From Flavobacterium aquariorum (GTDB lineage Bacteria > Bacteroidota > Bacteroidia > Flavobacteriales > Flavobacteriaceae): a DNA stretch of 64,000 bases. Below the pieces are notes generated by a model. That model did no database searches, was not told the DNA's origin, and was given only the letters and a program-made list of their open reading frames with translations. The translations under genes and the position numbers were made by a program. Positions 1 through 64,000 of the stretch are shown one piece after another; positions within the stretch are counted from its first letter, which is position 1; each line of letters begins with the position of its first letter. The stretch is from assembly GCF_003254745.1 (NCBI RefSeq), contig NZ_QKXH01000002.1:248001-312000 (forward strand). The letters are read 5' to 3'.

Positions 1-1053
1 TTCAGAGAGAATATCCGCATCTAAAATTCCAATAAGTAGATTCTCTTTTTTCACAAGTAAAACAGTTGATTTGTTTTCATATATGCTATCAATTATATTT
101 TCTAACGGTGCACTTGCATCAATATAAAGTAAATTTCTATCCATCACATTGTAGATATATTCCTCATTTCCTTTCTCGGAAAGAGCCTTTATAATGTGTT
201 TTTTGCATAAAACTCCAACAACAGTATCATTTTGTGTTACCAAAAACTTTTTGTGTTCACTATTCAAAATAATTGCAATCGCTTTTTTTAATTTCTCGTC
301 CGCAGCAATAGTTTGATACTCTTTCATAGCTACATCCCCTGCCGTATATCCTTTGAGTGAATTTTTGAAGTTTACCGATTCCGCTTCTATTTGAGCCGAA
401 AAAATAACAAAAAAACCAATCAAAACCAAAACAGGATTAGAAATTATTCCTATAAAAATAAAACCAATCGCAATAAATTGACCAATTCGAGCTGCAATCA
501 TTGTAGCTGTTTTTCGATCTAATTTAAATGCCAATAATGCTCTCAAAATGCGACCGCCATCCATTGGAAAAGCAGGAATCAAATTAAAAAATGCCAATGT
601 TATATTTACAATATAGAAATTTAAAAAAAAATTTTGCGAATTTATTCCATTGCCTAATTGAGACAATAATTTCTCTGAATCTAGAGGTATTAAAACAAAA
701 AATTGTGTTATAGCAGCCAGCATTAAATTTACGATAGGTCCTGCAATTGCCACGAATAATTCTTCAACCGGTTTTTCTGGTAATCGCTCCAAACGCGCAA
801 TTCCACCAATGGGCAAAAGAGTGATACTTTTGGTATTTATGTTATATTTCTTTGCCATTAAAGCATGTCCCAATTCATGCAGAAGAACAGTTATAAAAAC
901 ACATAAAATGAATAGTATTGACCATGCTATTTGCCCTGGACTTTGTCCATTTTTATAATTTATAACAACAATAAATGCAATCAGCAAAACAAATGTCCAA
1001 TGCATAAATATGCCGATACCTGATATGGTTCCAAGTCTTAACAAACCTTTCAT
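1..1053 (-). CDS. Site-2 protease (M50 family) with C-terminal CBS domains, 3' end cut by window edge
   Basis: The reading frame is open from an ATG at 1053 to the window edge (351 codons, no stop). The protein begins [20 protein letters not shown] and is a multi-pass membrane zinc metalloprotease. The zinc motif HELGH lies at residues 59-63 in a membrane segment, and the second M50 motif, [12 protein letters not shown], supplies D165. After about residue 220 the chain becomes soluble and resembles paired CBS domains ([11 protein letters not shown], then [10 protein letters not shown]). This architecture matches SpoIVFB-like M50 proteases fused to CBS pairs, where CBS domains commonly bind adenine nucleotides. 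It is the last visible gene of the minus-strand metabolic island, 81 bp after the ACP gene. The substrate cannot be told from sequence. Missing residues lie before base 1. Confidence 0.9.
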
Positions 1054-1134
1054 TTTATTTTATTTCATTAAAAAATACCATTTATCATTCAAAATACATC
1101 TTCTCTTTTATCGCATTTTATCAATCATTATAGA

Positions 1135-1383
1135 TCAAACACCCATTTTATTTTTGATATAACCAACTAAATCATTTAACGTATTCGTTTTTCCATAATC
1201 TTTCTCCGGTATTTCAATTCCCAACTTTTCGCTTATGGCAATGATGAATTGCAAAGCATCAAAAGAATCTATCCCCAGTGTTTCCCGAATATTTTCTTCT
1301 GGTTTCAATGCTGAAGGTTCCGTATCCGGAGCTATTTTTTTCAATAACTGAAAAATATTTTTTTTAATCTCGTCTTCATTCAT
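1135..1383 (-). CDS. Acyl carrier protein-like protein
   Basis: This 82-residue acidic helical protein has the phosphopantetheine attachment motif GIDSFDAL, with S40 as the modified serine and the usual hydrophobic residues of the four-helix ACP fold after it. Its ATG overlaps the stop of the E2 gene (ATGA), so the two are probably translationally coupled. It is not in a fatty-acid synthesis context: its neighbours are a 2-oxoacid dehydrogenase and an M50 protease. A role carrying an acyl group made or used by the E2 acyltransferase is an inference; it could also be a stand-alone ACP merely co-expressed with the complex. The fold assignment is firm, the partner is not. Confidence 0.85.
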   Translation of the reverse strand: MNEDEIKKNIFQLLKKIAPDTEPSALKPEENIRETLGIDSFDALQFIIAISEKLGIEIPEKDYGKTNTLNDLVGYIKNKMGV

Positions 1384-2555
1384 AACAATTCCGGTTTTTG
1401 TAAATTTTCAGATAAAACATTTAAAAAACGGCTTCCCGTAAGTCCATCGGTGGCACGATGGTCACCGGCCAAAGTAGCATTAACCACAGTCCGAATACCC
1501 AACATTCCGTTTTCGGCAAAGGGCTGTTCCGAAATGCTTCCAAAACCAATGATGGCAACTTGTGGCGGATAAATTACACCAAAAACTGAATCGGCACCAC
1601 GGTCACCCATACTGGTCAGGGTAATTGTCCCATCACTCAATTCTGAACTTCTCAATTTCATGGCCCTTGCTCTTGGGATAAGATCATTTAATGCTTCCAT
1701 GATCTCATCAACTGTTTTTAAATCAGCCTGATGAATTGCGGGAACCATAATTCCGCCATTATGCAAAGCAACCACAAAACCAATGTTAATATCCTTTTTG
1801 GTGTGCAATCCATTTTCCCAAACTGCATTCAAATCCGGGAAATCTACCAACGATTTTGCAATGGCTTTTATAAACAAAACAACGGGAAGTAATCGCGCCT
1901 GTACCTTTCTCTGTTGATTCGCTTCCTGCAGCCATGCCAACGCTTTGGTCAAATCTATTTTTTTTTCCAAATAATAATGTGGGATTTCCTTATTGGATTT
2001 GCTCATTGCGGCGGCTATCGCAAAACGTATTGCTTCGGAATCCGTAGCTGTTTTTTCTGTTTTTAATATCGTTTGCTCTTTATCTATTGTATCCCGTTGT
2101 TCTATGGCATGCTCCACATCTTCTTTGGTAATCACCCCGTCGTAGCCACTCCCTTTTATTTGCTTGATATCGATATGATGGTCTTCCGCGATTCTTTTGG
2201 CCAGTGGAGAAGCTTTTATGTGGCTTTCCTCGGCTGTTTCCCGTGGCATAACTTCTGTTACTTTTTTCTCGATCGGATGCAATTCAATTGGTTTTTCTTT
2301 TTTTGTTTCTAAAGGGACTCCAATCGGGCTAATCAAAGCCATTATTGTCCCTACAGGCACTTTGGTTCCTTCCTTAATCAATATTTTTTCTATAATGCCT
2401 TCCTCAAAAATTTCAATTTCAATGAGTCCTTTTTGTGTTTCCACTTCGGCAATAACATCCCCTCGTTTCACTGAATCGCCAATTTTTTTCTTCCATTCAA
2501 TCAGTGTACCGTCTTCCATATCTGCGCCCAAACTAGGCATTAAAAACTCACCCAT
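1380..2555 (-). CDS. 2-oxoacid dehydrogenase E2 (dihydrolipoyl acyltransferase)
   Basis: This 391-residue E2 component transfers the acyl group from E1 through lipoate to CoA. Domains in order: one N-terminal lipoyl domain with the lipoylated lysine in ETQKGL (K42); a linker; a peripheral subunit-binding domain near residues 113-150 ([20 protein letters not shown]); and the catalytic acyltransferase domain with the active-site motif DHRATDG (H366, D370) near the C-terminus. Its 5' end overlaps the E1 beta stop by 8 bp and its stop overlaps the ACP start. No E3 (lipoamide dehydrogenase) gene lies in the visible island, so E3 must be encoded elsewhere. Pyruvate is the likeliest substrate given the acetate and PEP neighbours; acetoin or branched-chain acids are alternatives. 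Confidence 0.93.
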
Positions 2556-3546
2556 GTCTTAACATTTTTTTAATGGCATTTACAATATCCTGTTTTTGGG
2601 GAACAGCGGCTTCTTCCAAATGGGCGGGGTACGGCATAGGCACCTCAACTCCACAGAGCCTTTGTACTGGGGCATCCAAATCATAGAATTTTTTTTCCAT
2701 GATACGGGAACTCACTTCAGAAGAAACACTTACCGAGCGCCAAGCATCTTCCACAATAATTACGTGATGTGTTTTGGCCACAGAAGCGAGATAAGTAAAG
2801 TCATCCAATGGTCTCAAAATCCGTAAATCAATCACTTCTGCATCAATTCCAACTGTAGCCAATTCGGCGGCAGCCTCAAGACTTTTATAGACTCCCGTTC
2901 CATAGGTAATGACCGTAATGTCTTTTCCTTTTCTCAGCACTTTTGCTTTGCTGATATCAACTATGGGAGACTCGATATCTATTTCCTTTTCTAGATTCAG
3001 CATCGACGTATATTCAAATAACACTACCGGATCCGGGCTTTGCAATGCCAAACGCAACATACCTCGAGCATCTTCATGAGTGCCTGCGGATAAAACAATT
3101 AATCCCGGAATATGGGCATAAAAGGACTCCCAACTATGTGAATGCTGTGCTCCTAATTGTCTGCCTATACCATTTCCCATTCGGATAACAAGCGGTACAT
3201 GCAATTGTCCGCCTGACATATGTTGCAATGTTGCCGCATTATTCACGATTTGATCCATGGCCAATAAACTGAAATTAACGGTCATTACCTCAACAATGGG
3301 TTTCATCCCGGCTATTGCCGCACCAATTCCTGCCCCCACAAAACCCGCTTCGGAAAGAGGAACATCCATAATGCGCTCCTCGCCAAATTCCTGCAATAAG
3401 CCTTTGCTCACAGCAAAAGCACCTCCGTAACGTCCCACATCCTCACCCATCAAAAAAACGTCTTGGTCATTTTGCAACGCTTCGCGAAGGCCTTGTTTTA
3501 AGGCTTCCCGATACGTAAGGGTAGTTTTCATAACAGGATTTTCCAT
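2548..3546 (-). CDS. 2-oxoacid dehydrogenase E1 component, beta subunit
   Basis: This 332-residue protein matches the transketolase-like beta subunit of heterotetrameric E1 (pyruvate/acetoin/branched-chain types). Recognisable stretches are [14 protein letters not shown], the [15 protein letters not shown] cofactor-interface segment, and the C-terminal transketolase domain ([23 protein letters not shown]). The length is normal for the family. The start at 3546 gives [16 protein letters not shown]; an internal ATG five codons later is also possible. The gene overlaps E2 by 8 bp and is separated from E1 alpha only by the small zinc-ribbon gene. E1 alpha and beta together would decarboxylate the 2-oxoacid with thiamine diphosphate and load the E2 lipoyl group. 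Confidence 0.93.
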
Positions 3547-3570
3547 GGATAGCTATTTTTATTAAACGGT

Positions 3571-3831
3571 TTAATTTTTTTTCCACCGATTTAAACCTGG
3601 CAGTATATTTATCGCTTTTTGAATAGCGTATTCATGCTGTTCCAATTTTTTCATTTGGTTTTGCACATTACTTTTCATGTCCTCCAAATTCATTTTGGGA
3701 TGCTTGAATGCTCCATTTTCGTAACAGTATTTGCAATACTCATTACTTTTTTGACCGTCCTTTTCGGTTCCTTTTACGTCATCTGAGTCAAGTGGCATAC
3801 CGCAACTTTGACAGATTGCTTTATTTTCCAT
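3571..3831 (-). CDS. Small zinc-ribbon protein
   Basis: This 86-residue protein has an N-terminal double CxxC zinc ribbon: C8-C11 in CQSCGMPL and the pair in YCKYCYENG, with GTEKDGQKSNEYC between them. That is the pattern of the 'putative zinc ribbon' family (zinc_ribbon_2) often annotated in Bacteroidota and Firmicutes. The remainder is a charged helical tail. It is inserted between E1 alpha (11 bp upstream) and E1 beta (24 bp downstream), unusual for a 2-oxoacid dehydrogenase operon whose two E1 genes are normally adjacent. The function is unknown; a regulatory or assembly role for the complex is only suggested by position. Confidence 0.8.
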   Translation of the reverse strand: MENKAICQSCGMPLDSDDVKGTEKDGQKSNEYCKYCYENGAFKHPKMNLEDMKSNVQNQMKKLEQHEYAIQKAINILPGLNRWKKN

Positions 3832-3842
3832 GATTCTATTTT

Positions 3843-4838
3843 TTAAATTCCTGTGTCACTATAAACAAATTTTGTCAATTGATCTGTTGGTTCCCAAGTT
3901 CCTGCTTCCGCGAAATCGACCGCCAACTGGATTTTATGTTCAATCTTTTGCTTCATTAACTCTATTTCTGCTTCTGTAATCCATTCTTTTTGCAAAAGAA
4001 ATTGTTGGAATTGCGGAATAGGATCTCTTTTCTTCCATTCCTCCACTTCCTTTTTATCTCGATATAATTCTGCGTCAAACATCGAATGTGCTTTAAAGCG
4101 ATACGTATTGCATACCAAAAAGAATGGTTTTCCTTCACTTCTCACCTTCTGGACGGCCCTATTCGCTGCATCCATAACAGCATTCAAATCCATACCATCT
4201 ACCTCGGCAGACTCAATACCATAAGCCGCTCCTTTTTTCACCATATCAGTCATGGCATGGGTATACTTTAAGGCCGTGCCCATAGCATACAAATTATTTT
4301 CACAAACAAATAAAACAGGGACTTTCCATAATGCAGCCAGATTCATGGCCTCGTGAAATTCGCCTTCGGCAGCGGCGCCTTCTCCAAAAAAACAACAGGT
4401 GATGTTTGTTTTCTTTTGCTTTTTGGAAGCCAAACCCATCCCTACAGCTACTGGAAGATGACCACAAACAATGGCATTGCCACCAAAAAAATTTTTGGCC
4501 ACATCGAACAAATGCATTGAGCCTCCTCTTCCTCGGCTGCAACCTTCCTGCTTGCCATACATTTCGGCCATGATGACATCGGCGTCCATTCCCCTGGCCA
4601 AAGCATGACCATGTTCCCGATAAGTAGCCAACACATTATCATCCTCATTTAAAGCCTTTATTACCCCAACTGCAACTGCTTCTTCACCTATATACAAATG
4701 AAGAAATCCTCTAATCTTGGTTTTGGTATATTGTTCTGCTGCCTTTTCCTCAAATCTCCGAATGAGTTGCATTTGGTACAAAAATAAAAGCCCTTGCTTT
4801 AGATCAAAAGGAACTGTTGTTGTGACTGACTGTAACAT
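3843..4838 (-). CDS. 2-oxoacid dehydrogenase E1 component, alpha subunit
   Basis: This 331-residue thiamine-diphosphate-binding subunit of an E1 heterotetramer has the ThDP/Mg motif from GEGAAAEG (residues 152-159) to ENN (180-182), the conserved HGHAL loop (residues 76-80), RGRGGSMH, and the C-terminal RFKAHSMFD segment. The motif reads GEG rather than GDG; both forms occur in pyruvate- and acetoin-type E1 alpha. The length fits the short Gram-positive/acetoin-like E1 alpha group rather than the ~900-residue homodimeric AceE. It is the first of the E1/E2 genes, 27 bp after the HtrA gene. Pyruvate dehydrogenase is the favoured reading, acetoin dehydrogenase the main alternative. Confidence 0.92.
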   Translation of the reverse strand: MLQSVTTTVPFDLKQGLLFLYQMQLIRRFEEKAAEQYTKTKIRGFLHLYIGEEAVAVGVIKALNEDDNVLATYREHGHALARGMDADVIMAEMYGKQEGCSRGRGGSMHLFDVAKNFFGGNAIVCGHLPVAVGMGLASKKQKKTNITCCFFGEGAAAEGEFHEAMNLAALWKVPVLFVCENNLYAMGTALKYTHAMTDMVKKGAAYGIESAEVDGMDLNAVMDAANRAVQKVRSEGKPFFLVCNTYRFKAHSMFDAELYRDKKEVEEWKKRDPIPQFQQFLLQKEWITEAEIELMKQKIEHKIQLAVDFAEAGTWEPTDQLTKFVYSDTGI

Positions 4839-4865
4839 ATTCTAGTTTTTTTATTATTTTCATTT

Positions 4866-6377
4866 TTAAAGACCAAAAGCATAATAATAGTAAGTCGGAT
4901 CATTTGCATATTTTCCTTCAATCATAATCCCTCTACTTTTTGACCCAACTGCATCCATAAAGGATTTAATCGTAGAAACAGGCCTGTTATTTATGGATGT
5001 AATCACAAACCCTTCTCGGATATCGGTAAACTGTTTCAACCTGCCTTCATCAATTTTTGTGATTTTCAATCCCGCTGTTAAGTTGTATCTTTTTTGATCT
5101 TCTTTGTTAATTTCGACAAGTGTAATTCCCAAATTTTTAAGTATATCCGTGTTTTTAGCTGACTTAATTGGTTGATTTACCTCTTGTTTCTTCAATGTTG
5201 CAATAAGTATTTTTTGCTCTTTACCATCTCGAATTAAAGCAATTCTAACTTTTTCTCCTGGTCGTTTTCGCATGATGATTTCCTGCAGTTTGGATGAAGT
5301 ATTCGTTTCTATATCATCAATCTTTATAATTACATCTTTCGCTTTTACACCAGCCTCTTTTGCAGCACCTGTCGCTGAAACGCTATCCACATACACACCA
5401 TTGGCACGCTCGATATTCAACTCCTTAGCAATGGTACTGTTCATATCTCGGATTGCAATTCCTAAAACTCCTCGTTCTACCACTCCAAACTTCATAAGAT
5501 CATTCGTCACTTTTTTTACAATATCCACAGGAATCGCAAACGAATATCCAGCATAAACACCAGTAGGGGTGGCTATTGCGGTATTAATACCTATCAGTTT
5601 TCCTTCCAAGGTTACTAATGCGCCTCCACTGTTGCCAGGATTTACCGCTGCATCTGTTTGAATAAAGGATTCGATTGCGCCTTGATTGCTTAAAATGTTT
5701 ATATTTCTGGCTTTGGCACTTACAATTCCAGCTGTAACGGTAGATGCCAGATTAAAAGGATTTCCAACGGCAACCACCCATTCGCCAACATCAATAGTAT
5801 CACTGTCACCAAACATAATAAACGAAAGATTCTGTTCATCGATTTTAATAAGCGCAAGATCTGTTTGAGGATCTGTGCCAATTATTTTAGCGGGATAAGA
5901 TCTTCCGTCAAACAAGGTAATCTCAATTTTATCAGCATCTTTTACAACATGATTATTTGTTACAATATAGCCATCAGGTGTTAATATTACACCCGAAGCA
6001 CTGCCAATTAGTGGCTCCGAATTCTCGTTAGGCCGAAATTTATATTCTCTAAAATAAGGATCGTCTTTAAAAAAATCTTTAAAAAACTCTGGCAAATCAT
6101 AAAAATCATTTCGGTCGTTGTTATCATAGTATTGTCTTTGTCTATTCAACGTACATTTAATATTAACCACCCCGGGCGTAGCAATCTTAGCAGCCATTTT
6201 GAAATCTACGTTGCCAGAATAGGATACTTTAGCATAGTTTACAGCATTACTATTCTGAATATCTTCAATATTCTTACCGCTATTTTTATCTTGTGCGTGG
6301 CATCCTTGTATCAAAAGAAAGAGGCTAAGCAAAAATATAGCTTGACTATATAAATGGATTTTTTTTAAAGTTGTCAT
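4866..6377 (-). CDS. HtrA/DegP-type periplasmic serine protease, predicted lipoprotein
   Basis: This 503-residue trypsin-fold protease has two PDZ-like regions. The N-terminus has a lipobox (LLIQGC, C26), predicting a lipid-anchored envelope protease rather than a soluble one. The catalytic triad is complete: H143 in TNNHVV, D173 in TDLALIKI, S250 in GNSGGAL. The first PDZ region begins near residue 300 (GVLGIAIRDM) and a second, more divergent one near residue 415. It lies 42 bp after the acetate-CoA ligase gene and 27 bp before E1 alpha, so it is probably transcribed with the carbon genes. That pairing and the M50 protease at the island's end suggest an envelope-stress link, which is inference. 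Confidence 0.92.
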   Translation of the reverse strand: MTTLKKIHLYSQAIFLLSLFLLIQGCHAQDKNSGKNIEDIQNSNAVNYAKVSYSGNVDFKMAAKIATPGVVNIKCTLNRQRQYYDNNDRNDFYDLPEFFKDFFKDDPYFREYKFRPNENSEPLIGSASGVILTPDGYIVTNNHVVKDADKIEITLFDGRSYPAKIIGTDPQTDLALIKIDEQNLSFIMFGDSDTIDVGEWVVAVGNPFNLASTVTAGIVSAKARNINILSNQGAIESFIQTDAAVNPGNSGGALVTLEGKLIGINTAIATPTGVYAGYSFAIPVDIVKKVTNDLMKFGVVERGVLGIAIRDMNSTIAKELNIERANGVYVDSVSATGAAKEAGVKAKDVIIKIDDIETNTSSKLQEIIMRKRPGEKVRIALIRDGKEQKILIATLKKQEVNQPIKSAKNTDILKNLGITLVEINKEDQKRYNLTAGLKITKIDEGRLKQFTDIREGFVITSINNRPVSTIKSFMDAVGSKSRGIMIEGKYANDPTYYYYAFGL

Positions 6378-6419
6378 GATTCAAATTAATTTTTTGTTAC
6401 AATTTCTATTACTATTTTT

Positions 6420-8153
6420 TCAGGATTGTTCTAATGTTGAAATATCGCCTTCCGGTAAACCCAGTTCGCGCGCTTTCAATAATCGCCGCAAAATTTTTCC
6501 GCTTCGGGTTTTAGGGATGTTTTCGACAAATTCAATTTCTTTTGGAGCCACGGCCGGTCCCATTAATTTTCGGGCAAAACCCATAATATCCATTTGAATT
6601 TCCTCATCGGATTTTATACCACTTTTCAAAACCACGAATGCTTTTACCAACTCTCCAATTATGGGATCCGGTTTTCCAATAACTGCCGCTTCCGCAATTG
6701 CCGGATGCCGCATTAGGGTACTTTCAACCTCAAAAGGGCCAACCATATGCCCCGAAGTTTTGATAATATCATCAGCACGGCCGATAAACCAGAAATACCC
6801 ATCTGCATCTTTTTTGGCCAAATCACCGCTGACATACCATTCGCCAATAAAACATTTATTGTACCGTTCTTCTTCATGCAGATATCCTCTAAAAAGGGAT
6901 GGAAATCCTTTTTTTAAAACCATATTTCCCTGATTATTGGGTTCTGTAATAAACTTTAATTCTTTATCATTAATTTCGGCAATATCAATGGTAACGCCTG
7001 GCAATGGTTTACCCATCGATCCAGGTTTTACTGTCATCGAAGGATAATTAGCGATCATAATTCCACCCGTTTCGGTTTGCCACCAATTATCAAGAATTGG
7101 AATTCCAAACTTTTCCTGACCCCAGATCACAGCTTCGGCATGAAGCGGTTCTCCCACGCTCAGAATTAATCGCAGCGCTTCCAGATGGTATTCTTCACAC
7201 GGCTTTATATCCAACCGCATTAATCGTCTAATGGCCGTAGGTGCCGTGTACCAAATCGATATTTTATGCTCTTCCAGAATCGAATACCATCTTGTGGCAT
7301 CAAATTCTTCTTCGTCAATAATACTCATTACACCATGAAGCAAAGGAGTAATTATACCATACGAAGTTCCTGTTACCCAACCCGGATCTGCAGTACACCA
7401 ATAGCGATCATCATCATGAAAATCAAGTACATATTTCCCAGTGGCATAATGAGTTAGTACAGCTTGATGTACATGTAATACTCCTTTAGGCATACCGGTC
7501 GTTCCACTGGTAAAATGCAGTAATGCCGCATCTTCAGGATTGGTTTGTGGAATATTAAATTCCTCACTGGCCTGTTCCATAAGTTTAGCAAAAGACATTA
7601 CTTGCTCTGAAAAATGTTCGGTAGCATCTGTTAGGATAATGAAACGAAGTGAGGGAAGTCTTTCCAGTAATGGTTTTATTTTTTTATCAAATAAAAGAGA
7701 AGTTGTAACTAAAACTGTGGCATCGCCCCTACTCAACCTTTGGAAAACAGGCTCTGGACCAAAAACGGAAAATAACGGACAAAAAACAGCCGTATATTTT
7801 AATGTTCCCAAAGCTGTAATATACAATTCGGGGATTCTTCCGGCAAAAGAAAAAACACGTTCTCCTTTTTTAACGTCCAACTTTTGAAGCACATTCGCAA
7901 ATTTGGATGTCTGTTTTTTCAGTTCGCCATAATTAATATCTTGAAAACTTCTGTCTTTTCGAATAAAACGAAGTGCAACCGTATCTTTCAAATGGGTTTG
8001 AGCATGACGATCTATAGCCTCATAAGCGATATTCAATCCTTTCCCGTCAGGTAGCCCATTTAATTCTTTGGCAATTTCATCCCATGAAAAAGAAGCTTGC
8101 ACTTTTTCATAATTCAAAAGATGGTGCTCAATATTGTTTTTGGCGGAAATCAT
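6420..8153 (-). CDS. Acetate-CoA ligase (AMP-forming), short AcsA-type
   Basis: This 577-residue adenylate-forming enzyme would make acetyl-CoA from acetate, ATP and CoA through acetyl-AMP. It carries the P-loop-like motif TSGTTGMPKG, the core motif WWQTETGG, the VSGDLA and GRADDIIKTSGH segments, and the C-terminal KTRSGKILRR containing the catalytic lysine that is acetylated in this family. At 577 residues it is closer to Bacillus AcsA (about 570) than to E. coli Acs (about 650). A 162-bp gap separates it from the formate dehydrogenase gene upstream, the largest gap inside the island, so an internal promoter is possible. Propionate or another short acid is an alternative substrate. Confidence 0.9.
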   Translation of the reverse strand: MISAKNNIEHHLLNYEKVQASFSWDEIAKELNGLPDGKGLNIAYEAIDRHAQTHLKDTVALRFIRKDRSFQDINYGELKKQTSKFANVLQKLDVKKGERVFSFAGRIPELYITALGTLKYTAVFCPLFSVFGPEPVFQRLSRGDATVLVTTSLLFDKKIKPLLERLPSLRFIILTDATEHFSEQVMSFAKLMEQASEEFNIPQTNPEDAALLHFTSGTTGMPKGVLHVHQAVLTHYATGKYVLDFHDDDRYWCTADPGWVTGTSYGIITPLLHGVMSIIDEEEFDATRWYSILEEHKISIWYTAPTAIRRLMRLDIKPCEEYHLEALRLILSVGEPLHAEAVIWGQEKFGIPILDNWWQTETGGIMIANYPSMTVKPGSMGKPLPGVTIDIAEINDKELKFITEPNNQGNMVLKKGFPSLFRGYLHEEERYNKCFIGEWYVSGDLAKKDADGYFWFIGRADDIIKTSGHMVGPFEVESTLMRHPAIAEAAVIGKPDPIIGELVKAFVVLKSGIKSDEEIQMDIMGFARKLMGPAVAPKEIEFVENIPKTRSGKILRRLLKARELGLPEGDISTLEQS

Positions 8154-8315
8154 ATCTTATTTTATATAAATGGAACCAAATCAAATCATAAAATGTTTTT
8201 ATTTACTGTATAATGTCAATATATAAGGGCTCGGAATTTGAAAAAAACAGGAAGACTTGGGACTGCTTCTCGCTTGTCAATTGATCTTAAAATTACTTCA
8301 TAAGCTTATGAATTT

Positions 8316-10997
8316 TCATGAATTCAAACGCTGCTTTATTTTTTCTATACGTACAGCTGTTATTTTGTATTCGGGTGTTTGTACATAATTATCTCTAAAC
8401 GGTCCAGTTATTTTGTTTATAAACACTTCTGTATTACTGAATGTTGTAAAACACTCCCCTTTTCGAACATTGTCATCCATTTTTACTTTCAAAAAAGCAG
8501 TTCCGTATTTACTTGAAATTTTAGCCTTTTCCCCTTCTTTCATTTTTATATCGATGGCATCAGCAGGATGAATATGTAAAAAATCAGTAGGATGGATTTT
8601 TTTATTGGAAGTTCTGTAAGTCATCGTTCCAGAATTGAAATGATACAATTCCCTGCCGGTGACAAGAATAAAAGGATACGATTCGGAAGCTTGCTCAAGT
8701 GTGTGAACGAAATCGATTTGAAAAAGTTTTGCCTTATCACCAATCGGGAAGCTTTTCTCGTGAAGGATTTCGGTACCGGGATGATTTTCGTCGGGACATG
8801 GCCATTGCAAACCATTGTTTTCAATCCGTTGATAGGTAATTCCATGAACCGCTTTCCACGCCAATCTGATTTCATTCCAGATTTCTTCAGCGGATGTATA
8901 ATTGAATAACTCCTTTTTATCCATTTTTTTAGCCAATGCGCATACAATTTCCCAATCGGTTTTTACCTCTTCTGGCGCCGGGATTACCTTTCTGATTCTT
9001 TGTATTCTTCTTTCGGAATTCATAAAAGTGCCTTCTTTCTCGAATGAAGAGGCAACAGGAAGAAACACATTGCCAAATCGTTTTGCGGTTTCGGTCAGGA
9101 ACATATCTTGCACAATGAGCAAATCTAGATTGCTGAACGCTTTTTCGGTATGACTTGAATCCGGCATGGTAAAATAAACATCGAAACCCACAATCCACAT
9201 CGCTTTGAGGTTGCCCAATGCACCATTGTCAATCATTTCGGGAAGCGTGAGTCCTTTTTTATCGGGTAAATTGGTTTTCCAAAGTGCTTCAAATTGTACC
9301 CTTTCCTTATTTACGGAAGCAAGCCCCGTATAGGATCCCGGCTCGCAGCCCATCACGGCCGCTCCCTGCACATTGTTTTGTCCCCTTAAAGGGTTGATTC
9401 CGGATCCGGATTTACCGATGTTTCCTGTAATCAGTGCCAAATTTACCAAAGCCATTACCGATTCAGTTCCTTGCGTATGCTCGGTTAATCCAAGTCCATG
9501 AAAACACATCGATGGCGACTTAGTGGCATATAAACGGGCGGCTTCCCGAATCAGTTGTGCCGAAACATTGCATATCTTGGAAGCGCACTCAGGAGTCCAT
9601 GCACTGATGAATTCTTTAAAAGTATCCCAACCTTCCACTCGATTTTCTATAAACTTTTCATCAATCAATCCTTCCGCTATGATAACATTTGCCATGGCGT
9701 TAAAAAGCGGAATGTTAGTGCCTGCCTTTAACTGCAAATGATATTTGGCATATTTGGAAAGTTCAATTTTTCGAGGATCTATTACAATCAAATTGGCACC
9801 ATTCAACACGGCCTGTTTGATTCTTGCCCCAACAATTGGATGGCTTTTGGTAGTATTGCTTCCTGAAATTAAAATTGTTTTGGTTTTCTCAATATCGTCA
9901 AACGAATTGGTTGCCGCTCCGGTTCCCAACATCATACTCATGGCTTTGGCTGTGGGCTGATGGCAAACCCTTGCACAATTTTCTATATTATTTGTTCCAA
10001 TAACCGCTCTTGCAAATTTTTGTATCAGATAATTTTCTTCGTTTGTTGCTCGGGCTGAACCAATAATTCCAATGCTGTCTGGGCCATACTGCGCAGAAAT
10101 CGCTTTAAATTTCTCGGAACAAAAAACGAAAGCCTCTTCCCATGAAACCTCTTCCCATTCTCCATTTCTGCGAATCATGGGGTGTTTTATACGATCCTCA
10201 GCATAATTATAATTCCACGCATAGCGTCCTTTCACACAAAGATGTCCTTTGCTTACGGGAGATTCCATTACAGGATGAATCCCTATAATTTTTTCGTTTT
10301 TGGTTTCCACGTTTATTTCGCATCCCACACCACAATAGGCACAAACGGAACGAGTTGTTTTCTCCGCAATACCAAATTGAATAACATTTTTGTCTTCGAT
10401 AGCGCCTGTCGGACAGGTATCTGCGCAAGCGCCACAACTTACACAGGAACTTTTGTTAAACAATCCTTTTGAATCGGAAACAATTTGTTCTTGGTCTCCC
10501 CTTTTCGACATATGCCACACGAACTGTCCTTGCAGTTCATCACATATCCTGATGCATCTCTCACACTTGATACATTGTGACATATCAACCTGAATATAGG
10601 GATGGGAAATGTCTTTATGCGTTTTGGTTTTAATTGATAATTTGCCTTTTAGATTGTAATGATTCAACCAATAATGAAACTCCTTATCAGGATTTTTTTT
10701 AACGGCTGATTGTGGATACTCTTTGGCCATCATGCCAAGAATCTCTTTTCTGTAATCCTCTATTTCCGGTGATGTGGTTTCGATTATCATTCCATCCAAA
10801 AGCAGGGTGCTGCAAGACGGTTGCCAATGCGAATCCTCATTTACTTTTACAAGGCAACTGCGACACACCGATGAAGATGAAATGCGCCTATCATGGCACA
10901 GCGCAGGGATTTTAATAGCATTGTTTTGCAACAATTCTAAAATGGTTGTTCCTGCTACAAAGGAAAAAAGACGATTATCAATTTTTACTGAAGGCAT
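8316..10997 (-). CDS. Molybdenum/tungsten-dependent formate dehydrogenase, catalytic alpha subunit with N-terminal Fe-S domain
   Basis: This 893-residue enzyme oxidises formate to CO2 or does the reverse. The N-terminal 2Fe-2S domain has C34, C45, C48 and C62. Next are two ferredoxin-type 4Fe-4S motifs (C142/145/148/152 and C185/188/191/195), then the molybdopterin domain with its own 4Fe-4S set (C219, C222, C226, C254). The metal-ligand position is cysteine (C345 in CARVCHQP), not selenocysteine. The C-terminal dinucleotide-binding domain ends the protein. The architecture matches FdhA of NAD-linked or stand-alone cytoplasmic enzymes, but no diaphorase (FdhB/NuoEF-like) subunit or FdhD maturase is visible. 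The formate channel gene sits 19 bp upstream. The electron acceptor is unknown. Confidence 0.92.
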   Translation of the reverse strand: MPSVKIDNRLFSFVAGTTILELLQNNAIKIPALCHDRRISSSSVCRSCLVKVNEDSHWQPSCSTLLLDGMIIETTSPEIEDYRKEILGMMAKEYPQSAVKKNPDKEFHYWLNHYNLKGKLSIKTKTHKDISHPYIQVDMSQCIKCERCIRICDELQGQFVWHMSKRGDQEQIVSDSKGLFNKSSCVSCGACADTCPTGAIEDKNVIQFGIAEKTTRSVCAYCGVGCEINVETKNEKIIGIHPVMESPVSKGHLCVKGRYAWNYNYAEDRIKHPMIRRNGEWEEVSWEEAFVFCSEKFKAISAQYGPDSIGIIGSARATNEENYLIQKFARAVIGTNNIENCARVCHQPTAKAMSMMLGTGAATNSFDDIEKTKTILISGSNTTKSHPIVGARIKQAVLNGANLIVIDPRKIELSKYAKYHLQLKAGTNIPLFNAMANVIIAEGLIDEKFIENRVEGWDTFKEFISAWTPECASKICNVSAQLIREAARLYATKSPSMCFHGLGLTEHTQGTESVMALVNLALITGNIGKSGSGINPLRGQNNVQGAAVMGCEPGSYTGLASVNKERVQFEALWKTNLPDKKGLTLPEMIDNGALGNLKAMWIVGFDVYFTMPDSSHTEKAFSNLDLLIVQDMFLTETAKRFGNVFLPVASSFEKEGTFMNSERRIQRIRKVIPAPEEVKTDWEIVCALAKKMDKKELFNYTSAEEIWNEIRLAWKAVHGITYQRIENNGLQWPCPDENHPGTEILHEKSFPIGDKAKLFQIDFVHTLEQASESYPFILVTGRELYHFNSGTMTYRTSNKKIHPTDFLHIHPADAIDIKMKEGEKAKISSKYGTAFLKVKMDDNVRKGECFTTFSNTEVFINKITGPFRDNYVQTPEYKITAVRIEKIKQRLNS

Positions 10998-11016
10998 CCA
11001 TTTATTTTTATGGTAT

Positions 11017-11865
11017 TCATTTTTTACTTCTTCTTAAAAAAACAAACCAATACAACAAACCCACCAATACGGCTCCACCTATTATATTGCCAATAGTAAC
11101 AGGAAGTAAATTATTAAATAGGTAATTACTCCATGAAATAGAATCATAATTTAGCTTCGATTGATGAACTAACTTTAAAAATTTATGATCACCATGATTT
11201 AACACCAAAATAGCTTCGGGGATAAAATACATGTTTGCAATACTATGCTCAAAACCACAAGTAACAAAAGCAGTTATGGGAAATAGAATCGATGCAATTT
11301 TTCCGGCTATTGAACGCGAACTGAAACACAGCCAAACTGCCAAGCAGACCAAAATATTGCACAAAATTCCTAACATTATCGCCTGGACAAATCCCAATTC
11401 GCATTTGGTTTTGGCGATATTGAGCATGTTTATTCCCACAGCACCGGAAGCAAATGAATATTGCTTGGAAAAAAACAGTAAAAGGGCAATAAATAGTGCT
11501 CCTATCATGTTTCCCAGATAGACCGAAAACCAATTCTTTACGATTTGGAAAGTACTTATTTTTTTATTTGCCCAAGCCATGATAATCAAATTATTGCCGG
11601 TAAACAATTCTGCACCACCTACGATCACAAGAACCAGTCCTAGACTAAAAGAAAATCCCCCAAAAAGTCTTGCCATCCCATAAGACATAGTCGAACCCGC
11701 TGTAACAGTTGTAAAAAATATAGAGCCAAAAGCGATAAAAGCTCCTGCAAGCATAGCTAGAACAAGCGTTTTTGATACAGTCATATTCACTTTTGAAACG
11801 CCTATCAATTCCGCTTGCAGTGCCATTTCGGGAGGAAGCAGGGAATCTACATTTTTTACATTCAT
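11017..11865 (-). CDS. Formate/nitrite transporter family channel, FocA-like
   Basis: This 282-residue integral membrane protein has six predicted transmembrane helices, the usual size for pentameric FNT channels. Family features include the GGAELFTGNN segment and the gating histidine region in GFEHSIANMY. It lies 19 bp before the formate dehydrogenase gene and 30 bp after PEP synthase on the same strand. That makes formate a far likelier substrate than nitrite or hydrosulfide. It would move formate across the inner membrane for, or away from, the dehydrogenase. Confidence 0.9.
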   Translation of the reverse strand: MNVKNVDSLLPPEMALQAELIGVSKVNMTVSKTLVLAMLAGAFIAFGSIFFTTVTAGSTMSYGMARLFGGFSFSLGLVLVIVGGAELFTGNNLIIMAWANKKISTFQIVKNWFSVYLGNMIGALFIALLLFFSKQYSFASGAVGINMLNIAKTKCELGFVQAIMLGILCNILVCLAVWLCFSSRSIAGKIASILFPITAFVTCGFEHSIANMYFIPEAILVLNHGDHKFLKLVHQSKLNYDSISWSNYLFNNLLPVTIGNIIGGAVLVGLLYWFVFLRRSKK

Positions 11866-11895
11866 TTTTTAGTATTTAAATAGTAAAACAATGCC

Positions 11896-14343
11896 TTAAA
11901 ATAGCTGATCCAATTCAGCGATGCTTTCAATTATTTTTTTTTGAAAATCTTTTTCCGCTTCCAAAATGTTTTCAATTCCTTTTATCAGTGCATCAGGATT
12001 AAAAGAAATACTGTCAATGCCTTCTTCAACCAGAAACTTCGCAAAAGCGGGAGTATCGCTGGGTGCCTGACCGCATAGTCCCACTTTAATTTTGGCTTTT
12101 TTCCCCATTTTTATTGTTTGTCGTATCAAAGCTTTGACAGCTGGATTTTCTTCGCTAAACAAGTAACTCACTAATGAAGAGTCACGATCCAAGCCCAAAG
12201 TCAGTTGCGTTAAATCATTAGAACCGATCGAAAAACCATCAAATAGTTTTGCAAATTCCTCTGCCAATAAAACATTGCTTGGAATTTCAACCATTACATA
12301 CACTTCCAATTCGTTGACGCCTTGCACCAATCCGTTTTTGTCCATCTCTGCCAATACCATTTTTCCTTCTTCAACCGTTCTGCAGAAAGGAATCATCAAT
12401 TTCACATTGGTAAGCCCCATTTCGTTCCGTACTTTCTTCATGGCTTCACATTCCAAAGCAAATCCTTCCCGATAGAAATCACTGTAATAACGTGAAGCTC
12501 CCCGAAAACCAATCATTGGATTTTCTTCCTCTGGCTCAAAGAATTCGCCCCCAATGAGGTTTCTGTATTCATTACTTTTGAAATCACTCATTCGCACAAT
12601 AACATCCTTCGGATAAAAGGCCGCGGCTACTATCGATACCGCTTGCGCCAATTCATCCACAAAATATTTTTTAGGATCGGTATAGTCTTTGGTTAATTCT
12701 TTTATAGTCGAGATTACTTTTTCATCTTTCACTTTTTCGAGTTCACACAAAGCCAGCGGATGAATTTTTATAGTATTCGAAATTGCAAATTCCATTCGCA
12801 TGAGACCGACGCCCTGATTTGGAAAATAACTCAACTCGAAAGCTCTTTCAGGATCGGCCAAAATTAACATAGGATCGGTTTTTGGCATTTCAAGTTTACT
12901 GAAATCATGCTCTTTTACTTCCCATTTCAATACGCCTTCGTAAATGTTTCCTTCTTTACCCTCGGCACAGGAAACCGTAATTTCCTGACCATTTTTTATA
13001 ATGGAAGTGGCATTACCGCAACCCACAACAGCAACAGTCCCCAGTTCGCGCGCAACGATGGCGGCATGGCTTGTGCGGCCTCCTTTGTTGGTAATGATTG
13101 CCGCAGCTCTTTTCATTATAGGGTCCCAATCCGGGTTGGTCAAATCGGTTACTATAATTTCACCGTCTAGCAATAAATTTCCCTCATGTGGACTGTTTAG
13201 GATTCGCGCTTTTCCTGAGATTATTTTGTCTCCTAATGCTATTCCTTTCACCAGAAGCGTCCCTTTTTCTTTCAGTTTGTAAACTTCCCGGACTTGTTTA
13301 TTTATTTTTCCGTGAATAGTTTCCGGGCGAGCCTGAACGATATAGAGTTTATTATTGAATCCGTCTTTGGCCCATTCAATATCCATGGCTTTTTTATAAT
13401 GTTTTTCAATTTTATAACACCATTGTGCAAGCTGGATTACATCTTCATCGTTTAACGTAAATTGATTTTGTTTTTCGAATGCAGTATCGGTATTTACAAT
13501 CGTATTATCAACAGATAAGCTTTCGGATGTATCAGAATAAATCATGGTAAATTCTTTCCGTCCACAATGTCTTTTTAAAATAGGGTTTAAATTTTGGTTT
13601 TCTAAAGTAGGTTTAAAAACCATCCACTCATCTGGTGTAATGCTACCTTGCACAATATTTTCACCCAATCCCCAAGAACCATTGATAATGATGGTGTTTT
13701 CGAAACCCGTGTCGGGATCTATCGTAAAGGCCACTCCGGAAGATGCTTTGTCACTGCGCACCATTTGCTGAACTCCTACTGAAATGGCAATGTCTAGTTT
13801 GTCAAACCCCATATCAATTCGGTATTTTATGGCGCGATCTGTATATAAAGAAACAAAGCAGCGGTGAACGGCAGTCACTAATTGTGCTGACCCACTGATA
13901 TTCAAAAAAGATTGCATTTGCCCCGCAAAACTTGCCGTAGGCAAATCTTCAGAAGTTGCACTGCTACGTACTGCCACATCAAGATTGTCTTTCCCACATT
14001 GCTCACAAAGGGATTGATAGGCTTTGTCAATTTCTTTCCGAATCTCTTCAGGAATTATTGCCGATAAAATAAGGGCACGCGCCTTTTCGCCTATAACGGA
14101 AAGATTCGAGTAATTTTTAGTATCCAATTGAATCACTAATTCTTCAAGTGGTTTCTCCAAATGATTTTTTTTGATAAAAAAACGGTATCCATTTGCAGTG
14201 AGGGCAAAACCGTTGGGAATGGCAACCCCCATGGGGCTAAGTTGGTTATACATTTCTCCAAGTGAAGCGTTTTTTCCACCAACTTTACCAATTGCGCTAA
14301 TATCAATTTGGTCAAAGAAAAGTATGTGGCTGTAGTTTGACAT
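11896..14343 (-). CDS. ppsA: Phosphoenolpyruvate synthase
   Basis: This 815-residue enzyme converts pyruvate and ATP to PEP, AMP and phosphate. The N-terminal ATP-grasp nucleotide-binding domain begins at GKVGGKNASLGEM and includes VRSSATSEDLPTASFAGQ. The swivelling phosphohistidine domain has GGRTSHAAIVAREL near residue 425. The C-terminal PEP/pyruvate TIM barrel has GSNDLTQLTLG and the catalytic cysteine in GLCGQAPSDTP. The length is typical of PpsA and lacks the insertions of pyruvate phosphate dikinase, although the two are related. It is the first gene of the minus-strand island, preceded by about 570 bp without genes that should hold its promoter. Confidence 0.93.
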   Translation of the reverse strand: MSNYSHILFFDQIDISAIGKVGGKNASLGEMYNQLSPMGVAIPNGFALTANGYRFFIKKNHLEKPLEELVIQLDTKNYSNLSVIGEKARALILSAIIPEEIRKEIDKAYQSLCEQCGKDNLDVAVRSSATSEDLPTASFAGQMQSFLNISGSAQLVTAVHRCFVSLYTDRAIKYRIDMGFDKLDIAISVGVQQMVRSDKASSGVAFTIDPDTGFENTIIINGSWGLGENIVQGSITPDEWMVFKPTLENQNLNPILKRHCGRKEFTMIYSDTSESLSVDNTIVNTDTAFEKQNQFTLNDEDVIQLAQWCYKIEKHYKKAMDIEWAKDGFNNKLYIVQARPETIHGKINKQVREVYKLKEKGTLLVKGIALGDKIISGKARILNSPHEGNLLLDGEIIVTDLTNPDWDPIMKRAAAIITNKGGRTSHAAIVARELGTVAVVGCGNATSIIKNGQEITVSCAEGKEGNIYEGVLKWEVKEHDFSKLEMPKTDPMLILADPERAFELSYFPNQGVGLMRMEFAISNTIKIHPLALCELEKVKDEKVISTIKELTKDYTDPKKYFVDELAQAVSIVAAAFYPKDVIVRMSDFKSNEYRNLIGGEFFEPEEENPMIGFRGASRYYSDFYREGFALECEAMKKVRNEMGLTNVKLMIPFCRTVEEGKMVLAEMDKNGLVQGVNELEVYVMVEIPSNVLLAEEFAKLFDGFSIGSNDLTQLTLGLDRDSSLVSYLFSEENPAVKALIRQTIKMGKKAKIKVGLCGQAPSDTPAFAKFLVEEGIDSISFNPDALIKGIENILEAEKDFQKKIIESIAELDQLF

Positions 14344-14913
14344 GTCTTATCGCTTTTAACGTTAGAATGACAGTTTGAGTAAAAGACTTCAAATTATAAA
14401 CGTATTTTGACACACATTTTAATTGAATAAGTAAATCTGTTTTTTAAAGTTTTCTAAACACTAAAATTGAGGCTGTCCGTAAATGACTTTTAGCATTTTT
14501 ATTGGCATTTTTTTACCATTATGGGAAGTAACAAGTAGGAATACTTCCTTAATAGAACCGGCGTTTATCGAAAATAAAATTGCAGTGGCCTAAATAAAAA
14601 CCAATTAATATGTATTTATTGTATTACAGGACGCAATAAAATACAACTCTGAAATTCTCTTGTTTTTTAATTATTGATAACTCCGTAAATTTAATGAAAT
14701 ATAATGGTTATTTAAATATTAAGAGCCTTTTTTATCTCAAAAAAACCTTATTTAAAACGCTGCTAAATAACTACTTACACATAAAAATAACATAGAAATC
14801 GGCATAGTGTCAGCAAATTGTTTAATTGCGTAAAATGCGTAACAAATAAATTTTACTTGGCTTATTTAAGGTTTTAATATCACTCCATAAATGCTCGAAA
14901 TATTTCAATACTT
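14344..14913. other. Intergenic region upstream of the ppsA-led island
   Basis: No convincing gene lies in this 570-bp AT-rich stretch. It must contain the promoter of the minus-strand island and the 3' end of the racemase transcript. I did not find a clean TAnnTTTG box on the minus strand; the nearest, around 14389-14397, reads TATAATTTG with one extra spacer base. No strong terminator hairpin is evident. Confidence 0.5.
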
Positions 14914-15603
14914 TTAGCTCAAAGCAAAAGCAACAGCTGCATTTGAATGAATCAAAGCAGTATCAAAAATGGGAACTGTTACCATTTCTTGCTTAACTAA
15001 TAATGGAATTTCAGTACAACCCAAAATAATTCCTTGGGCTCCTTCATTTATAAGTTTTTCGATAATAGAAAGATATTTCGCCTTGGTATTTTCCAGAATT
15101 ACTCCTTTTCCTAACTCATTAAAAATAGTATCGTGCAAAAAATCTCTGTCGTCTGCTTCAGGTATTATTGCTTCAATATCAAGAGCTGATAATTTTTCTT
15201 TAAAAAAATCCAATTCCATCGTAAACTTTGTTCCAAGTAATCCCACTTTTTTAAGATTGCCCTTTTGAATTTCCTTTGCAGTTTCAGTGGCAATGTGTAT
15301 TAATGGTAAATCGACGCTCTCCTGAATTCGATCAGCAATAAGATGCATTGTATTGGCACAAAGAATAATCGCTTCGGCACCACAGTTTTTTAAATTTTGA
15401 CACGCTTTTGACAACATGTTGAATGTCGAATCCCAGTCGTTGTTTTCATTATTCCTTTTGATATCATCATAATTAAAAGAATAAATCATGCACTCGGCAA
15501 AATTAACTCCGCCTAACTCTTTATTGATTCCCTCATTTATAAACTTATAATAATCTGCCGTTGACACCCAACTTATTCCACCTATGAGTCCTAATTTTTT
15601 CAT
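14914..15603 (-). CDS. Aspartate/glutamate racemase family protein
   Basis: This 229-residue cofactor-independent racemase of the Asp/Glu/hydantoin superfamily has both catalytic cysteines: C82 in ILCANTMH and C196 in ILGCTEIPL. The N-terminus MKKLGLIGGISW is typical of the YgeA/RacX branch. These enzymes interconvert L- and D-amino acids, usually aspartate, but members with broad specificity (including lysine or homoserine) are known. It stands alone between long intergenic stretches, so context does not narrow the substrate. Confidence 0.88.
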   Translation of the reverse strand: MKKLGLIGGISWVSTADYYKFINEGINKELGGVNFAECMIYSFNYDDIKRNNENNDWDSTFNMLSKACQNLKNCGAEAIILCANTMHLIADRIQESVDLPLIHIATETAKEIQKGNLKKVGLLGTKFTMELDFFKEKLSALDIEAIIPEADDRDFLHDTIFNELGKGVILENTKAKYLSIIEKLINEGAQGIILGCTEIPLLVKQEMVTVPIFDTALIHSNAAVAFALS

Positions 15604-15956
15604 TTCTTTTTTATTAATTTATTCCTGCCAAGGATTAAAAATAAGAATATAAACCTATGAAAAGACTTAGCACACCGCTATTAATAAACTTAATCTGGTT
15701 TTTCCTTTGATAATTATCCAATATTCAATACTTTGACTACTACAATTCCTTGTTTTTAACTTCCTTATTCAAAAAAAATAAAGCAATGTATTTCAATGAA
15801 TTAAAGACAATTTTAATACTTTTAAAAAGAAATTTTTAAAACAAAAAATAAAAAATAAGGGAAGAAAAAAACTTTCTTAAATTTTTCAAAACAACTGATT
15901 ATCCTTTCATAAAAAAATATATTTTTACAATATAAACTTACAATTAAACTTTAAAA
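15604..15956. other. Intergenic region, divergent promoters
   Basis: This 353-bp, very AT-rich gap lies between the racemase (minus) and the M16 peptidase (plus), so it should hold both promoters. I see no gene, no RNA structure and no palindrome worth naming. Confidence 0.5.
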
Positions 15957-18668
15957 ATGAAAAAATTAATTCTTGCTATGTTATTTGTTGCCTTTTGGGG
16001 TACAAATTCCTTTTCCCAAGAAGCTGTTTTTGTCACTTCGGTAGAAGGCATAAAAGAATATAGCTTACCAAATGGAATGAAAATTTTGCTAATTCCAGAC
16101 GCTGCACAATCAAATGTGATTGTGAATATTGTCTATGGTGTTGGTTCGCGCCACGAAGGATATGGTGAATCGGGAATGGCCCATTTGCTGGAACATATGT
16201 TATTCAAACGCTCCTCAAAGTTTACGGACATCAAAAAAACAATTGCCGATAAAGGTGCTCAAGCCAATGGTACAACCTATTATGACCGTACCAACTATTA
16301 TGAAATTCTACCAGCAACTGATGAAAACCTAAAATGGGCCTTAGACATGGAATCGGACAGAATGATAACTTCCGCCATACTGCAATCCGATTTAGACAAA
16401 GAGTTTAGTGTAGTTCGAAATGAGTTTGAAATAGGAGAAAATGACCCATCTGGAGTGTTAAGCGAACGTATTCTTTCTACTGCCTATTTGTGGCACAATT
16501 ATGGAAAATCAACCATTGGAAGTAAAGAAGATATCGAGCGTGTTCCTGCCAGTCGTCTAAAAGTATTTTATCAAAAATATTACCAACCCAATAATGCTAC
16601 CCTAATTATAGGTGGAAAATTTGATGAGAAAAAAACACTTTCCTGGATTAAAGAATATTTTGCCCCAATCCCAAAATCAAAAAACGAAATTGAAAAAACA
16701 TATACTGTAGAACCAGCCCAAGACGGGGAACGATTTGTAGAACTCAAAAGAAATGGTGATCTTCAATACATAGGTATGGCTTATCACACTCCTAGTTATT
16801 CAGACAAAGAATATGCTGCCAATAATGCGTTAATCTCAATATTGACCAATAACCCTTCCGGTATTTTGTATAAGACTTTAGTGGAAACTAAATTATCAAC
16901 TAATGTCTATGGATATACCTTGACATTAAAAGACCCTGCATTCAGTTATTTTGCCTGTGAAATTGCAAAAGATAAAGACATAAACACGGTCCAAAAAGCC
17001 TTTTTGGAAACTATGAATAATGTCCCTAAAATGACTTTTACGGAGGATGACCTTAAACGTGCCAAAAATGAATTGCTAAAACAATTTGAAAACACTTATA
17101 ACAAAACCCTTAACTTATCAGTTGCCATGACAGAATTCATTGGAGCCGGTGATTGGCGCTTGTTTTTTATAGACAGGGACAATATCGAAGCGTTGACAGT
17201 TGCCGACATTCAAAACGCTGCCAAAAAATACTATTTGCAAAGCAACAGAACTTGGGGTCGCTTTATACCCGAAGCAACTAGCGAACGAACCAAAGTTAAC
17301 GACACTAAAGACATAGCGGCTCTTGTAAATGGATACAAAGGAAAAACAATGGAGGCAAATACCAATACCTTTGAAGCCTCTGTTGCCAATATTATAAAAT
17401 CCACTGAAGAAGGAAAATTAGCATCAGGAGGAAAATATGCTTTACTGGAAAAACCAGCCAAAGGAAATAAAATTGAAGCCCGTATATTGTTGAGAATGGG
17501 AGATGAAAAATCATTGAGTCAAAAATCAATGATTGCCAATTTAACAGCAAACATATTAAAATTAGGAACTAAAACCAGAACCAAAAAAGACATAAACGAT
17601 CAGCTTGACCAATACAAAATAAACTTAAGCGTCGTTGGATCTGTTGATGGTTTATATGTGAGAATCAGTACCGACAAGGCCAATTTAAACAATGCTCTAA
17701 ACTTGGTACAAGACATTTTAAGAAACCCTTCTTTCGATGCTACTGAATTTGAAAAATTGAAACTGGAAACCAAAAGCGGATTGGAATCGAACAGAAATGA
17801 ACCTCAAGCTGTTGCAACTCAAGAACTGACAAAAATGACCTCTTTGTATCCAAAAACACATCCTTATTACTCGAAAACAATTGATGAAAGCTTGGCTACC
17901 TTAGACAAAATCACTATTGAAGACCTTAAGATTTTTTATGCAAACTTCTATGGCGGATCTAACAGCATATCTTCGTTTGTAGGAGGGATTGATAAAGATG
18001 CCATTAAAAAATTCTTGAGCAGCACTTTTGACAACTGGAACCCCAAAATTGCATACAAAAGAATTCCAACACAATATTTTGATGTAAAATCAACTGATAA
18101 GACCATGCAAATTAATGACAAAACGAATGCTATTTTATTTGGAAAAATAAATTTGAATGTTGGGAAGAAAAATCCAGATTATCCCGCTTTGGAAATGGCA
18201 AATGAGTTGTTGGGCGGCGGTGCTTTCCTTTCTTCTAGAATTCCGCAACGTTTGCGAGAAACAGAAGGTTTGAGCTATGGCGCTGGTTCTTATATACAAG
18301 CAAATGCTATTGATCCAACATCAGAATGGGGAATTTATGCCTTTTATAATCCAACAATGAAGGATAAACTGACTACAGCACTTAATGAAGAAATCCAAAA
18401 AGCAATCAGCAAAGGTTTCACCAAAGAAGAATTTGAAAGTTCTTTAAAATCTTGGTTACAAAACAGACAAACAATGCTTGGAACTGATGAGTTCTTGGTT
18501 CGTGAACTAAGAGAAAATATGGATTCAGGTCAAACTTTCAAAGACTATGAAGATTTTGAAACTAAAATTAAAAACTTAGATGTTCAAAAAGTAAATACTG
18601 CTTTAGTCAAATATTTTGATCCAAAAAAACTAGTGATTGTTCAAGCTGGAGATTTTGTTAAAAAATAA
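15957..18668 (+). CDS. M16 family (pitrilysin-like) zinc metallopeptidase, exported
   Basis: This 903-residue protein has a signal peptide (MKKLILAMLF...NSFSQ) and four M16 lobes in two halves. The inverted zinc motif HLLEH is at residues 76-80, and the distal zinc-ligand glutamate lies in the VRNEFEIGEN segment. The second half (from about residue 460) has the M16_C fold with SYGAGSYIQ but no HxxEH, as expected for the inactive partner half. Such proteins degrade peptides in the periplasm and are common in Bacteroidota. The gene is monocistronic, with a strong terminator about 70 bp downstream. Confidence 0.92.
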   Translation: MKKLILAMLFVAFWGTNSFSQEAVFVTSVEGIKEYSLPNGMKILLIPDAAQSNVIVNIVYGVGSRHEGYGESGMAHLLEHMLFKRSSKFTDIKKTIADKGAQANGTTYYDRTNYYEILPATDENLKWALDMESDRMITSAILQSDLDKEFSVVRNEFEIGENDPSGVLSERILSTAYLWHNYGKSTIGSKEDIERVPASRLKVFYQKYYQPNNATLIIGGKFDEKKTLSWIKEYFAPIPKSKNEIEKTYTVEPAQDGERFVELKRNGDLQYIGMAYHTPSYSDKEYAANNALISILTNNPSGILYKTLVETKLSTNVYGYTLTLKDPAFSYFACEIAKDKDINTVQKAFLETMNNVPKMTFTEDDLKRAKNELLKQFENTYNKTLNLSVAMTEFIGAGDWRLFFIDRDNIEALTVADIQNAAKKYYLQSNRTWGRFIPEATSERTKVNDTKDIAALVNGYKGKTMEANTNTFEASVANIIKSTEEGKLASGGKYALLEKPAKGNKIEARILLRMGDEKSLSQKSMIANLTANILKLGTKTRTKKDINDQLDQYKINLSVVGSVDGLYVRISTDKANLNNALNLVQDILRNPSFDATEFEKLKLETKSGLESNRNEPQAVATQELTKMTSLYPKTHPYYSKTIDESLATLDKITIEDLKIFYANFYGGSNSISSFVGGIDKDAIKKFLSSTFDNWNPKIAYKRIPTQYFDVKSTDKTMQINDKTNAILFGKINLNVGKKNPDYPALEMANELLGGGAFLSSRIPQRLRETEGLSYGAGSYIQANAIDPTSEWGIYAFYNPTMKDKLTTALNEEIQKAISKGFTKEEFESSLKSWLQNRQTMLGTDEFLVRELRENMDSGQTFKDYEDFETKIKNLDVQKVNTALVKYFDPKKLVIVQAGDFVKK

Positions 18669-18740
18669 TTTTTTGCTACTAAAAAACTAAAGCTCTTAGT
18701 TAAACAAAGAAGCTTTAAATTAGCAAAAACTTAAATCGGA

Positions 18741-18771
18741 AAAAGGTGTTGAGCAATCAACACCTTTTTTT
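18741..18771 (+). terminator. Rho-independent terminator after the M16 peptidase gene
   Basis: A perfect 12-bp stem (AAAAGGTGTTGA pairing with TCAACACCTTTT) around a GCAA loop is followed by a T run. It lies 73 bp after the peptidase stop. Confidence 0.88.
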
Positions 18772-19098
18772 ATCACTATTTTTTCTTCGTGATTAAAATC
18801 TAAGACCAAATCATTGCTGTATTATTTGTAGCAAGCCACTTGGCCTTTATATAAAAAACTGATATTATGTATTTTACAAAAATAGTATCAGAGAAAAACT
18901 AAAACAAAACGGTGATTAATAATTTAAAATCAGCACTATTTTGTAACTTTATAAACCCAATTATTTTCCTAAAAATTATCTTTTTATTTCAAAAAACAGA
19001 AGTAGTAATTCATTTTTTAAATCTGCTAATCTCTCTTTAATAAATATTTTTTTGCCCTTTAAATAGTAAAGTTCATTTTAATTTTAAAAAACAAAGTC
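18772..19098. other. Intergenic region
   Basis: This 327-bp AT-rich stretch between the terminator and the next plus-strand gene holds no gene, repeat or clear promoter box. Confidence 0.45.
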
Positions 19099-19509
19099 AT
19101 GAAAAAACAAACCGGCATTTGGATTGATTCATCAAAAGCAATTATTGTTACTCTTGATGGTGGAAAACAAAGGATATCAAAAATCGAATCTGATTTAGAA
19201 AATAAAATATACCATGAAAAGGAGGGAAACAAAGGAACCTTTAGCGGAAGTCACCACAGTAATAACGAAAATAAATTTGAAGAACGACGAAAAAACGAAA
19301 CAAATCATTTCTTAAAAAACATTCTATCGCATATCAAATTAGTCGATGAGCTTTATATTTTTGGCCCTGGCGAAACAAAAATAAAATTAGAACAAAAAAT
19401 AAATACCGATAAATCATTCGATGCAAACAAACTAAAATTAGTTGAACCGGCAGAAAACAACATGACCACTAATCAAATAGTAGCCAAAATAAAAAAATTC
19501 TATCATTAA
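19099..19509 (+). CDS. Small soluble protein resembling eRF1/Pelota-like (host-attachment type) domains
   Basis: This 136-residue soluble protein begins TGIWIDSSKAIIV and has VDELYIFGPGETKIKLEQ near the middle to C-terminal part. That alternation of a beta strand with 'WID..KA' and a later 'FGPGE.K..LE' resembles stand-alone eRF1 domain 3-like proteins found in many bacteria. It has no signal peptide and no obvious catalytic motif. It is close upstream of fumC (71 bp) on the same strand and may share a transcript. The family assignment rests on remembered pattern and needs a profile search. I make no functional claim. Confidence 0.6.
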   Translation: MKKQTGIWIDSSKAIIVTLDGGKQRISKIESDLENKIYHEKEGNKGTFSGSHHSNNENKFEERRKNETNHFLKNILSHIKLVDELYIFGPGETKIKLEQKINTDKSFDANKLKLVEPAENNMTTNQIVAKIKKFYH

Positions 19510-19580
19510 AAAAAAGGAGTATATTTATTACATCTTGGGAATAACCCCATTATTCAATTCAATATTAATGAACAATAAAA

Positions 19581-20966
19581 ATGAAATATAGGATCGAAAA
19601 AGACACAATGGGTGAAGTGCAGGTACCCGCTGACAGATATTGGGGAGCACAAACCGAACGTTCCCGAAACAACTTCAAAATTGGTTCACCGGCATCTATG
19701 CCAAAAGCCATTATTGAAGGCTTTGCCTATCTCAAAAAAGCTGCTGCCTATACCAATTGCGAGTTGGGTGTGTTACATGTTGAGAAAAGGGATTATATTG
19801 CTTTGGTATGTGATGAAATTCTTGCGGGACGACTTTCAGATGAATTTCCACTTGTGATTTGGCAAACTGGCTCTGGTACACAAAGCAATATGAACGTTAA
19901 CGAAGTAATTGCCAATCGCGCTCAGGTGCTGAAAAGATTAAGTATTACGGAAGACAAACCTTTTATAAAGGCCAATGACGATGTCAATAAATCACAATCT
20001 TCCAATGATACTTTTCCAACCGCAATGCATATTGCAGCCTACAAAACAGTAGCGGAAAATACCATTCCGAATATCGAAAAATTAAGAGATACACTTCAGA
20101 AAAAGGCAAAACAATTTCAATTCGTAGTCAAAATTGGCCGTACACATTTGATGGATGCCACTCCCCTTACTTTGGGACAAGAAATTTCGGGCTATGTGAC
20201 ACAATTGGATAATGGCCTGAAAGCAGTTAAGAACACTTTGGAACACTTATCCCAAATCGCATTGGGAGGAACCGCTGTAGGTACAGGATTGAATACCCCA
20301 AAAGGCTATGACATAAAAGTTGCCGAATATATCGCCCAATTTACGGGCCATCCTTTTGTCACTGCACCAAATAAGTTTGAAGCGCTGGCTGCCCACGATG
20401 CAATTGTAGAAACCCATGGTGCACTCAAACAACTGGCTGTTTCTTTGAATAAAATAGCCAATGATATCCGAATGCTGGCTTCGGGTCCACGTTCAGGAAT
20501 TGGTGAAATACTGATTCCGGAAAACGAACCTGGTTCTTCTATCATGCCCGGAAAAGTAAACCCAACACAATGCGAAGCACTGACCATGGTTTGTGCCCAA
20601 GTGATAGGAAATGACATGGCAATTACCGTTGGCGGTATGCAAGGTCAATATGAATTGAATGTATTTAAACCGATGATGGCTGCCAACTTTCTGCAATCGG
20701 CCGAATTACTTGGTGATGCTTGCCACTCATTCGATATACATTGTGCTCAAGGAATTGAACCCAACTACAAACGTATTAAAGAATTAGTCAACAATTCGTT
20801 GATGCTTGTTACGGCTCTAAATACTAAAATTGGCTATTATAAATCGGCTGAAATTGCCCAAACGGCACATAAAAATGGCACTAGCCTTAAAGAAGAAGCT
20901 GTAAGGCTAGGGTATGTAACTCCCGAAGAATTTGATGAATGGGTAAAACCGGAGGATATGGTTTGA
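19581..20966 (+). CDS. fumC: Class II fumarate hydratase
   Basis: This 461-residue TCA-cycle enzyme interconverts fumarate and malate. The superfamily signature [10 protein letters not shown] starts near residue 317, the catalytic-site histidine is in [10 protein letters not shown] (H188), and the N-terminus [20 protein letters not shown] is diagnostic of FumC rather than aspartase or argininosuccinate lyase. The length is standard. The iron-sulfur-free class II enzyme is oxygen-stable. A bidirectional-looking hairpin follows about 100 bp downstream. Confidence 0.95.
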
Positions 20967-21070
20967 GAAGAATTTTAGATTACAGATTTTAGAATTCAGA
21001 AATTTGAAAAATGAATCCAAAGACCTATCAATTATTTACCGAAATCCTGTCATTTAAGCCTTATAACTGA

Positions 21071-21102
21071 AAAACCTGCAAATTGACAATTTTGCAGGTT
21101 TT
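21071..21102. terminator. Hairpin terminator between convergent genes
   Basis: AAAACCTGCAAATTG pairs with CAATTTTGCAGGTTTT across a one-base loop, with a single bulged A. A-rich and T-rich sides suit termination from both strands, and the site sits between fumC and the convergent dehydrogenase gene. Confidence 0.65.
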
Positions 21103-21139
21103 CCTATTCCAATTATATTTTGGGAATTAGTCCTTAACT

Positions 21140-22342
21140 TTATTTTCCATCAACGTAATCCTGTAAATAACTAAAACGCTCGGTTAGTTTTCCGTTTTCG
21201 GTTATTTTAGCTCGTTTTAGGATACCGTCTTTGTCTCCGTTAAAAAAGGCAGGAATAACGTGCTCCGAAAACATTTCACCAAAACCTTCGCTGGCATCTT
21301 TAGGCAATTCACAAGGCAAATTATCAACGGCCATTACTACAATCGCTGCGGGATGAAAAACATCTACCTCTTTGTTTTCGCTAGGCAAGTAACCATATAA
21401 AGGTTCTGCAATGGTCGAAGAACGCAACGTACAGGCGACAGGTCCGTTTACATCACAGGAAATATCAGCCACAACTTTTATCTTGCAATCATTGGCCTGA
21501 AGCATTTCTCGACTCAAGATTACAGGAGCACCATTGCCATAAAAATGACCCGCAATGTAAATATCTGAAACTTTGGTAAATCGTTCAAAATCGGAAACAT
21601 ATTCCGATGGATTTTCGTGAAAATCAGTATAATCGAGTACTTGACCGTCTTTTCTTTTATTATAATCCAACACATCTATTTGAGTGTACACTGCTTGGGT
21701 GTAATTTTTAGTCAAATAATTGTCTGGTGTGACTTCCTTGATTTTCATGGCATCCAAAATTTCTTTGGCACCATTCCCAACTTTTCCGGTTCCTGTTACC
21801 ACAATTTTTAAAGGAGGCAAAACCAATCTTCTTAAATGGGCTATCAATGCATCTTTGCCCGAAAGTGTTTCGGCTTTTGGCATTTTAAACAATTCAAATT
21901 TTAAACCGAACGCCCGAAAAGCATTGTAAGTACCTACAATTCCAGCATATCTTCCAAAACCGATTAATCTACGATTGTGCGAATCTATAATGGTTTCATG
22001 GTCATACAAGTCAATGTTTTTTTCCAAAATAGCTTGCAATAACTTTCTGTTATACGGTTGTTTTTTTATTGTATGCGAAAAAAAGAAATAGGCTTTATTA
22101 GGAATCAAGTTCTCAACCGGTACTTCTTTTACCCCAAAAAGAACATCACAATCACTTACATCATTGGTAACTTCAATTCCCATACTTTGGTATTGAACAT
22201 CGGTAAAAATACGAATATCAGAACTTTCTACTTTTATAATACAATCATGATACAGTTGCTTTATTTTTGCCAATTCATTGGGTGAGAAAACAACTCTTCT
22301 ATCGGGTGGATTTTTTCTTTCTTTTATGATTCCAAACTTCAT
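21140..22342 (-). CDS. Alanine dehydrogenase/saccharopine dehydrogenase-like NAD(P)-binding protein
   Basis: This 400-residue protein's N-terminal half resembles the AlaDH/PNT N-terminal domain (MKFGIIKERKNPPDRRVVFS). A Rossmann nucleotide-binding site follows at IVVTGTGKVGNGAKEIL, near residue 186. VADISCDVNGPVACTLRSST resembles the substrate-binding segment of eukaryotic-type saccharopine dehydrogenase (lysine-forming). Bacteroidota often carry this protein annotated either way. The reaction is probably oxidoreduction of an amino-acid adduct, but alanine, lysine and glutamate cannot be told apart here. It stands alone, convergent with fumC. Confidence 0.75.
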   Translation of the reverse strand: MKFGIIKERKNPPDRRVVFSPNELAKIKQLYHDCIIKVESSDIRIFTDVQYQSMGIEVTNDVSDCDVLFGVKEVPVENLIPNKAYFFFSHTIKKQPYNRKLLQAILEKNIDLYDHETIIDSHNRRLIGFGRYAGIVGTYNAFRAFGLKFELFKMPKAETLSGKDALIAHLRRLVLPPLKIVVTGTGKVGNGAKEILDAMKIKEVTPDNYLTKNYTQAVYTQIDVLDYNKRKDGQVLDYTDFHENPSEYVSDFERFTKVSDIYIAGHFYGNGAPVILSREMLQANDCKIKVVADISCDVNGPVACTLRSSTIAEPLYGYLPSENKEVDVFHPAAIVVMAVDNLPCELPKDASEGFGEMFSEHVIPAFFNGDKDGILKRAKITENGKLTERFSYLQDYVDGK

Positions 22343-22750
22343 TTCAATTATTTTAAAAATAATAAATATAACTTTATTTACTTAATTTGTTACAAACATA
22401 ACAATTTATTTTAAAAACAAAATATATTTATATGATTAATTACAAAAGTCAATAAAAGTAGTCTAAACATTCCGTTTGGACAAAGTCGTTGCCTAATTAA
22501 GTCCCTTTTACGGTAAATTCTTTTGTTACTAGTACAATATTTCACCCCAATAGATACTATTGCCAACTACTTTCCATTCTCTTATCAAGAATAATGCTAT
22601 TAAATTCCAGTCAATAACTAAATAGAATTTATTATCTTATTCTGAGCATCAGCCAAATAAAAATTGCTTTCAAAAAAAAGTTAAATTTTGAAAAAAACTA
22701 TAAACCAAAAGTATTTGTTTCTATATATTTGCTTTTTTAGTACCACGAAA
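22343..22750. other. Intergenic region, divergent promoters
   Basis: About 400 AT-rich bases lie between the minus-strand dehydrogenase and the plus-strand serine hydrolase. I see no gene, RNA fold or significant repeat. Confidence 0.45.
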
Positions 22751-23959
22751 ATGAATTATACAAAAAAGGCAATTATACTAAATTTACTGCTCCTAAACGT
22801 AGTAGTGAGCTCCTGTAAAAAAGAAACCAAACAGATAGAAAAAGCGGAAATAAAAGATGCCGATCTTCCGAAAAACGTATTGCCAAAAATGAAACCTTTG
22901 GTTAATGAAACGCCTAAACTCACCGCAGATTACATAGCAGAAAAGCATAGACAAATAGATTCTTTTTACAAGAAAAATTGGCCTAATAATAGTATGAATG
23001 GTGGTTTTCTTGTGGCTAAAAATGGGCAGATTATATACGAAAAATATGAAGGTTATGCCAACCTAAGGGACAAAACTCCCATAACGAGCACCACTCCTAT
23101 TCATATCGCATCAGTGAGTAAAGTACTTACAGCTACGGCTGTTCTAAAATTAGTCAATGCCAAAAGAATAGACTTGGATCAAAAAGTGACTGATTTCCTT
23201 AAAGAGTTTCCCTATCCGGATGTTACGGTAAGAATGTTATTGGATCACAGAAGCGGAATGCGTAGTTATGCCTATTTTACGGATCGCGACAAAAGTGTTT
23301 GGGACAGGCACAACACGCTCACTAACCAGGATATTTTGACCATCATGGGGACCAAAAATATTGCTTTGGAGCAAAGAACGGGTACTCGATTTGCTTATTG
23401 CAATACTAATTATGCGATGCTGGCTTTAATTATCGAAAAAGTAACCAAGATGTCCTACAGAGATGCAATGGCTGAAATCATTTTCAAACCATTGGGTATG
23501 ACCAACACTTTTGTACTGGATTTTGACAAGGACAAACATAATGTGGCTCCTTCCTACAAAGCCAACAGGGTCGAAATTGGCATTGATTATCTTGACAAAA
23601 TTTATGGTGACAAGAACATCTACTCCACCCCCCGCGACTTATTGAAATTTGACAGAGCAAGGAATTCGCCCTACTTTTTGGAACCAGAACTTTTGGCACA
23701 AGTGTATACTGGATACAGCAATGAGCGAAAAGGTACCAAAAATTACGGATTGGGTATTCGAATGATTAATTGGGAAAATGGCAAAAATTTCTATTTCCAT
23801 AACGGATGGTGGCATGGTTTTACATCTTCGTACATTCCTTTAAAAGACGAAAATGTCACTATAATTGCGTTGTCCAATAAATTTACAAGGAACACTTATG
23901 CGGTTCGAAAACTATCTGTAATATTTGGTGATTATCCCTTTAAAGTGGCAGATGAATAG
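22751..23959 (+). CDS. Beta-lactamase-fold serine hydrolase (class C/PBP4-like), lipoprotein
   Basis: This 402-residue protein is counted from the ATG at 22751; an upstream TTG at 22688 would only prepend 21 residues before the signal sequence and is less likely. The lipobox VVSSC (C22) predicts an outer-envelope lipoprotein. The active-site motif SVSK (S121, K124) and Y216-x-N218 in FAYCNTNY match the beta-lactamase/D-alanyl carboxypeptidase superfamily. HNGWWHG near the C-terminus is the HxG-type third motif. These proteins are esterases, peptidases or penicillin-binding relatives; true lactamase activity should not be assumed. No operon partner. Confidence 0.87.
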   Translation: MNYTKKAIILNLLLLNVVVSSCKKETKQIEKAEIKDADLPKNVLPKMKPLVNETPKLTADYIAEKHRQIDSFYKKNWPNNSMNGGFLVAKNGQIIYEKYEGYANLRDKTPITSTTPIHIASVSKVLTATAVLKLVNAKRIDLDQKVTDFLKEFPYPDVTVRMLLDHRSGMRSYAYFTDRDKSVWDRHNTLTNQDILTIMGTKNIALEQRTGTRFAYCNTNYAMLALIIEKVTKMSYRDAMAEIIFKPLGMTNTFVLDFDKDKHNVAPSYKANRVEIGIDYLDKIYGDKNIYSTPRDLLKFDRARNSPYFLEPELLAQVYTGYSNERKGTKNYGLGIRMINWENGKNFYFHNGWWHGFTSSYIPLKDENVTIIALSNKFTRNTYAVRKLSVIFGDYPFKVADE

Positions 23960-24054
23960 ATTGCAGACGACAAAATTCGGATATTAGAATATTGATTTTG
24001 GAAAACAGAAATTAAATTTTAGATTTGTTATTAATATTGATATTGAACTTACCA

Positions 24055-24085
24055 TTGACTTTGCCAATAAATTAAACTATCTTTG
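24055..24085 (+). promoter_or_regulatory. Bacteroidota-type promoter of ssrA
   Basis: TTG at 24055-24057 and TATCTTTG at 24078-24085 are separated by 20 bp. This fits the TTG/TAnnTTTG promoter consensus of Bacteroidota, about 40 bp before the mature tmRNA 5' end. Confidence 0.7.
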
Positions 24086-24124
24086 CACAAGATTTAACCT
24101 GCACTCTTAAATCTAAAATAAAAT

Positions 24125-24518
24125 GGGGTCGACTGGTTTTGACAGCAAGTCGAATTGGAAAGTAAGCACGTCGAGAACTGGGACAATTCTCGTAAATAAA
24201 AGGTCTCAAACATTTTACACGGCGAAGGAAACTACGCTCTTGCTGCATAATCTGAATCATAGTAAGATTAGCCTCGTCCTACCAGGTAGGAAAGCAGGAT
24301 TCATCTCGAAAGCTTTGGTTTATAGCGGTCGATAAAGATGAATCGTAAATTTAAACCTAGATTTCCACAAGCTTCGGGTGGATTTCGAAACTAAAGAAGC
24401 TAAGCAAAGAGCGGTTGTTCCTGACCTAACTCCAAGTCGAAAATTAATTCAGGAAATAAACGTGTAGAAAGCTCTTTAGTTGCTTGTTTGGACCCGGGTT
24501 CGATTCCCGGCGATTCCA
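24125..24518 (+). ncRNA. ssrA: Transfer-messenger RNA (tmRNA)
   Basis: This RNA rescues stalled ribosomes by acting as tRNA and then mRNA. The 5' end GGGGTCGACTGGTTTTGAC and the 3' end form the tRNA-like acceptor: GGGGTCG (24125-24131) pairs with CGATTCC (24511-24517), with discriminator A at 24518. The T arm GGGTTCGATTCCC is just before it. CCA is not encoded. The tag frame starts at GGC 24221 and ends at TAA 24248-24250, reading GEGNYALAA, possibly after the alanine charged on the tRNA. The YALAA end is the proteolysis signal. A strong terminator follows. Protein-like open frames in this stretch are not genes. Confidence 0.96.
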
Positions 24519-24624
24519 CAAATTCATTTTCAAATGAATCCCACATCAAAGGAAATTTTTCTTCCTAACAAATGAAAAAGTGGGTTCCTGACATCCAAAA
24601 TTTAAATACTTTTTGGAAGAAATC

Positions 24625-24664
24625 AAAAGCCTGTAAATCTTAGGATTTACAGGCTTTTTTGTTT
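24625..24664 (+). terminator. Rho-independent terminator of ssrA
   Basis: A perfect 15-bp stem (AAAAGCCTGTAAATC with its complement) surrounds a TTAG loop and is followed by a run of six or more T. It lies about 105 bp after the mature tmRNA end. Confidence 0.85.
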
Positions 24665-24814
24665 TTACTGCTCACAAAATCCATCAAAATAATAAGCACA
24701 GGATAGAAATACTATTATCAAAAGAATAAAAAGATTGGAAGACCACAGTCTTTTTTAAAATAAGTTGGAGGCATATTTTTTTTTATTTAAGCCTCAAATA
24801 ATTAAAGCAAACTG

Positions 24815-24866
24815 CCTTTATAAAAGGTTTGATTTTTAGTGCTTAAAATCAGTTTTTTTATAAAGG
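24815..24866. terminator. Imperfect inverted repeat downstream of the OmpA-like gene, possible terminator
   Basis: Arms of 23 bp share the outer CCTTTATAAAA/TTTTATAAAGG and the inner GATTTT/AAAATC, with wobble pairs between. It lies just past the stop of the minus-strand OmpA-family gene. The T run is weak, so termination is uncertain. Confidence 0.5.
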
Positions 24867-24883
24867 AAGCCTTGTACGTTTTA

Positions 24884-26821
24884 TTATTTCACTATAATAA
24901 ATTCGCTTCTTCTGTTGACTTGATGTTCAGCTTCCGAACATGTAACGCCATCCGAACATTTATTAAGCAGCTGAGACTCTCCATATCCTTTTGCTGTCAA
25001 ACGCTTTTTGTCAATTCCATTTTTTACTAACCATGCCATTGTTGATTTTGCTCTTCGATCAGACAATTTTTTATTATAATCAGCACTATTTCTGCAATCA
25101 GTATGAGAACGAATATCGACTTTTATGTTTGGATTTTGTTGCATTACGTCCAAAATTTTAGCTAATTCTATAGCTGCATCAGGTCGAATGTTAGATTTAT
25201 TCAAATCAAATAGAATTGTCTTTAATTCCAATACGATTGCTAAATCATCACCTATTTTCAATTCCTTAACTGATTTATCCAACATCAATGGCACAAATGT
25301 TGTTCCGGATTCACCTGCAATAACAACTGGCACTTCAATAGTGTTGTAGGCTTCTTTTTCTGCTTTAATGTAATATTTGGTATTACATCCAACTGGTCCA
25401 AAATTAAATTCTCCCTTGTTATCAGCCATGACTACTTTTAGCATTTTATACTCGCTGTCAAACAAAGTTACTTTTGACCCATCAAGTGATATTCCTGATG
25501 CTTTATCGGTTACTTTTCCGGCTAAAAATTGTTCGCAGGGATATTGAATTTTTTTAAGTTCTTTGAACTTATAAATGTCATCATTACCTACGCCTCCGTC
25601 TCTATTCGAGGTAAAATAACCAAGTCGTGTAGCCGTATTAATTAAGAAACCAAAATCATCTTTGGAACTATTCAATGTTTCGCCCACATTTAGTACTTTT
25701 TTATACCACTTCTCATTTTCTACTTTATAAACAAACACATCTAATCCACCTAACCCTGGATGTCCATCTGAAGCGAAATAAAGTTCATTGTCTTCTGTCA
25801 TGAAAGGAAATGTTTCTCTCCCTTCCGTATTAATAATATCACCTAAATTCTCGGGTGTGCCAAAACTGCCATCTAAATTAATAGCGACTTTAAAAATATC
25901 CGATTGTCCTAATGTCCCTGGCATGTCAGATGCAAAATATAAATATTTTTCATCTGGACTTAAAGCAGGATGTGCCACATTGTAATTGTTACTGTTAAAT
26001 GGCAATTCCGTTATATTATCCCAAGTCCCTTTCTTTAATGTTGCTCTATATATTTTCAGTAATATTGTTCCGTCTTTATCTTTTCCTTTTTTTTCTAAAT
26101 AATTGTTTCTGGTAAAATAAACCGTTTCGCCATTTTTTGTAAAAACAGCCGTTGATTCATTGTATTTGGAGTTAATATTTCCAGAAATATGTTCAGCTGT
26201 AGAGAGTGTTCCATACTCATTTTTATCGGCCATATAAAGGTTTGTGTAACCTTCACCTGTCCAAGAATCCTTTCTTTCGTAAACATTTCCATTGGGTCTG
26301 GAAGAACTAAAAACTACTTTGTCTCCAAAAAACGAACTACCAAAATCAGAATATTCGGTATTGATTCCAGCATTTTCTATAGTATATCGTCCAGAATTTT
26401 TCTTGATTATAGCCAAATAGTCTTTTTGTTCAATCGCTAATTTTGCTCTTCGGTCATTAGCATTCATTTGACTGAATTTTGCCATCATTTGGTCGGCAGT
26501 ATCATATTCTTTAACTGCTTTTAAGGATTGTGCATAACGATAATAATATTCTGGACTTAAATCGGGAGTCAAAGAATGTAATTCGCCATACCACTTGGCG
26601 GCATTCTGCAAATCTGCTTTAAAATAATAGGAGTTTCCTAATTTTTCGAGCATATCTGCTGATTTGTATCCTTTCTCAAATAGTCGTTCATACGTTTTTA
26701 TGGCATCAACATAGGCAAATTGATCGTATTCTTTATCACCTTTGGCTAAACTTGACTTTTGCGAATATATATTTATCACACTAATGATAAACACTATAAA
26801 ATAGGTAGTTATTTTTTTCAT
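24884..26821 (-). CDS. OmpA-family outer membrane protein with TPR and PD40 repeats (PorE-like, T9SS-associated)
   Basis: This protein has 645 residues from the ATG at 26821, chosen because it starts a clear signal peptide (MKKITTYFIV...IYSQ); a start at 26905 would add 28 residues of untypical sequence. Domains in order: TPR-like helices (about 20-125); PD40/WD40-like propeller blades with ALSPDEKYLYFAS and TEDNELYFASDG; a carboxypeptidase-regulatory-like fold; and a C-terminal OmpA peptidoglycan-binding domain (ILFDLNKSNIRPDA, DIRSHTDCRNSADYN, LSDRRA). It follows the PorP/SprF-like and giant adhesin genes on the same strand. Known type IX systems pair such OmpA proteins with PorP/SprF proteins, so it probably anchors adhesin secretion or attachment to peptidoglycan. 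Confidence 0.88.
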   Translation of the reverse strand: MKKITTYFIVFIISVINIYSQKSSLAKGDKEYDQFAYVDAIKTYERLFEKGYKSADMLEKLGNSYYFKADLQNAAKWYGELHSLTPDLSPEYYYRYAQSLKAVKEYDTADQMMAKFSQMNANDRRAKLAIEQKDYLAIIKKNSGRYTIENAGINTEYSDFGSSFFGDKVVFSSSRPNGNVYERKDSWTGEGYTNLYMADKNEYGTLSTAEHISGNINSKYNESTAVFTKNGETVYFTRNNYLEKKGKDKDGTILLKIYRATLKKGTWDNITELPFNSNNYNVAHPALSPDEKYLYFASDMPGTLGQSDIFKVAINLDGSFGTPENLGDIINTEGRETFPFMTEDNELYFASDGHPGLGGLDVFVYKVENEKWYKKVLNVGETLNSSKDDFGFLINTATRLGYFTSNRDGGVGNDDIYKFKELKKIQYPCEQFLAGKVTDKASGISLDGSKVTLFDSEYKMLKVVMADNKGEFNFGPVGCNTKYYIKAEKEAYNTIEVPVVIAGESGTTFVPLMLDKSVKELKIGDDLAIVLELKTILFDLNKSNIRPDAAIELAKILDVMQQNPNIKVDIRSHTDCRNSADYNKKLSDRRAKSTMAWLVKNGIDKKRLTAKGYGESQLLNKCSDGVTCSEAEHQVNRRSEFIIVK

Positions 26822-26926
26822 ATGTAGATAATATTTGTTTTTTATAAGAATATGTACTTCACATATCTTCATTGGTGTTTGCGACCAATTTTCGGTCATG
26901 CTCATTTCATAATTATCTCTTTTTTT

Positions 26927-27835
26927 TTAGAAAAATCTCGGTGATACAACTCTCTCATGTTTTTTCAACAACTCAAATCGCAAAAATATTTCATGCGAGC
27001 CCGAATTATAATTGGTTAATTTGGTGGTTTCTAAATCATATCCATACCCAATATACAACCCCTGACTGACTTGAAAACCGGCCATAAAACTCACAGCAGC
27101 ATCCCACCTCCATGCAGCACCCAAAACAAATTTTTCATTGAATAAAAAATTAGCGGATAAATCCACTTGCAATGGAGATCCCACCGTTGTTTTACACATA
27201 AAGGCAGGTTTAAATTGAATACTGGAACTTAAATCGAAAACATAACCTCCTATGAAATAGTAGTGCATACGCTCTATGGACGTTGCCATGGCATTATCGC
27301 TATAAAGATCCGTTTCCAAAAAATTAGGAACTGATAATCCTAAATAAAGCTTGTCTGAGTAAAAATAAACCCCAGCACCAATATTAGGCGAAAATTCATT
27401 GTCAATATTATTTTGAAATTTAGGGTCATTCAGATTGTACCGATTTAGTTTTGTATAATCGACATTCAACAAATGGACTGTTCCTTTCAGTCCTGCTGAC
27501 AATCTATATACATTGGAAGTTTGAATGGTATAGGATACATCAGCCGAAATTGAAGACTCGTTTGATGCTCCTATTCTGTCATTTACAAAAGACAAACCAA
27601 TACCAATATTTGAATTTTGAATTGGAGAATTTACAGAAAGCGTATTAGTCACCGGAGCTCCATCCAGTCCAACCCATTGGGTTCTATGCAAACCAAAAAT
27701 GCTTGTCACTCCGCGACTGCCCGCGTACGCTGGATTGATATTAATTGTATTATACATGTAATTTGTATATTGAGCGTCTTGTTGTGCATATATCGATATA
27801 TTCACTAACAATAAAATAATTACTAGGTTTTTCAT
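26927..27835 (-). CDS. PorP/SprF-family type IX secretion membrane protein
   Basis: This 302-residue protein has a signal peptide (MKNLVIILLLVNISIYAQ). The diagnostic opening YTNYMYNTININPAYAGSRG and the later HRTQWVGLDGAPVTN are typical of the PorP/SprF family, which forms outer-membrane barrels. In Flavobacterium johnsoniae, SprF-like proteins are needed to secrete partner proteins bearing type B C-terminal domains, and they are usually encoded next to that partner. Here the partner would be the large adhesin immediately upstream on the same strand. It is 62 bp past the adhesin stop and about 105 bp before the OmpA gene. Confidence 0.92.
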   Translation of the reverse strand: MKNLVIILLLVNISIYAQQDAQYTNYMYNTININPAYAGSRGVTSIFGLHRTQWVGLDGAPVTNTLSVNSPIQNSNIGIGLSFVNDRIGASNESSISADVSYTIQTSNVYRLSAGLKGTVHLLNVDYTKLNRYNLNDPKFQNNIDNEFSPNIGAGVYFYSDKLYLGLSVPNFLETDLYSDNAMATSIERMHYYFIGGYVFDLSSSIQFKPAFMCKTTVGSPLQVDLSANFLFNEKFVLGAAWRWDAAVSFMAGFQVSQGLYIGYGYDLETTKLTNYNSGSHEIFLRFELLKKHERVVSPRFF

Positions 27836-27897
27836 ATGTAGATATTTATTGTTTTTTTATCTGAAGAAATAATAATGATGACTCGAAAATTTTTAAA

Positions 27898-30800
27898 TTA
27901 ATCTCTGCTTAAATCCAAATAACCCGATTTATCAATTCCGTTACCACTAAAATCTTTGTACTTAACAATATAAAAATACGTCCCGCTTGGCAACCCTTCC
28001 GATTTATTGACTGTTACCCTTCCTTCAGAAATACCACTAAAAATTACATTGTCGTTATTATAGCCTTCGGACTCATATACCTTAATTCCCCAACGATTAA
28101 AGATTTCTACTGTGTTTTTTGGATAGCATTCTATACCTCGAATGCGAAAGAAATCATTTAAACCATCACCATCAGGAGATACGGCATTAAATACTTCCAG
28201 ACTACAGCCATCGATACCCAAAACTGTAGGGTCATCTTGTAAAGGACTATCATCATCAGACATATCAACAACTTCTGCACCAGATGGGGTTGTTCCTTTC
28301 ACAATTGCTTGATTGCTTACAGATCCCTTAATAATATCTTGGAGAGTTAAATGATAAATGCCGTGAAATGATGCACCATCTGTTGCTCCTGCCACTAAGT
28401 TTATTGGCCCACCCATAATTACAATTCCTGGTAATGCATCCGTAACTATAACATTCGTAAGAGGTAAATTTCCGGTATTCATAACTATAAAGGAGTAACT
28501 TATTGTTTCCCCTATTTCTGCATACCCATCTCCATTATTATCATCAAAGACTGCTTTTTTTAGAATAGCTATAGAGGGAGACTGAGGGATAGCGGTTATT
28601 GTGCAAGTCAGACAATTAGAGTTTATTGGACATACAACACATGGAGTAGGATCTTCAGACAAAGCTGTAATTGTTGCGTTTGCAGAAGAAATCGCCGATG
28701 CGAAAGCTGAATTATAAACATATCCTAATGCAATATCTGAATTGGTAATTGAATACTCTGCCGTAAAAGTGATACCATCGGAGGCGCCTGCGGCCAAAGT
28801 ATTCAAAACACCTCTAACCGCAGGTACATTGTCGTCTTTTATTGTAATGTTTCTTATAGCTGTATTACCTGTATTAGATATCGTAAACGTATAATTAACA
28901 ACATCACCAATATTAGCTATACCATCTTTATTTTTGTCTTCATAAATTCCCTCTTTCATGATTTTAATATTAAAAAGGGGATTCACTATAGTAACTGTTG
29001 GAGTGTCATTTATAACCGTTGTCCCTGAAGTATCGGTTACTGTTCCAGCCGTTGGCGCAGTTCCTACTACAGTTGCACTGTTGGTCACTTTCCCGTCATC
29101 AATATCTGATTGTTTGATTGTATAGGTTGCAGTCGCAGTACCGATCCCATTTGGTGTCAATGTACTTGGAGTTACAGCTAGATTCACACTACCTGTTAAT
29201 GGGTCATTTACAATGATATTGCTCAAAGTCGTATTTCCGGTGTTAGTCACTGTGAAAGTATAGGTAATCAAATCTCCCACAGTTCCTGTTCCGCCCAATA
29301 CTCCAGTTTTTACCAAAGCAATACTTGGGCTTGGAGTCAAAGTGGTTACTGTCGGAATATCATTGGTAACCGTTGTTCCTGAAGTATCTGTTACTGTTCC
29401 ATTGGTTGGTGTAGTTCCCGTTACCGTGGCGCTGTTGGTAACTATTCCGGCATCAGTATCCGATTGTTTGATTATATAGGTTGCAGTCGCAGTACCGATT
29501 CCATTTGGTGCCAATGTACTTGGGGTTACCGCTAGATTCAAACTACCTGTTAATGGGTCGTTTACAATGATATTGCTCAAAGTCGTGTTTCCTGTGTTGG
29601 TAACCGTAAAACCATAAGTGATAACATCACCTACTGTTCCTGTTCCACCAACTGCTCCTGTTTTGACCAAGGCAATCCTTGGACTTGGAGTCAAAGTCGT
29701 TACTGTCGGAGTATCATTGGTAATCGTTGTTCCCGAAGTATCGGTTACTGTTCCACCCACTGGCGTAGTTCCCACTACCGTGGCGCTGTTGGTCACTTTC
29801 CCGGCATCCATATCCGATTGCTGAATGGTATAAGTAGTAGTTACTATTCCTATTGCATTGGGAACCAATAAACTTGGAGTTACCGCCAAATTCACACTGT
29901 TCGTCAAAGCATCATTAATAATAATATTACTTAATGTGGTATTTCCTGTATTGGTCACCGTAAATGTATAGGTAATCATATCTCCTGCCGATCCAGTTCC
30001 TCCAACCGCCCCAGTTTTCACTACAGCAATGCTAGGATTTGGAGTCAATACAGTTTCAGTTGGGGTATCGTTGGTAATTGTTGTTCCTGAAGTATCGGTC
30101 ACTGTTCCGCCCGTTGGTGTGGTTCCTGTTACAGTAGCGCTATTGGATACTTTCCCGGCATCCATATCCGATTGCTGAATAGTATAACTAGCTGTTGCTG
30201 TTCCAATCCCGTTTGGTGCTAATATACTTGGAGTTACCACCAAATTCAAGCTGTTCGTCAAAATATCATTGATGAAGATAGTACTCAAGGTCGTATTTCC
30301 TGTATTAGTAACCGTAAAAGTATAAGTAATCATATACCCTACTTCTCCTGTTCCTCCTATTACTCCAGTTTTCACCAAAGCTATGCTTGGATTTGGTATC
30401 AAAGTGGTTACTGTTGGGGTATCGTTGGTAATCGTTGTTCCCGAAGTATCGGTTACAGTTCCGTTGGTTGGGGTGGTTCCTGTTACCGTGGCGCTATTGG
30501 TCACTTGCCCAACATTAACATCCACTTGTTGGATTGTATAAGTTGCAGTCGCAGTACCGATCCCATTTGGTGCCAATGTGCTTGGAGTTACCGCTAAGTT
30601 TGTACTTCCCGTCAATACGTCGTCAATAAAAATGTTAGTCAATGTAGTATTACCGGTGTTGGTCACCGCGAAAGTATAGGTAATTACATCTCCTGCTATT
30701 CCTGTTCCGCCAACTGCTCCAGTTTTGACCAAGGCGATACTTGGACTTGGAGTCAAAGTCGTTACTGTCGGAGTATCATTGGTAATCGTTGTTCCCGAAG

Positions 30801-33800
30801 TATCGGTTACTGTTCCGTTGGTTGGAGTAGTTCCTGTTACAGTAGCAGTGTTTGTTACTTGTCCGGCATTCACATCCGCTTGCTGAATCGTATAACTAGC
30901 TGTTGCTGTTCCTACAGCATTTGGCGCCAATGAACTTGGTGTTATTGCTAAGTTTACACTGCCTGTCAATAGGTCGTTGACAATAATATTGGTCAAAATA
31001 GTATTTCCTGTGTTAGTAACTGTAAAAGTATAGGTAACGATATCTCCTGCCATTCCTGTTCCTCCCACAGCTCCTACTTTTACCAAAGCAATACTTGGAG
31101 AAGACACAAAAACAGTAACAGTAGCTGTATCACAATTTGCTGGGTTTAATTTTTCACAAATAGTATAATCTACCGTATAAGTTCCTCCTGGAGTATTTGA
31201 TGCTACCAACACACTCCCGTCTGTATTTACAGTTAATGGCCCATTCGGAAAAGAAGTCATAACAACATCTGATGCATTTACTGGACTACCGTTTAGAGTA
31301 TCATTAGCATAAACATTAATCCCTGTATTACCTCCAGTTGCTCCATAAATTGTTCCCGTGTTGGTATCATTTATTGCATCAATTAGCGCTGCCGTCACAT
31401 TTACTGTTACGATAGCCGAATCACAAGTCAATGAATTCAATTTGTAGCAAATTTGGTAAGTAATAGTATAATTACCCGCAGGAGTTCCCGCAGGAATAGT
31501 TATAATTCCTGTCAAAGGATCTATAAAAGGCACGAGTGCTCCAGCTGACATTGGGGTGGCTGGGGTGGTTATTGATAAGTTAATGTCACTAAGCGTGACT
31601 GGAGTTCCATTTATAGTGTCATTCGTCAACACATTACCCGCATCGATATTCCCAGTAGCTCCAATAATTGAAGGCAGAGGATCATCGACAGCTTCAATAA
31701 CAGCACAAAATAATGTACCCCCACTGGTACTTGCAGTGTTAATAAATGCTCCATATACATTAATGTCATTAATTACACTTGCAAGCGACCCAACACTAAT
31801 CCTAACTTCGTCAAAAGTTTGAGTGGTACTGAAACCTACATTATAAATTCCGGAACCAGAACCATAAGGAGTCAATAAAGACAGATTTAATAACTGCGAA
31901 GCACTTTTTGATTCCCTAAACACTCCATCCAAATAAGTGGAAATTGTTAAAGAGTTAAATAAATCCAACTGAACCAAACTGTTCAAGTCCTTTATTGTAA
32001 ATCCGGCAAAAGTTCCCACAGGATAAGTTGATAATTGATCCAGAACGGCAATAGAAGCAGGTGCTATTACTCCCGCCGTAACCAAAATAGTAGCAAAATC
32101 TGTAGTGCTTGCTGTCAATACATTATTGGTGTTATTCACTGCACACGCTACACAAGCTACACCATTCACACCTGTTTTGCCACTATCAATGACTACTGGA
32201 AATGTTGGATTCGTTAATGCATAAGTCTTGTTACATTCCAAAGTTACTGGACACAATTTTTGAAAAACAGCATTATAAACATTTACAACGCCTAAATTTA
32301 CAGTTGCTGTATTTGCTATAGTAATACGAGCTTCATCAAAAGATTTAGTCGATACAAACCCAATAGTTTTTATGCTACTTCCCACCAAAAGATTGGTGCC
32401 AACAGTGGCTAAAGCAGAATTCCCAAATTTAGTCTCCTGAAGTACTCCATTGAGGTAGGTCCTTATAGTAACAGCATCAAGGGCATTTACATTCAACAAT
32501 GAAGGATTTTCAACCGTAAAACCAACAAAAGAACCTATCGGATAATCCGTTATCTGATCCTTTACCGAAATACTGCCACTGTTTCCAACACTTGCCGTTA
32601 AATTGATTTGCGCAAAATTTGATCCATTTTGATCTATTAAATTCTCCGAATTACTTATAGAACAAAGCGCACAAACCAAACCATCTATGCCAGTATTTAT
32701 GCCGTTAATATAAACTGGATATGTAGGTGCCACCATTTCAGTTTGTGTATTACAAGCTAAATCTGGTCCAGCACAGAAATTTTCAAAAACAGCACTGTAG
32801 ACTCTTGTTGAACCCAAACTCAAAGCTACTGTTTGATTAATTGAAATCTGAACTTCATCAAATGATTTTGTTGATACAAAACCTACTTTATATCGACCTG
32901 AATTATTTAGCAAAGCACCATTTACAACTAAATTATTACCAAAGAATTGGTCTTGTGGTGCTCCGTTTAGATAGGTTGTTATACGTATATTTCCTAAAGC
33001 CGAAACGCTTAGTAAATTGGAATTTTCTATTTCAAAACCAGCATAAGTGCCAAGGGGATAATCCGTAAGTTGATCTTTTACAGAAATACTGCCTGAACTT
33101 GCAATACCTGCTGTTAAAGTTATTGTGGCATAATCTCCCGTACTGGAGCTAATCACATTCTCAGCATCAAAAATATTGCCTACTGTAACACCCGAAACAC
33201 CTGTATGAGAAGCCTCTATACTGACGGGGTAAGTTGGAAGATTCATTGGAGATGCAGTATTGCAACTCAAGGCTGGGCCTGCGCAATAATTTCTTATTAC
33301 AGGATAATAAACATCAACAGTATTCAACAGGCCAACTAAGCTTCCAACGGAAATTTCAATCGCATCAAAGCTTTTTGTCGTATTGAAACCCAATACATAA
33401 TTATTTCCTGAGCCATTTAGCAATCCCAAACCCAAAAGCGAAGAACCTGTAGCTGTTTCTCTCAGAACACCATTCAAATAAGTTCTGATCGTAATGGAGC
33501 CCAGTAAATTTACACTCAACAATCCACTAACATTGATTCTGTATCCTGCATAAGTGCCCGCAAGATAATCCGTATCATTATCGGTAACTCTATAATTTGC
33601 GGAGCCAGCAACACCGATGGAGACAGATGCAGTAGCAAAATTATTCAAATCAGCGTCTATAAGTCTTGATGCATTAGAAGCTGAACAAAGCAAACACAAT
33701 CCACTAAGACTACTTGTCGCAGACAAATTACCAAAAGTACTATCAATAAAAGGAAGTGGAGTTTCGGTATTGCATTGAGCCAAAATATTCGTTGTAGCAA

Positions 33801-33915
33801 ACAGATAGAATATCATTGAAAACAATACTCTTCTGAACACTACTTTAATAAGTACTTCTAATGCAATGGATTGATCTAATTGATTAATCGAAAGGGTTGG
33901 GTATTTTTTTCTCAT
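27898..33915 (-). CDS. Giant repetitive surface adhesin with DUF11 repeats and type B gliding/T9SS C-terminal domain
   Basis: This protein has 2005 residues from the ATG at 33915 (MRKKYPT); in-frame codons up to 34059 precede it but lack a signal peptide. A long-n-region signal ends near LAQ47. Residues about 48-727 are four tandem ~170-residue domains, each starting C-N-x and containing TKSFDE/AxIS. Residues 730-938 are two Ig/cadherin-like domains beginning AVDDPLP and AINDTNTG. Six near-identical 118-residue DUF11 repeats (938-1647) then two divergent copies follow. The last ~100 residues, starting FNAVSPDGDGLNDFF and containing IFNRWG, match the gliding-motility-associated (CHU_C/type B) C-terminal domain. 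It is probably exported by the type IX system and surface-bound, possibly for adhesion. Confidence 0.9.
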   Translation of the reverse strand: MRKKYPTLSINQLDQSIALEVLIKVVFRRVLFSMIFYLFATTNILAQCNTETPLPFIDSTFGNLSATSSLSGLCLLCSASNASRLIDADLNNFATASVSIGVAGSANYRVTDNDTDYLAGTYAGYRINVSGLLSVNLLGSITIRTYLNGVLRETATGSSLLGLGLLNGSGNNYVLGFNTTKSFDAIEISVGSLVGLLNTVDVYYPVIRNYCAGPALSCNTASPMNLPTYPVSIEASHTGVSGVTVGNIFDAENVISSSTGDYATITLTAGIASSGSISVKDQLTDYPLGTYAGFEIENSNLLSVSALGNIRITTYLNGAPQDQFFGNNLVVNGALLNNSGRYKVGFVSTKSFDEVQISINQTVALSLGSTRVYSAVFENFCAGPDLACNTQTEMVAPTYPVYINGINTGIDGLVCALCSISNSENLIDQNGSNFAQINLTASVGNSGSISVKDQITDYPIGSFVGFTVENPSLLNVNALDAVTIRTYLNGVLQETKFGNSALATVGTNLLVGSSIKTIGFVSTKSFDEARITIANTATVNLGVVNVYNAVFQKLCPVTLECNKTYALTNPTFPVVIDSGKTGVNGVACVACAVNNTNNVLTASTTDFATILVTAGVIAPASIAVLDQLSTYPVGTFAGFTIKDLNSLVQLDLFNSLTISTYLDGVFRESKSASQLLNLSLLTPYGSGSGIYNVGFSTTQTFDEVRISVGSLASVINDINVYGAFINTASTSGGTLFCAVIEAVDDPLPSIIGATGNIDAGNVLTNDTINGTPVTLSDINLSITTPATPMSAGALVPFIDPLTGIITIPAGTPAGNYTITYQICYKLNSLTCDSAIVTVNVTAALIDAINDTNTGTIYGATGGNTGINVYANDTLNGSPVNASDVVMTSFPNGPLTVNTDGSVLVASNTPGGTYTVDYTICEKLNPANCDTATVTVFVSSPSIALVKVGAVGGTGMAGDIVTYTFTVTNTGNTILTNIIVNDLLTGSVNLAITPSSLAPNAVGTATASYTIQQADVNAGQVTNTATVTGTTPTNGTVTDTSGTTITNDTPTVTTLTPSPSIALVKTGAVGGTGIAGDVITYTFAVTNTGNTTLTNIFIDDVLTGSTNLAVTPSTLAPNGIGTATATYTIQQVDVNVGQVTNSATVTGTTPTNGTVTDTSGTTITNDTPTVTTLIPNPSIALVKTGVIGGTGEVGYMITYTFTVTNTGNTTLSTIFINDILTNSLNLVVTPSILAPNGIGTATASYTIQQSDMDAGKVSNSATVTGTTPTGGTVTDTSGTTITNDTPTETVLTPNPSIAVVKTGAVGGTGSAGDMITYTFTVTNTGNTTLSNIIINDALTNSVNLAVTPSLLVPNAIGIVTTTYTIQQSDMDAGKVTNSATVVGTTPVGGTVTDTSGTTITNDTPTVTTLTPSPRIALVKTGAVGGTGTVGDVITYGFTVTNTGNTTLSNIIVNDPLTGSLNLAVTPSTLAPNGIGTATATYIIKQSDTDAGIVTNSATVTGTTPTNGTVTDTSGTTVTNDIPTVTTLTPSPSIALVKTGVLGGTGTVGDLITYTFTVTNTGNTTLSNIIVNDPLTGSVNLAVTPSTLTPNGIGTATATYTIKQSDIDDGKVTNSATVVGTAPTAGTVTDTSGTTVINDTPTVTIVNPLFNIKIMKEGIYEDKNKDGIANIGDVVNYTFTISNTGNTAIRNITIKDDNVPAVRGVLNTLAAGASDGITFTAEYSITNSDIALGYVYNSAFASAISSANATITALSEDPTPCVVCPINSNCLTCTITAIPQSPSIAILKKAVFDDNNGDGYAEIGETISYSFIVMNTGNLPLTNVIVTDALPGIVIMGGPINLVAGATDGASFHGIYHLTLQDIIKGSVSNQAIVKGTTPSGAEVVDMSDDDSPLQDDPTVLGIDGCSLEVFNAVSPDGDGLNDFFRIRGIECYPKNTVEIFNRWGIKVYESEGYNNDNVIFSGISEGRVTVNKSEGLPSGTYFYIVKYKDFSGNGIDKSGYLDLSRD
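28975..31098 (-). repeat. Six tandem 354-bp coding repeats (DUF11 units)
   Basis: Six units of 354 bp each (118 codons) are very similar at DNA level. For example, the segment at 30761 recurs almost unchanged at 29699, exactly three periods apart. Each unit starts with PSIALVK and ends with NDTPTVT. Such homogeneity suggests ongoing recombination and copy-number change; assembly collapse is a risk here. Confidence 0.9.
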
Positions 33916-34286
33916 ACAATAAAGAATTAAACTTTTAAACAAGACCAGGTTCCTAACTATTTTTATATTTAACAACAAATAGATATTAGGCGTAAATACA
34001 TTTAACAAAACATTTATTATATGTTTAATTTTGACATATAAAATTGTATAGTGACTCAAAGAACTTATTACTACAGTAAAATTATTGCATTATAAAAGAG
34101 CATAGCTAAAATTCTCACAAACAAAAACCGATAATTGTATAGAATTAGTACTAGAAGAAAATTAAATTAGTACTATATTTTTGTCAGAATTAATCTAGAT
34201 TTAAAATACAGTTCATTCTTACTATAAAAAAGTAAAAAACATTAACTTAATTTCTTAAATTTCAATTTCAAATAATATAAACGATT
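33916..34286. promoter_or_regulatory. Divergent promoter region between the adhesin and histidine kinase genes
   Basis: These 371 AT-rich bases hold no gene if the shorter adhesin start is right. A possible plus-strand -7 box TATTTTTG at 34176-34183 precedes the kinase start by about 100 bp, but no TTG sits at the right distance upstream of it. No palindrome stands out. Confidence 0.4.
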
Positions 34287-35762
34287 ATGACCGAAATCAA
34301 GAAAATCAAAAAATCAAAAAACCACAACATAATCCTTCTATATATTATACTGTTTTTTTCATGCACCTCGTTAATTGTTATAAACTACATCACGATTAGA
34401 ATTTTATCGGCATCAAGGGCATATATAAATGGCGAATCCCATTATTCCAAAGGACAGAATAAAGCTTCACGCCATTTAATTACTTATTTATACACCGAAA
34501 ACAATAAAAGCTGGGAATCGTTTAACAAAGAAATAAGCGTTCCCTTGGGAGACCAATTCGCAAGAGTCGCTTTAACTAAAAACTTAAATGACAGCATCAC
34601 AAAAATAGGATTCAGGGCAGGGAGAAATAAAGAAGGAGATTTGGATGACTTAATCTGGGTATTTAAGAATTTTAATTCCGTTCCGTTTCTAAAAAAAGCA
34701 ATTTTGGAATGGACAACTGCTGATGAATCGGTTAATCAACTACATATAATGGGTGTTGAAGTTCACGAAAAAATTATATCAGGTAAATTAGATGAGGAAA
34801 CAAAGCATAAACTTTCATCAGAAATCAGTTTAATATGTGAAAGATTAGGTGCTGCAGCAGATAGATTTTCAAATATTGTTGGTGATGGTACACGAGAAAT
34901 TAAGGACAATTTAATTATCATAAATATTTTTTTCATATTAATAATAATCAGTAGCGTAAGCATTTATTACGTCATCACATTAAAAAAAATAATAGCTTCT
35001 GAAAAAGATCTTAAGAGTAAAAAAGAACAATTACACGACATTATAAAGGACTTAGAAAAAACTAAAATTGAATTGTCTACAGAAATAATTCAACACAAAA
35101 AATTAATAGGAACTATAAGCCATGATATAAAAAGTCCCTTAAAATATTTGGCAATGACCAATAAATATATTTATGAAGAATCTATAAGTTATGATGACGA
35201 AAAATTTAAAAAAATGACAAAATCTGTTTATTCATCAACGCTCCAATTATTCAATTTCATAGATAGCCTACTAACCTATTCCAAGATATTCTTTGGAGGT
35301 AATTCTTCAGAGAATTCAGATTATTTTTTAAAAGAACTGGTGCAGACAAAATGCAATTTATTCCATGAAATTGCAGAGGCATCAAACAATATTTTAATAA
35401 ACGAAATCGATAAAAATATTACCACAAAAATAAACAAGGACATATTGTCTGTCATTCTGCACAACATTCTTGACAATGCCATAAAAAATACCGAAGAAGG
35501 AGTAATTAAAGTATACAGCCATATTAAAAACAAAAAACTATACTTGGTTGTCGAGGATTCAGGAAAAGGTTTTAAAGAAGAAGACTTAATATATTACAAT
35601 GAATTGAGTAATCAACAATCTGCAGAGAAATTGATGCTAAGAAACAGTGGAATTGGGCTACATATGATTGTAGAATTAATTCATATACTTCATGGTGATT
35701 TAAAATTTTATAGCGAAGATGGTAAAGGCTCTAAAATTGAAATAATTACAGATCTGAACTAG
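34287..35762 (+). CDS. Membrane-bound sensor histidine kinase
   Basis: This 491-residue protein has a first transmembrane helix at about residues 13-40, an extracytoplasmic region of about 165 residues without a recognised sensor domain, a second helix near residues 210-230, and a coiled-coil linker. The HisKA H box is TISHDIKSP (H279). The HATPase domain has the N box LDNAIKNTEEG and G boxes VEDSGKGF and NSGIGLHM. It abuts the NarL-type regulator gene tail to tail with no intervening base and diverges from the adhesin gene. Pairing with that regulator and control of the surface block are likely but inferred. Confidence 0.9.
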   Translation: MTEIKKIKKSKNHNIILLYIILFFSCTSLIVINYITIRILSASRAYINGESHYSKGQNKASRHLITYLYTENNKSWESFNKEISVPLGDQFARVALTKNLNDSITKIGFRAGRNKEGDLDDLIWVFKNFNSVPFLKKAILEWTTADESVNQLHIMGVEVHEKIISGKLDEETKHKLSSEISLICERLGAAADRFSNIVGDGTREIKDNLIIINIFFILIIISSVSIYYVITLKKIIASEKDLKSKKEQLHDIIKDLEKTKIELSTEIIQHKKLIGTISHDIKSPLKYLAMTNKYIYEESISYDDEKFKKMTKSVYSSTLQLFNFIDSLLTYSKIFFGGNSSENSDYFLKELVQTKCNLFHEIAEASNNILINEIDKNITTKINKDILSVILHNILDNAIKNTEEGVIKVYSHIKNKKLYLVVEDSGKGFKEEDLIYYNELSNQQSAEKLMLRNSGIGLHMIVELIHILHGDLKFYSEDGKGSKIEIITDLN

Positions 35763-36395
35763 TCAACCCTTGAATTTTTTAAATAACTCAGACAGCTCAA
35801 TAATATTGGTTATATGTGTTTTTTTAAAGATATTTAATTTATGCGTGCTAACTGTGGTCATTTTTATATCCAATTCATTGGCAATTTCAAGATTACCATA
35901 TCCTTTTACAAGAAGCTCTGCAATTTCAAATTCACGGTGGGTAAGATCTTCCAACGGATTATTACTTTCTCTTTTGTGCTGGGAAAATGCAATAAATTTA
36001 TCCAGAATATCAGTAGAAATATATTTTCCTCCTTCCAAAACTGTTTTTACAGCTTTGACAATGGTGTCACTATCGCTCAATTTGTTCAAATATCCATTAG
36101 CTCCCGCCTGGATATAACGAAAAGCATAAATTTCTTCTTCATGAGCAGAAAAAATTAATATTTTTACATCGTTTTGCAGTTCTCGTAAATCATCAACCAT
36201 ATAGCATTTTTTTCCGCCTGGCAAATTGATATCCAATATCACTAAATCGAAACTGACCTTACCGCATTCAGCAAGTGCTTCCTGAAAATCATTGGCCCCA
36301 AAAATTTGAACACTATCTATTTCGTTTTCCAATAAAAGTGACATTCCAGATCTTACAATAAAATGATCATCTACAATAAGTATTTTTTTAATCAT
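35763..36395 (-). CDS. NarL/FixJ-type response regulator
   Basis: This 210-residue protein has an N-terminal receiver with the acidic pair D9/D10, phospho-acceptor D55 in VILDINLPG, and the switch lysine near LNKLSDSD. The C-terminal LuxR-type helix-turn-helix reads LTHREFEIAELLVKGYGNLE, followed by TTVSTHKLNIFKKT. The stop codon lies directly against the kinase stop on the other strand (TAG then TCA), so the transcripts must overlap. It probably receives phosphate from that kinase. Targets are unknown. Confidence 0.9.
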   Translation of the reverse strand: MIKKILIVDDHFIVRSGMSLLLENEIDSVQIFGANDFQEALAECGKVSFDLVILDINLPGGKKCYMVDDLRELQNDVKILIFSAHEEEIYAFRYIQAGANGYLNKLSDSDTIVKAVKTVLEGGKYISTDILDKFIAFSQHKRESNNPLEDLTHREFEIAELLVKGYGNLEIANELDIKMTTVSTHKLNIFKKTHITNIIELSELFKKFKG

Positions 36396-36600
36396 ATAAA
36401 AAAAATTAATTTAAAATCTATTATAAACGAAATAATAAAACCATCAACTATAATTTCATTTAAAAAAAACACTACAGTAAAACAAAATCTCTCAAACTTT
36501 ATATCAAAAATGAAGTTTATAAACTACTAATATAATAAAAATTTAACCATACAACTCTGAAATATATTAATTTTATTCACAGTATTAAAAAGCATTACCT

Positions 36601-37161
36601 ATGGAAAAGTTATATTCGCTTGTCATTCACCCTCCCGAGTCTGTTCTTACTTTGGTGAAGTCTATGAAAGAACAATTGGCATCTGAAGTAGGCTGGTTCA
36701 ACAGTAAAAATTCAGTGGGACATATTACCATCTGCGAATTCAAAGCGACGGAAAAGGGAATTGAAAACATCAAAAAACAAATCAATAAAGTGTGTGATAC
36801 ACTGTCACCGGTTGAAGTGCATTTAAATGAATTTAATTCCTTTCCAAACGGTGCTTTTTTCATTGCACCCGACAATGATTCCAAAAAAAAATTGAAGCAT
36901 ATCATGAAACTCTTTCATAAATCACTGCTCATTCCCAATATGCTAAAAAGCGACAATCCACATCTCTCCATTGCCCGAAGACTCAAACCCGAAAATCTTA
37001 CCAAAGCCAATCGTTTATTCACCGAAATAGATCTTAATTTTGTTTGTGACGGAGTGGTTTTACGGCAATTTGACGAAAACGTAAAACAGTTTTTTGTAAC
37101 CGATACTTTCAAATTTAACAACAATCCGCAGTCCGAAATGATACAGGAAACGCTTTTTTAG
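36601..37161 (+). CDS. 2'-5' RNA ligase/2H phosphoesterase family protein
   Basis: This 186-residue soluble protein has two H-x-T/S motifs of the 2H superfamily: H41-I-T43 in GHITICEF and H121-L-S123 in NPHLSIARR. The length is typical of bacterial LigT/YjcG-like proteins. Members open 2',3'-cyclic phosphates or act on related RNA ends; the substrate here is unknown. The stop codon TAG is itself the first three bases of a dispersed palindromic element that begins TAGGAGC, so the C-terminus may have been set by that insertion. Confidence 0.82.
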   Translation: MEKLYSLVIHPPESVLTLVKSMKEQLASEVGWFNSKNSVGHITICEFKATEKGIENIKKQINKVCDTLSPVEVHLNEFNSFPNGAFFIAPDNDSKKKLKHIMKLFHKSLLIPNMLKSDNPHLSIARRLKPENLTKANRLFTEIDLNFVCDGVVLRQFDENVKQFFVTDTFKFNNNPQSEMIQETLF

Positions 37162-37262
37162 GAGCCATTTCCAGCTGTCCACTATATCTGTTGCCCCTCC
37201 CGTCTTTTGGGACGAGACGGGACAACAGGATGCCGTTTCCATCTGGGCTAGGGCATTTAGTA
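37159..37262 (+). repeat. Dispersed palindromic element, copy A (TAGGAGC...GGGCTAGGGC type)
   Basis: About 104 bp: TAGGAGC at the left, then CAGCTGTCCACTATATC, a hairpin core (CCCGTCT with AGACGGG), then TGCCGTTTCCATCTGGGCTA and GGGC. The flanks match the four other copies in this window; the hairpin sequence does not. It overlaps the stop codon of the 2H phosphoesterase gene. Confidence 0.8.
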
Positions 37263-37381
37263 TTCATAAATTCATTTTGATTTGAAAAGTGAACAAATAC
37301 TTAAAGCTACTTTTAACAGGCTAATCGTTAATATTATTTAAAATCGAATGGTTTTTTATTTGAAATTCGTAATTTTATCTA

Positions 37382-38281
37382 ATGAACAAAGTCGAAACCA
37401 TTGCCGAGTTTTATCAAAGAAAGTATGATTTCATGCCCGATACGCTGCGCAAGGAAATTGGACATTTTAATGTATTCAAATTAGAACCTTTTACAGGTAA
37501 TACTACCAAACCTGTACCCTATAAAAAAAGGGATTATTACAAAATAACATTACTCGTAGGTGAAAGCACCATCCAATATGCGGATAAAGCCATTAAAATA
37601 CAAAAACAGGCATTGGTATTTTCAAATCCACAAATTCCATATAGTTGGGAACATACAGAAAAAATGCATCACGGTTATTTTTGCATTTTCGAACAGTCCT
37701 TTTTTCATCAATATGGAAACCTCAATCAATATTCCCTTTTTCAACCAGATGGAAACCACGTTTTTGAAATTACCGATGAGCAATTAAAAACAATAACTAC
37801 CACCTATAAACGTATGATTGAGGAAATTACTTCCGACTACATTCATAAATACGACGTACTCAGAACCATTGTTTTTGAGATTGTTCACTTCGCTTTGAAA
37901 ATGGCTCCTTCAGCTAATTTGCCTAAACATCCACTCAATGCTGCCCAACGTATTTCCACTTTATTTTTAGAACTGTTGGAACGTCAATTCCCTATTGATA
38001 ATCCGCGCCAAATACTTAGTATTCGCTCTGCTTCTGATTATGCCGAAAAACTAAACGTCCATGTGAATCACCTCAACAGAGCTATAAAAGAATCTACAGA
38101 CAAAACCACTTCGCAGATTATTGCCGAACGTGTTATGCAGGAAGCCAAGATTCTGCTAAAACAAACCGCCTGGACAGTATCTGAAATTGCTTATGCATTA
38201 GGTTTTACAGAAGTGACACACTTCAATAATTTTTTCAAAAAACACGTTCAACTAAGTCCAATGAAATTTAGAAATGTTTGA
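37382..38281 (+). CDS. AraC family transcriptional regulator
   Basis: This 299-residue protein has an N-terminal cupin-like sensing region (YKITLLVGESTIQYADKAI) and a C-terminal double helix-turn-helix from about residue 200, with VNHLNRAIKESTDKTTSQII and AYALGFTEVTHFNNFFKKH. The signature is standard for AraC/XylS proteins. It is followed 94 bp downstream by an aldo/keto reductase on the same strand. Control of that gene is the simplest guess. Confidence 0.9.
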   Translation: MNKVETIAEFYQRKYDFMPDTLRKEIGHFNVFKLEPFTGNTTKPVPYKKRDYYKITLLVGESTIQYADKAIKIQKQALVFSNPQIPYSWEHTEKMHHGYFCIFEQSFFHQYGNLNQYSLFQPDGNHVFEITDEQLKTITTTYKRMIEEITSDYIHKYDVLRTIVFEIVHFALKMAPSANLPKHPLNAAQRISTLFLELLERQFPIDNPRQILSIRSASDYAEKLNVHVNHLNRAIKESTDKTTSQIIAERVMQEAKILLKQTAWTVSEIAYALGFTEVTHFNNFFKKHVQLSPMKFRNV

Positions 38282-38324
38282 TTTTCGTAATTTATCGTTT
38301 CTTTTTCGTTATTTATCAAACTAG

Positions 38325-39362
<1,038 letters not shown>

Positions 39363-39421
39363 TTTGAGAAAGTGAAAACAAAATAAAAATTGGTCTGAGT
39401 GATTTAAAAAACAAGTTTTTA

Positions 39422-40126
39422 TTAAATTGCTTTATTCTTCAATCTATCGATTAATTCCCTTTTATAAGTAATCCCAATAGGCAATCTTTCATTTTTAATG
39501 ATGACAAAATCTTTTTCGGTGGTATCAATTTTATCCAATGCAACAATATAGGATTTATGGATGCGCATGAAGTTTTTTTCAGGAAGACATTTCTCAAATT
39601 CGCTGGTCGTAATCGAAGCCAAATACGTTCTTTTTATAGTGTACAATTTTACATAATTACCAAAGCTCTGTGCAAACAAAAGCTGGTCTAGTTCGATATC
39701 AACAAAATAACCGTCCACTTTTACACTTACTGAATTGATTGCGTCTTCTTCAACTTTAATTGCGTTTTCAGTTAAAAAAAACCTATCAATAGCCTTTAAA
39801 AATCGGGGGAAATAAATGGGTTTTAACAAATAATCAATAACGCCATAATCATAACTTTCGAGCGCAAATTCAGAATAAGCGGTAGTTAAAATAGTTTTGG
39901 GATGGGTAGGAAGGATTTTCAACAGTTCCATTCCAGAAATCTCGGGCATGTTAATATCCAAGAACATCAAATCAACTTTATTTTCACGGAGATAATCCAT
40001 GGCTTCAATGCCATTATAACCTTGAAAAACCAATTCCAATTGCGGATTTTGCCTGATGTAATTCGCCAAAACATAATGCGCGGCCGGCTCATCATCAACA
40101 ATAATACACTTTTTGGGTTCTTTCAT
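39422..40126 (-). CDS. LytTR-family response regulator
   Basis: This 234-residue protein has a receiver domain with D11/D12 and phospho-acceptor D57 (LMFLDINMPEISG), then a LytTR DNA-binding domain with LFAQSFGNYVKLYT and FMRIHKSYIVALDKI. It follows the LytS-like kinase gene by 81 bp on the same strand. The pair diverges from a TolC-RND efflux operon, which is a plausible target. Confidence 0.92.
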   Translation of the reverse strand: MKEPKKCIIVDDEPAAHYVLANYIRQNPQLELVFQGYNGIEAMDYLRENKVDLMFLDINMPEISGMELLKILPTHPKTILTTAYSEFALESYDYGVIDYLLKPIYFPRFLKAIDRFFLTENAIKVEEDAINSVSVKVDGYFVDIELDQLLFAQSFGNYVKLYTIKRTYLASITTSEFEKCLPEKNFMRIHKSYIVALDKIDTTEKDFVIIKNERLPIGITYKRELIDRLKNKAI

Positions 40127-40207
40127 CTGTTTATAATTTGTTTTTTATCGGAGGATGTAACGCCTAGATAATAATTCCCCTGTGTGATGTTAATCATGGG
40201 CGTTTCA

Positions 40208-41242
40208 TTATACTGTCTTTTTGAGTTGTAATTTCAAATCTACAATATACGTATTTTTGTCATCTTGAATATCTAATTTATAGTCTTTACCGTAAATTAG
40301 ATTCAAACGTTCAATGGTGTTTTTTAGACCAATTTTCGTCGAAATCACATCCGTTTTCTTTGGAATTGAATTCACGACATGCAAATGCAACAAACCGTTT
40401 TCAACAGTGATTATGATTCGGACAAAACATTTTTCTATAGCACAAGTTCCGTGTTTGAAAGCATTTTCGATAAAAGCAATCAGTAACATCGGCGACACTT
40501 TATAGGCATTTTCATTGTCAATTTTACAATCATAGGTAATGTCGCAACGGTAACCTACACGTTCTTTCTCCAGTTGCACATAACTGTTTATAAAATCAAG
40601 TTCGTCTTCAAGAGACACACATTGTTTGCTGTTACTTTCGAGTTGATAGCGCATTAATTGCGACACTTTCATAATCAAATCAGATGTTCTTTCAGGAAAT
40701 TCTAAGCTGATTCCGTAAAGTGTATTGAATGTGTTGAATAAGAAATGAGGGTTCAATTGTCCTTTAAGTGCATTCAACTGCATTTGATTGAACAATAAAG
40801 CTTCATCCGTTTGTTTTTTATGAATTCTATAAAATTTAAAAACAATTATTGGGCTCAAAATACAAACCAAAGTCCCTAAAACACTCGCCAATTGATATAC
40901 ATAGCTTCTTTGATGCGAGTTTTGATACAAATGACTTTTACTGAAAATATCCAAAGTAGACATTTCAAATAAAAGAACCGAAAATACTAATACTCCCAAT
41001 AAAGTTAAAGACAAATAAGTTAATGGTCTTTGTCCCTTAAATAGTACTGGAAGCAGAAAAAAACGGTTGAATTGGGCGTGCATGTACAAAATGAGATAGA
41101 AAGAAATCCCCATTAAAATAGATGCCAAAGAACTAAATAACATCCAATCGTTCTTTAACGTATAAATCGTAAATGAAAAACCAACAACGGCAATTTCTTG
41201 CCACCATTTGTTGTCCATTAAATTATCAAATTTTTTATTCAT
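40208..41242 (-). CDS. LytS/YehU-type sensor histidine kinase
   Basis: This 344-residue protein has four predicted transmembrane segments in the first ~135 residues, a short linker, then a His_kinase domain with the conserved LKGQLNPHFLFNTFNTLYG (H166). The HATPase half includes LLIAFIENAFKHGT. No separate extracellular sensor domain is present. It is the upstream partner of the LytTR regulator. Confidence 0.92.
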   Translation of the reverse strand: MNKKFDNLMDNKWWQEIAVVGFSFTIYTLKNDWMLFSSLASILMGISFYLILYMHAQFNRFFLLPVLFKGQRPLTYLSLTLLGVLVFSVLLFEMSTLDIFSKSHLYQNSHQRSYVYQLASVLGTLVCILSPIIVFKFYRIHKKQTDEALLFNQMQLNALKGQLNPHFLFNTFNTLYGISLEFPERTSDLIMKVSQLMRYQLESNSKQCVSLEDELDFINSYVQLEKERVGYRCDITYDCKIDNENAYKVSPMLLIAFIENAFKHGTCAIEKCFVRIIITVENGLLHLHVVNSIPKKTDVISTKIGLKNTIERLNLIYGKDYKLDIQDDKNTYIVDLKLQLKKTV

Positions 41243-41297
41243 CAGAAATACTTAAATAGGTTGCAAATTAACCACTAATTTTTAGTTTTTATTTCTA

Positions 41298-41326
41298 ATA
41301 AATGACCAATTGAATTGGTCATTTAT
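41298..41326. promoter_or_regulatory. Perfect 29-bp palindrome, probable operator
   Basis: The 14-bp arm ATAAATGACCAATT (41298-41311), a central G, and the exact complement AATTGGTCATTTAT form a perfect dyad. It lies 55 bp upstream of the LytS-like start and about 80 bp upstream of the TolC start. The half-site TGACC recurs in the TetR operators near 51.6 and 52.3 kb, but with different spacing. Confidence 0.65.
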
Positions 41327-41372
41327 AATCGTATTACATCATTTAAGAAAGCTTATTTCCCTGTAAGTGAAA

Positions 41373-41380
41373 TAATTTTG
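41373..41380 (+). promoter_or_regulatory. Likely -7 promoter box of the TolC-RND operon
   Basis: TAATTTTG matches TAnnTTTG and lies 26 bp before the chosen start codon. The palindrome at 41298-41326 would sit roughly at -89 to -61 relative to the expected transcript start, a position suited to activation. Confidence 0.5.
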
Positions 41381-41405
41381 TGCCACTAATTATATTTTGA
41401 ATTTT

Positions 41406-42791
41406 ATGTGTTTTAAAAAAATCACTATATTGTTTTTCATGATTTTTGCCTCCGTGAGTTACTCACAGACCTTGTCTTTGAAAGAAGCCATAAAAACTGG
41501 TCTTGAAAACTTTGGCTCTATCAAAGCAAAAAACAATTACGCCAACGCTTCGCGAGAGACTCTCAAACAAACTCGTCGCGATTATTTACCCAATCTTAAT
41601 CTATCTGCCCAGCAGGATTACGGAACTATCAATGGGCAAAACGGTCCTTTATATGGATTTAATGGTTTAGGAACTGCTTCTTCCGGTCCAGCATTGACAG
41701 AACAAAACTGGAACGCCGCTTTTGGCGCTTTGTATTTGGCCAACGTGAATTGGGACTTTTTTACTTTTGGAAAAACCCAGGAAAAAATCAATCTGGCCAA
41801 AATTGATGTTCAGAGCCGTGAAAATGACCTGCAACAAGAACGATTTCAACAAGAGATTAAAATTTCCTCGGCTTATCTGAATTTATTGGCCAGCCAAAGA
41901 TTATTGATTTCACAGCAAAAGAATTTAAGTCGTACCGAAGTTTTCAGGAAAAATGCTGTTGCAAGGGTAAAAAATGGATTACTTGCCGGAGTAGATTCCA
42001 CTTTGGCGACCGCCGAGGTTTCTAAAGCTAAAATTGCCTTAAATCTGGCCAAAAATTTAGTTAAGGAACAAAACAATAAATTAGTCGATTTGATGGGTAT
42101 TGCTCCTCAAGACATCGTCACCGATACCGTTTTTGTGAATCGAATTCCAAAAAACATCGTAATGGATGAAAAAGCCAGCGACAGTCTGCATCCTTTACTT
42201 CAATTCTATAAAACAAAGATTGACTACAGCAATCAACAAGTCAAATTGTACAAACGATTTTACTATCCGACGATGAGCGCTTTTGGCGTTTTGCAAACAC
42301 GAGCTTCTGGCTTTAATGCAAACTACGCATTGGATAGAAATTCCTTTAGCAGAAATTATTTGGATGGCGTTAATCCTGACCGTTCCAATTATTTGGTAGG
42401 AATAGGAATCAGCTGGAATTTGACTACTCCGTTTAGAACGAGCAAACAAGTGAGTGCACAAAAATTTGTTTCGCAAGGTTTACAGGAAGAATACAACCAA
42501 GCGGACCGTGAACTAAAATCACAATTGACATTGGCCGATGACAAAATAAGAATCACACTTGACAATTATGTGGAAGCCCCTATTCAGGTAAAAGCAGCCG
42601 CTCAGGCCTATTTGCAAAAATCAACTTTATACAAAAATGGTTTAACCGATTTGACTGATTTGACACAAACGCTGTTTATTCTAAATCGTGCCGAAATTGA
42701 CCGTGACATCGTCAACAATAATGTTTGGCAATCGTATTTGCTAAAAGTAGCCGCAATAGGCAATTTTGACTTATTTATAAATGAATTTTAA
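41406..42791 (+). CDS. TolC-family outer membrane efflux protein
   Basis: This protein has 461 residues from the ATG at 41406 (MCFKKITILF, signal ending YSQ); a TTG three codons earlier would add nothing useful. Two OEP-type repeats with long coiled-coil helices (about 35-230 and 245-455) fit the trimeric TolC channel. It has no lipobox, unlike the second system's outer-membrane component at 58.0 kb. It is the first gene of a TolC-RND-adaptor operon, with a 12-bp gap to the pump. Confidence 0.9.
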   Translation: MCFKKITILFFMIFASVSYSQTLSLKEAIKTGLENFGSIKAKNNYANASRETLKQTRRDYLPNLNLSAQQDYGTINGQNGPLYGFNGLGTASSGPALTEQNWNAAFGALYLANVNWDFFTFGKTQEKINLAKIDVQSRENDLQQERFQQEIKISSAYLNLLASQRLLISQQKNLSRTEVFRKNAVARVKNGLLAGVDSTLATAEVSKAKIALNLAKNLVKEQNNKLVDLMGIAPQDIVTDTVFVNRIPKNIVMDEKASDSLHPLLQFYKTKIDYSNQQVKLYKRFYYPTMSAFGVLQTRASGFNANYALDRNSFSRNYLDGVNPDRSNYLVGIGISWNLTTPFRTSKQVSAQKFVSQGLQEEYNQADRELKSQLTLADDKIRITLDNYVEAPIQVKAAAQAYLQKSTLYKNGLTDLTDLTQTLFILNRAEIDRDIVNNNVWQSYLLKVAAIGNFDLFINEF

Positions 42792-42803
42792 TAAAAGATC
42801 CTG

Positions 42804-45800
42804 ATGAATTTAATACGATTTGCACTCCGCAAACCCATCTCCATAATGGTACTGGTAGCAGGCTTATTCTTTTTTGGAATAGGTGCCATACAAGATATCA
42901 AAGTGGATATCCTACCCAAAATGAACCTTCCGGTAATTTATATAGCGCATCCTTTTGGAGGATATACTCCTGACCAAATGGAAGCTTATTTTGGAAAAAC
43001 CTACGTGAATATTCTTCCTTTTGCCAATGGTATAAAATCAGTGGAGACCAAGAATATCCAAGGTTTGATGATTATGAAATTAACCTATTATGAAAACACC
43101 AATATGGCACAAGCTGCTGCCGAATTGGGTGCGCTTTCCAATAGAATTCAAGCGGCATTTCCTCCTGGAACACAACCGCCTTTTATCATTCGTTTTGATG
43201 CTTCTTCATTACCGATAGGACAATTGGTTTTGAGCAGTAAAATCAGGTCCAACAATGAATTACAGGATATGGCAAACGTATACGTTCGTGCTTCCTTTAC
43301 TTCCATTCCCGGTTTATTGTCGCCGGCTCCCTTTGGCGGAAGCCCGAGAACAATCGAAGTAAATGTTAATCCTGATTTGTTGCGTTCCCATAATATGACA
43401 CCTGATCAAATTGTGGAAGCGATACGACTAAACAACCTTACCGCTCCTTCCGGAAACGTGCGAATTGGAGATAAAAACTATATCACACCTACAAACAATA
43501 CGATTAAAGAAGTTAAGGATTTTGAAAAAATTCCGTTGTTTAAAGGTGGAGTTCAAAACCTGACTTTAGGCGATGTGGCTACCGTAAAAGATGGTGCCGA
43601 TATCACGGCAGGTTATGCTTTGGTCAACGGAAAACGTTCGGTTTACATCAGTATTGCCAAAGCGGGCGATGCTTCAACTTGGGATGTGGTTAAGAAACTA
43701 AAAGCTGAATTACCAAAAATTCAAAGCACACTACCTGAAGACGTTAAATTGTCTTATGAATTTGACCAATCCGTTTATGTAATCAATTCGGTAAAAAGTT
43801 TAATTACCGAAGGAATTATCGGAGCGGTATTGACGGGATTAATGGTTTTATTATTTCTTGGAGACAGAAGAGCCGCTATAATTGTGATTTTAACGATTCC
43901 GATTTCTATCATTTCAGGAGTTTTATTCTTGAAATTATTTGGACAAACCATCAACTTAATGTCCTTAAGCGGACTGGCTTTGGCGATCGGAATTTTGGTC
44001 GATGAAAGTACAGTAACCATTGAAAACATTCACCAACATCTCGATATGGGAAAACCCAAGGCACTCGCTATTTGGGATGCCTGCAAAGAAATTGCGTTAC
44101 CAAAATTACTGATTCTGCTTTGTATTTTGGCCGTTTTTGCCCCTGCCTTTACGATGGTAGGAATTCCGGGAGCGTTGTTTTTGCCTTTGGCTTTAGCAAT
44201 TGGATTTTCAATGGTATTTTCATTTTTATTATCGCAAACCTTTGTACCGGTTATGGCCAATTGGTTGATGAAAGATCATCCAAAAACAGCCCACGCACCA
44301 AATATTACAGATGATGAAGCCGAGTTTAATGCTTGCGGATTAACACCTGAATCAGAAAAAGATATCATCAGCCAAAAAAAGGTTATGGTTGAAAGAGATG
44401 ATTTTAATAATGACCATAAAATAAGTCATTTTGAAAGATTCAGAATTCGATTCATGAAAACGCTGGACCGTCTTTTTCCATACAAAAAAGCGGCTACTTT
44501 CGGGTATCTTATCGGAATTACACTTCTTGCCATAGTCTTCATTACTTTTATTGGAAAAGATGTTTTCCCAAAAGTAAATTCGAGTCAGTTTCAGCTTAGA
44601 ATGAGAGCTGCAGACGGAACACGATTGGAACGTACTGAAGAAAAAGTGGTTTTGGTTTTGAAAGAATTAAACAAAATGGTGGGCAAAGAACACGTTGGGA
44701 TTTCATCGGTTTATGTGGGGCAGCACCCTTCTTTATTTTCCATTAACCCGATCTATTTGTTTATGGCAGGTCCGCACGAGGCCGTTTTTCAAGTCAGTTT
44801 GAAAGATTATGAAACCGACATGGAAGATTTTAAAGACGCGTTTAGAGCCAGAATTAAAAAGATTCTGCCTGATGTGAAAATCTCATTTGAACCCATCGAG
44901 CTTACGGACAAAGTATTGAGCCAAGGTTCTCCTACTCCAATTGAAGTTCGAATTGCCGGAAAAGACAAAAAAAGAAATGAATTGTACGCCAATCAAATTG
45001 TCGAAAAATTAAAGAAAATATCCTATTTCAGAGATGTGCAAATTGGACAGCCAATTCATTATCCTGCAATGAATATTAACATAGATAGAACACGTGCAGC
45101 CGAATTAGGAGTTGACATGAATGATATTTCACGCTCTTTGGTCGCTTCGACATCATCTTCAAGATATACCGAAAAAAACACTTGGATTGACGAAAAAGCG
45201 GGCTTGTCCTATAACGTTCAGGTGCAAGTGCCTTTGAACCAAATGAAAAGTAAAAATGACATTGATGAAATTCCGCTGTTAAAAAATTCGCTTCGTCCTG
45301 TTTTGAGTGATGTGGCTACAATCACACCTACAGTTGTAAGTGGTGAGAACGACAATTTAGGAGCGATGCCTTATATCACGGTTACCGCAAACACCTATAA
45401 AACCGACTTAGGGAAAGCGACTAAAGATGTGGCGGCCACGATAAGTTCATTGGGGGAATTACCTCGTGGTTTGTTTATCGAACCAATTGGAATGACCAAA
45501 GTATTGAACGAAACATTAAGCAGTTTACAACTCGGATTATTAGTTGCCGTGTTTGTAATTTTCTTAATGCTTGCCGCTAATTTTCAATCATTCAAAGTTT
45601 CTGCTGTTATTTTGACAACCGTTCCGGCCGTAGTTTTGGGAGCCTTATTAATGCTGACCATTACAGGTTCAACGCTAAATTTACAATCGTACATGGGAAT
45701 CATCATGTCGGTTGGGGTTTCAATCGCCAATGCCGTTTTGCTGGTCACCAATGCCGAACAATTACGAAAACGAAATGGTAACGCACTAGAATCCGCAAGA

Positions 45801-46073
45801 GAAGCTGCGGCATTACGACTTCGACCTATTATCATGACCTCTGTGGCCATGATTGCGGGAATGTTACCTATGGCGATTGGCCATGGCGAAGGAGGCGATC
45901 AAGTTTCTCCATTAGGAAGAGCCGTAATTGGTGGATTATTATTTTCGACTTTTACAGTATTGCTGATTTTGCCTTTAATTTTTGCCTGGGCACAAGAAAA
46001 AACATCCATAAAATCGATCTCTTTAGACCCTGAAGACGAAGAAAGCGAACATTATATTTCATCCCTAAAATAA
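42804..46073 (+). CDS. RND-family efflux permease (divergent, non-canonical proton relay)
   Basis: This 1089-residue protein has the RND layout: one N-terminal helix, a large periplasmic loop, transmembrane block, second periplasmic loop and final block. The relay motif in the fourth helix reads GILVDESTVTIEN, with D-E instead of the D-D of AcrB. The position of AcrB K940 falls in GVSIANAVLLV, where alanine replaces lysine. An unusual central cytoplasmic insert (about residues 490-550) contains VERDDFNNDHKISHFER. It is therefore an ACR_tran family member whose energy coupling differs from AcrB. Upstream is TolC, and the adaptor follows after 4 bp. Confidence 0.9.
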   Translation: MNLIRFALRKPISIMVLVAGLFFFGIGAIQDIKVDILPKMNLPVIYIAHPFGGYTPDQMEAYFGKTYVNILPFANGIKSVETKNIQGLMIMKLTYYENTNMAQAAAELGALSNRIQAAFPPGTQPPFIIRFDASSLPIGQLVLSSKIRSNNELQDMANVYVRASFTSIPGLLSPAPFGGSPRTIEVNVNPDLLRSHNMTPDQIVEAIRLNNLTAPSGNVRIGDKNYITPTNNTIKEVKDFEKIPLFKGGVQNLTLGDVATVKDGADITAGYALVNGKRSVYISIAKAGDASTWDVVKKLKAELPKIQSTLPEDVKLSYEFDQSVYVINSVKSLITEGIIGAVLTGLMVLLFLGDRRAAIIVILTIPISIISGVLFLKLFGQTINLMSLSGLALAIGILVDESTVTIENIHQHLDMGKPKALAIWDACKEIALPKLLILLCILAVFAPAFTMVGIPGALFLPLALAIGFSMVFSFLLSQTFVPVMANWLMKDHPKTAHAPNITDDEAEFNACGLTPESEKDIISQKKVMVERDDFNNDHKISHFERFRIRFMKTLDRLFPYKKAATFGYLIGITLLAIVFITFIGKDVFPKVNSSQFQLRMRAADGTRLERTEEKVVLVLKELNKMVGKEHVGISSVYVGQHPSLFSINPIYLFMAGPHEAVFQVSLKDYETDMEDFKDAFRARIKKILPDVKISFEPIELTDKVLSQGSPTPIEVRIAGKDKKRNELYANQIVEKLKKISYFRDVQIGQPIHYPAMNINIDRTRAAELGVDMNDISRSLVASTSSSRYTEKNTWIDEKAGLSYNVQVQVPLNQMKSKNDIDEIPLLKNSLRPVLSDVATITPTVVSGENDNLGAMPYITVTANTYKTDLGKATKDVAATISSLGELPRGLFIEPIGMTKVLNETLSSLQLGLLVAVFVIFLMLAANFQSFKVSAVILTTVPAVVLGALLMLTITGSTLNLQSYMGIIMSVGVSIANAVLLVTNAEQLRKRNGNALESAREAAALRLRPIIMTSVAMIAGMLPMAIGHGEGGDQVSPLGRAVIGGLLFSTFTVLLILPLIFAWAQEKTSIKSISLDPEDEESEHYISSLK

Positions 46074-46077
46074 TAAA

Positions 46078-47163
46078 ATGAACACTAAAATATTACAACC
46101 GACCGCGCTATTTTTTGTAGCACTATTTATTCTAAGCAGTTGCAATTCGAATAAAAAAGAAGAGCCTGTTGCCGAATTAGAACCTAAAATGGAAACCTTT
46201 TCTTTGGCAAAATCAAAACTGACCACCGACTTGCGTTTACCGGCCGAATTATCCGGTTTTAGCCAAGTGGATTTATATGCTAAAGTGAACAGTTATGTAA
46301 AAACACTCAAAGTAGATATTGGTTCTGATGTAAAAAAAGGGCAATTACTTATTGAACTGGAAGCGCCCGAAATCAGTTCGCAATTATCGGCTTCTGAATC
46401 TCGCCTGCATTCGCAAGAAGCAGTCTATACTGCCAGCAACAGCACCTACCAACGATTGCTTGAAACGAGCAAAGTTGAAGGAACGATTTCCAAAAATGAT
46501 TTGGAATTGGCTTTGTCCAAAAAGAATTCAGACTTTGCGCAATTAGCCGCTGCTCGCGCTGGGCACAAGGAAATCAAATCGATACAAGACTATTTACAGA
46601 TACGAGCTCCTTTTGACGGAAAAGTAACTGCACGAAATGTAAACACTGGCGCTTATGTGGGACAAGGAGCCCAAATTCCGTTGCTGACTGTGCAGGACCA
46701 GAAGAAACTTCGCTTATCATTATCTGTACCTGAAGCATACACAGGTTACCTAAAAGTGGGTGATATGATTGGATTTAATGTAGTGTCTTTACGTGGCGAA
46801 ACATTCCAAGCTAAAATTAGCAGAATGTCGGGAGCGCTAGACCTCAAACTACGCTCGGAACGTGTCGAACTGGATGTAATCAATGCTGATGAAAAATTAC
46901 TTCCGGGAATGGTTGCCGAAGTGATCCTACCACTTAACAGCAAAAAAGAAACTTTTGTTGTTCCTAAATCGGCGGTTGTGAATACTGCTGAAGGAATCTT
47001 TTTGATAAAAGTAGTCAACAAAAAAGCGCAACGCATCAAAGTAAGCCTAGGACTTGAAGTTGATGATAAAATTGAAGTTTTCAGTGATTCATTGCAACAA
47101 AATGATGTTTTGCTCAGTAAAGCAAATGAAGAAATTAAGGACGGTGATGATATAAAGGAATAG
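46078..47163 (+). CDS. RND periplasmic adaptor (membrane fusion protein), lipoprotein
   Basis: This 361-residue protein has a lipobox at residues 18-22 (ILSSC, C22). A lipoyl/barrel-sandwich half (VDLYAKVNSYVKTLKVDIGS) and a coiled-coil hairpin precede the second lipoyl half (IRAPFDGKVTARNVNTG) and the beta-barrel domain. The order OMF-pump-adaptor is the reverse of the second system in this window, where the adaptor is first. A hairpin with a T run ends the operon. Confidence 0.9.
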   Translation: MNTKILQPTALFFVALFILSSCNSNKKEEPVAELEPKMETFSLAKSKLTTDLRLPAELSGFSQVDLYAKVNSYVKTLKVDIGSDVKKGQLLIELEAPEISSQLSASESRLHSQEAVYTASNSTYQRLLETSKVEGTISKNDLELALSKKNSDFAQLAAARAGHKEIKSIQDYLQIRAPFDGKVTARNVNTGAYVGQGAQIPLLTVQDQKKLRLSLSVPEAYTGYLKVGDMIGFNVVSLRGETFQAKISRMSGALDLKLRSERVELDVINADEKLLPGMVAEVILPLNSKKETFVVPKSAVVNTAEGIFLIKVVNKKAQRIKVSLGLEVDDKIEVFSDSLQQNDVLLSKANEEIKDGDDIKE

Positions 47164-47192
47164 TTTTTAATTAGGTTAATTTGGGAAGAAAG

Positions 47193-47227
47193 TGCTGTAA
47201 GACTTAGGTTTTACGGCATTTTTTTTA
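47193..47227 (+). terminator. Terminator of the TolC-RND-adaptor operon
   Basis: An 11-bp stem with two G-T wobbles (TGCTGTAAGAC with GTTTTACGGCA), a TTAG loop and an eight-T run lies 30 bp after the adaptor stop. The next dispersed palindromic element begins at the end of the T run. Confidence 0.75.
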
Positions 47228-47332
47228 GGAGCTGATTCCTGCTATTCGCTTGTATCTTTTTTTGGTCTCGTTAGAAAAAAACGAGACCAAAAAAAGGATA
47301 TCGCTTCTATCAGGGCTAGGGCTTTGGTAATT
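47226..47332 (+). repeat. Dispersed palindromic element, copy B
   Basis: TAGGAGC, then TTCCTGCTATTCGCTTGTATC, a long hairpin (TTTTTTTGGTCTCGTT with its complement around AGAAAA), then GGATATCGCTTCTATCAGGG and CTAGGGC. The flanks align with copy A; the hairpin is unrelated in sequence. Confidence 0.82.
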
Positions 47333-47518
47333 TATAAGATGATTTCACTCTATCTCACAAATAAAATTCTCATAATAATTTGTAAAAATTTTTCCTATAT
47401 TAGCTAAATAAACATCCGCAGCTTTATGCTACAAAGCCAACCCAAATTGGGGGAATTGGAGCTATTTTATTGATGGTATATACAAATTTAGCGGTAAGCA
47501 TAAAAAAGATATTTTCGA
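47333..47518. other. Short intergenic region before the lipoprotein gene
   Basis: AT-rich with no gene or clear repeat. With the terminator and element B it completes the 355-bp gap after the efflux operon. Confidence 0.4.
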
Positions 47519-47881
47519 ATGAAGAACTGTTTTTATTTATTGACAATTATAGGATTCTTCTTTTTTTCATGTGAGCAAGAGCAGATAAAGTTTAATCAAA
47601 ATCAATGGAACACTCCTGATGATATACTTTATAACCATAGAGAGACTATGATTAAAGATTTGCAAACAAATTATCTAAAAAAAGGAATGAAACTGAATGA
47701 TGTTGAAAAATTACTTGGAGAAAATCAATTGACAGGTGAAGAAGATTCAATACAACTCCAATATGAAATTTATACTGATTATGGTTCTGATATTGATCCT
47801 GTTGAAACAAAAACTTTTATTGTGAATTTTAAAGCTGACTCAACTCTAATTAATACCCATGTATATCATTGGACAAAATAA
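47519..47881 (+). CDS. Small lipoprotein with SmpA/BamE-like hint
   Basis: This 120-residue protein has a lipobox-like FFFSC (C18). The segment GMKLNDVEKLLGEN resembles the 'G.t..dV...lG' opening of SmpA/OmlA (BamE) folds, followed by beta strands (QLQYEIYTDYG, TFIVNFKADSTLIN). It is otherwise unrecognised. It sits just upstream of the REP-flanked transposase module, in an accessory-looking region. Confidence 0.65.
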   Translation: MKNCFYLLTIIGFFFFSCEQEQIKFNQNQWNTPDDILYNHRETMIKDLQTNYLKKGMKLNDVEKLLGENQLTGEEDSIQLQYEIYTDYGSDIDPVETKTFIVNFKADSTLINTHVYHWTK

Positions 47882-47960
47882 TGCTTACTGCTAACAGGTA
47901 CAATGGATTTAGACAATAGGTTAATGGAAAGTTGGTTTTGTATTTATAATATTTTGCCCC

Positions 47961-47992
47961 GCTAGCGCGAGCGTCCCGCTCGTGCCCGCAAT
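47961..47992 (-). repeat. REP element 1 (left border of the RAYT module)
   Basis: A 32-bp G+C-rich sequence starting GCTAGCGCGAGCGTCCCGCT is the exact reverse complement of the copy at 48571-48602. An internal hairpin pairs GAGCG with CGCTC around TCC, and GCTAGC is palindromic. Confidence 0.85.
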
Positions 47993-48016
47993 CTGAAGAA
48001 AACTTATTTTAATAAT

Positions 48017-48565
48017 ATGAGCGAAAAGTACAAGTTTGGAGAAAAATCGGGAGCTTATTTTATAAGTTTTGCTACAGTGAATTGGATAGATGTTTTTACA
48101 AGAGACGTTTATTTTTCGACTATCACAGAATCTCTAGATTTTTGCAGAAAAAACAAAGGAATGGAAATTTATGGATATTGTATTATGCATAGTCATGTTC
48201 ATTTAATCTTCCGTTCCGCATTAGGTGATCCATCAGGATTAATTAGAGATTTCAAAGGCTTTACATCCAAAAAACTATTAAAATTAATAGAAGAGAATCC
48301 ACAAGAAAGCAGAAAAGAATGGATGTTGTGGATGTTTGAAAGAGCAGGCAAAAAAAACAGCAATGTAACCTTTAGACAGTTTTGGCAACAAAACAATCAT
48401 CCAATTGAAATGTGGTCATTGAAAGTATTTGAACAAAAACTAAATTACATTCATAATAACCCAGTTGAAGCAGGATTTGTAACAGATCCCATAGAATGGA
48501 AATATAGCAGTGCTAGAAATTATGGCAATAATGACCATACAATTCTGGAAATAGATATAAATTAA
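48017..48565 (+). CDS. REP-associated tyrosine transposase (RAYT, Y1/IS200-like)
   Basis: This 182-residue single-strand HUH nuclease has H60-V-H62 in MHSHVHLIF and the catalytic tyrosine probably Y144 in KLNYIHNNPVEAGFV, the motif typical of TnpA_REP proteins. It is bordered on both sides by identical 32-bp REPs in inverted orientation, 24 bp before its start and 5 bp after its stop. RAYTs are usually single-copy, domesticated and immobile, while acting on REP sequences elsewhere in the genome. The gene is intact. More REP copies lie at 49.1-49.2, 52.4 and 61.8 kb. Confidence 0.92.
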   Translation: MSEKYKFGEKSGAYFISFATVNWIDVFTRDVYFSTITESLDFCRKNKGMEIYGYCIMHSHVHLIFRSALGDPSGLIRDFKGFTSKKLLKLIEENPQESRKEWMLWMFERAGKKNSNVTFRQFWQQNNHPIEMWSLKVFEQKLNYIHNNPVEAGFVTDPIEWKYSSARNYGNNDHTILEIDIN

Positions 48566-48570
48566 TTTTG

Positions 48571-48602
48571 ATTGCGGGCACGAGCGGGACGCTCGCGCTA
48601 GC
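48571..48602 (+). repeat. REP element 2 (right border of the RAYT module)
   Basis: ATTGCGGGCACGAGCGGGAC continues to GCTAGC; it is a perfect 32-bp inverted copy of REP 1, starting 5 bp after the RAYT stop codon. Confidence 0.85.
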
Positions 48603-48658
48603 ATAGGTAAATAAACATAAATTTGCAATAGACACAAGCGGGAAGAAATATCTACATT

Positions 48659-49054
48659 ATGAATAAAATATTTTTTTTACTATTACTTTTTACTGCTTTT
48701 TCTTTCGGTCAGGAAACAAATACAAACACTAAAATAATCAGAGGTTTTGTTTTTGAAGATTATTGCCTGCCAGCACAGGTAGAAGTTAGTGTAAAAGGAA
48801 CAGATGTGAAAACGTTTACAGATGCAGATGGAAAATTTACTATACAGGCAAAAGTTGATGATGTTTTAGTTATTTCATCTTTCGGAGAAAGACCAATTGA
48901 AATTACTGTAACTGAAAAAAATTGCTATACAGCCCAATTATTCAAAGACACGGGATTATATTACTATACCAAAAAAGGCGCTAGAAAAACAAAGAAAATC
49001 AGGCGCAAGACAATACGAAAGTATAAACAAGGCTTTTATGATTGTAACGACTAA
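48659..49054 (+). CDS. Exported carboxypeptidase-regulatory-like domain protein
   Basis: This 131-residue protein has a signal peptide (MNKIFFLLLLFTAFSFGQ) and a single beta-sandwich domain of the CarboxypepD_reg-like type. The marks are IIRGFVFEDYCLPAQVEVSV, then TDADGKFTIQAKVDDVLVIS. In Bacteroidota this domain normally starts SusC/TonB-dependent receptors; here it stands alone. It is followed by a basic tail rich in K and R (KKGARKTKKIRRKTIRKY). The function is unknown. Confidence 0.72.
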   Translation: MNKIFFLLLLFTAFSFGQETNTNTKIIRGFVFEDYCLPAQVEVSVKGTDVKTFTDADGKFTIQAKVDDVLVISSFGERPIEITVTEKNCYTAQLFKDTGLYYYTKKGARKTKKIRRKTIRKYKQGFYDCND

Positions 49055-49071
49055 CGATATAATAAAACAGA

Positions 49072-49125
49072 CCCGCTCGTACACGCAAAGCACAACAATA
49101 CAATCCCCCGCTCGTGGACGCAAAG
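49072..49125. repeat. Two partial REP-like units
   Basis: CCCGCTCGTACACGCAAAG and CCCGCTCGTGGACGCAAAG are two near-identical partial REPs 35 bp apart. The first is followed by ACAATACAAT, which also follows the REPs at 52.4 and 61.8 kb. Confidence 0.65.
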
Positions 49126-49211
49126 AACATCATTTTAAACAATACAAAAAGATAATAGTAAGATTAAGGACAACTAATCCTAAAATGATATTTTAGAATA
49201 CTGTTACCTGA

Positions 49212-49244
49212 ATTGTGCGCACGAGCGGGACGCTCGCGCCAGCT
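49212..49244 (+). repeat. REP element 3 (solitary)
   Basis: AATTGTGCGCACGAGCGGGA continues to CGCTCGCGCCAGC. It matches REP 2 with a few changes and has the same orientation. About 25 bp before it also match the sequence before the degenerate REP at 61839. Confidence 0.75.
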
Positions 49245-49370
49245 GCCACCCATTCCAATTATCACGACCAATTTACTTTTCATATTTTCTTTCTTCGTTG
49301 ATGTACTATGTGGGCACGATTATAAATCCTCAATCACGTTTTAAGAATGGAACGCCATAATAATATTAGG

Positions 49371-49941
49371 GTGTGCCTATCGATTGTGTAGGCGTCACCT
49401 TCATTTTTGATAGGCACGCCTACCACTTTAGTAGGCGCGCCTATCGATTTCATAGGTATCGCATTTGATTTTGATAGGCGCGCCTATCAATTTTGTAGGC
49501 ACCTCCTTTGATTTTAATAGGCGGGCCTATTGGATTGTTTAGGCGTGCCATAGTTTTAGATAGGCTCGCCTATGGTTTTGGTAGGTGCGCCTATAGTTTT
49601 GGTAGGTGCGCCTTTGGTTTTGGTAGGTGCGCCTTTGGTTTTGGTAGGTGCGCCTATGGTTTTGGTAGGTGCGCCTATGGTTTTGGTAGGTGCGCCTATG
49701 GTTTTGGTAGGTGCGCCTTTGGTTTTGGTAGGTGCGCCTTTGGTTTTGGTAGGTGCGCCTATGGTTTTGGTAGGTGCGCCTATGGTTTTGGTAGGTGCGC
49801 CTTTGGTTTTGGTAGGTGCGCCTATGGTTTTGGTAGGTGCGCCTATGGTTTTGGTAGGTGCGCCTATGGTTTTGGTAGGTGCGCCTATGGTTTTGGTAGG
49901 TGCGCCTATGGTTTTGGTAGGTGCGCCTATGGTTTTGGTAG
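49371..49941. repeat. 21-bp minisatellite, degenerate left part and homogeneous right part
   Basis: Nine diverged units of 21-22 bp (49371-49563) are followed by eighteen 21-bp units (49564-49941), nearly identical (GTGCGCCTATGGTTTTGGTAG) and differing mainly by CTAT versus CTTT. In the left part several units hold the palindrome TAGGCGCGCCTA. Open reading frames on both strands are a by-product of a unit length divisible by three. The 22-bp units on the left break any common frame. Confidence 0.93.
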
Positions 49942-49957
49942 GCAAGCTACCAAAACC
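49931..49957. repeat. Inverted half-unit closing the minisatellite
   Basis: The last unit's GGTTTTGGTAG pairs perfectly with CTACCAAAACC across GCAAG, so the array ends in an 11-bp stem hairpin. Confidence 0.75.
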
Positions 49958-50088
49958 CCGCTCCTCAAAATCTCCCGAGTTATTCCGTGATTGTCTTTAG
50001 AATTCAACGCATTTCAAAATTGCAAAAAAGCGAAACAATCCATACAAATTGACTTTTTGTAAAAGACTTTTGGTTTGTTAATTTATAG

Positions 50089-50346
50089 TTATTTATGACG
50101 ATTTGAATCGGAAGGATTATCAAGTTCATCATTTACAATTTTCAAATTTCCATCAACGTCAAACTCGTCATCTTCTAAATCTAAAACTGTATTTAAATTA
50201 TCATTTGTTTCATTGGAAGTAGGGTCTTCCAACGGATTTGGGTTGTTTGGGTTGTGACCGTTTCTTACCGTAAAACCTTGCTCGGCAATTTCAGCTAAAG
50301 TTTGATTTTTTTTACTCTTATCAAGTTGATTGTCTCTCTTTTTCAT
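50089..50346 (-). CDS. Small acidic hydrophilic protein, unknown function
   Basis: This 85-residue protein has a basic first 15 residues (MKKRDNQLDKSKKN) and an Asn/Asp/Glu-rich remainder such as NPNNPNPLEDPTSNE and LDLEDDEFDVD. It has no signal peptide or transmembrane helix and is probably disordered. Similar short acidic proteins are common and unassigned in Flavobacteriia. It lies between the minisatellite and a palindromic element. The composition is protein-like, so I keep it as a gene, but no function can be read. Confidence 0.6.
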   Translation of the reverse strand: MKKRDNQLDKSKKNQTLAEIAEQGFTVRNGHNPNNPNPLEDPTSNETNDNLNTVLDLEDDEFDVDGNLKIVNDELDNPSDSNRHK

Positions 50347-50460
50347 AATCGTTGTTTTTAAAATAACTATTATAAAATTAACCTAAAACAAGATAATATA
50401 GTTTCAACCAAAACTTTTATTGTTACATAATTATCAGCTTTTTATATTTAAAAATCTCCT

Positions 50461-50611
50461 TATGAAAAACTAAATTTCTCGTTTAGCCCCGATGGAAGCG
50501 ATATCTCCCGATTTAGAAAAACAAGGCTTTTTAGCCGTAGTTTTTCTAAATCGGGAATTTAGCGGACAGCGGGACTAAAGATCTTTATGAGAATAGATTT
50601 TCTGCTCCTAA
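50461..50611 (-). repeat. Dispersed palindromic element, copy C
   Basis: Read on the minus strand: TAGGAGCAGAAAATC, CCCGCTGTCCGCTAAATT, a 17-bp stem (TCCCGATTTAGAAAAAC) with a nested GGCT/AGCC hairpin, then GATATCGCTTCCATCGGGG and CTA, AAATTTAGTTTTTCATA. It lies downstream of the SDR gene in the same orientation. Confidence 0.85.
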
Positions 50612-50734
50612 AAATAATCTCGCTATTCTCCAGCTCCCAAAGAGTTCAATGGAAACATCTCATCATGAAAAAAACGAGACCATTTCTAAAAAGAAACAAT
50701 CCCGTTTAATCAACTAAAAAAATCAGAGTATAAT

Positions 50735-51547
50735 TTATCTGTGTGCGGCTGCAGAAACGTCAGCCCATTCCTCCCAGGTAGCAATTTTTTGTTCGTAGGT
50801 ATGTTTAGCGAATGGCAAGGCAACTTTTCCTAAAAATAGACGCAAAGGTGGGTTTGAAGCTTCAACCAGTTTAATGATCGCCGGAACTGTAGCACTTATT
50901 GTTCCGAAAGTATCAGGATCATGTCCATCTACAATTGCTTTTTTTAGTCCATCATAAGCATCGATGCTTTGGCTGTTGAATCCATTACCCCAAATATCAG
51001 TTACATAACCATTTGGTTCTAATAAAGTTACATTAGTTCCGAATTGTTTTACCTCTGAAGCCAACGTTTCAGTTAGACCTTCAACGGCAAATTTAGAAGC
51101 GTTGTAAAGCCCTAAAACGGGTAAAGCGACAATCCCTAAAATAGAAGAAACCTGAATGATGTGACCGCTTTGTTGCTTTCTCATAATCGGCAGAACGGCC
51201 TGTGTTAACCATAAAGTTCCGAAGAAATTGGTTTCGAATTGTGCTCTTGCTTCGCTTTCGCTGGCTTCTTCAACAGCACCGTTTAAAGCATAACCGGCGT
51301 TGTTAATCAGGATATCGATTTTCCCGAAATGCTCTTGTACTTTTTTCACTACTTCAAACGATTCTTCACGTTTGTTTACATCTAATTTTAGCGGTAAAAT
51401 GGCATTTCCATATTGTGCTTTTAAGTCGGCTAAGGTGTCGATATTTCTAGCTGTTGCAGCTACCTGATATCCTTTTGCTAAAAATGCTTCTGCCCAGACT
51501 CTTCCGAATCCTTTTGATGCTCCTGAAATTAAAATTGTTTTTGACAT
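50735..51547 (-). CDS. Short-chain dehydrogenase/reductase (SDR)
   Basis: This 270-residue classical SDR has the NAD(P) motif GASKGFG (residues 9-15), NNAG (82-85), and the catalytic S134/S135, Y148 and K152 in YNASK. An arginine soon after the first strand (ATARN) favours NADP. The substrate is unknown. Its promoter region contains a TGACC-TTTC-GGTCA dyad, also seen upstream of the neighbouring TetR gene, which suggests that TetR represses it. Confidence 0.9.
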   Translation of the reverse strand: MSKTILISGASKGFGRVWAEAFLAKGYQVAATARNIDTLADLKAQYGNAILPLKLDVNKREESFEVVKKVQEHFGKIDILINNAGYALNGAVEEASESEARAQFETNFFGTLWLTQAVLPIMRKQQSGHIIQVSSILGIVALPVLGLYNASKFAVEGLTETLASEVKQFGTNVTLLEPNGYVTDIWGNGFNSQSIDAYDGLKKAIVDGHDPDTFGTISATVPAIIKLVEASNPPLRLFLGKVALPFAKHTYEQKIATWEEWADVSAAAHR

Positions 51548-51617
51548 GGTTTCTAATTGTTGATTATTAATTATTAATGTTGTTACTATTGAAATTGTTT
51601 TTTGTTATTATTGTTTT

Positions 51618-51641
51618 AAAAATGACCTTTCGGTCATTTTT
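51618..51641. promoter_or_regulatory. TetR-type operator upstream of the SDR gene
   Basis: AAAAATGACC-TTTC-GGTCATTTTT is a perfect 10-bp dyad with a 4-bp centre. It shares TGACC-N4-GGTCA with the operator at 52290-52311. Confidence 0.75.
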
Positions 51642-51654
51642 TTGATAAAAAAAA

Positions 51655-52242
51655 TTAGAGGCTATTTTCCTCTATCATTGATTTTAGGGTACTGGTGATT
51701 ATTTTCATCTTATCATTATTGCCTGACATTCTTGAGATTAAATGACCGCCTTCCATCATGGCAACGATTACGGTGGCAAATTCGATTGCATTCCAATCCG
51801 CTCTGAATTCAGAGTTGGCAATTCCTTTGCTTATGCTGGCTTCTAATAGCTTCTGATTTAAGTTGATACCCTTATTTACTTTTTCTTTTATAACAGGATT
51901 AGTGTCATCAGCCTCTGTCCCGAAATTCAATAAAGGACAACCTCCGGTAAGGGGTGGATTTACAGCATTACTGAAGAAATCGATATACGTAAACAACTCC
52001 TCTTTCGCTGTTTTGCTTTTGGCCAGTCTCGCCATTAATTTATCTCCCAATACTTTCATATTGTAATCTACGGCAGCACAGGCAAGGACTTCTTTATTTT
52101 CAAAATGAACGTACATGCTTCCTTTAGACAATTTGGTAGCTTCCATAATATCACTCATAGCCGTTGCTGCAATCCCTTTTGTGTTAAAAATCGGTGCTGC
52201 TTTTTCAATGATGAATTGTCTGGTTTCTTCGCCTTTTGCCAT
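51655..52242 (-). CDS. TetR/AcrR-family repressor, probably autoregulated
   Basis: This protein has 195 residues from the ATG at 52242 (MAKGEETRQFII). A start at 52308 is rejected because it would place the operator at 52290-52311 inside the coding region. The N-terminal TetR helix-turn-helix reads TAMSDIMEATKLSKGSMYVH. The C-terminal half contains GGCPLLNF, a cysteine motif common in TetR proteins with this C-terminal family. Two matching operators, at its own promoter and before the SDR gene, make it the likely repressor of both. Confidence 0.9.
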   Translation of the reverse strand: MAKGEETRQFIIEKAAPIFNTKGIAATAMSDIMEATKLSKGSMYVHFENKEVLACAAVDYNMKVLGDKLMARLAKSKTAKEELFTYIDFFSNAVNPPLTGGCPLLNFGTEADDTNPVIKEKVNKGINLNQKLLEASISKGIANSEFRADWNAIEFATVIVAMMEGGHLISRMSGNNDKMKIITSTLKSMIEENSL

Positions 52243-52285
52243 GATAATTGTTTCTTCACTTTTTATACCCAGAAGAATTACAGTG

Positions 52286-52311
52286 CAAATATATGACCGA
52301 TTGGTCATATA
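52286..52311 (-). promoter_or_regulatory. Operator and -7 box of the tetR-SDR regulator gene
   Basis: TATATGACC-GATT-GGTCATATA (52290-52311) is a perfect 9-bp dyad. It overlaps a minus-strand TAnnTTTG box (TATATTTG, complement of 52286-52293), so binding would block transcription. Confidence 0.75.
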
Positions 52312-52388
52312 TAAAAATTTTTTATCATTTATTTTTGATAGCAGTTATTTTTATCCTGCCAGACGAAGTCTTCTAAATACAAAAATAT

Positions 52389-52421
52389 GTGCTGGCGCAA
52401 GCGGGACGTTCGTGTCAGCAC
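52389..52421 (+). repeat. REP element 4
   Basis: GTGCTGGCGCAAGCGGGACG continues to CAGCAC. The outer GTGCTG/CAGCAC pair, and the core resembles REP 2. It is 31 bp from palindromic element D, with AGCAATACAAT between. Confidence 0.7.
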
Positions 52422-52452
52422 GGAGTACAGCAATACAATCGGCTAAAAGTTT

Positions 52453-52601
52453 TATGAAAAACTAAATTTCTCACCTAGCCCCGATGGAAGCGATATCTCC
52501 CGATTTAGAAAAACAAGGCTTTTTAGCAGTAGTTTTTGTTAATCGGGAATTTAGCGGACAGCGGGACCGAATATGTTTATGAAAATGAATTTTCTGCTCC
52601 T
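52453..52601 (-). repeat. Dispersed palindromic element, copy D
   Basis: Nearly the same as copy C, including the CCCGATTTAGAAAAAC stem, but with changes on one arm (GTTAATCGGG) that partly weaken the hairpin. It lies in the gap between the two tetR genes. Confidence 0.83.
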
Positions 52602-52763
52602 AAAAATCATGAAAAGCTCCCCAAATTCAACAATAAATGGAATATTAATTTGAATTAAGGCATATTCAAAAATGGCTCTTTTGAAAAAAAATAAAAAAAA
52701 TATCGATTCTGAAACGCTTGTTTCAAAAATAGTTTTACATTTGCAAAATAATATTTAAGTCTT
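52602..52763 (+). promoter_or_regulatory. Promoter and first operator of the second tetR gene
   Basis: TGAAACGCTTGTTTCA at 52710-52725 is the first of four copies of this dyad. A -7 box TACATTTG lies at 52736-52743, 20 bp before the start codon. The operator covers the -33 zone. Confidence 0.7.
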
Positions 52764-53342
52764 ATGGCTCGCTGTGTAGAATTTAACGAGGTCGAAAAAA
52801 TTGAAAAAGCAATGAATGTCTTTTGGGAAAAAGGATATAATGCTACTTCTATGCAGGACTTAGTGGATGCTATGCAGATCAACAGAAGCAGTTTATACAA
52901 CACCATTGGCGACAAGCATCAATTATTCATGAAATGCATTGGCAATTATTTTGATACTGCCATGTGTGAATTAAAAGAAAAAGTAGCCAAAGAAACATCG
53001 GCCAAGCAAGCATTAATCAAGGTTATTAGTGATAAGGCAGATTGGATTGTATCCTGCGACAAAGGCTGTCTAGGAATGAAAACTATTTTCGAAATTGCTC
53101 CGGAAGACAGCATAGTACGAAATGTGATGAGCAAAAATAATGATATTTTCATCGAATTTATGGCAACAATAGTTCAGAAAGCAATGGATGACGGTGAAAT
53201 GGATGATACCGAAGATGCAGCATTAATGGCCGAATACATTGCCACTTCTTTTACAGGATGGAAGCAATCGTACATTCTTCATAAAAATCCCATCAAAATC
53301 AAAAAAATGTCAGAATTCCTGATTAAAAATATATTTAAATAA
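52764..53342 (+). CDS. TetR/AcrR-family repressor of the downstream RND operon
   Basis: This 192-residue protein has an N-terminal helix-turn-helix (ATSMQDLVDAMQINRSSLYN). The C-terminal ligand domain contains SCDKGCLGMKTI, with two cysteines three residues apart, which could sense electrophiles, although that is inference. One TGAAAC-N4-GTTTCA-like dyad lies in its promoter and three more between it and the adaptor gene 220 bp downstream. It probably controls itself and the efflux operon. Confidence 0.9.
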   Translation: MARCVEFNEVEKIEKAMNVFWEKGYNATSMQDLVDAMQINRSSLYNTIGDKHQLFMKCIGNYFDTAMCELKEKVAKETSAKQALIKVISDKADWIVSCDKGCLGMKTIFEIAPEDSIVRNVMSKNNDIFIEFMATIVQKAMDDGEMDDTEDAALMAEYIATSFTGWKQSYILHKNPIKIKKMSEFLIKNIFK

Positions 53343-53361
53343 CCCTTTTTTTTTTACCTAC

Positions 53362-53385
53362 TTTCTGAAACGTTTATTTCAGAAA
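53362..53385. promoter_or_regulatory. Operator copy 2 for the TetR-RND system
   Basis: TGAAACGTTTATTTCA at 53366-53381, extended to 9-bp arms TTTCTGAAA/TTTCAGAAA. Confidence 0.72.
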
Positions 53386-53431
53386 ACAATACACAATAAG
53401 CATACGAATTTTTAAATTACAGCATTGATTC

Positions 53432-53447
53432 TGAAACGATTGTTTCA
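53432..53447. promoter_or_regulatory. Operator copy 3 for the TetR-RND system
   Basis: TGAAACGATTGTTTCA, 66 bp after copy 2, with intact TGAAAC/GTTTCA arms. Confidence 0.72.
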
Positions 53448-53500
53448 AAATTATAGCTATAGGAAACTACTAACCTTTAAATAAAAAACACCATGAATTC

Positions 53501-53516
53501 TGAAACGTTTATTTCA
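53501..53516. promoter_or_regulatory. Operator copy 4 for the TetR-RND system
   Basis: TGAAACGTTTATTTCA, 69 bp after copy 3 and 46 bp before the adaptor start. Its presence here argues that the coding region starts at 53562 and not at an ATG at 53493. Confidence 0.7.
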
Positions 53517-53561
53517 AAAACAACTGCAATATTTAAGACAAATTTTAAACTAATTCCAATC

Positions 53562-54704
53562 ATGAAAAAAATCACCTTTTTAAGTTTAATGGCTGTATTT
53601 TTAATAAGCTGTGCAGATAAAACGCAGGCACCTGCCGCTGCGCCCGCTCCTCTCCTGCCTGTCATGGCAATAACTACCGAAACCACTACTACCGATGCTG
53701 AATATCCTGCTGCAATACAGGGAACTGTGGATGTGGAAATCCGCCCGCAGGTAAGCGGGAATTTAGACCGCGTTTTGGTCGATGAAGGCGCTTATGTTAC
53801 TAAAGGGCAGTCTCTATTCAAAATAAACGAACGCCCTTACCGTGAGCAATTAAACAATGCTTTGGCTAGTCTTCATGCGGCCGAAGCCTCATATATCAAC
53901 GCGCAGCTTGAAGTTGATAAACTGACACCATTAGTTCAGAACAAAGTGGTTTCTGATTATCAGTTGAAATCGGCTAAAGCTTCACAAAAAATTGCAGCCG
54001 CCAATATCGAACAGGCCAAAGCAATCGCTGCATCAGCAAAAATCAATTTAGGATATACGAATATTACAGCACCCATAAATGGCTACATTGGAAGATTACC
54101 TAAAAAACAAGGAAGTTTAGTTTCTGCAACAGATATTGACGCATTGACAACTCTTTCGGATGTTCAGGAAGTGTATGCTTATTTTTCGTTGAGTGAAACT
54201 GACTTCATCCAATTTAAATCAAAATATGCCGGAAACAGCATTGGTGACAAAATCAAAAAACTGCCTCCAGTTACCTTGATTTTAGCTGATAACAGCGATT
54301 ATCCGCAAACTGGAAAAATCGATATGGTCGATGGACAATTTGATAAAACCACTGGAGCAATTACCGTAAGAGCAACATTCCCAAACCCACACAAAACTTT
54401 GCGTTCTGGAAATACAGGAAAAATCCTTTTAGGATTGCAGCATGATGACGCTATTTTGGTGCCGCAATCCGCTACAATAGAAATGCAGGATAAAGTTTTT
54501 GTCTTTACAGTAAGCAAAGAAAACAAGGTTACCAAAATGCCTATTACAGTTATTGGTAAAAGCGGTGCTAATTACCTCATCAAAGACGGTGTAAAAACAG
54601 GTGATCAAATTGTATTAAGCGGTATCGACAAACTTCAGGAAGGACAACTTATTCAGCCTGAGAAAGCAGCGGCAAAAATTGCTCAAATCATTAACAAAAA
54701 ATAA
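53562..54704 (+). CDS. RND periplasmic adaptor (AcrA/MexA-type), lipoprotein
   Basis: This protein has 380 residues from the ATG at 53562, whose product begins with a lipoprotein signal (MKKITFLSLMAVFLISC, C17). An ATG at 53493 would bury operator 4 in coding sequence. It has an Ala/Pro-rich linker, first lipoyl half (VEIRPQVSGNLDRVLVDEG), coiled-coil hairpin, second lipoyl half (NITAPINGYIGRL), and barrel and membrane-proximal domains. It is the first gene of the adaptor-pump-OMF operon, 9 bp before the pump. Confidence 0.92.
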   Translation: MKKITFLSLMAVFLISCADKTQAPAAAPAPLLPVMAITTETTTTDAEYPAAIQGTVDVEIRPQVSGNLDRVLVDEGAYVTKGQSLFKINERPYREQLNNALASLHAAEASYINAQLEVDKLTPLVQNKVVSDYQLKSAKASQKIAAANIEQAKAIAASAKINLGYTNITAPINGYIGRLPKKQGSLVSATDIDALTTLSDVQEVYAYFSLSETDFIQFKSKYAGNSIGDKIKKLPPVTLILADNSDYPQTGKIDMVDGQFDKTTGAITVRATFPNPHKTLRSGNTGKILLGLQHDDAILVPQSATIEMQDKVFVFTVSKENKVTKMPITVIGKSGANYLIKDGVKTGDQIVLSGIDKLQEGQLIQPEKAAAKIAQIINKK

Positions 54705-54713
54705 TTTTTTCAG

Positions 54714-57700
54714 ATGTTCAAAATATTTATACAAAGACCCGTACTGGCAACCGTTATCTCCATTTTGCTGGTGATATTAGGAGTACTTGGACTTACGAAG
54801 TTGCCTTTACAACAGTTTCCAGATATTGCACCTCCCTCGGTTTTGGTTACGGCAGTTTATCCTGGGGCCAACGCAGAAACGGTTTTACGTTCTGTTGCAC
54901 CATCTCTGGAAGAATCTATAAATGGTGTGGAGAATATGACCTACATGAGTTCTACTGCCAGTAATGACGGTACGTTGGCGATAACTGTTTTCTTCAAATT
55001 GGGAACTGATGCCGATCAAGCTGCTGTGAACGTTCAGAACAGGGTGGCTCAGGCTACAAGCCAATTGCCTGCGGAAGTGGTGCAGCAGGGAGTTATCACT
55101 GCCAAACAACAAAACAGTTTTATCATGGCAATCGGTATGTATACTGAGGATGAGTCAAAATATGACCAAACGTTTGTTGCTAATTATGCTCAAATCAATA
55201 TTATTCCTGAAATCAAACGCATTCCTGGAGTTGGTGCTGCCAGTATTTTTGGCGGTGTAAAAGATTATTCTATGCGTGTCTGGCTGAATCCAACACAAAT
55301 GTCAACTCATAATGTAACACCAAATGAAGTTATGGCAGCGATTCAGGACAAAAGTCTGGAAGCTGCTCCGGGTAAATTTGGAGAAAGAAGTACCGAAGTT
55401 TTCGAATATGTAATTAAATATAAAGGGAAACTAACCAAACCCGAAGATTATCAAAATATTGCCATTCGTTCCAATGCTGACGGTTCAATTCTTCGATTAA
55501 AAGATGTGGCAAGAGTGGAACTTGGTGCTTATTCATACAACAGTTTAACGCGTTTGAACGGTAAAAAAGGAATTGTTATTGGTGTCATTCAGCTGGCGGG
55601 TTCTAACTCGAATGACATTCAGATTGCGATTAATAAATTGATGGTTAAAGCCTCAAAAGATTTTCCTGCCGGAATAAAACACAATATTTTCTACAGCACA
55701 AAAGTTTCTCTAGATCAGTCTATTGAACAAGTGGAGCATACTTTGCTTGAAGCTTTTATACTGGTATTTATAGTTGTTTTCATCTTTTTACAGGACTTTA
55801 GATCGACTTTAATCCCTGCAATTGCAGTTCCGGTAGCGATTTTAGGAACGTTCTTCTTTATGCAGTTATTCGGATTTTCGATTAATTTATTGACATTATT
55901 CGCTTTAATTCTTGCGATTGGTATTGTAGTCGATGATGCGATTGTTGTTGTCGAAGCCGTCCATGCCAAAATGGAACACAAAGGTCTGTCTCCAAAAGTA
56001 GCAACGCACGAAGCCATGCACGAAATTACCGGAGCGATTATTTCGATAACACTGGTAATGGCTGCGGTATTTTTACCTGTTGGTTTTATGGAGGGTTCTA
56101 CGGGAGTTTTCTATCGTCAGTTTGCTTTCACTATGGCGATTGCGATTGTAATTTCTGCTGTAAATGCTTTGACATTGAGTCCTGCCCTAGCCGCTTTGTT
56201 CTTAAAAGATAATCACGCTAACGGAGATGCTCCTTATGAGAAAAAAGGATTTAAAGAGAAATTCTTTACTGGATTTAATAATAGTTTTGAGTCTTTAACA
56301 AACCGTTATGTTGGCGGATTGAAATTCTTAATTCGTAACAAATGGGTTAGTTTAGGAGGTTTGGCCTTAATTACTATTGCAACTATTGTAATGGTAAAAA
56401 CGACACCTTCAGGATTTATTCCAACAGAAGATCAAGGATTTATTGCCATTGCAGTAAACACTCCTTCGGGAACTTCTCTAGACGGAACTCAAAAAGTAAT
56501 GACTAAAGCAGAGAATACTTTGAGAGGTTTAGAATCATCACGATTTGTAACTGCTATTTCAGGTTTCAACTTATTGACAAATTCTACAAGCCCATCATCG
56601 GCAGTTGTTTTTGTATTGCTTAAACCAAATGAAGAACGCGGCAGCATTAAAAATATCGATGAAATCATGAATCAGGTTCGTGGCAAATTGGGTGCGATTT
56701 CAGAAGGCAGTTTCTTCGTATTTAGTTTCCCAACTGTACCTGGTTTTAGTAATGTTGAAGCTTTGGATTTGGTACTGCAGGATAAAACAGGCGGTAAACT
56801 GGATAAGTTTAGTGGTATCTCGCAAACCTTCATTGGGGAATTAATGAAACGCCCAGAAATTGCTGTTGCTTTTACCAGTTTCAAAGCCGATTATCCTCAA
56901 TTACAATTGGATATTAATGACGAGAAAGCGGATCAATTGGGTGTAAAAGTTAAAGACATTCTGCAGACTATGCAGGCATATTTTGGAAGTGCACAGGCCT
57001 CCGACTTTAACCGATTTGGGAAATATTACAGAGTGGTTGTACAAGCAGATATTGCCGACAGAGCAGATCCTTCTGCTATTGACCGTGTATTTGTAAAAAA
57101 CAAAAACGGCGAAATGGTTCCGATAAATACTTTGGTAAAACTAAGCCGTATTTATGGTTCTGAAACCGCTTCGAGATACAATTTGTTTAATTCTATTTCG
57201 GTGAATGCGATTCCGAAACCTGGATTTAGTTCTGGAGACGCCATCAAAGCAATTGAAGAAGTGGCAGCACAACAGTTACCTGCAGGTTACAGTTATGAAT
57301 TCTCGGGGCAAACCCGTGAAGAGATTTCTTCGGGAGGACAGTCAGCAACAATTTTCTTATTGTGTCTGATATTCATTTACTTCCTGCTTGCAGCACAATA
57401 CGAAAGTTACATTTTGCCTTTGGCAATAATCTTCTCCATACCAGCTGGAATCTTTGGAGTATTTGTAGCCATCGGGTTGACCGGAATCGAAAATAACATT
57501 TATGTACAAGTTGCCTTGGTAATGCTTATCGGACTGCTTGCTAAGAATGCGATTCTGATTGTAGAGTTTGCATCCCAAAAAAGAAAATCTGGCCAGGCAT
57601 TAGTCAAAGCATCCATAGATGCAGCAAAACTGCGTTTACGTCCAATTATCATGACGTCACTGGCTTTTGTTGTTGGATTAATACCAATGATGAGCGCCAA

Positions 57701-57938
57701 AGGTCCATCGGCTCAAGGTAACCACTCTATTAGTATTGGTGCCGCCGGAGGAATGGTTTCGGGAGTAATTCTAGGGTTGTTAATCATCCCTGTTTTGTTC
57801 ATCGTATTCCAATATTTACAAGAAAAAGTTACTGGAAAACCAGTAGCTGTAACTCATAACCACGAAAATAAAAATGGAAAATTATATCACAACAATTCTG
57901 GTGACAATCATCATCAGCCTCACGTACATAGCGTATAA
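54714..57938 (+). CDS. RND multidrug efflux pump, HAE1 (AcrB-like) family
   Basis: This 1074-residue protein has the canonical proton relay: the D-D pair in GIVVDDAIVVVE and the lysine of GLLAKNAILIVEF (AcrB K940 position). RND porter loops and the C-terminal transmembrane block are complete. The sequence after about residue 1045 is a histidine- and asparagine-rich tail (NHENKNGKLYHNNSGDNHHQ) unlike AcrB; the DNA there also encodes a small membrane protein in another frame. It should export hydrophobic drugs or toxic metabolites with the adaptor and the OMF of the same operon. Confidence 0.94.
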   Translation: MFKIFIQRPVLATVISILLVILGVLGLTKLPLQQFPDIAPPSVLVTAVYPGANAETVLRSVAPSLEESINGVENMTYMSSTASNDGTLAITVFFKLGTDADQAAVNVQNRVAQATSQLPAEVVQQGVITAKQQNSFIMAIGMYTEDESKYDQTFVANYAQINIIPEIKRIPGVGAASIFGGVKDYSMRVWLNPTQMSTHNVTPNEVMAAIQDKSLEAAPGKFGERSTEVFEYVIKYKGKLTKPEDYQNIAIRSNADGSILRLKDVARVELGAYSYNSLTRLNGKKGIVIGVIQLAGSNSNDIQIAINKLMVKASKDFPAGIKHNIFYSTKVSLDQSIEQVEHTLLEAFILVFIVVFIFLQDFRSTLIPAIAVPVAILGTFFFMQLFGFSINLLTLFALILAIGIVVDDAIVVVEAVHAKMEHKGLSPKVATHEAMHEITGAIISITLVMAAVFLPVGFMEGSTGVFYRQFAFTMAIAIVISAVNALTLSPALAALFLKDNHANGDAPYEKKGFKEKFFTGFNNSFESLTNRYVGGLKFLIRNKWVSLGGLALITIATIVMVKTTPSGFIPTEDQGFIAIAVNTPSGTSLDGTQKVMTKAENTLRGLESSRFVTAISGFNLLTNSTSPSSAVVFVLLKPNEERGSIKNIDEIMNQVRGKLGAISEGSFFVFSFPTVPGFSNVEALDLVLQDKTGGKLDKFSGISQTFIGELMKRPEIAVAFTSFKADYPQLQLDINDEKADQLGVKVKDILQTMQAYFGSAQASDFNRFGKYYRVVVQADIADRADPSAIDRVFVKNKNGEMVPINTLVKLSRIYGSETASRYNLFNSISVNAIPKPGFSSGDAIKAIEEVAAQQLPAGYSYEFSGQTREEISSGGQSATIFLLCLIFIYFLLAAQYESYILPLAIIFSIPAGIFGVFVAIGLTGIENNIYVQVALVMLIGLLAKNAILIVEFASQKRKSGQALVKASIDAAKLRLRPIIMTSLAFVVGLIPMMSAKGPSAQGNHSISIGAAGGMVSGVILGLLIIPVLFIVFQYLQEKVTGKPVAVTHNHENKNGKLYHNNSGDNHHQPHVHSV

Positions 57939-57987
57939 AGTGTCAAAAGATCTTGAAACAAAAAAAGATACCTGTCCAGAAATTTAA
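57874..57987 (+). CDS. Putative small single-pass membrane protein overlapping the pump gene
   Basis: A 37-residue frame starts at ATG 57874, overlaps the last 65 bp of the RND pump gene in another frame, and ends at TAA 57985-57987, 15 bp before the OMF start. It reads MENYITTILVTIIISLTYIA followed by a charged tail YKVSKDLETKKDTCPEI, so it is one hydrophobic helix plus a cytoplasm-like tail. Size and position recall small RND partners such as AcrZ, but there is no evident sequence relationship. It may be chance; the well-formed hydrophobic segment and operon position are the arguments for it. Confidence 0.45.
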   Translation: MENYITTILVTIIISLTYIAYKVSKDLETKKDTCPEI

Positions 57988-58002
57988 TTACGAAAAAGTA
58001 AA

Positions 58003-59421
58003 ATGAAAAAGTATATAACCAAAACCGTGATGATCGTCATTTTGATCACCACAATAATATCCTGTAATGTTTCTAAGGATATTGAAACTCCAAAAAATGC
58101 ATTTCCTGAGAATTTCAGGAATGCATCGGTTTCAAAAGATACTGCAAGCATCGGTGATTTGGAGTGGAAAAATTTCTTTACAGAAAAAGATATTATTCAG
58201 CTGATTGATAGCGCCGTGGTCAGAAATAACGATTTGAAGATCGCCACTAAAAACATCGAAATTGCACAATACAAATTCACGCAATCCAAATGGGGAAATG
58301 TACCGCAAGCCAATTTATTTGTGACTGCCAATACCAATAATCCTTCCGATAACAGTTTTACGGGAAGAACTCTGGACCAGGCCTTAGGTGCAAAACATAT
58401 TGATGATTTCTCAACTGGAGCTTCACTTTCATGGGAAGCCGATATCTGGGGAAAAATCAAAAGCCAAAAAAAGGGAGCTTTTGCCAGTTATCTTCAATCG
58501 GAAGAAGTGAAAAAAGCATTGCAGACTACTATTGTGGCCAATGTTTCAAGCGGGTATTACAATCTTTTGATGCTGGACGCGCAATTAGAAATCGCTAAGA
58601 AAAATGTACAGCTAATAGACAGTACCACCACTATTATCAAATTGAAATTTGATGCAGGGCAGGTAACTTCATTAGCTATTCAGCAATCGGAAGCACAGAA
58701 ATTAAATGCGGCGCAATTGGTTCCTTTATTGGAACAAAACATTGCGATTCAGGAAAATGCATTGAGTGTTTTAACGGGTTCATTTCCTAATTCGAAAAAA
58801 AGAAGCATTGTTCTTAGTGCTGTTGAAGTGAAAAATAATGCCTCAATCGGGATTCCATCCTCAATAGTAAGCAGAAGACCTGATGTAAAAAGCGCTGAAT
58901 TGGCTCTGAAAACTGCAAATGCAAATGTTGGAATCACAAAAGCCGATTTGTATCCTGCACTAAAAATTACAGCTCAAGGCGGATTAAATTCATTTGAATC
59001 CAGTAATTGGTTCAATATTCCTGCTTCCTTATTTGGAACTGTTGCCGGAGGTCTAACACAGCCTTTATTGAATAACAAAAAACTAAAAACGCAATATAAT
59101 ATCGCCGTAGCCGAAAGAGAAAAAGCAGTTTTAAATTTCAGACAATCTGTATTAGTTGCAGTTAGCGAAGTATCGAATGCTTTAGTAAGTGTCGAAAAAT
59201 TAAACCAGCAACAGTATTTTCTTCAGGAACGCGTAAAAACATTGCATCAGGCTATCAAGAATTCGAAAATGTTATTTCAAAACGGAATGGCAGAATATTT
59301 GGAAGTGTTGTCCGCCCAAGCGAATTTATTGCAAAGCGAACTGGAACTGGCAGATATTAAAAGAGAACAACTTACCGCCAATACGGAATTGTATCGCGCA
59401 TTGGGCGGAGGCTGGAGATAA
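58003..59421 (+). CDS. Outer membrane efflux lipoprotein (NodT/OprM-type TolC family)
   Basis: This 472-residue protein has a lipobox TIISC (C21), predicting an acylated OprM-like channel. Two OEP repeats are visible; SIVSRRPDVKSAELALKTAN is the typical NodT-family middle segment. It completes the tripartite system with the adaptor and pump. Downstream is an imperfect inverted repeat rich in ACACAGATT, which may end the transcript. Confidence 0.93.
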   Translation: MKKYITKTVMIVILITTIISCNVSKDIETPKNAFPENFRNASVSKDTASIGDLEWKNFFTEKDIIQLIDSAVVRNNDLKIATKNIEIAQYKFTQSKWGNVPQANLFVTANTNNPSDNSFTGRTLDQALGAKHIDDFSTGASLSWEADIWGKIKSQKKGAFASYLQSEEVKKALQTTIVANVSSGYYNLLMLDAQLEIAKKNVQLIDSTTTIIKLKFDAGQVTSLAIQQSEAQKLNAAQLVPLLEQNIAIQENALSVLTGSFPNSKKRSIVLSAVEVKNNASIGIPSSIVSRRPDVKSAELALKTANANVGITKADLYPALKITAQGGLNSFESSNWFNIPASLFGTVAGGLTQPLLNNKKLKTQYNIAVAEREKAVLNFRQSVLVAVSEVSNALVSVEKLNQQQYFLQERVKTLHQAIKNSKMLFQNGMAEYLEVLSAQANLLQSELELADIKREQLTANTELYRALGGGWR

Positions 59422-59464
59422 AATCTAATATGACTGTCCGCAAAATGTACCAAATATTTTTTTG

Positions 59465-59560
59465 CCACTGATTACACAGATTATCACAGATTTTATACAC
59501 AATTACTAAATAAATCTGTGTAAATCATTTTAATCTGTGGCTAATTTAATCTGTCGGTAT
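59465..59560. repeat. Imperfect inverted repeat of ACAGATT units
   Basis: GCCACTGATTACACAGATTA and CACAGATTT face AAATCTGTGTAAATC and TTAATCTGTGGC. Together they form a long imperfect hairpin between the OMF and OYE genes, possibly a terminator or a dispersed repeat. Confidence 0.6.
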
Positions 59561-59629
59561 TAGTCACGGATAGTCATAAAATCTAAAGTGATACAAACAA
59601 ATTATATAACATCTAAATTATAAATAGTT

Positions 59630-60736
59630 ATGAGTACAACTAATTTATTTACACCCTTCAATCTGAAGACGTTAAATCTTAAAAACAGAATCGTAATGGC
59701 GCCAATGACGCGCTCCTTTTCTCCAAACGGAATTCCAACTGATGAAGTCGCTTCTTACTATCAAAAAAGAGCCGAAGGTGAAGTTGGTTTAATATTATCC
59801 GAAGGAACTGTTATCGACAGACCGTCATCATCCAATGATGGAAATGTGCCTCACTTTTATGGCGAGCAGGCACTAAAAGGATGGCAAAAAGTAATCAATG
59901 AAGTTCACGCTGTCGGAGGGCAAATGGGACCGCAAATCTGGCACATGGGAATTATGGACAATCATCATTCGGGCTGGGTTCCTCCAGTTCCTTTTGAAGG
60001 TCCATCGGGATTGAACCGTCCTGATTTTAATAATGGAAATACGATGTCTGAATCAGCCATTGAAGACACGATTATTGCTTTCGGAAAAGCTGCTGCTGAT
60101 GCCAAAAGATTAGGCTTTGATACTATCGAAATTCACGGTGCGCACGGTTACCTGATTGACCAATTCTTTAGAGCGGAAACTAATTTACGTACTGATATTT
60201 ACGGTGGAAAAACATTGAAGGAACGCAATCGTTTTGCTGTTGAAGTGGTGAAAGAAATCAGAAAACAAGTAGGAAATGATTTTGCTGTGATTATGCGTTT
60301 CTCTCAATTCAAGCCTTCGGATTACAATTATAAACTAGCGAAAACACCTCAGGAATTAGACTCCTGGCTTACGCCTCTTGTGGATGCAGGAGTTGATATT
60401 CTCCATTGTTCGCAACGCCGTTTCTGGGAACCCGAATTTGAAAAATCAGATTTGAATTTTGCTGGCTGGGCCAAAAAAGTAACAGGAGCTGCAACCATTA
60501 CCGTTGGTTCTGTTGGACTTTCAGGAGATTTCTTTGGTGCTTTTGCAGGCGAAAGTTCTGAGCCTGCCTCTTTGGATGAATTGACAAGACGTTTCGATAG
60601 AGGCGATTTTGATTTGGTTGCCGTTGGAAGACCTTTACTATCTGACCCAAATTGGACTGCAAAAATAAAATCCGGAAAAATGGATCAGCTTGTTGGATTC
60701 AGTAAAGAAGCTTTAGCCGAATTGATATTGGAATAA
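59630..60736 (+). CDS. Old yellow enzyme-type alkene reductase (NADH:flavin oxidoreductase)
   Basis: This 368-residue FMN-binding TIM barrel starts LFTPFNLKTLNLKNRIVMAP, typical of the family. The substrate/FMN region IEIHGAHGYLIDQFF and the C-terminal FMN phosphate site (LVAVGRPLLSDPNW) are present. It reduces activated C=C bonds or electrophiles such as quinones and nitro compounds, as NemA does in E. coli. It is near two TetR regulators and downstream of an efflux operon, which fits an electrophile-stress role. It has its own gap of about 200 bp upstream. Confidence 0.92.
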   Translation: MSTTNLFTPFNLKTLNLKNRIVMAPMTRSFSPNGIPTDEVASYYQKRAEGEVGLILSEGTVIDRPSSSNDGNVPHFYGEQALKGWQKVINEVHAVGGQMGPQIWHMGIMDNHHSGWVPPVPFEGPSGLNRPDFNNGNTMSESAIEDTIIAFGKAAADAKRLGFDTIEIHGAHGYLIDQFFRAETNLRTDIYGGKTLKERNRFAVEVVKEIRKQVGNDFAVIMRFSQFKPSDYNYKLAKTPQELDSWLTPLVDAGVDILHCSQRRFWEPEFEKSDLNFAGWAKKVTGAATITVGSVGLSGDFFGAFAGESSEPASLDELTRRFDRGDFDLVAVGRPLLSDPNWTAKIKSGKMDQLVGFSKEALAELILE

Positions 60737-60810
60737 ATTTACAGATAAGTAAGCTGTATTAGCAGCTGAACAGCCGAGATAATACCCTTTTTAATTATTT
60801 AATTTGATGA

Positions 60811-60839
60811 GCGTTGCAAGACTTCGGTTTGGCAGCGTT
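60811..60839 (+). terminator. Weak hairpin after the OYE gene
   Basis: GCGTTGCAAGAC and GTTTGGCAGCGT pair with wobbles around a TTCG loop. The T run is short. It resembles the terminator at 47193 (AAGACTT.GGTTT core). Confidence 0.5.
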
Positions 60840-60985
60840 TCTTCATTTAATCAGCTTTCCAATTAGTAAAAATAGTACATAACAATTGCTTAAGAATTGA
60901 ATTATACAACACTTTTAAATAATTATGTAAAGGGATTCAATAAAAAGTGAAATACATTTGACTTTAACTTTAAAACTTCAATGTT

Positions 60986-61171
60986 ATGCCATTAGTTACC
61001 GTATTGCTCGTATTAATTATTGTTGGTGTCCTTCTTTGGCTCATTAACACTTATATCCCGATGGATTCTAAAATCAAAAATATCTTTAACATAGTCGTTG
61101 TAATCTTTGTTATTATCTGGCTGCTTAAAGTATTTGGAATTTTTGATAATCTAATGAATGTACATGTGTAA
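60986..61171 (+). CDS. Small two-helix membrane protein (Thivi_2564-type)
   Basis: This 61-residue protein has two predicted transmembrane helices (LVTVLLVLIIVGVLLWLINT and NIVVVIFVIIWLLKVFGIF) separated by YIPMDSKIK. This pattern matches the short Thivi_2564 family membrane proteins, widespread in bacteria and of unknown role. It is 37 bp before the next gene and may be co-transcribed with it. Confidence 0.75.
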   Translation: MPLVTVLLVLIIVGVLLWLINTYIPMDSKIKNIFNIVVVIFVIIWLLKVFGIFDNLMNVHV

Positions 61172-61208
61172 AGTATATCTCGGAGCATAATATAAAAAAA
61201 GCAAGAGC

Positions 61209-61643
61209 ATGAAAAAACAATCCTTCAAAAATCACATTCAATATTATACACCGCATCATTTTATTTATTATCCGGTTGTGATGACGTTGTTGGCTTTTAG
61301 TCTGTATTTCATTTTCACTTCAGAAGATAAATTGATTTGGACTTTTATTAGTGCTGTTTTTATTGTGTTGTTTTTTCTAGCTTTTATGCTGCGTCAACAT
61401 TATGCACTTACTTTGCAAAATAGAATTGTATGCTTGGAACTCCGATACCGCTATTTTTCGCTTACTGGAAAAAGAATGGAGAATTTCGAGCAACGATTAA
61501 AAGATGATCAGTTATTTGCTTTACGATTTGCCCCTGATGATGAATTAGTAAAACTCGTTGAAAAAACGCTTTATGAAAATCTTTCAGGAACTGAAATTAA
61601 AAAAGCAATTAAAAACTGGAAAGGGGATTACAACAGAGTTTAA
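61209..61643 (+). CDS. Membrane-anchored protein of unknown function (DUF6526-like)
   Basis: This 144-residue protein has two transmembrane helices near residues 21-62 and a soluble C-terminal part with YALTLQNRIVCLELRYRYF and LKDDQLFALRFAPDDELVKL. That layout matches a Bacteroidota domain-of-unknown-function family that I recall as DUF6526. It follows the small two-helix membrane protein. No enzymatic motif is seen. Confidence 0.7.
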   Translation: MKKQSFKNHIQYYTPHHFIYYPVVMTLLAFSLYFIFTSEDKLIWTFISAVFIVLFFLAFMLRQHYALTLQNRIVCLELRYRYFSLTGKRMENFEQRLKDDQLFALRFAPDDELVKLVEKTLYENLSGTEIKKAIKNWKGDYNRV

Positions 61644-61838
61644 ATACTAATAACTGCAGACAAACTTATATAATCTAAGGATTCAACTTCGCTTGGCCTA
61701 TAACATCTGCTTGGCTTACATTCTGAAAAAATGTATGTAGGTCGTTGGAAGGCCTTCACTTTCTGATCCAAATTGATACTATAAATAGAGAACTTATTCT
61801 TTTACCACAAATAGTAATTTTAGGATACCGTTGAGCTA
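61644..61838. other. Intergenic region before the REP/palindrome composite
   Basis: No gene is visible. Together with the degenerate REP and element E it makes up the 528-bp gap before the alcohol dehydrogenase. The last ~25 bases match sequence in front of REP 3 (for example ATTTTAG-ATAC-GTT). Confidence 0.45.
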
Positions 61839-61870
61839 ATTGTATGTACGAACAAGAAGCTCTTGCCAGT
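61839..61870 (+). repeat. Degenerate REP element 5
   Basis: ATTGTATGTACGAACAAGAA continues to GCTCTTGCCAGT. It aligns without gaps to REP 3, with about eight changes that weaken the hairpin. It is followed by ACAATACAAT and then element E. Confidence 0.65.
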
Positions 61871-61903
61871 ATGACGTATAACAATACAATTGGCTGATTT
61901 TTT

Positions 61904-62053
61904 TATGAAAAACTAAATTTCTCGTCTAGCCCCGATGGAAACGGCATCTCCCGATTTAGAAAAACAAGGCTTTTTTGCCGTAGTTTTTTCTAAATCGGGA
62001 ATATAGTGGACAGCGGGACTGAATATGTTTATGAAAATAGATTTTCTGCTCCT
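61904..62053 (-). repeat. Dispersed palindromic element, copy E
   Basis: Minus-strand orientation, closely matching copies C and D: CCCGATTTAGAAAAAC stem with nested hairpin, TGCCGTTTCCATCGGGGCTA, and flanks ending in TTTAGTTTTTCATA. Confidence 0.83.
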
Positions 62054-62171
62054 AAAAAAACATAAAACACTTTTGTTAATTACCACAATATGAAATAATT
62101 AACCAAAAACTCAGTATCTTTATGTGCCTTGAAATAACATATTTAAAAAAATAATTTAAAAATCTAATCGA

Positions 62172-63230
62172 ATGGAAACCACAAATGTAAAAGCTTACGG
62201 CACTGAGGCATCTGATGCTCCTTTAAAACAAATGGATATCCAACGCAGAAACGCAACTGCGAAAGATATAGAAATCGATATTTTGTATTGTGGCGTCTGC
62301 CACTCTGATTTGCATACCGCCAGAAATGACTGGGGATTCACAACTTATCCGGCAATTCCGGGTCACGAAATTGTTGGAAAAGTAACCAAAGTGGGAAGCG
62401 AAGTTACCAAAGTTAAAGTAGGTGATTTTGCCGCTGTGGGTTGCTTGGTGGGTTCTTGTCAGACCTGCGATAACTGCAAACATGACTTAGAACAATATTG
62501 CTCCAACGGGTGGATTGGTACTTATAACAGTCCGGACAAATATTTGGGTGGAATGACTTATGGAGGTTACTCTGAAAAAATTGTGGTCGAAGAACACTTC
62601 GTTCTGAAAGTGCCTGCGAATCTTGATCTTGCTGCTACTGCACCTTTGTTGTGCGCAGGAATTACGACTTGGTCGCCGCTTCGCCACTGGAAAGTTGGAA
62701 AAGGCAGCAAAGTTGCGGTTGTGGGATTGGGAGGATTGGGTCACATGGCCATAAAACTAGCCAAAGGTTTGGGTGCCGAAGTTACCCTGTTTTCAAGAAC
62801 TCCAGGTAAAGAAAAAGACGCTTTGGAATTGGGTGCCGACTTTGTTATTATTTCAACTGAGGCTGAACAGATGGGAGGCGTAAGCGGAAAATTCGATTTG
62901 ATTATTGACACCGTACCTTATGTTCACGACGTAAATCCTTATGTTGGGACTTTAAACACCAATGGAACGTTAGCTATTGTGGGATACTTGGGCGGTTTGG
63001 AGCCTTTTCTAAATACTGTCCCTATGATAATGGGGCGAAAATCAGTAGCGGGTTCTTTAATTGGTGGAATTGCCGAAACTCAGGAAATGCTTGATTTTTG
63101 CGGTAAACACAATATTGTGTCCGAAATTGAATTAATCAAAATGCAAGACATCAACGAAGCCTATGAAAGAATGTTGAAAAGTGATGTTCGTTACCGTTTT
63201 GTGATTGATATGGCTTCGCTTAAAGGGTAA
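62172..63230 (+). CDS. Zinc-dependent NAD(P) alcohol dehydrogenase (YahK/cinnamyl-ADH-like)
   Basis: This 352-residue medium-chain dehydrogenase has catalytic-zinc ligands C40 (CGVCHSD) and H65/E66 (GHEIVG). The structural zinc tetrad is C96, C99, C102 and C110. The Rossmann motif is GLGGLGHMAIKLAKGLGAEV, and the following TLFSRTPGK fits NADPH preference as in YahK-like aldehyde reductases. It probably reduces aldehydes. A cupin gene follows after about 100 bp, separated by an inverted repeat. Confidence 0.92.
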   Translation: METTNVKAYGTEASDAPLKQMDIQRRNATAKDIEIDILYCGVCHSDLHTARNDWGFTTYPAIPGHEIVGKVTKVGSEVTKVKVGDFAAVGCLVGSCQTCDNCKHDLEQYCSNGWIGTYNSPDKYLGGMTYGGYSEKIVVEEHFVLKVPANLDLAATAPLLCAGITTWSPLRHWKVGKGSKVAVVGLGGLGHMAIKLAKGLGAEVTLFSRTPGKEKDALELGADFVIISTEAEQMGGVSGKFDLIIDTVPYVHDVNPYVGTLNTNGTLAIVGYLGGLEPFLNTVPMIMGRKSVAGSLIGGIAETQEMLDFCGKHNIVSEIELIKMQDINEAYERMLKSDVRYRFVIDMASLKG

Positions 63231-63238
63231 TTTAAGAG

Positions 63239-63309
63239 ACTAAGCTTCTGAGATTCTAAGTTGCTGAGATTTTTTGACTCTTAGTAACTTAGAATCTTAG
63301 CGTCTTAGA
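63239..63309. repeat. Imperfect inverted repeat of CTGAGATTCTAAG units
   Basis: ACTAAGCTTCTGAGATTCTA and AGTTGCTGAGA face TCTTAGTAACTTAGAATCTT and AGCGTCTTAG around a T-rich loop. It lies between the alcohol dehydrogenase and cupin genes; possibly a terminator or processing site. Confidence 0.7.
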
Positions 63310-63328
63310 AACTATAAAATAAAAAAAT

Positions 63329-63745
63329 ATGACCACAACAGATAAAATAGAACAAAACCCTCTTTTCCCTCAAGGCGACAAAGCAAATCCAGATTATTTT
63401 ACGGGAAATGCCTGGGTTAAATTATTGGTGAGTGAAAATGAATTTAATAGCGTGATTGCTAATGTAACTTTTGAAGCCGGCGCCCGAAACAATTGGCACA
63501 CACATCCGGGAGGTCAAATCCTTATTGCAACGGATGGAATTGGATATTATCAGGAAAAAGGCAAACCGATTCAATTAATTCAAAGTGGAGATGTGATTAA
63601 AATACCTGCAAATGTTAAACATTGGCATGGCGCCTCGCGCGATAATAATTTAACACATATTGCTATTACCGCAGTTACTCCAAAAGGTTCGATTGATTGG
63701 CTGGAGCGAGTAACTAATGAGGAATTCAATAGTTACAATCAGTAA
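63329..63745 (+). CDS. Cupin-domain protein
   Basis: This 138-residue single cupin barrel has motif 1 as H57-T-H59-P-G-G-Q63 (NNWHTHPGGQ) and motif 2 as PANVKHWHGA with H98/H100. These residues would bind a metal ion. The start NPLFPQGDKANPDYFTGNAW is typical of cupins annotated near carboxymuconolactone decarboxylase-like proteins or as mandelonitrile-lyase-like. No partner enzyme of that kind is adjacent. It follows the alcohol dehydrogenase and is ended by a strong terminator. Confidence 0.88.
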   Translation: MTTTDKIEQNPLFPQGDKANPDYFTGNAWVKLLVSENEFNSVIANVTFEAGARNNWHTHPGGQILIATDGIGYYQEKGKPIQLIQSGDVIKIPANVKHWHGASRDNNLTHIAITAVTPKGSIDWLERVTNEEFNSYNQ

Positions 63746-63785
63746 AAAAAGGCAATTAATTCAAAATTCACACCTTCAAAAAATG

Positions 63786-63819
63786 GTATTACTCAGGGCT
63801 TAGTAATACTTTTTTTTTT
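63786..63819. terminator. Terminator between the cupin and cyclase genes
   Basis: GTATTACT and AGTAATAC pair around CAGGGCTT, with a ten-T run on the plus side and an A-rich left side, so it may serve both convergent genes. Confidence 0.82.
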
Positions 63820-63841
63820 GCATTTAAATAACCCAATAATA

Positions 63842-64000
63842 TCATTCAATTACTTCATAGGTGTTTACTGGTAATGATTTGTTTTTTAGAACATATTCAC
63901 CATTTAGTTCACACTTAAAAGATTCTTTTACAATATTAAAAACTGCTTCTGAAATAAGAATTTGACCTGGTTTGGCTATACTTTGCAATCTTTGTGCCGT
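63842..64000 (-). CDS. C-terminal end of a class III adenylate/guanylate cyclase-like protein (5' part beyond window)
   Basis: A 52-residue minus-strand frame is open to the window edge and stops at 63842-63844. TAQRLQSIAKPGQILISEAV, then VKESFKCELNGEYVLKNKSL and PVNTYEVIE, is the pattern at the end of class III cyclase catalytic domains ('A.RL...A..GqIliSe.v', '...lkgk..pv.vYev'). Everything upstream, including metal- and base-binding residues, lies outside the window, so activity and substrate cannot be judged. Confidence 0.75.
   Translation of the reverse strand, partial: TAQRLQSIAKPGQILISEAVFNIVKESFKCELNGEYVLKNKSLPVNTYEVIE

Follow-up and report, generated by a model that had tools for sequence, protein, structure and literature searches.

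How does a tandem array come to begin with unlike units, pass into near-identical ones and close with a hairpin? For this locus, the initial annotation proposed a 21-bp minisatellite with a degeneration gradient, whose polarity from old to young units would show growth from one end. All coordinates below are positions in the window—the whole stretch of 64,000 nucleotides that was analyzed, C45:248001-312000 of its own genome G000 (4.38 Mb, 57 contigs).

That an array of 21–22-bp units lies at this place is confirmed by Tandem Repeats Finder (49567-49942, period 21, 17.9 copies, 97% matches) and by cutting the array at each TAGG, which sets the unit borders used here. The design of a unit is a dyad, TAGGnnnnCCTA (TAGG-nnnn-CCTA), followed by a T-rich spacer. 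The parts of the element are:

49345..49354, plus strand: short stretch ahead of the first dyad, GAATGGAACG (comparison of the 5' ends of 21 copies)
49355..49371, plus strand: dyad 0, CCATAnTAnTAnTnnGG, the 5' start of the head, overlapping unit 1 (21 headed copies)
49367..49560, plus strand: head, units 1–9 of 22-22-21-21-22-21-22-22-21 bp (position-specific conservation, unit lengths, length changes)
49561..49581, plus strand: unit 10, the transition into the tail (TAGG split)
49582..49938, plus strand: tail, 17 near-identical 21-bp units TAGGTGCGCCTATGGTTTTGG with variants in blocks (Tandem Repeats Finder, TAGG split)
49931..49957, plus strand: terminal hairpin GGTTTTGGTAG-gcaag-CTACCAAAACC, overlapping the last full unit (inverted half-unit)

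The start of the element lies 16 bases earlier than first placed, at about 49355, with the dyad CCATAATAATATTAGGG; the short stretch before it is partly similar in some other copies, e.g., GAATGCTGCG. Diverged units are present as described, but the TAGG split gives ten non-identical ones rather than nine (49367-49581; 22, 22, 21, 21, 22, 21, 22, 22, 21, and 21 bp), and the eighteen near-identical units come to 17 at 49582-49938, or 18 if the unit at 49561 is counted, before a partial unit that runs up to 49957. The two tail variants do not alternate but are arranged in blocks: one CCTATAG unit, then TT AAA TT AA T AAAAAA, with A for CCTATGG and T for CCTTTGG. The palindrome said to recur in several units has 22 matches at up to two mismatches, every one inside the array (mean 0.69 and maximum 4 in 100 shuffles), whereas the exact form TAGGCGCGCCTA occurs only twice. 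The inverted half-unit at the end holds up as a perfect inverted repeat with 11-bp arms and a 5-base loop; no T-run stands behind it in the window copy. A coding array was considered and rejected: the tail open reading frames of 160, 142, and 129 aa look like by-products of a stop-free 21-mer, and the 22-bp head units shift the reading frame.

The core had been recommended for a search elsewhere, and it is found: in three further arrays of the same kind in G000, in more arrays of other genomes of the genus, and in at least one of another genus (G770, a true array with its own core). Twenty-one copies in six genomes carry a head—three in G000, two each in G167, G259, and G031, one in G156, and eleven in G397—a total that stems from a deeper search in ten chosen genomes together with a search for the dyad-0 motif at up to three substitutions. 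Seventeen of these heads are full (G000 3, G167 2, G259 2, G031 2, G397 8) and four partial (three in G397, one in G156). Genus-wide, a sequence-only head model, R1 (7 copies, 233 positions), was applied with strict filters and five candidates scored per genome. At E ≤ 0.001 it picked up 22 of 398 genomes, many of these matches being weak or confined to the tail; five genomes, namely G000, G167, G259, G031, and G397, yielded a full-length head. At the family level, 8 of 397 genomes matched, the window's own included, and none of the other seven has a full head. Four of these seven weak matches outside the genus were inspected: next to the real array of G770, G618 has two units, and the stretches examined in G616 and G653 contain no array. 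An exact-pattern scan of genome contigs matched a single record, Flavobacteriales bacterium 32-34-25. Phage and plasmid records (blastn) gave no match to the array and viral contigs none to three exact patterns, and a phage or plasmid origin was rejected on these searches. Counts of the element's own array family cover arrays other than those of G372 and the A+T-rich ones of G397. Among themselves, the head copies of G397 are at most 75% identical, which argues against a recent burst in that genome.

These copies bear directly on the proposed gradient. In 17 copies—the 21 minus G156, whose head is incomplete and which is left out of all head statistics, and minus G167b, G259b, and G397k, which carry whole-unit deletions—same-numbered head units of different genomes have a mean similarity of 0.633, different-numbered ones of 0.516, and units inside one copy of 0.517; 300 shuffles of unit order reach a mean of 0.529 (sd 0.003, maximum 0.541). 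Seven of the nine units are best matched by their homologue, the exceptions being units 4 and 5. Since the diverged units resemble their numbered counterparts across genomes more than the units of their own copy, they are, as judged from the sequences, a shared conserved head module and not decayed copies of the tail unit. Of the supposed polarity, what stands is that the like units lie at one end, beside the hairpin; the decay from old to young does not.

What is held in the head is its spacing. Unit lengths follow 22-22-21-21-22-21-22-21-21 with eight exceptions among 153 units (17 copies), half of them in unit 5; unit 8 has 22 bp in the window copy and 21 in the other 16 copies tested. With the three deleted copies included, 17 of 20 heads measure 216–218 bp, and the remaining three are shorter by about two units (175 bp) or one (196 and 195 bp). 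Head lengths change mostly by one base or by whole units: gaps between head pairs measure 1, 6, 7, 21–23, and 42–43, and only 1 once the three shorter copies are set aside. Gap openings per mismatch amount to 220/13185 = 0.017 (190 pairs; 126/9894 in the narrower set of 136 pairs without G167b, G259b, and G397k), as against 15/100 = 0.15 in four intergenic stretches compared between G000 and G167, which is to be read as a contrast rather than as a test because pairs of copies are non-independent. This intergenic yardstick uses the main matches (mismatches 17, 24, 34, and 25; gap openings 1, 3, 5, and 6) and leaves aside three secondary ones (16/1, 3/0, and 6/1); one of its stretches contains a Flavo-1 RNA.

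The letters, by contrast, drift. In the orthologous pair C30/G167a, the head has diverged by 13.6% and the intergenic DNA to its left by 7.4%, so that the head is not slow-evolving but constrained in its pattern. Within it, half-sites changed at 5/70 positions and core plus spacer at 28/143 (p = 0.025). For C56/G259b the counts are 8/63 and 36/130 (p = 0.027), and for both pairs pooled 13/133 and 64/273 (p = 0.0007), but the head tree groups G259b with G259a and not with C56, so the half-site argument is drawn from C30/G167a. Several G397 copies have the spacer of unit 5 inverted (AAAA instead of TTTT), so that what counts may be the A/T run and not the strand it lies on. Complementary dyad arms are in slight excess both within units (79/139, reached by 4 of 500 shuffles) and between neighboring units (85/134, reached by 1 of 500); when G-U pairs are allowed, the excess is gone (97 and 71 of 500 shuffles reach it).

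Copies of the element also differ in where they lie. As sister copies (85.9% identical, support 0.92), the window copy and G167b have the identical 27-base hairpin and lie at different loci: G167 has other sequence and no array at the window locus, with neighboring DNA 93.7% identical over 3.1 kb, and at the locus of G167b, G000 is without a block of about 1.1 kb that contains the element and a neighbor gene. Reciprocal loss of old copies could mimic such a move. C30 and G167a share one locus, and the arrays C56, C45b, and G259b sit just after related genes (L063, L065, and L124). In these same three loci, REP-like GAGCGGGACGCTCG hairpins are seen with one mismatch allowed. Judged by eye, the ends of the 21 copies show no terminal inverted repeats and no target duplication; no clean empty site was found, the element-free loci differing in other sequence too, and a search of the array loci found no transposase for the element.

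The window itself holds further repeats. A REP-associated tyrosine transposase gene (RAYT; NCBIfam NF047646) lies at 48017-48565, flanked by inverted copies of a 33-bp repeat, and is missing from the locus of the sister genome. With this RAYT as tblastn query, 28 other array loci, each a few kilobases long, gave no match, and mobilization by RAYT was dropped on this account. Five matches to the Flavo-1 RNA lie at 37164-37253, 47231-47321, 50481-50580, 52473-52572, and 61924-62024; the one at 50481 recurs in many near copies, in its own genome and in related ones, and hence behaves as a dispersed repeat. A tandem repeat at 28994-31099 (period 354, 5.9 copies) is possibly protein-coding.

The arrays are found preferentially between convergent genes. 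For 28 arrays of the family with both neighbors known, 12 lie between convergent genes, versus 38 of 373 background gaps, and one between divergent genes, versus 101 of 373, the background being gaps of at least 150 bp in 60 stretches, other genomes included, with open reading frames called by length alone. Headed copies counted once per locus behave likewise (7/19 convergent, p = 0.003; 1/19 divergent, p = 0.03). Ten unrelated arrays are found three times between convergent, five times between co-directional, and twice between divergent genes.

The tail varies on its own account. The initial annotation would have taken a mere neutral satellite as likely had distant strains agreed in copy number, no protein bound the array, and no other copies existed; between species, other copies do exist, and at their common locus the tail of G167a is 63 bp—three units—longer than that of C30. 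Among 20 headed copies, four are capped by a hairpin: those of the window copy and G167b have the same 27 bases, and those of G397f and G397i are alike. Runs of at least six identical units occur in three of these four copies and in none of the other 16, with p = 0.0035, a value that is overstated since the four are two related pairs. The longest runs of exactly identical units count 6 in the window copy, 16 in G397f, and 6 in G397i, and at most 2 in the other 16 copies. In G167b, the hairpin stands beside an unexpanded tail, which suggests that the hairpin came first and expansion later; the reverse order, an expansion once present and then lost in G167b, may also apply. The hairpin is not the sole route to expansion, as long tails of like units also occur in the headless array G160 (21 units, two distinct 12-base cores), whose end is no inverted half-unit.

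We read the array as a dispersed element of the genus (probably Flavobacterium), extragenic, palindromic, non-coding, and non-autonomous, of which the window contains one copy, and give this reading, with the steps proposed below, a probability of roughly 0.55. It combines nine unlike dyad units, spaced at about two helical turns, with a variable tail of 21-bp units. Proteins bound to the dyads along one side of the helix might keep the head spacing constant, and such binding would help the element either to spread or to act at gene ends. The hairpin of the window copy might have been born when a nascent strand folded back and copied its own last half-unit; it would then stall replication and let the nascent strand slip by 21 bp, by which the adjoining tail would grow and homogenize. 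A transposase would move the element, or would once have moved it.

Among known systems, the nearest in layout is BrickBuilt of Porphyromonas gingivalis, a MITE with a 23-nt minisatellite (PMC4596501). Both belong to the same phylum, are dispersed, intergenic, and non-coding with predicted stem–loops, and join a conserved leader to a variable count of 21–23-nt tandem units; BrickBuilt has 19 copies in the type genome, the present element 11 headed copies in G397. However, BrickBuilt is described with a non-repetitive leader and tail and with IS5-type terminal inverted repeats, whereas here nine unlike dyad units make up the leader, a hairpin closes some of the copies, and no IS5-type inverted repeats were found: the IS5-like repeat GAGACCTTTGCA has three matches in the window at up to two mismatches, none within 7 kb of the array. 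The units differ as well, those of the head measuring 21–22 bp with a single 23 among 153 and those of the window tail 21 bp. REP elements and BIMEs (PMC3733652) are extragenic palindromes, often grouped and mostly located between convergent or co-directional genes, where 27 of the 28 arrays here are found too. Set against them, the present element has a nearly fixed 21/22-bp spacing, a single direction, an ordered head, and few copies per genome; GTAG, which with CGTC as its alternative is their tag at the foot of the palindrome, is not constant here, standing ahead of 86 of 222 units with ATAG ahead of 69, and a RAYT lies near the window array but near none of the other 28 arrays searched. 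Because BrickBuilt differs in unit length and terminal repeats, and REP elements in GTAG and RAYT, we file the element under neither. Nor is it a CRISPR, with identical repeats and unrelated spacers, for the spacers of the tail are near-identical. Prokaryotic non-coding satellites are likewise tandem repeats spread over a genome, as in Leptospira interrogans (Subirana and Messeguer 2019, PMC6749651); Table 2 of that paper, which covers repeats >30 nt only, lists one Flavobacterium family with 69-nt repeats, and an ordered head or a hairpin end is not among the features described in its available text. The VNTRs of Flavobacterium psychrophilum are intergenic tandem repeats of the same genus that vary between isolates, but with units of 4–9 bp (PMC4501049, Table 3). 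A literature search, which left most subscription papers out of reach, found no description of this element, and it appears to be a variant of the dispersed extragenic palindromic or minisatellite-bearing kind that is undescribed in print.

Other explanations have to be weighed against this one. The array might act as a transcribed structured RNA, a row of hairpins behind genes or in convergent gaps, adjusting decay or termination. REP elements share the location bias, which the authors of the REP study read as a sign of transcription (PMC3733652). The window array folds far better than shuffles, but does so on both strands (z −8.4 to −15.9), which is what an array of dyads would show. Raw folding energy is lower on the head-to-tail strand in 15/20 heads and 15/17 tails; z-scores favor the other strand in 13/20 heads (one tie) and 12/17 tails. 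Between neighboring units, the N4/N1 pairs count 31 G-T versus 11 A-C, in favor of RNA, but over five stem positions the ratio is 55:49 within units and 43:27 between them (p = 0.62 and 0.07), and the four outer stem positions point the opposite way, with 25:30 within and 12:16 between. In three A+T-rich arrays it is 8:1, 1:4, and 0:5, figures from second-ranked pairings and duplication-related units to which no weight is given. RNAalifold yields −27.2 kcal/mol on 8 copies, with two-sided changes in 13 of 42 pairs and yet an unfavorable covariation term (+0.83); on 20 heads it yields a mere −5.8, and −5.5 kcal/mol on the other strand, in a run without shuffle control. No Rfam family overlaps the array in a search of the window. 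We lean toward a role at the DNA level and consider the RNA unlikely.

A second explanation places the function in the DNA: a protein-binding array with a chromosomal task—centromere, terminus, or nucleoid site—and no mobility. It draws on the dyads lying about two helical turns apart with their spacing held, on half-sites that change less, and on unrelated arrays of similar period in the same genomes. A site of this kind is hard to reconcile with full-length heads in only 5/398 genomes of the genus (at five candidates scored per genome), with a presence that differs between sister species, and with the eleven headed copies of G397, which are scattered in both orientations on both sides of the origin. 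The replication or segregation site put forward in the initial annotation looks unlikely for this last reason, the origin and terminus of G397 being rough estimates from the skew of 20 stretches, and a site of replication polarity was rejected because the copies face both ways. Overall, a chromosomal site seems improbable to us.

A plain neutral minisatellite, an old array grown by slippage whose left part decayed by mutation, would fit a tail that is near-identical in the window and varies in length between orthologues; the self-complementary core favors slippage, and core and spacer of the head change fast. It leaves the head unaccounted for, since the diverged units—units 4 and 5 excepted—are common to copies and species unit by unit, the 21/22 pattern is nearly fixed, and deletions take whole units. 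Such an origin is spoken against for the head and tenable for the tail alone; for the element as a whole, we see little chance of it.

Finally, a relic or end-part of a Mutator-type insertion sequence is very improbable: the end motif TTGTGTAAAC does abut the tails of C30, G259b, and G089b and, one base off, that of G167a, and G372 has IS copies with a transposase of the Mutator family inside or next to its arrays, but neither form of the motif turns up at the ends of the remaining headed copies, that of the window among them, and the G372 IS has its own 8-bp target duplications, as judged by eye, and hence reads as an insertion near arrays. The motif or its one-base-off form adjoins tails in L064, L066, L124, and L069, and the Mutator-family IS of G372 (403-aa transposase, PF00872) is located at L129:984-2333, L128:2911-4260, and L234:10045, with the duplications at L129 and L128; other copies (L236 and L241) have no array beside them. 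Arrays may be favored landing sites of this IS.

The extragenic element preferred here has a unit length that recurs in other arrays of these genomes. Five genomes—G397, G372, G167, G259, and G156, four with heads and G372 with none—were surveyed in 58 stretches of 20 kb, where 14 of 24 non-coding arrays have a period of 21, 22, or near multiples. Without two arrays of this element's family the count is 12/22, with p = 7e-6 against a uniform 9 in 66, a null that is crude and that some surveyed arrays, being possibly related, may not satisfy. Tandem Repeats Finder gives a lower share, 14/44 non-coding rows, of which four belong to this family. In three further genomes of the genus, 2/5 non-coding arrays have such periods, and six genomes outside the genus show no non-coding array in 400 kb. 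Several unrelated arrays of the 21–22-bp type carry dyads of their own. In G397, A+T-rich 22-bp arrays with TTATAC-n5-GTATAA-like hairpins are seen at L231:4190-4570, L214:7660-7930, and L225:2280-2505, and the tail of the headed copy G397g (L135) drifts toward similar TATAC-type units. Conceivably, the genus keeps a class of intergenic arrays of phased dyads under selection for unit length (two helical turns, 21–22 bp) and dyad symmetry but not for sequence, which would drift; a protein or process would then read the architecture and not the letters. The present element would be a member with a fixed nine-unit head and a growth-driving hairpin. We regard this as doubtful.

What seemed a decaying satellite becomes an ordered element with a testable rule, that spacing is conserved while letters drift. 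Its copies form a natural series for testing hairpin-driven growth in a bacterium: a hairpin without expansion, hairpins with runs of 6, 6, and 16, and no hairpin with runs of at most 2. A further question is why a two-turn unit should be common to intergenic arrays of these genomes that are otherwise unrelated.
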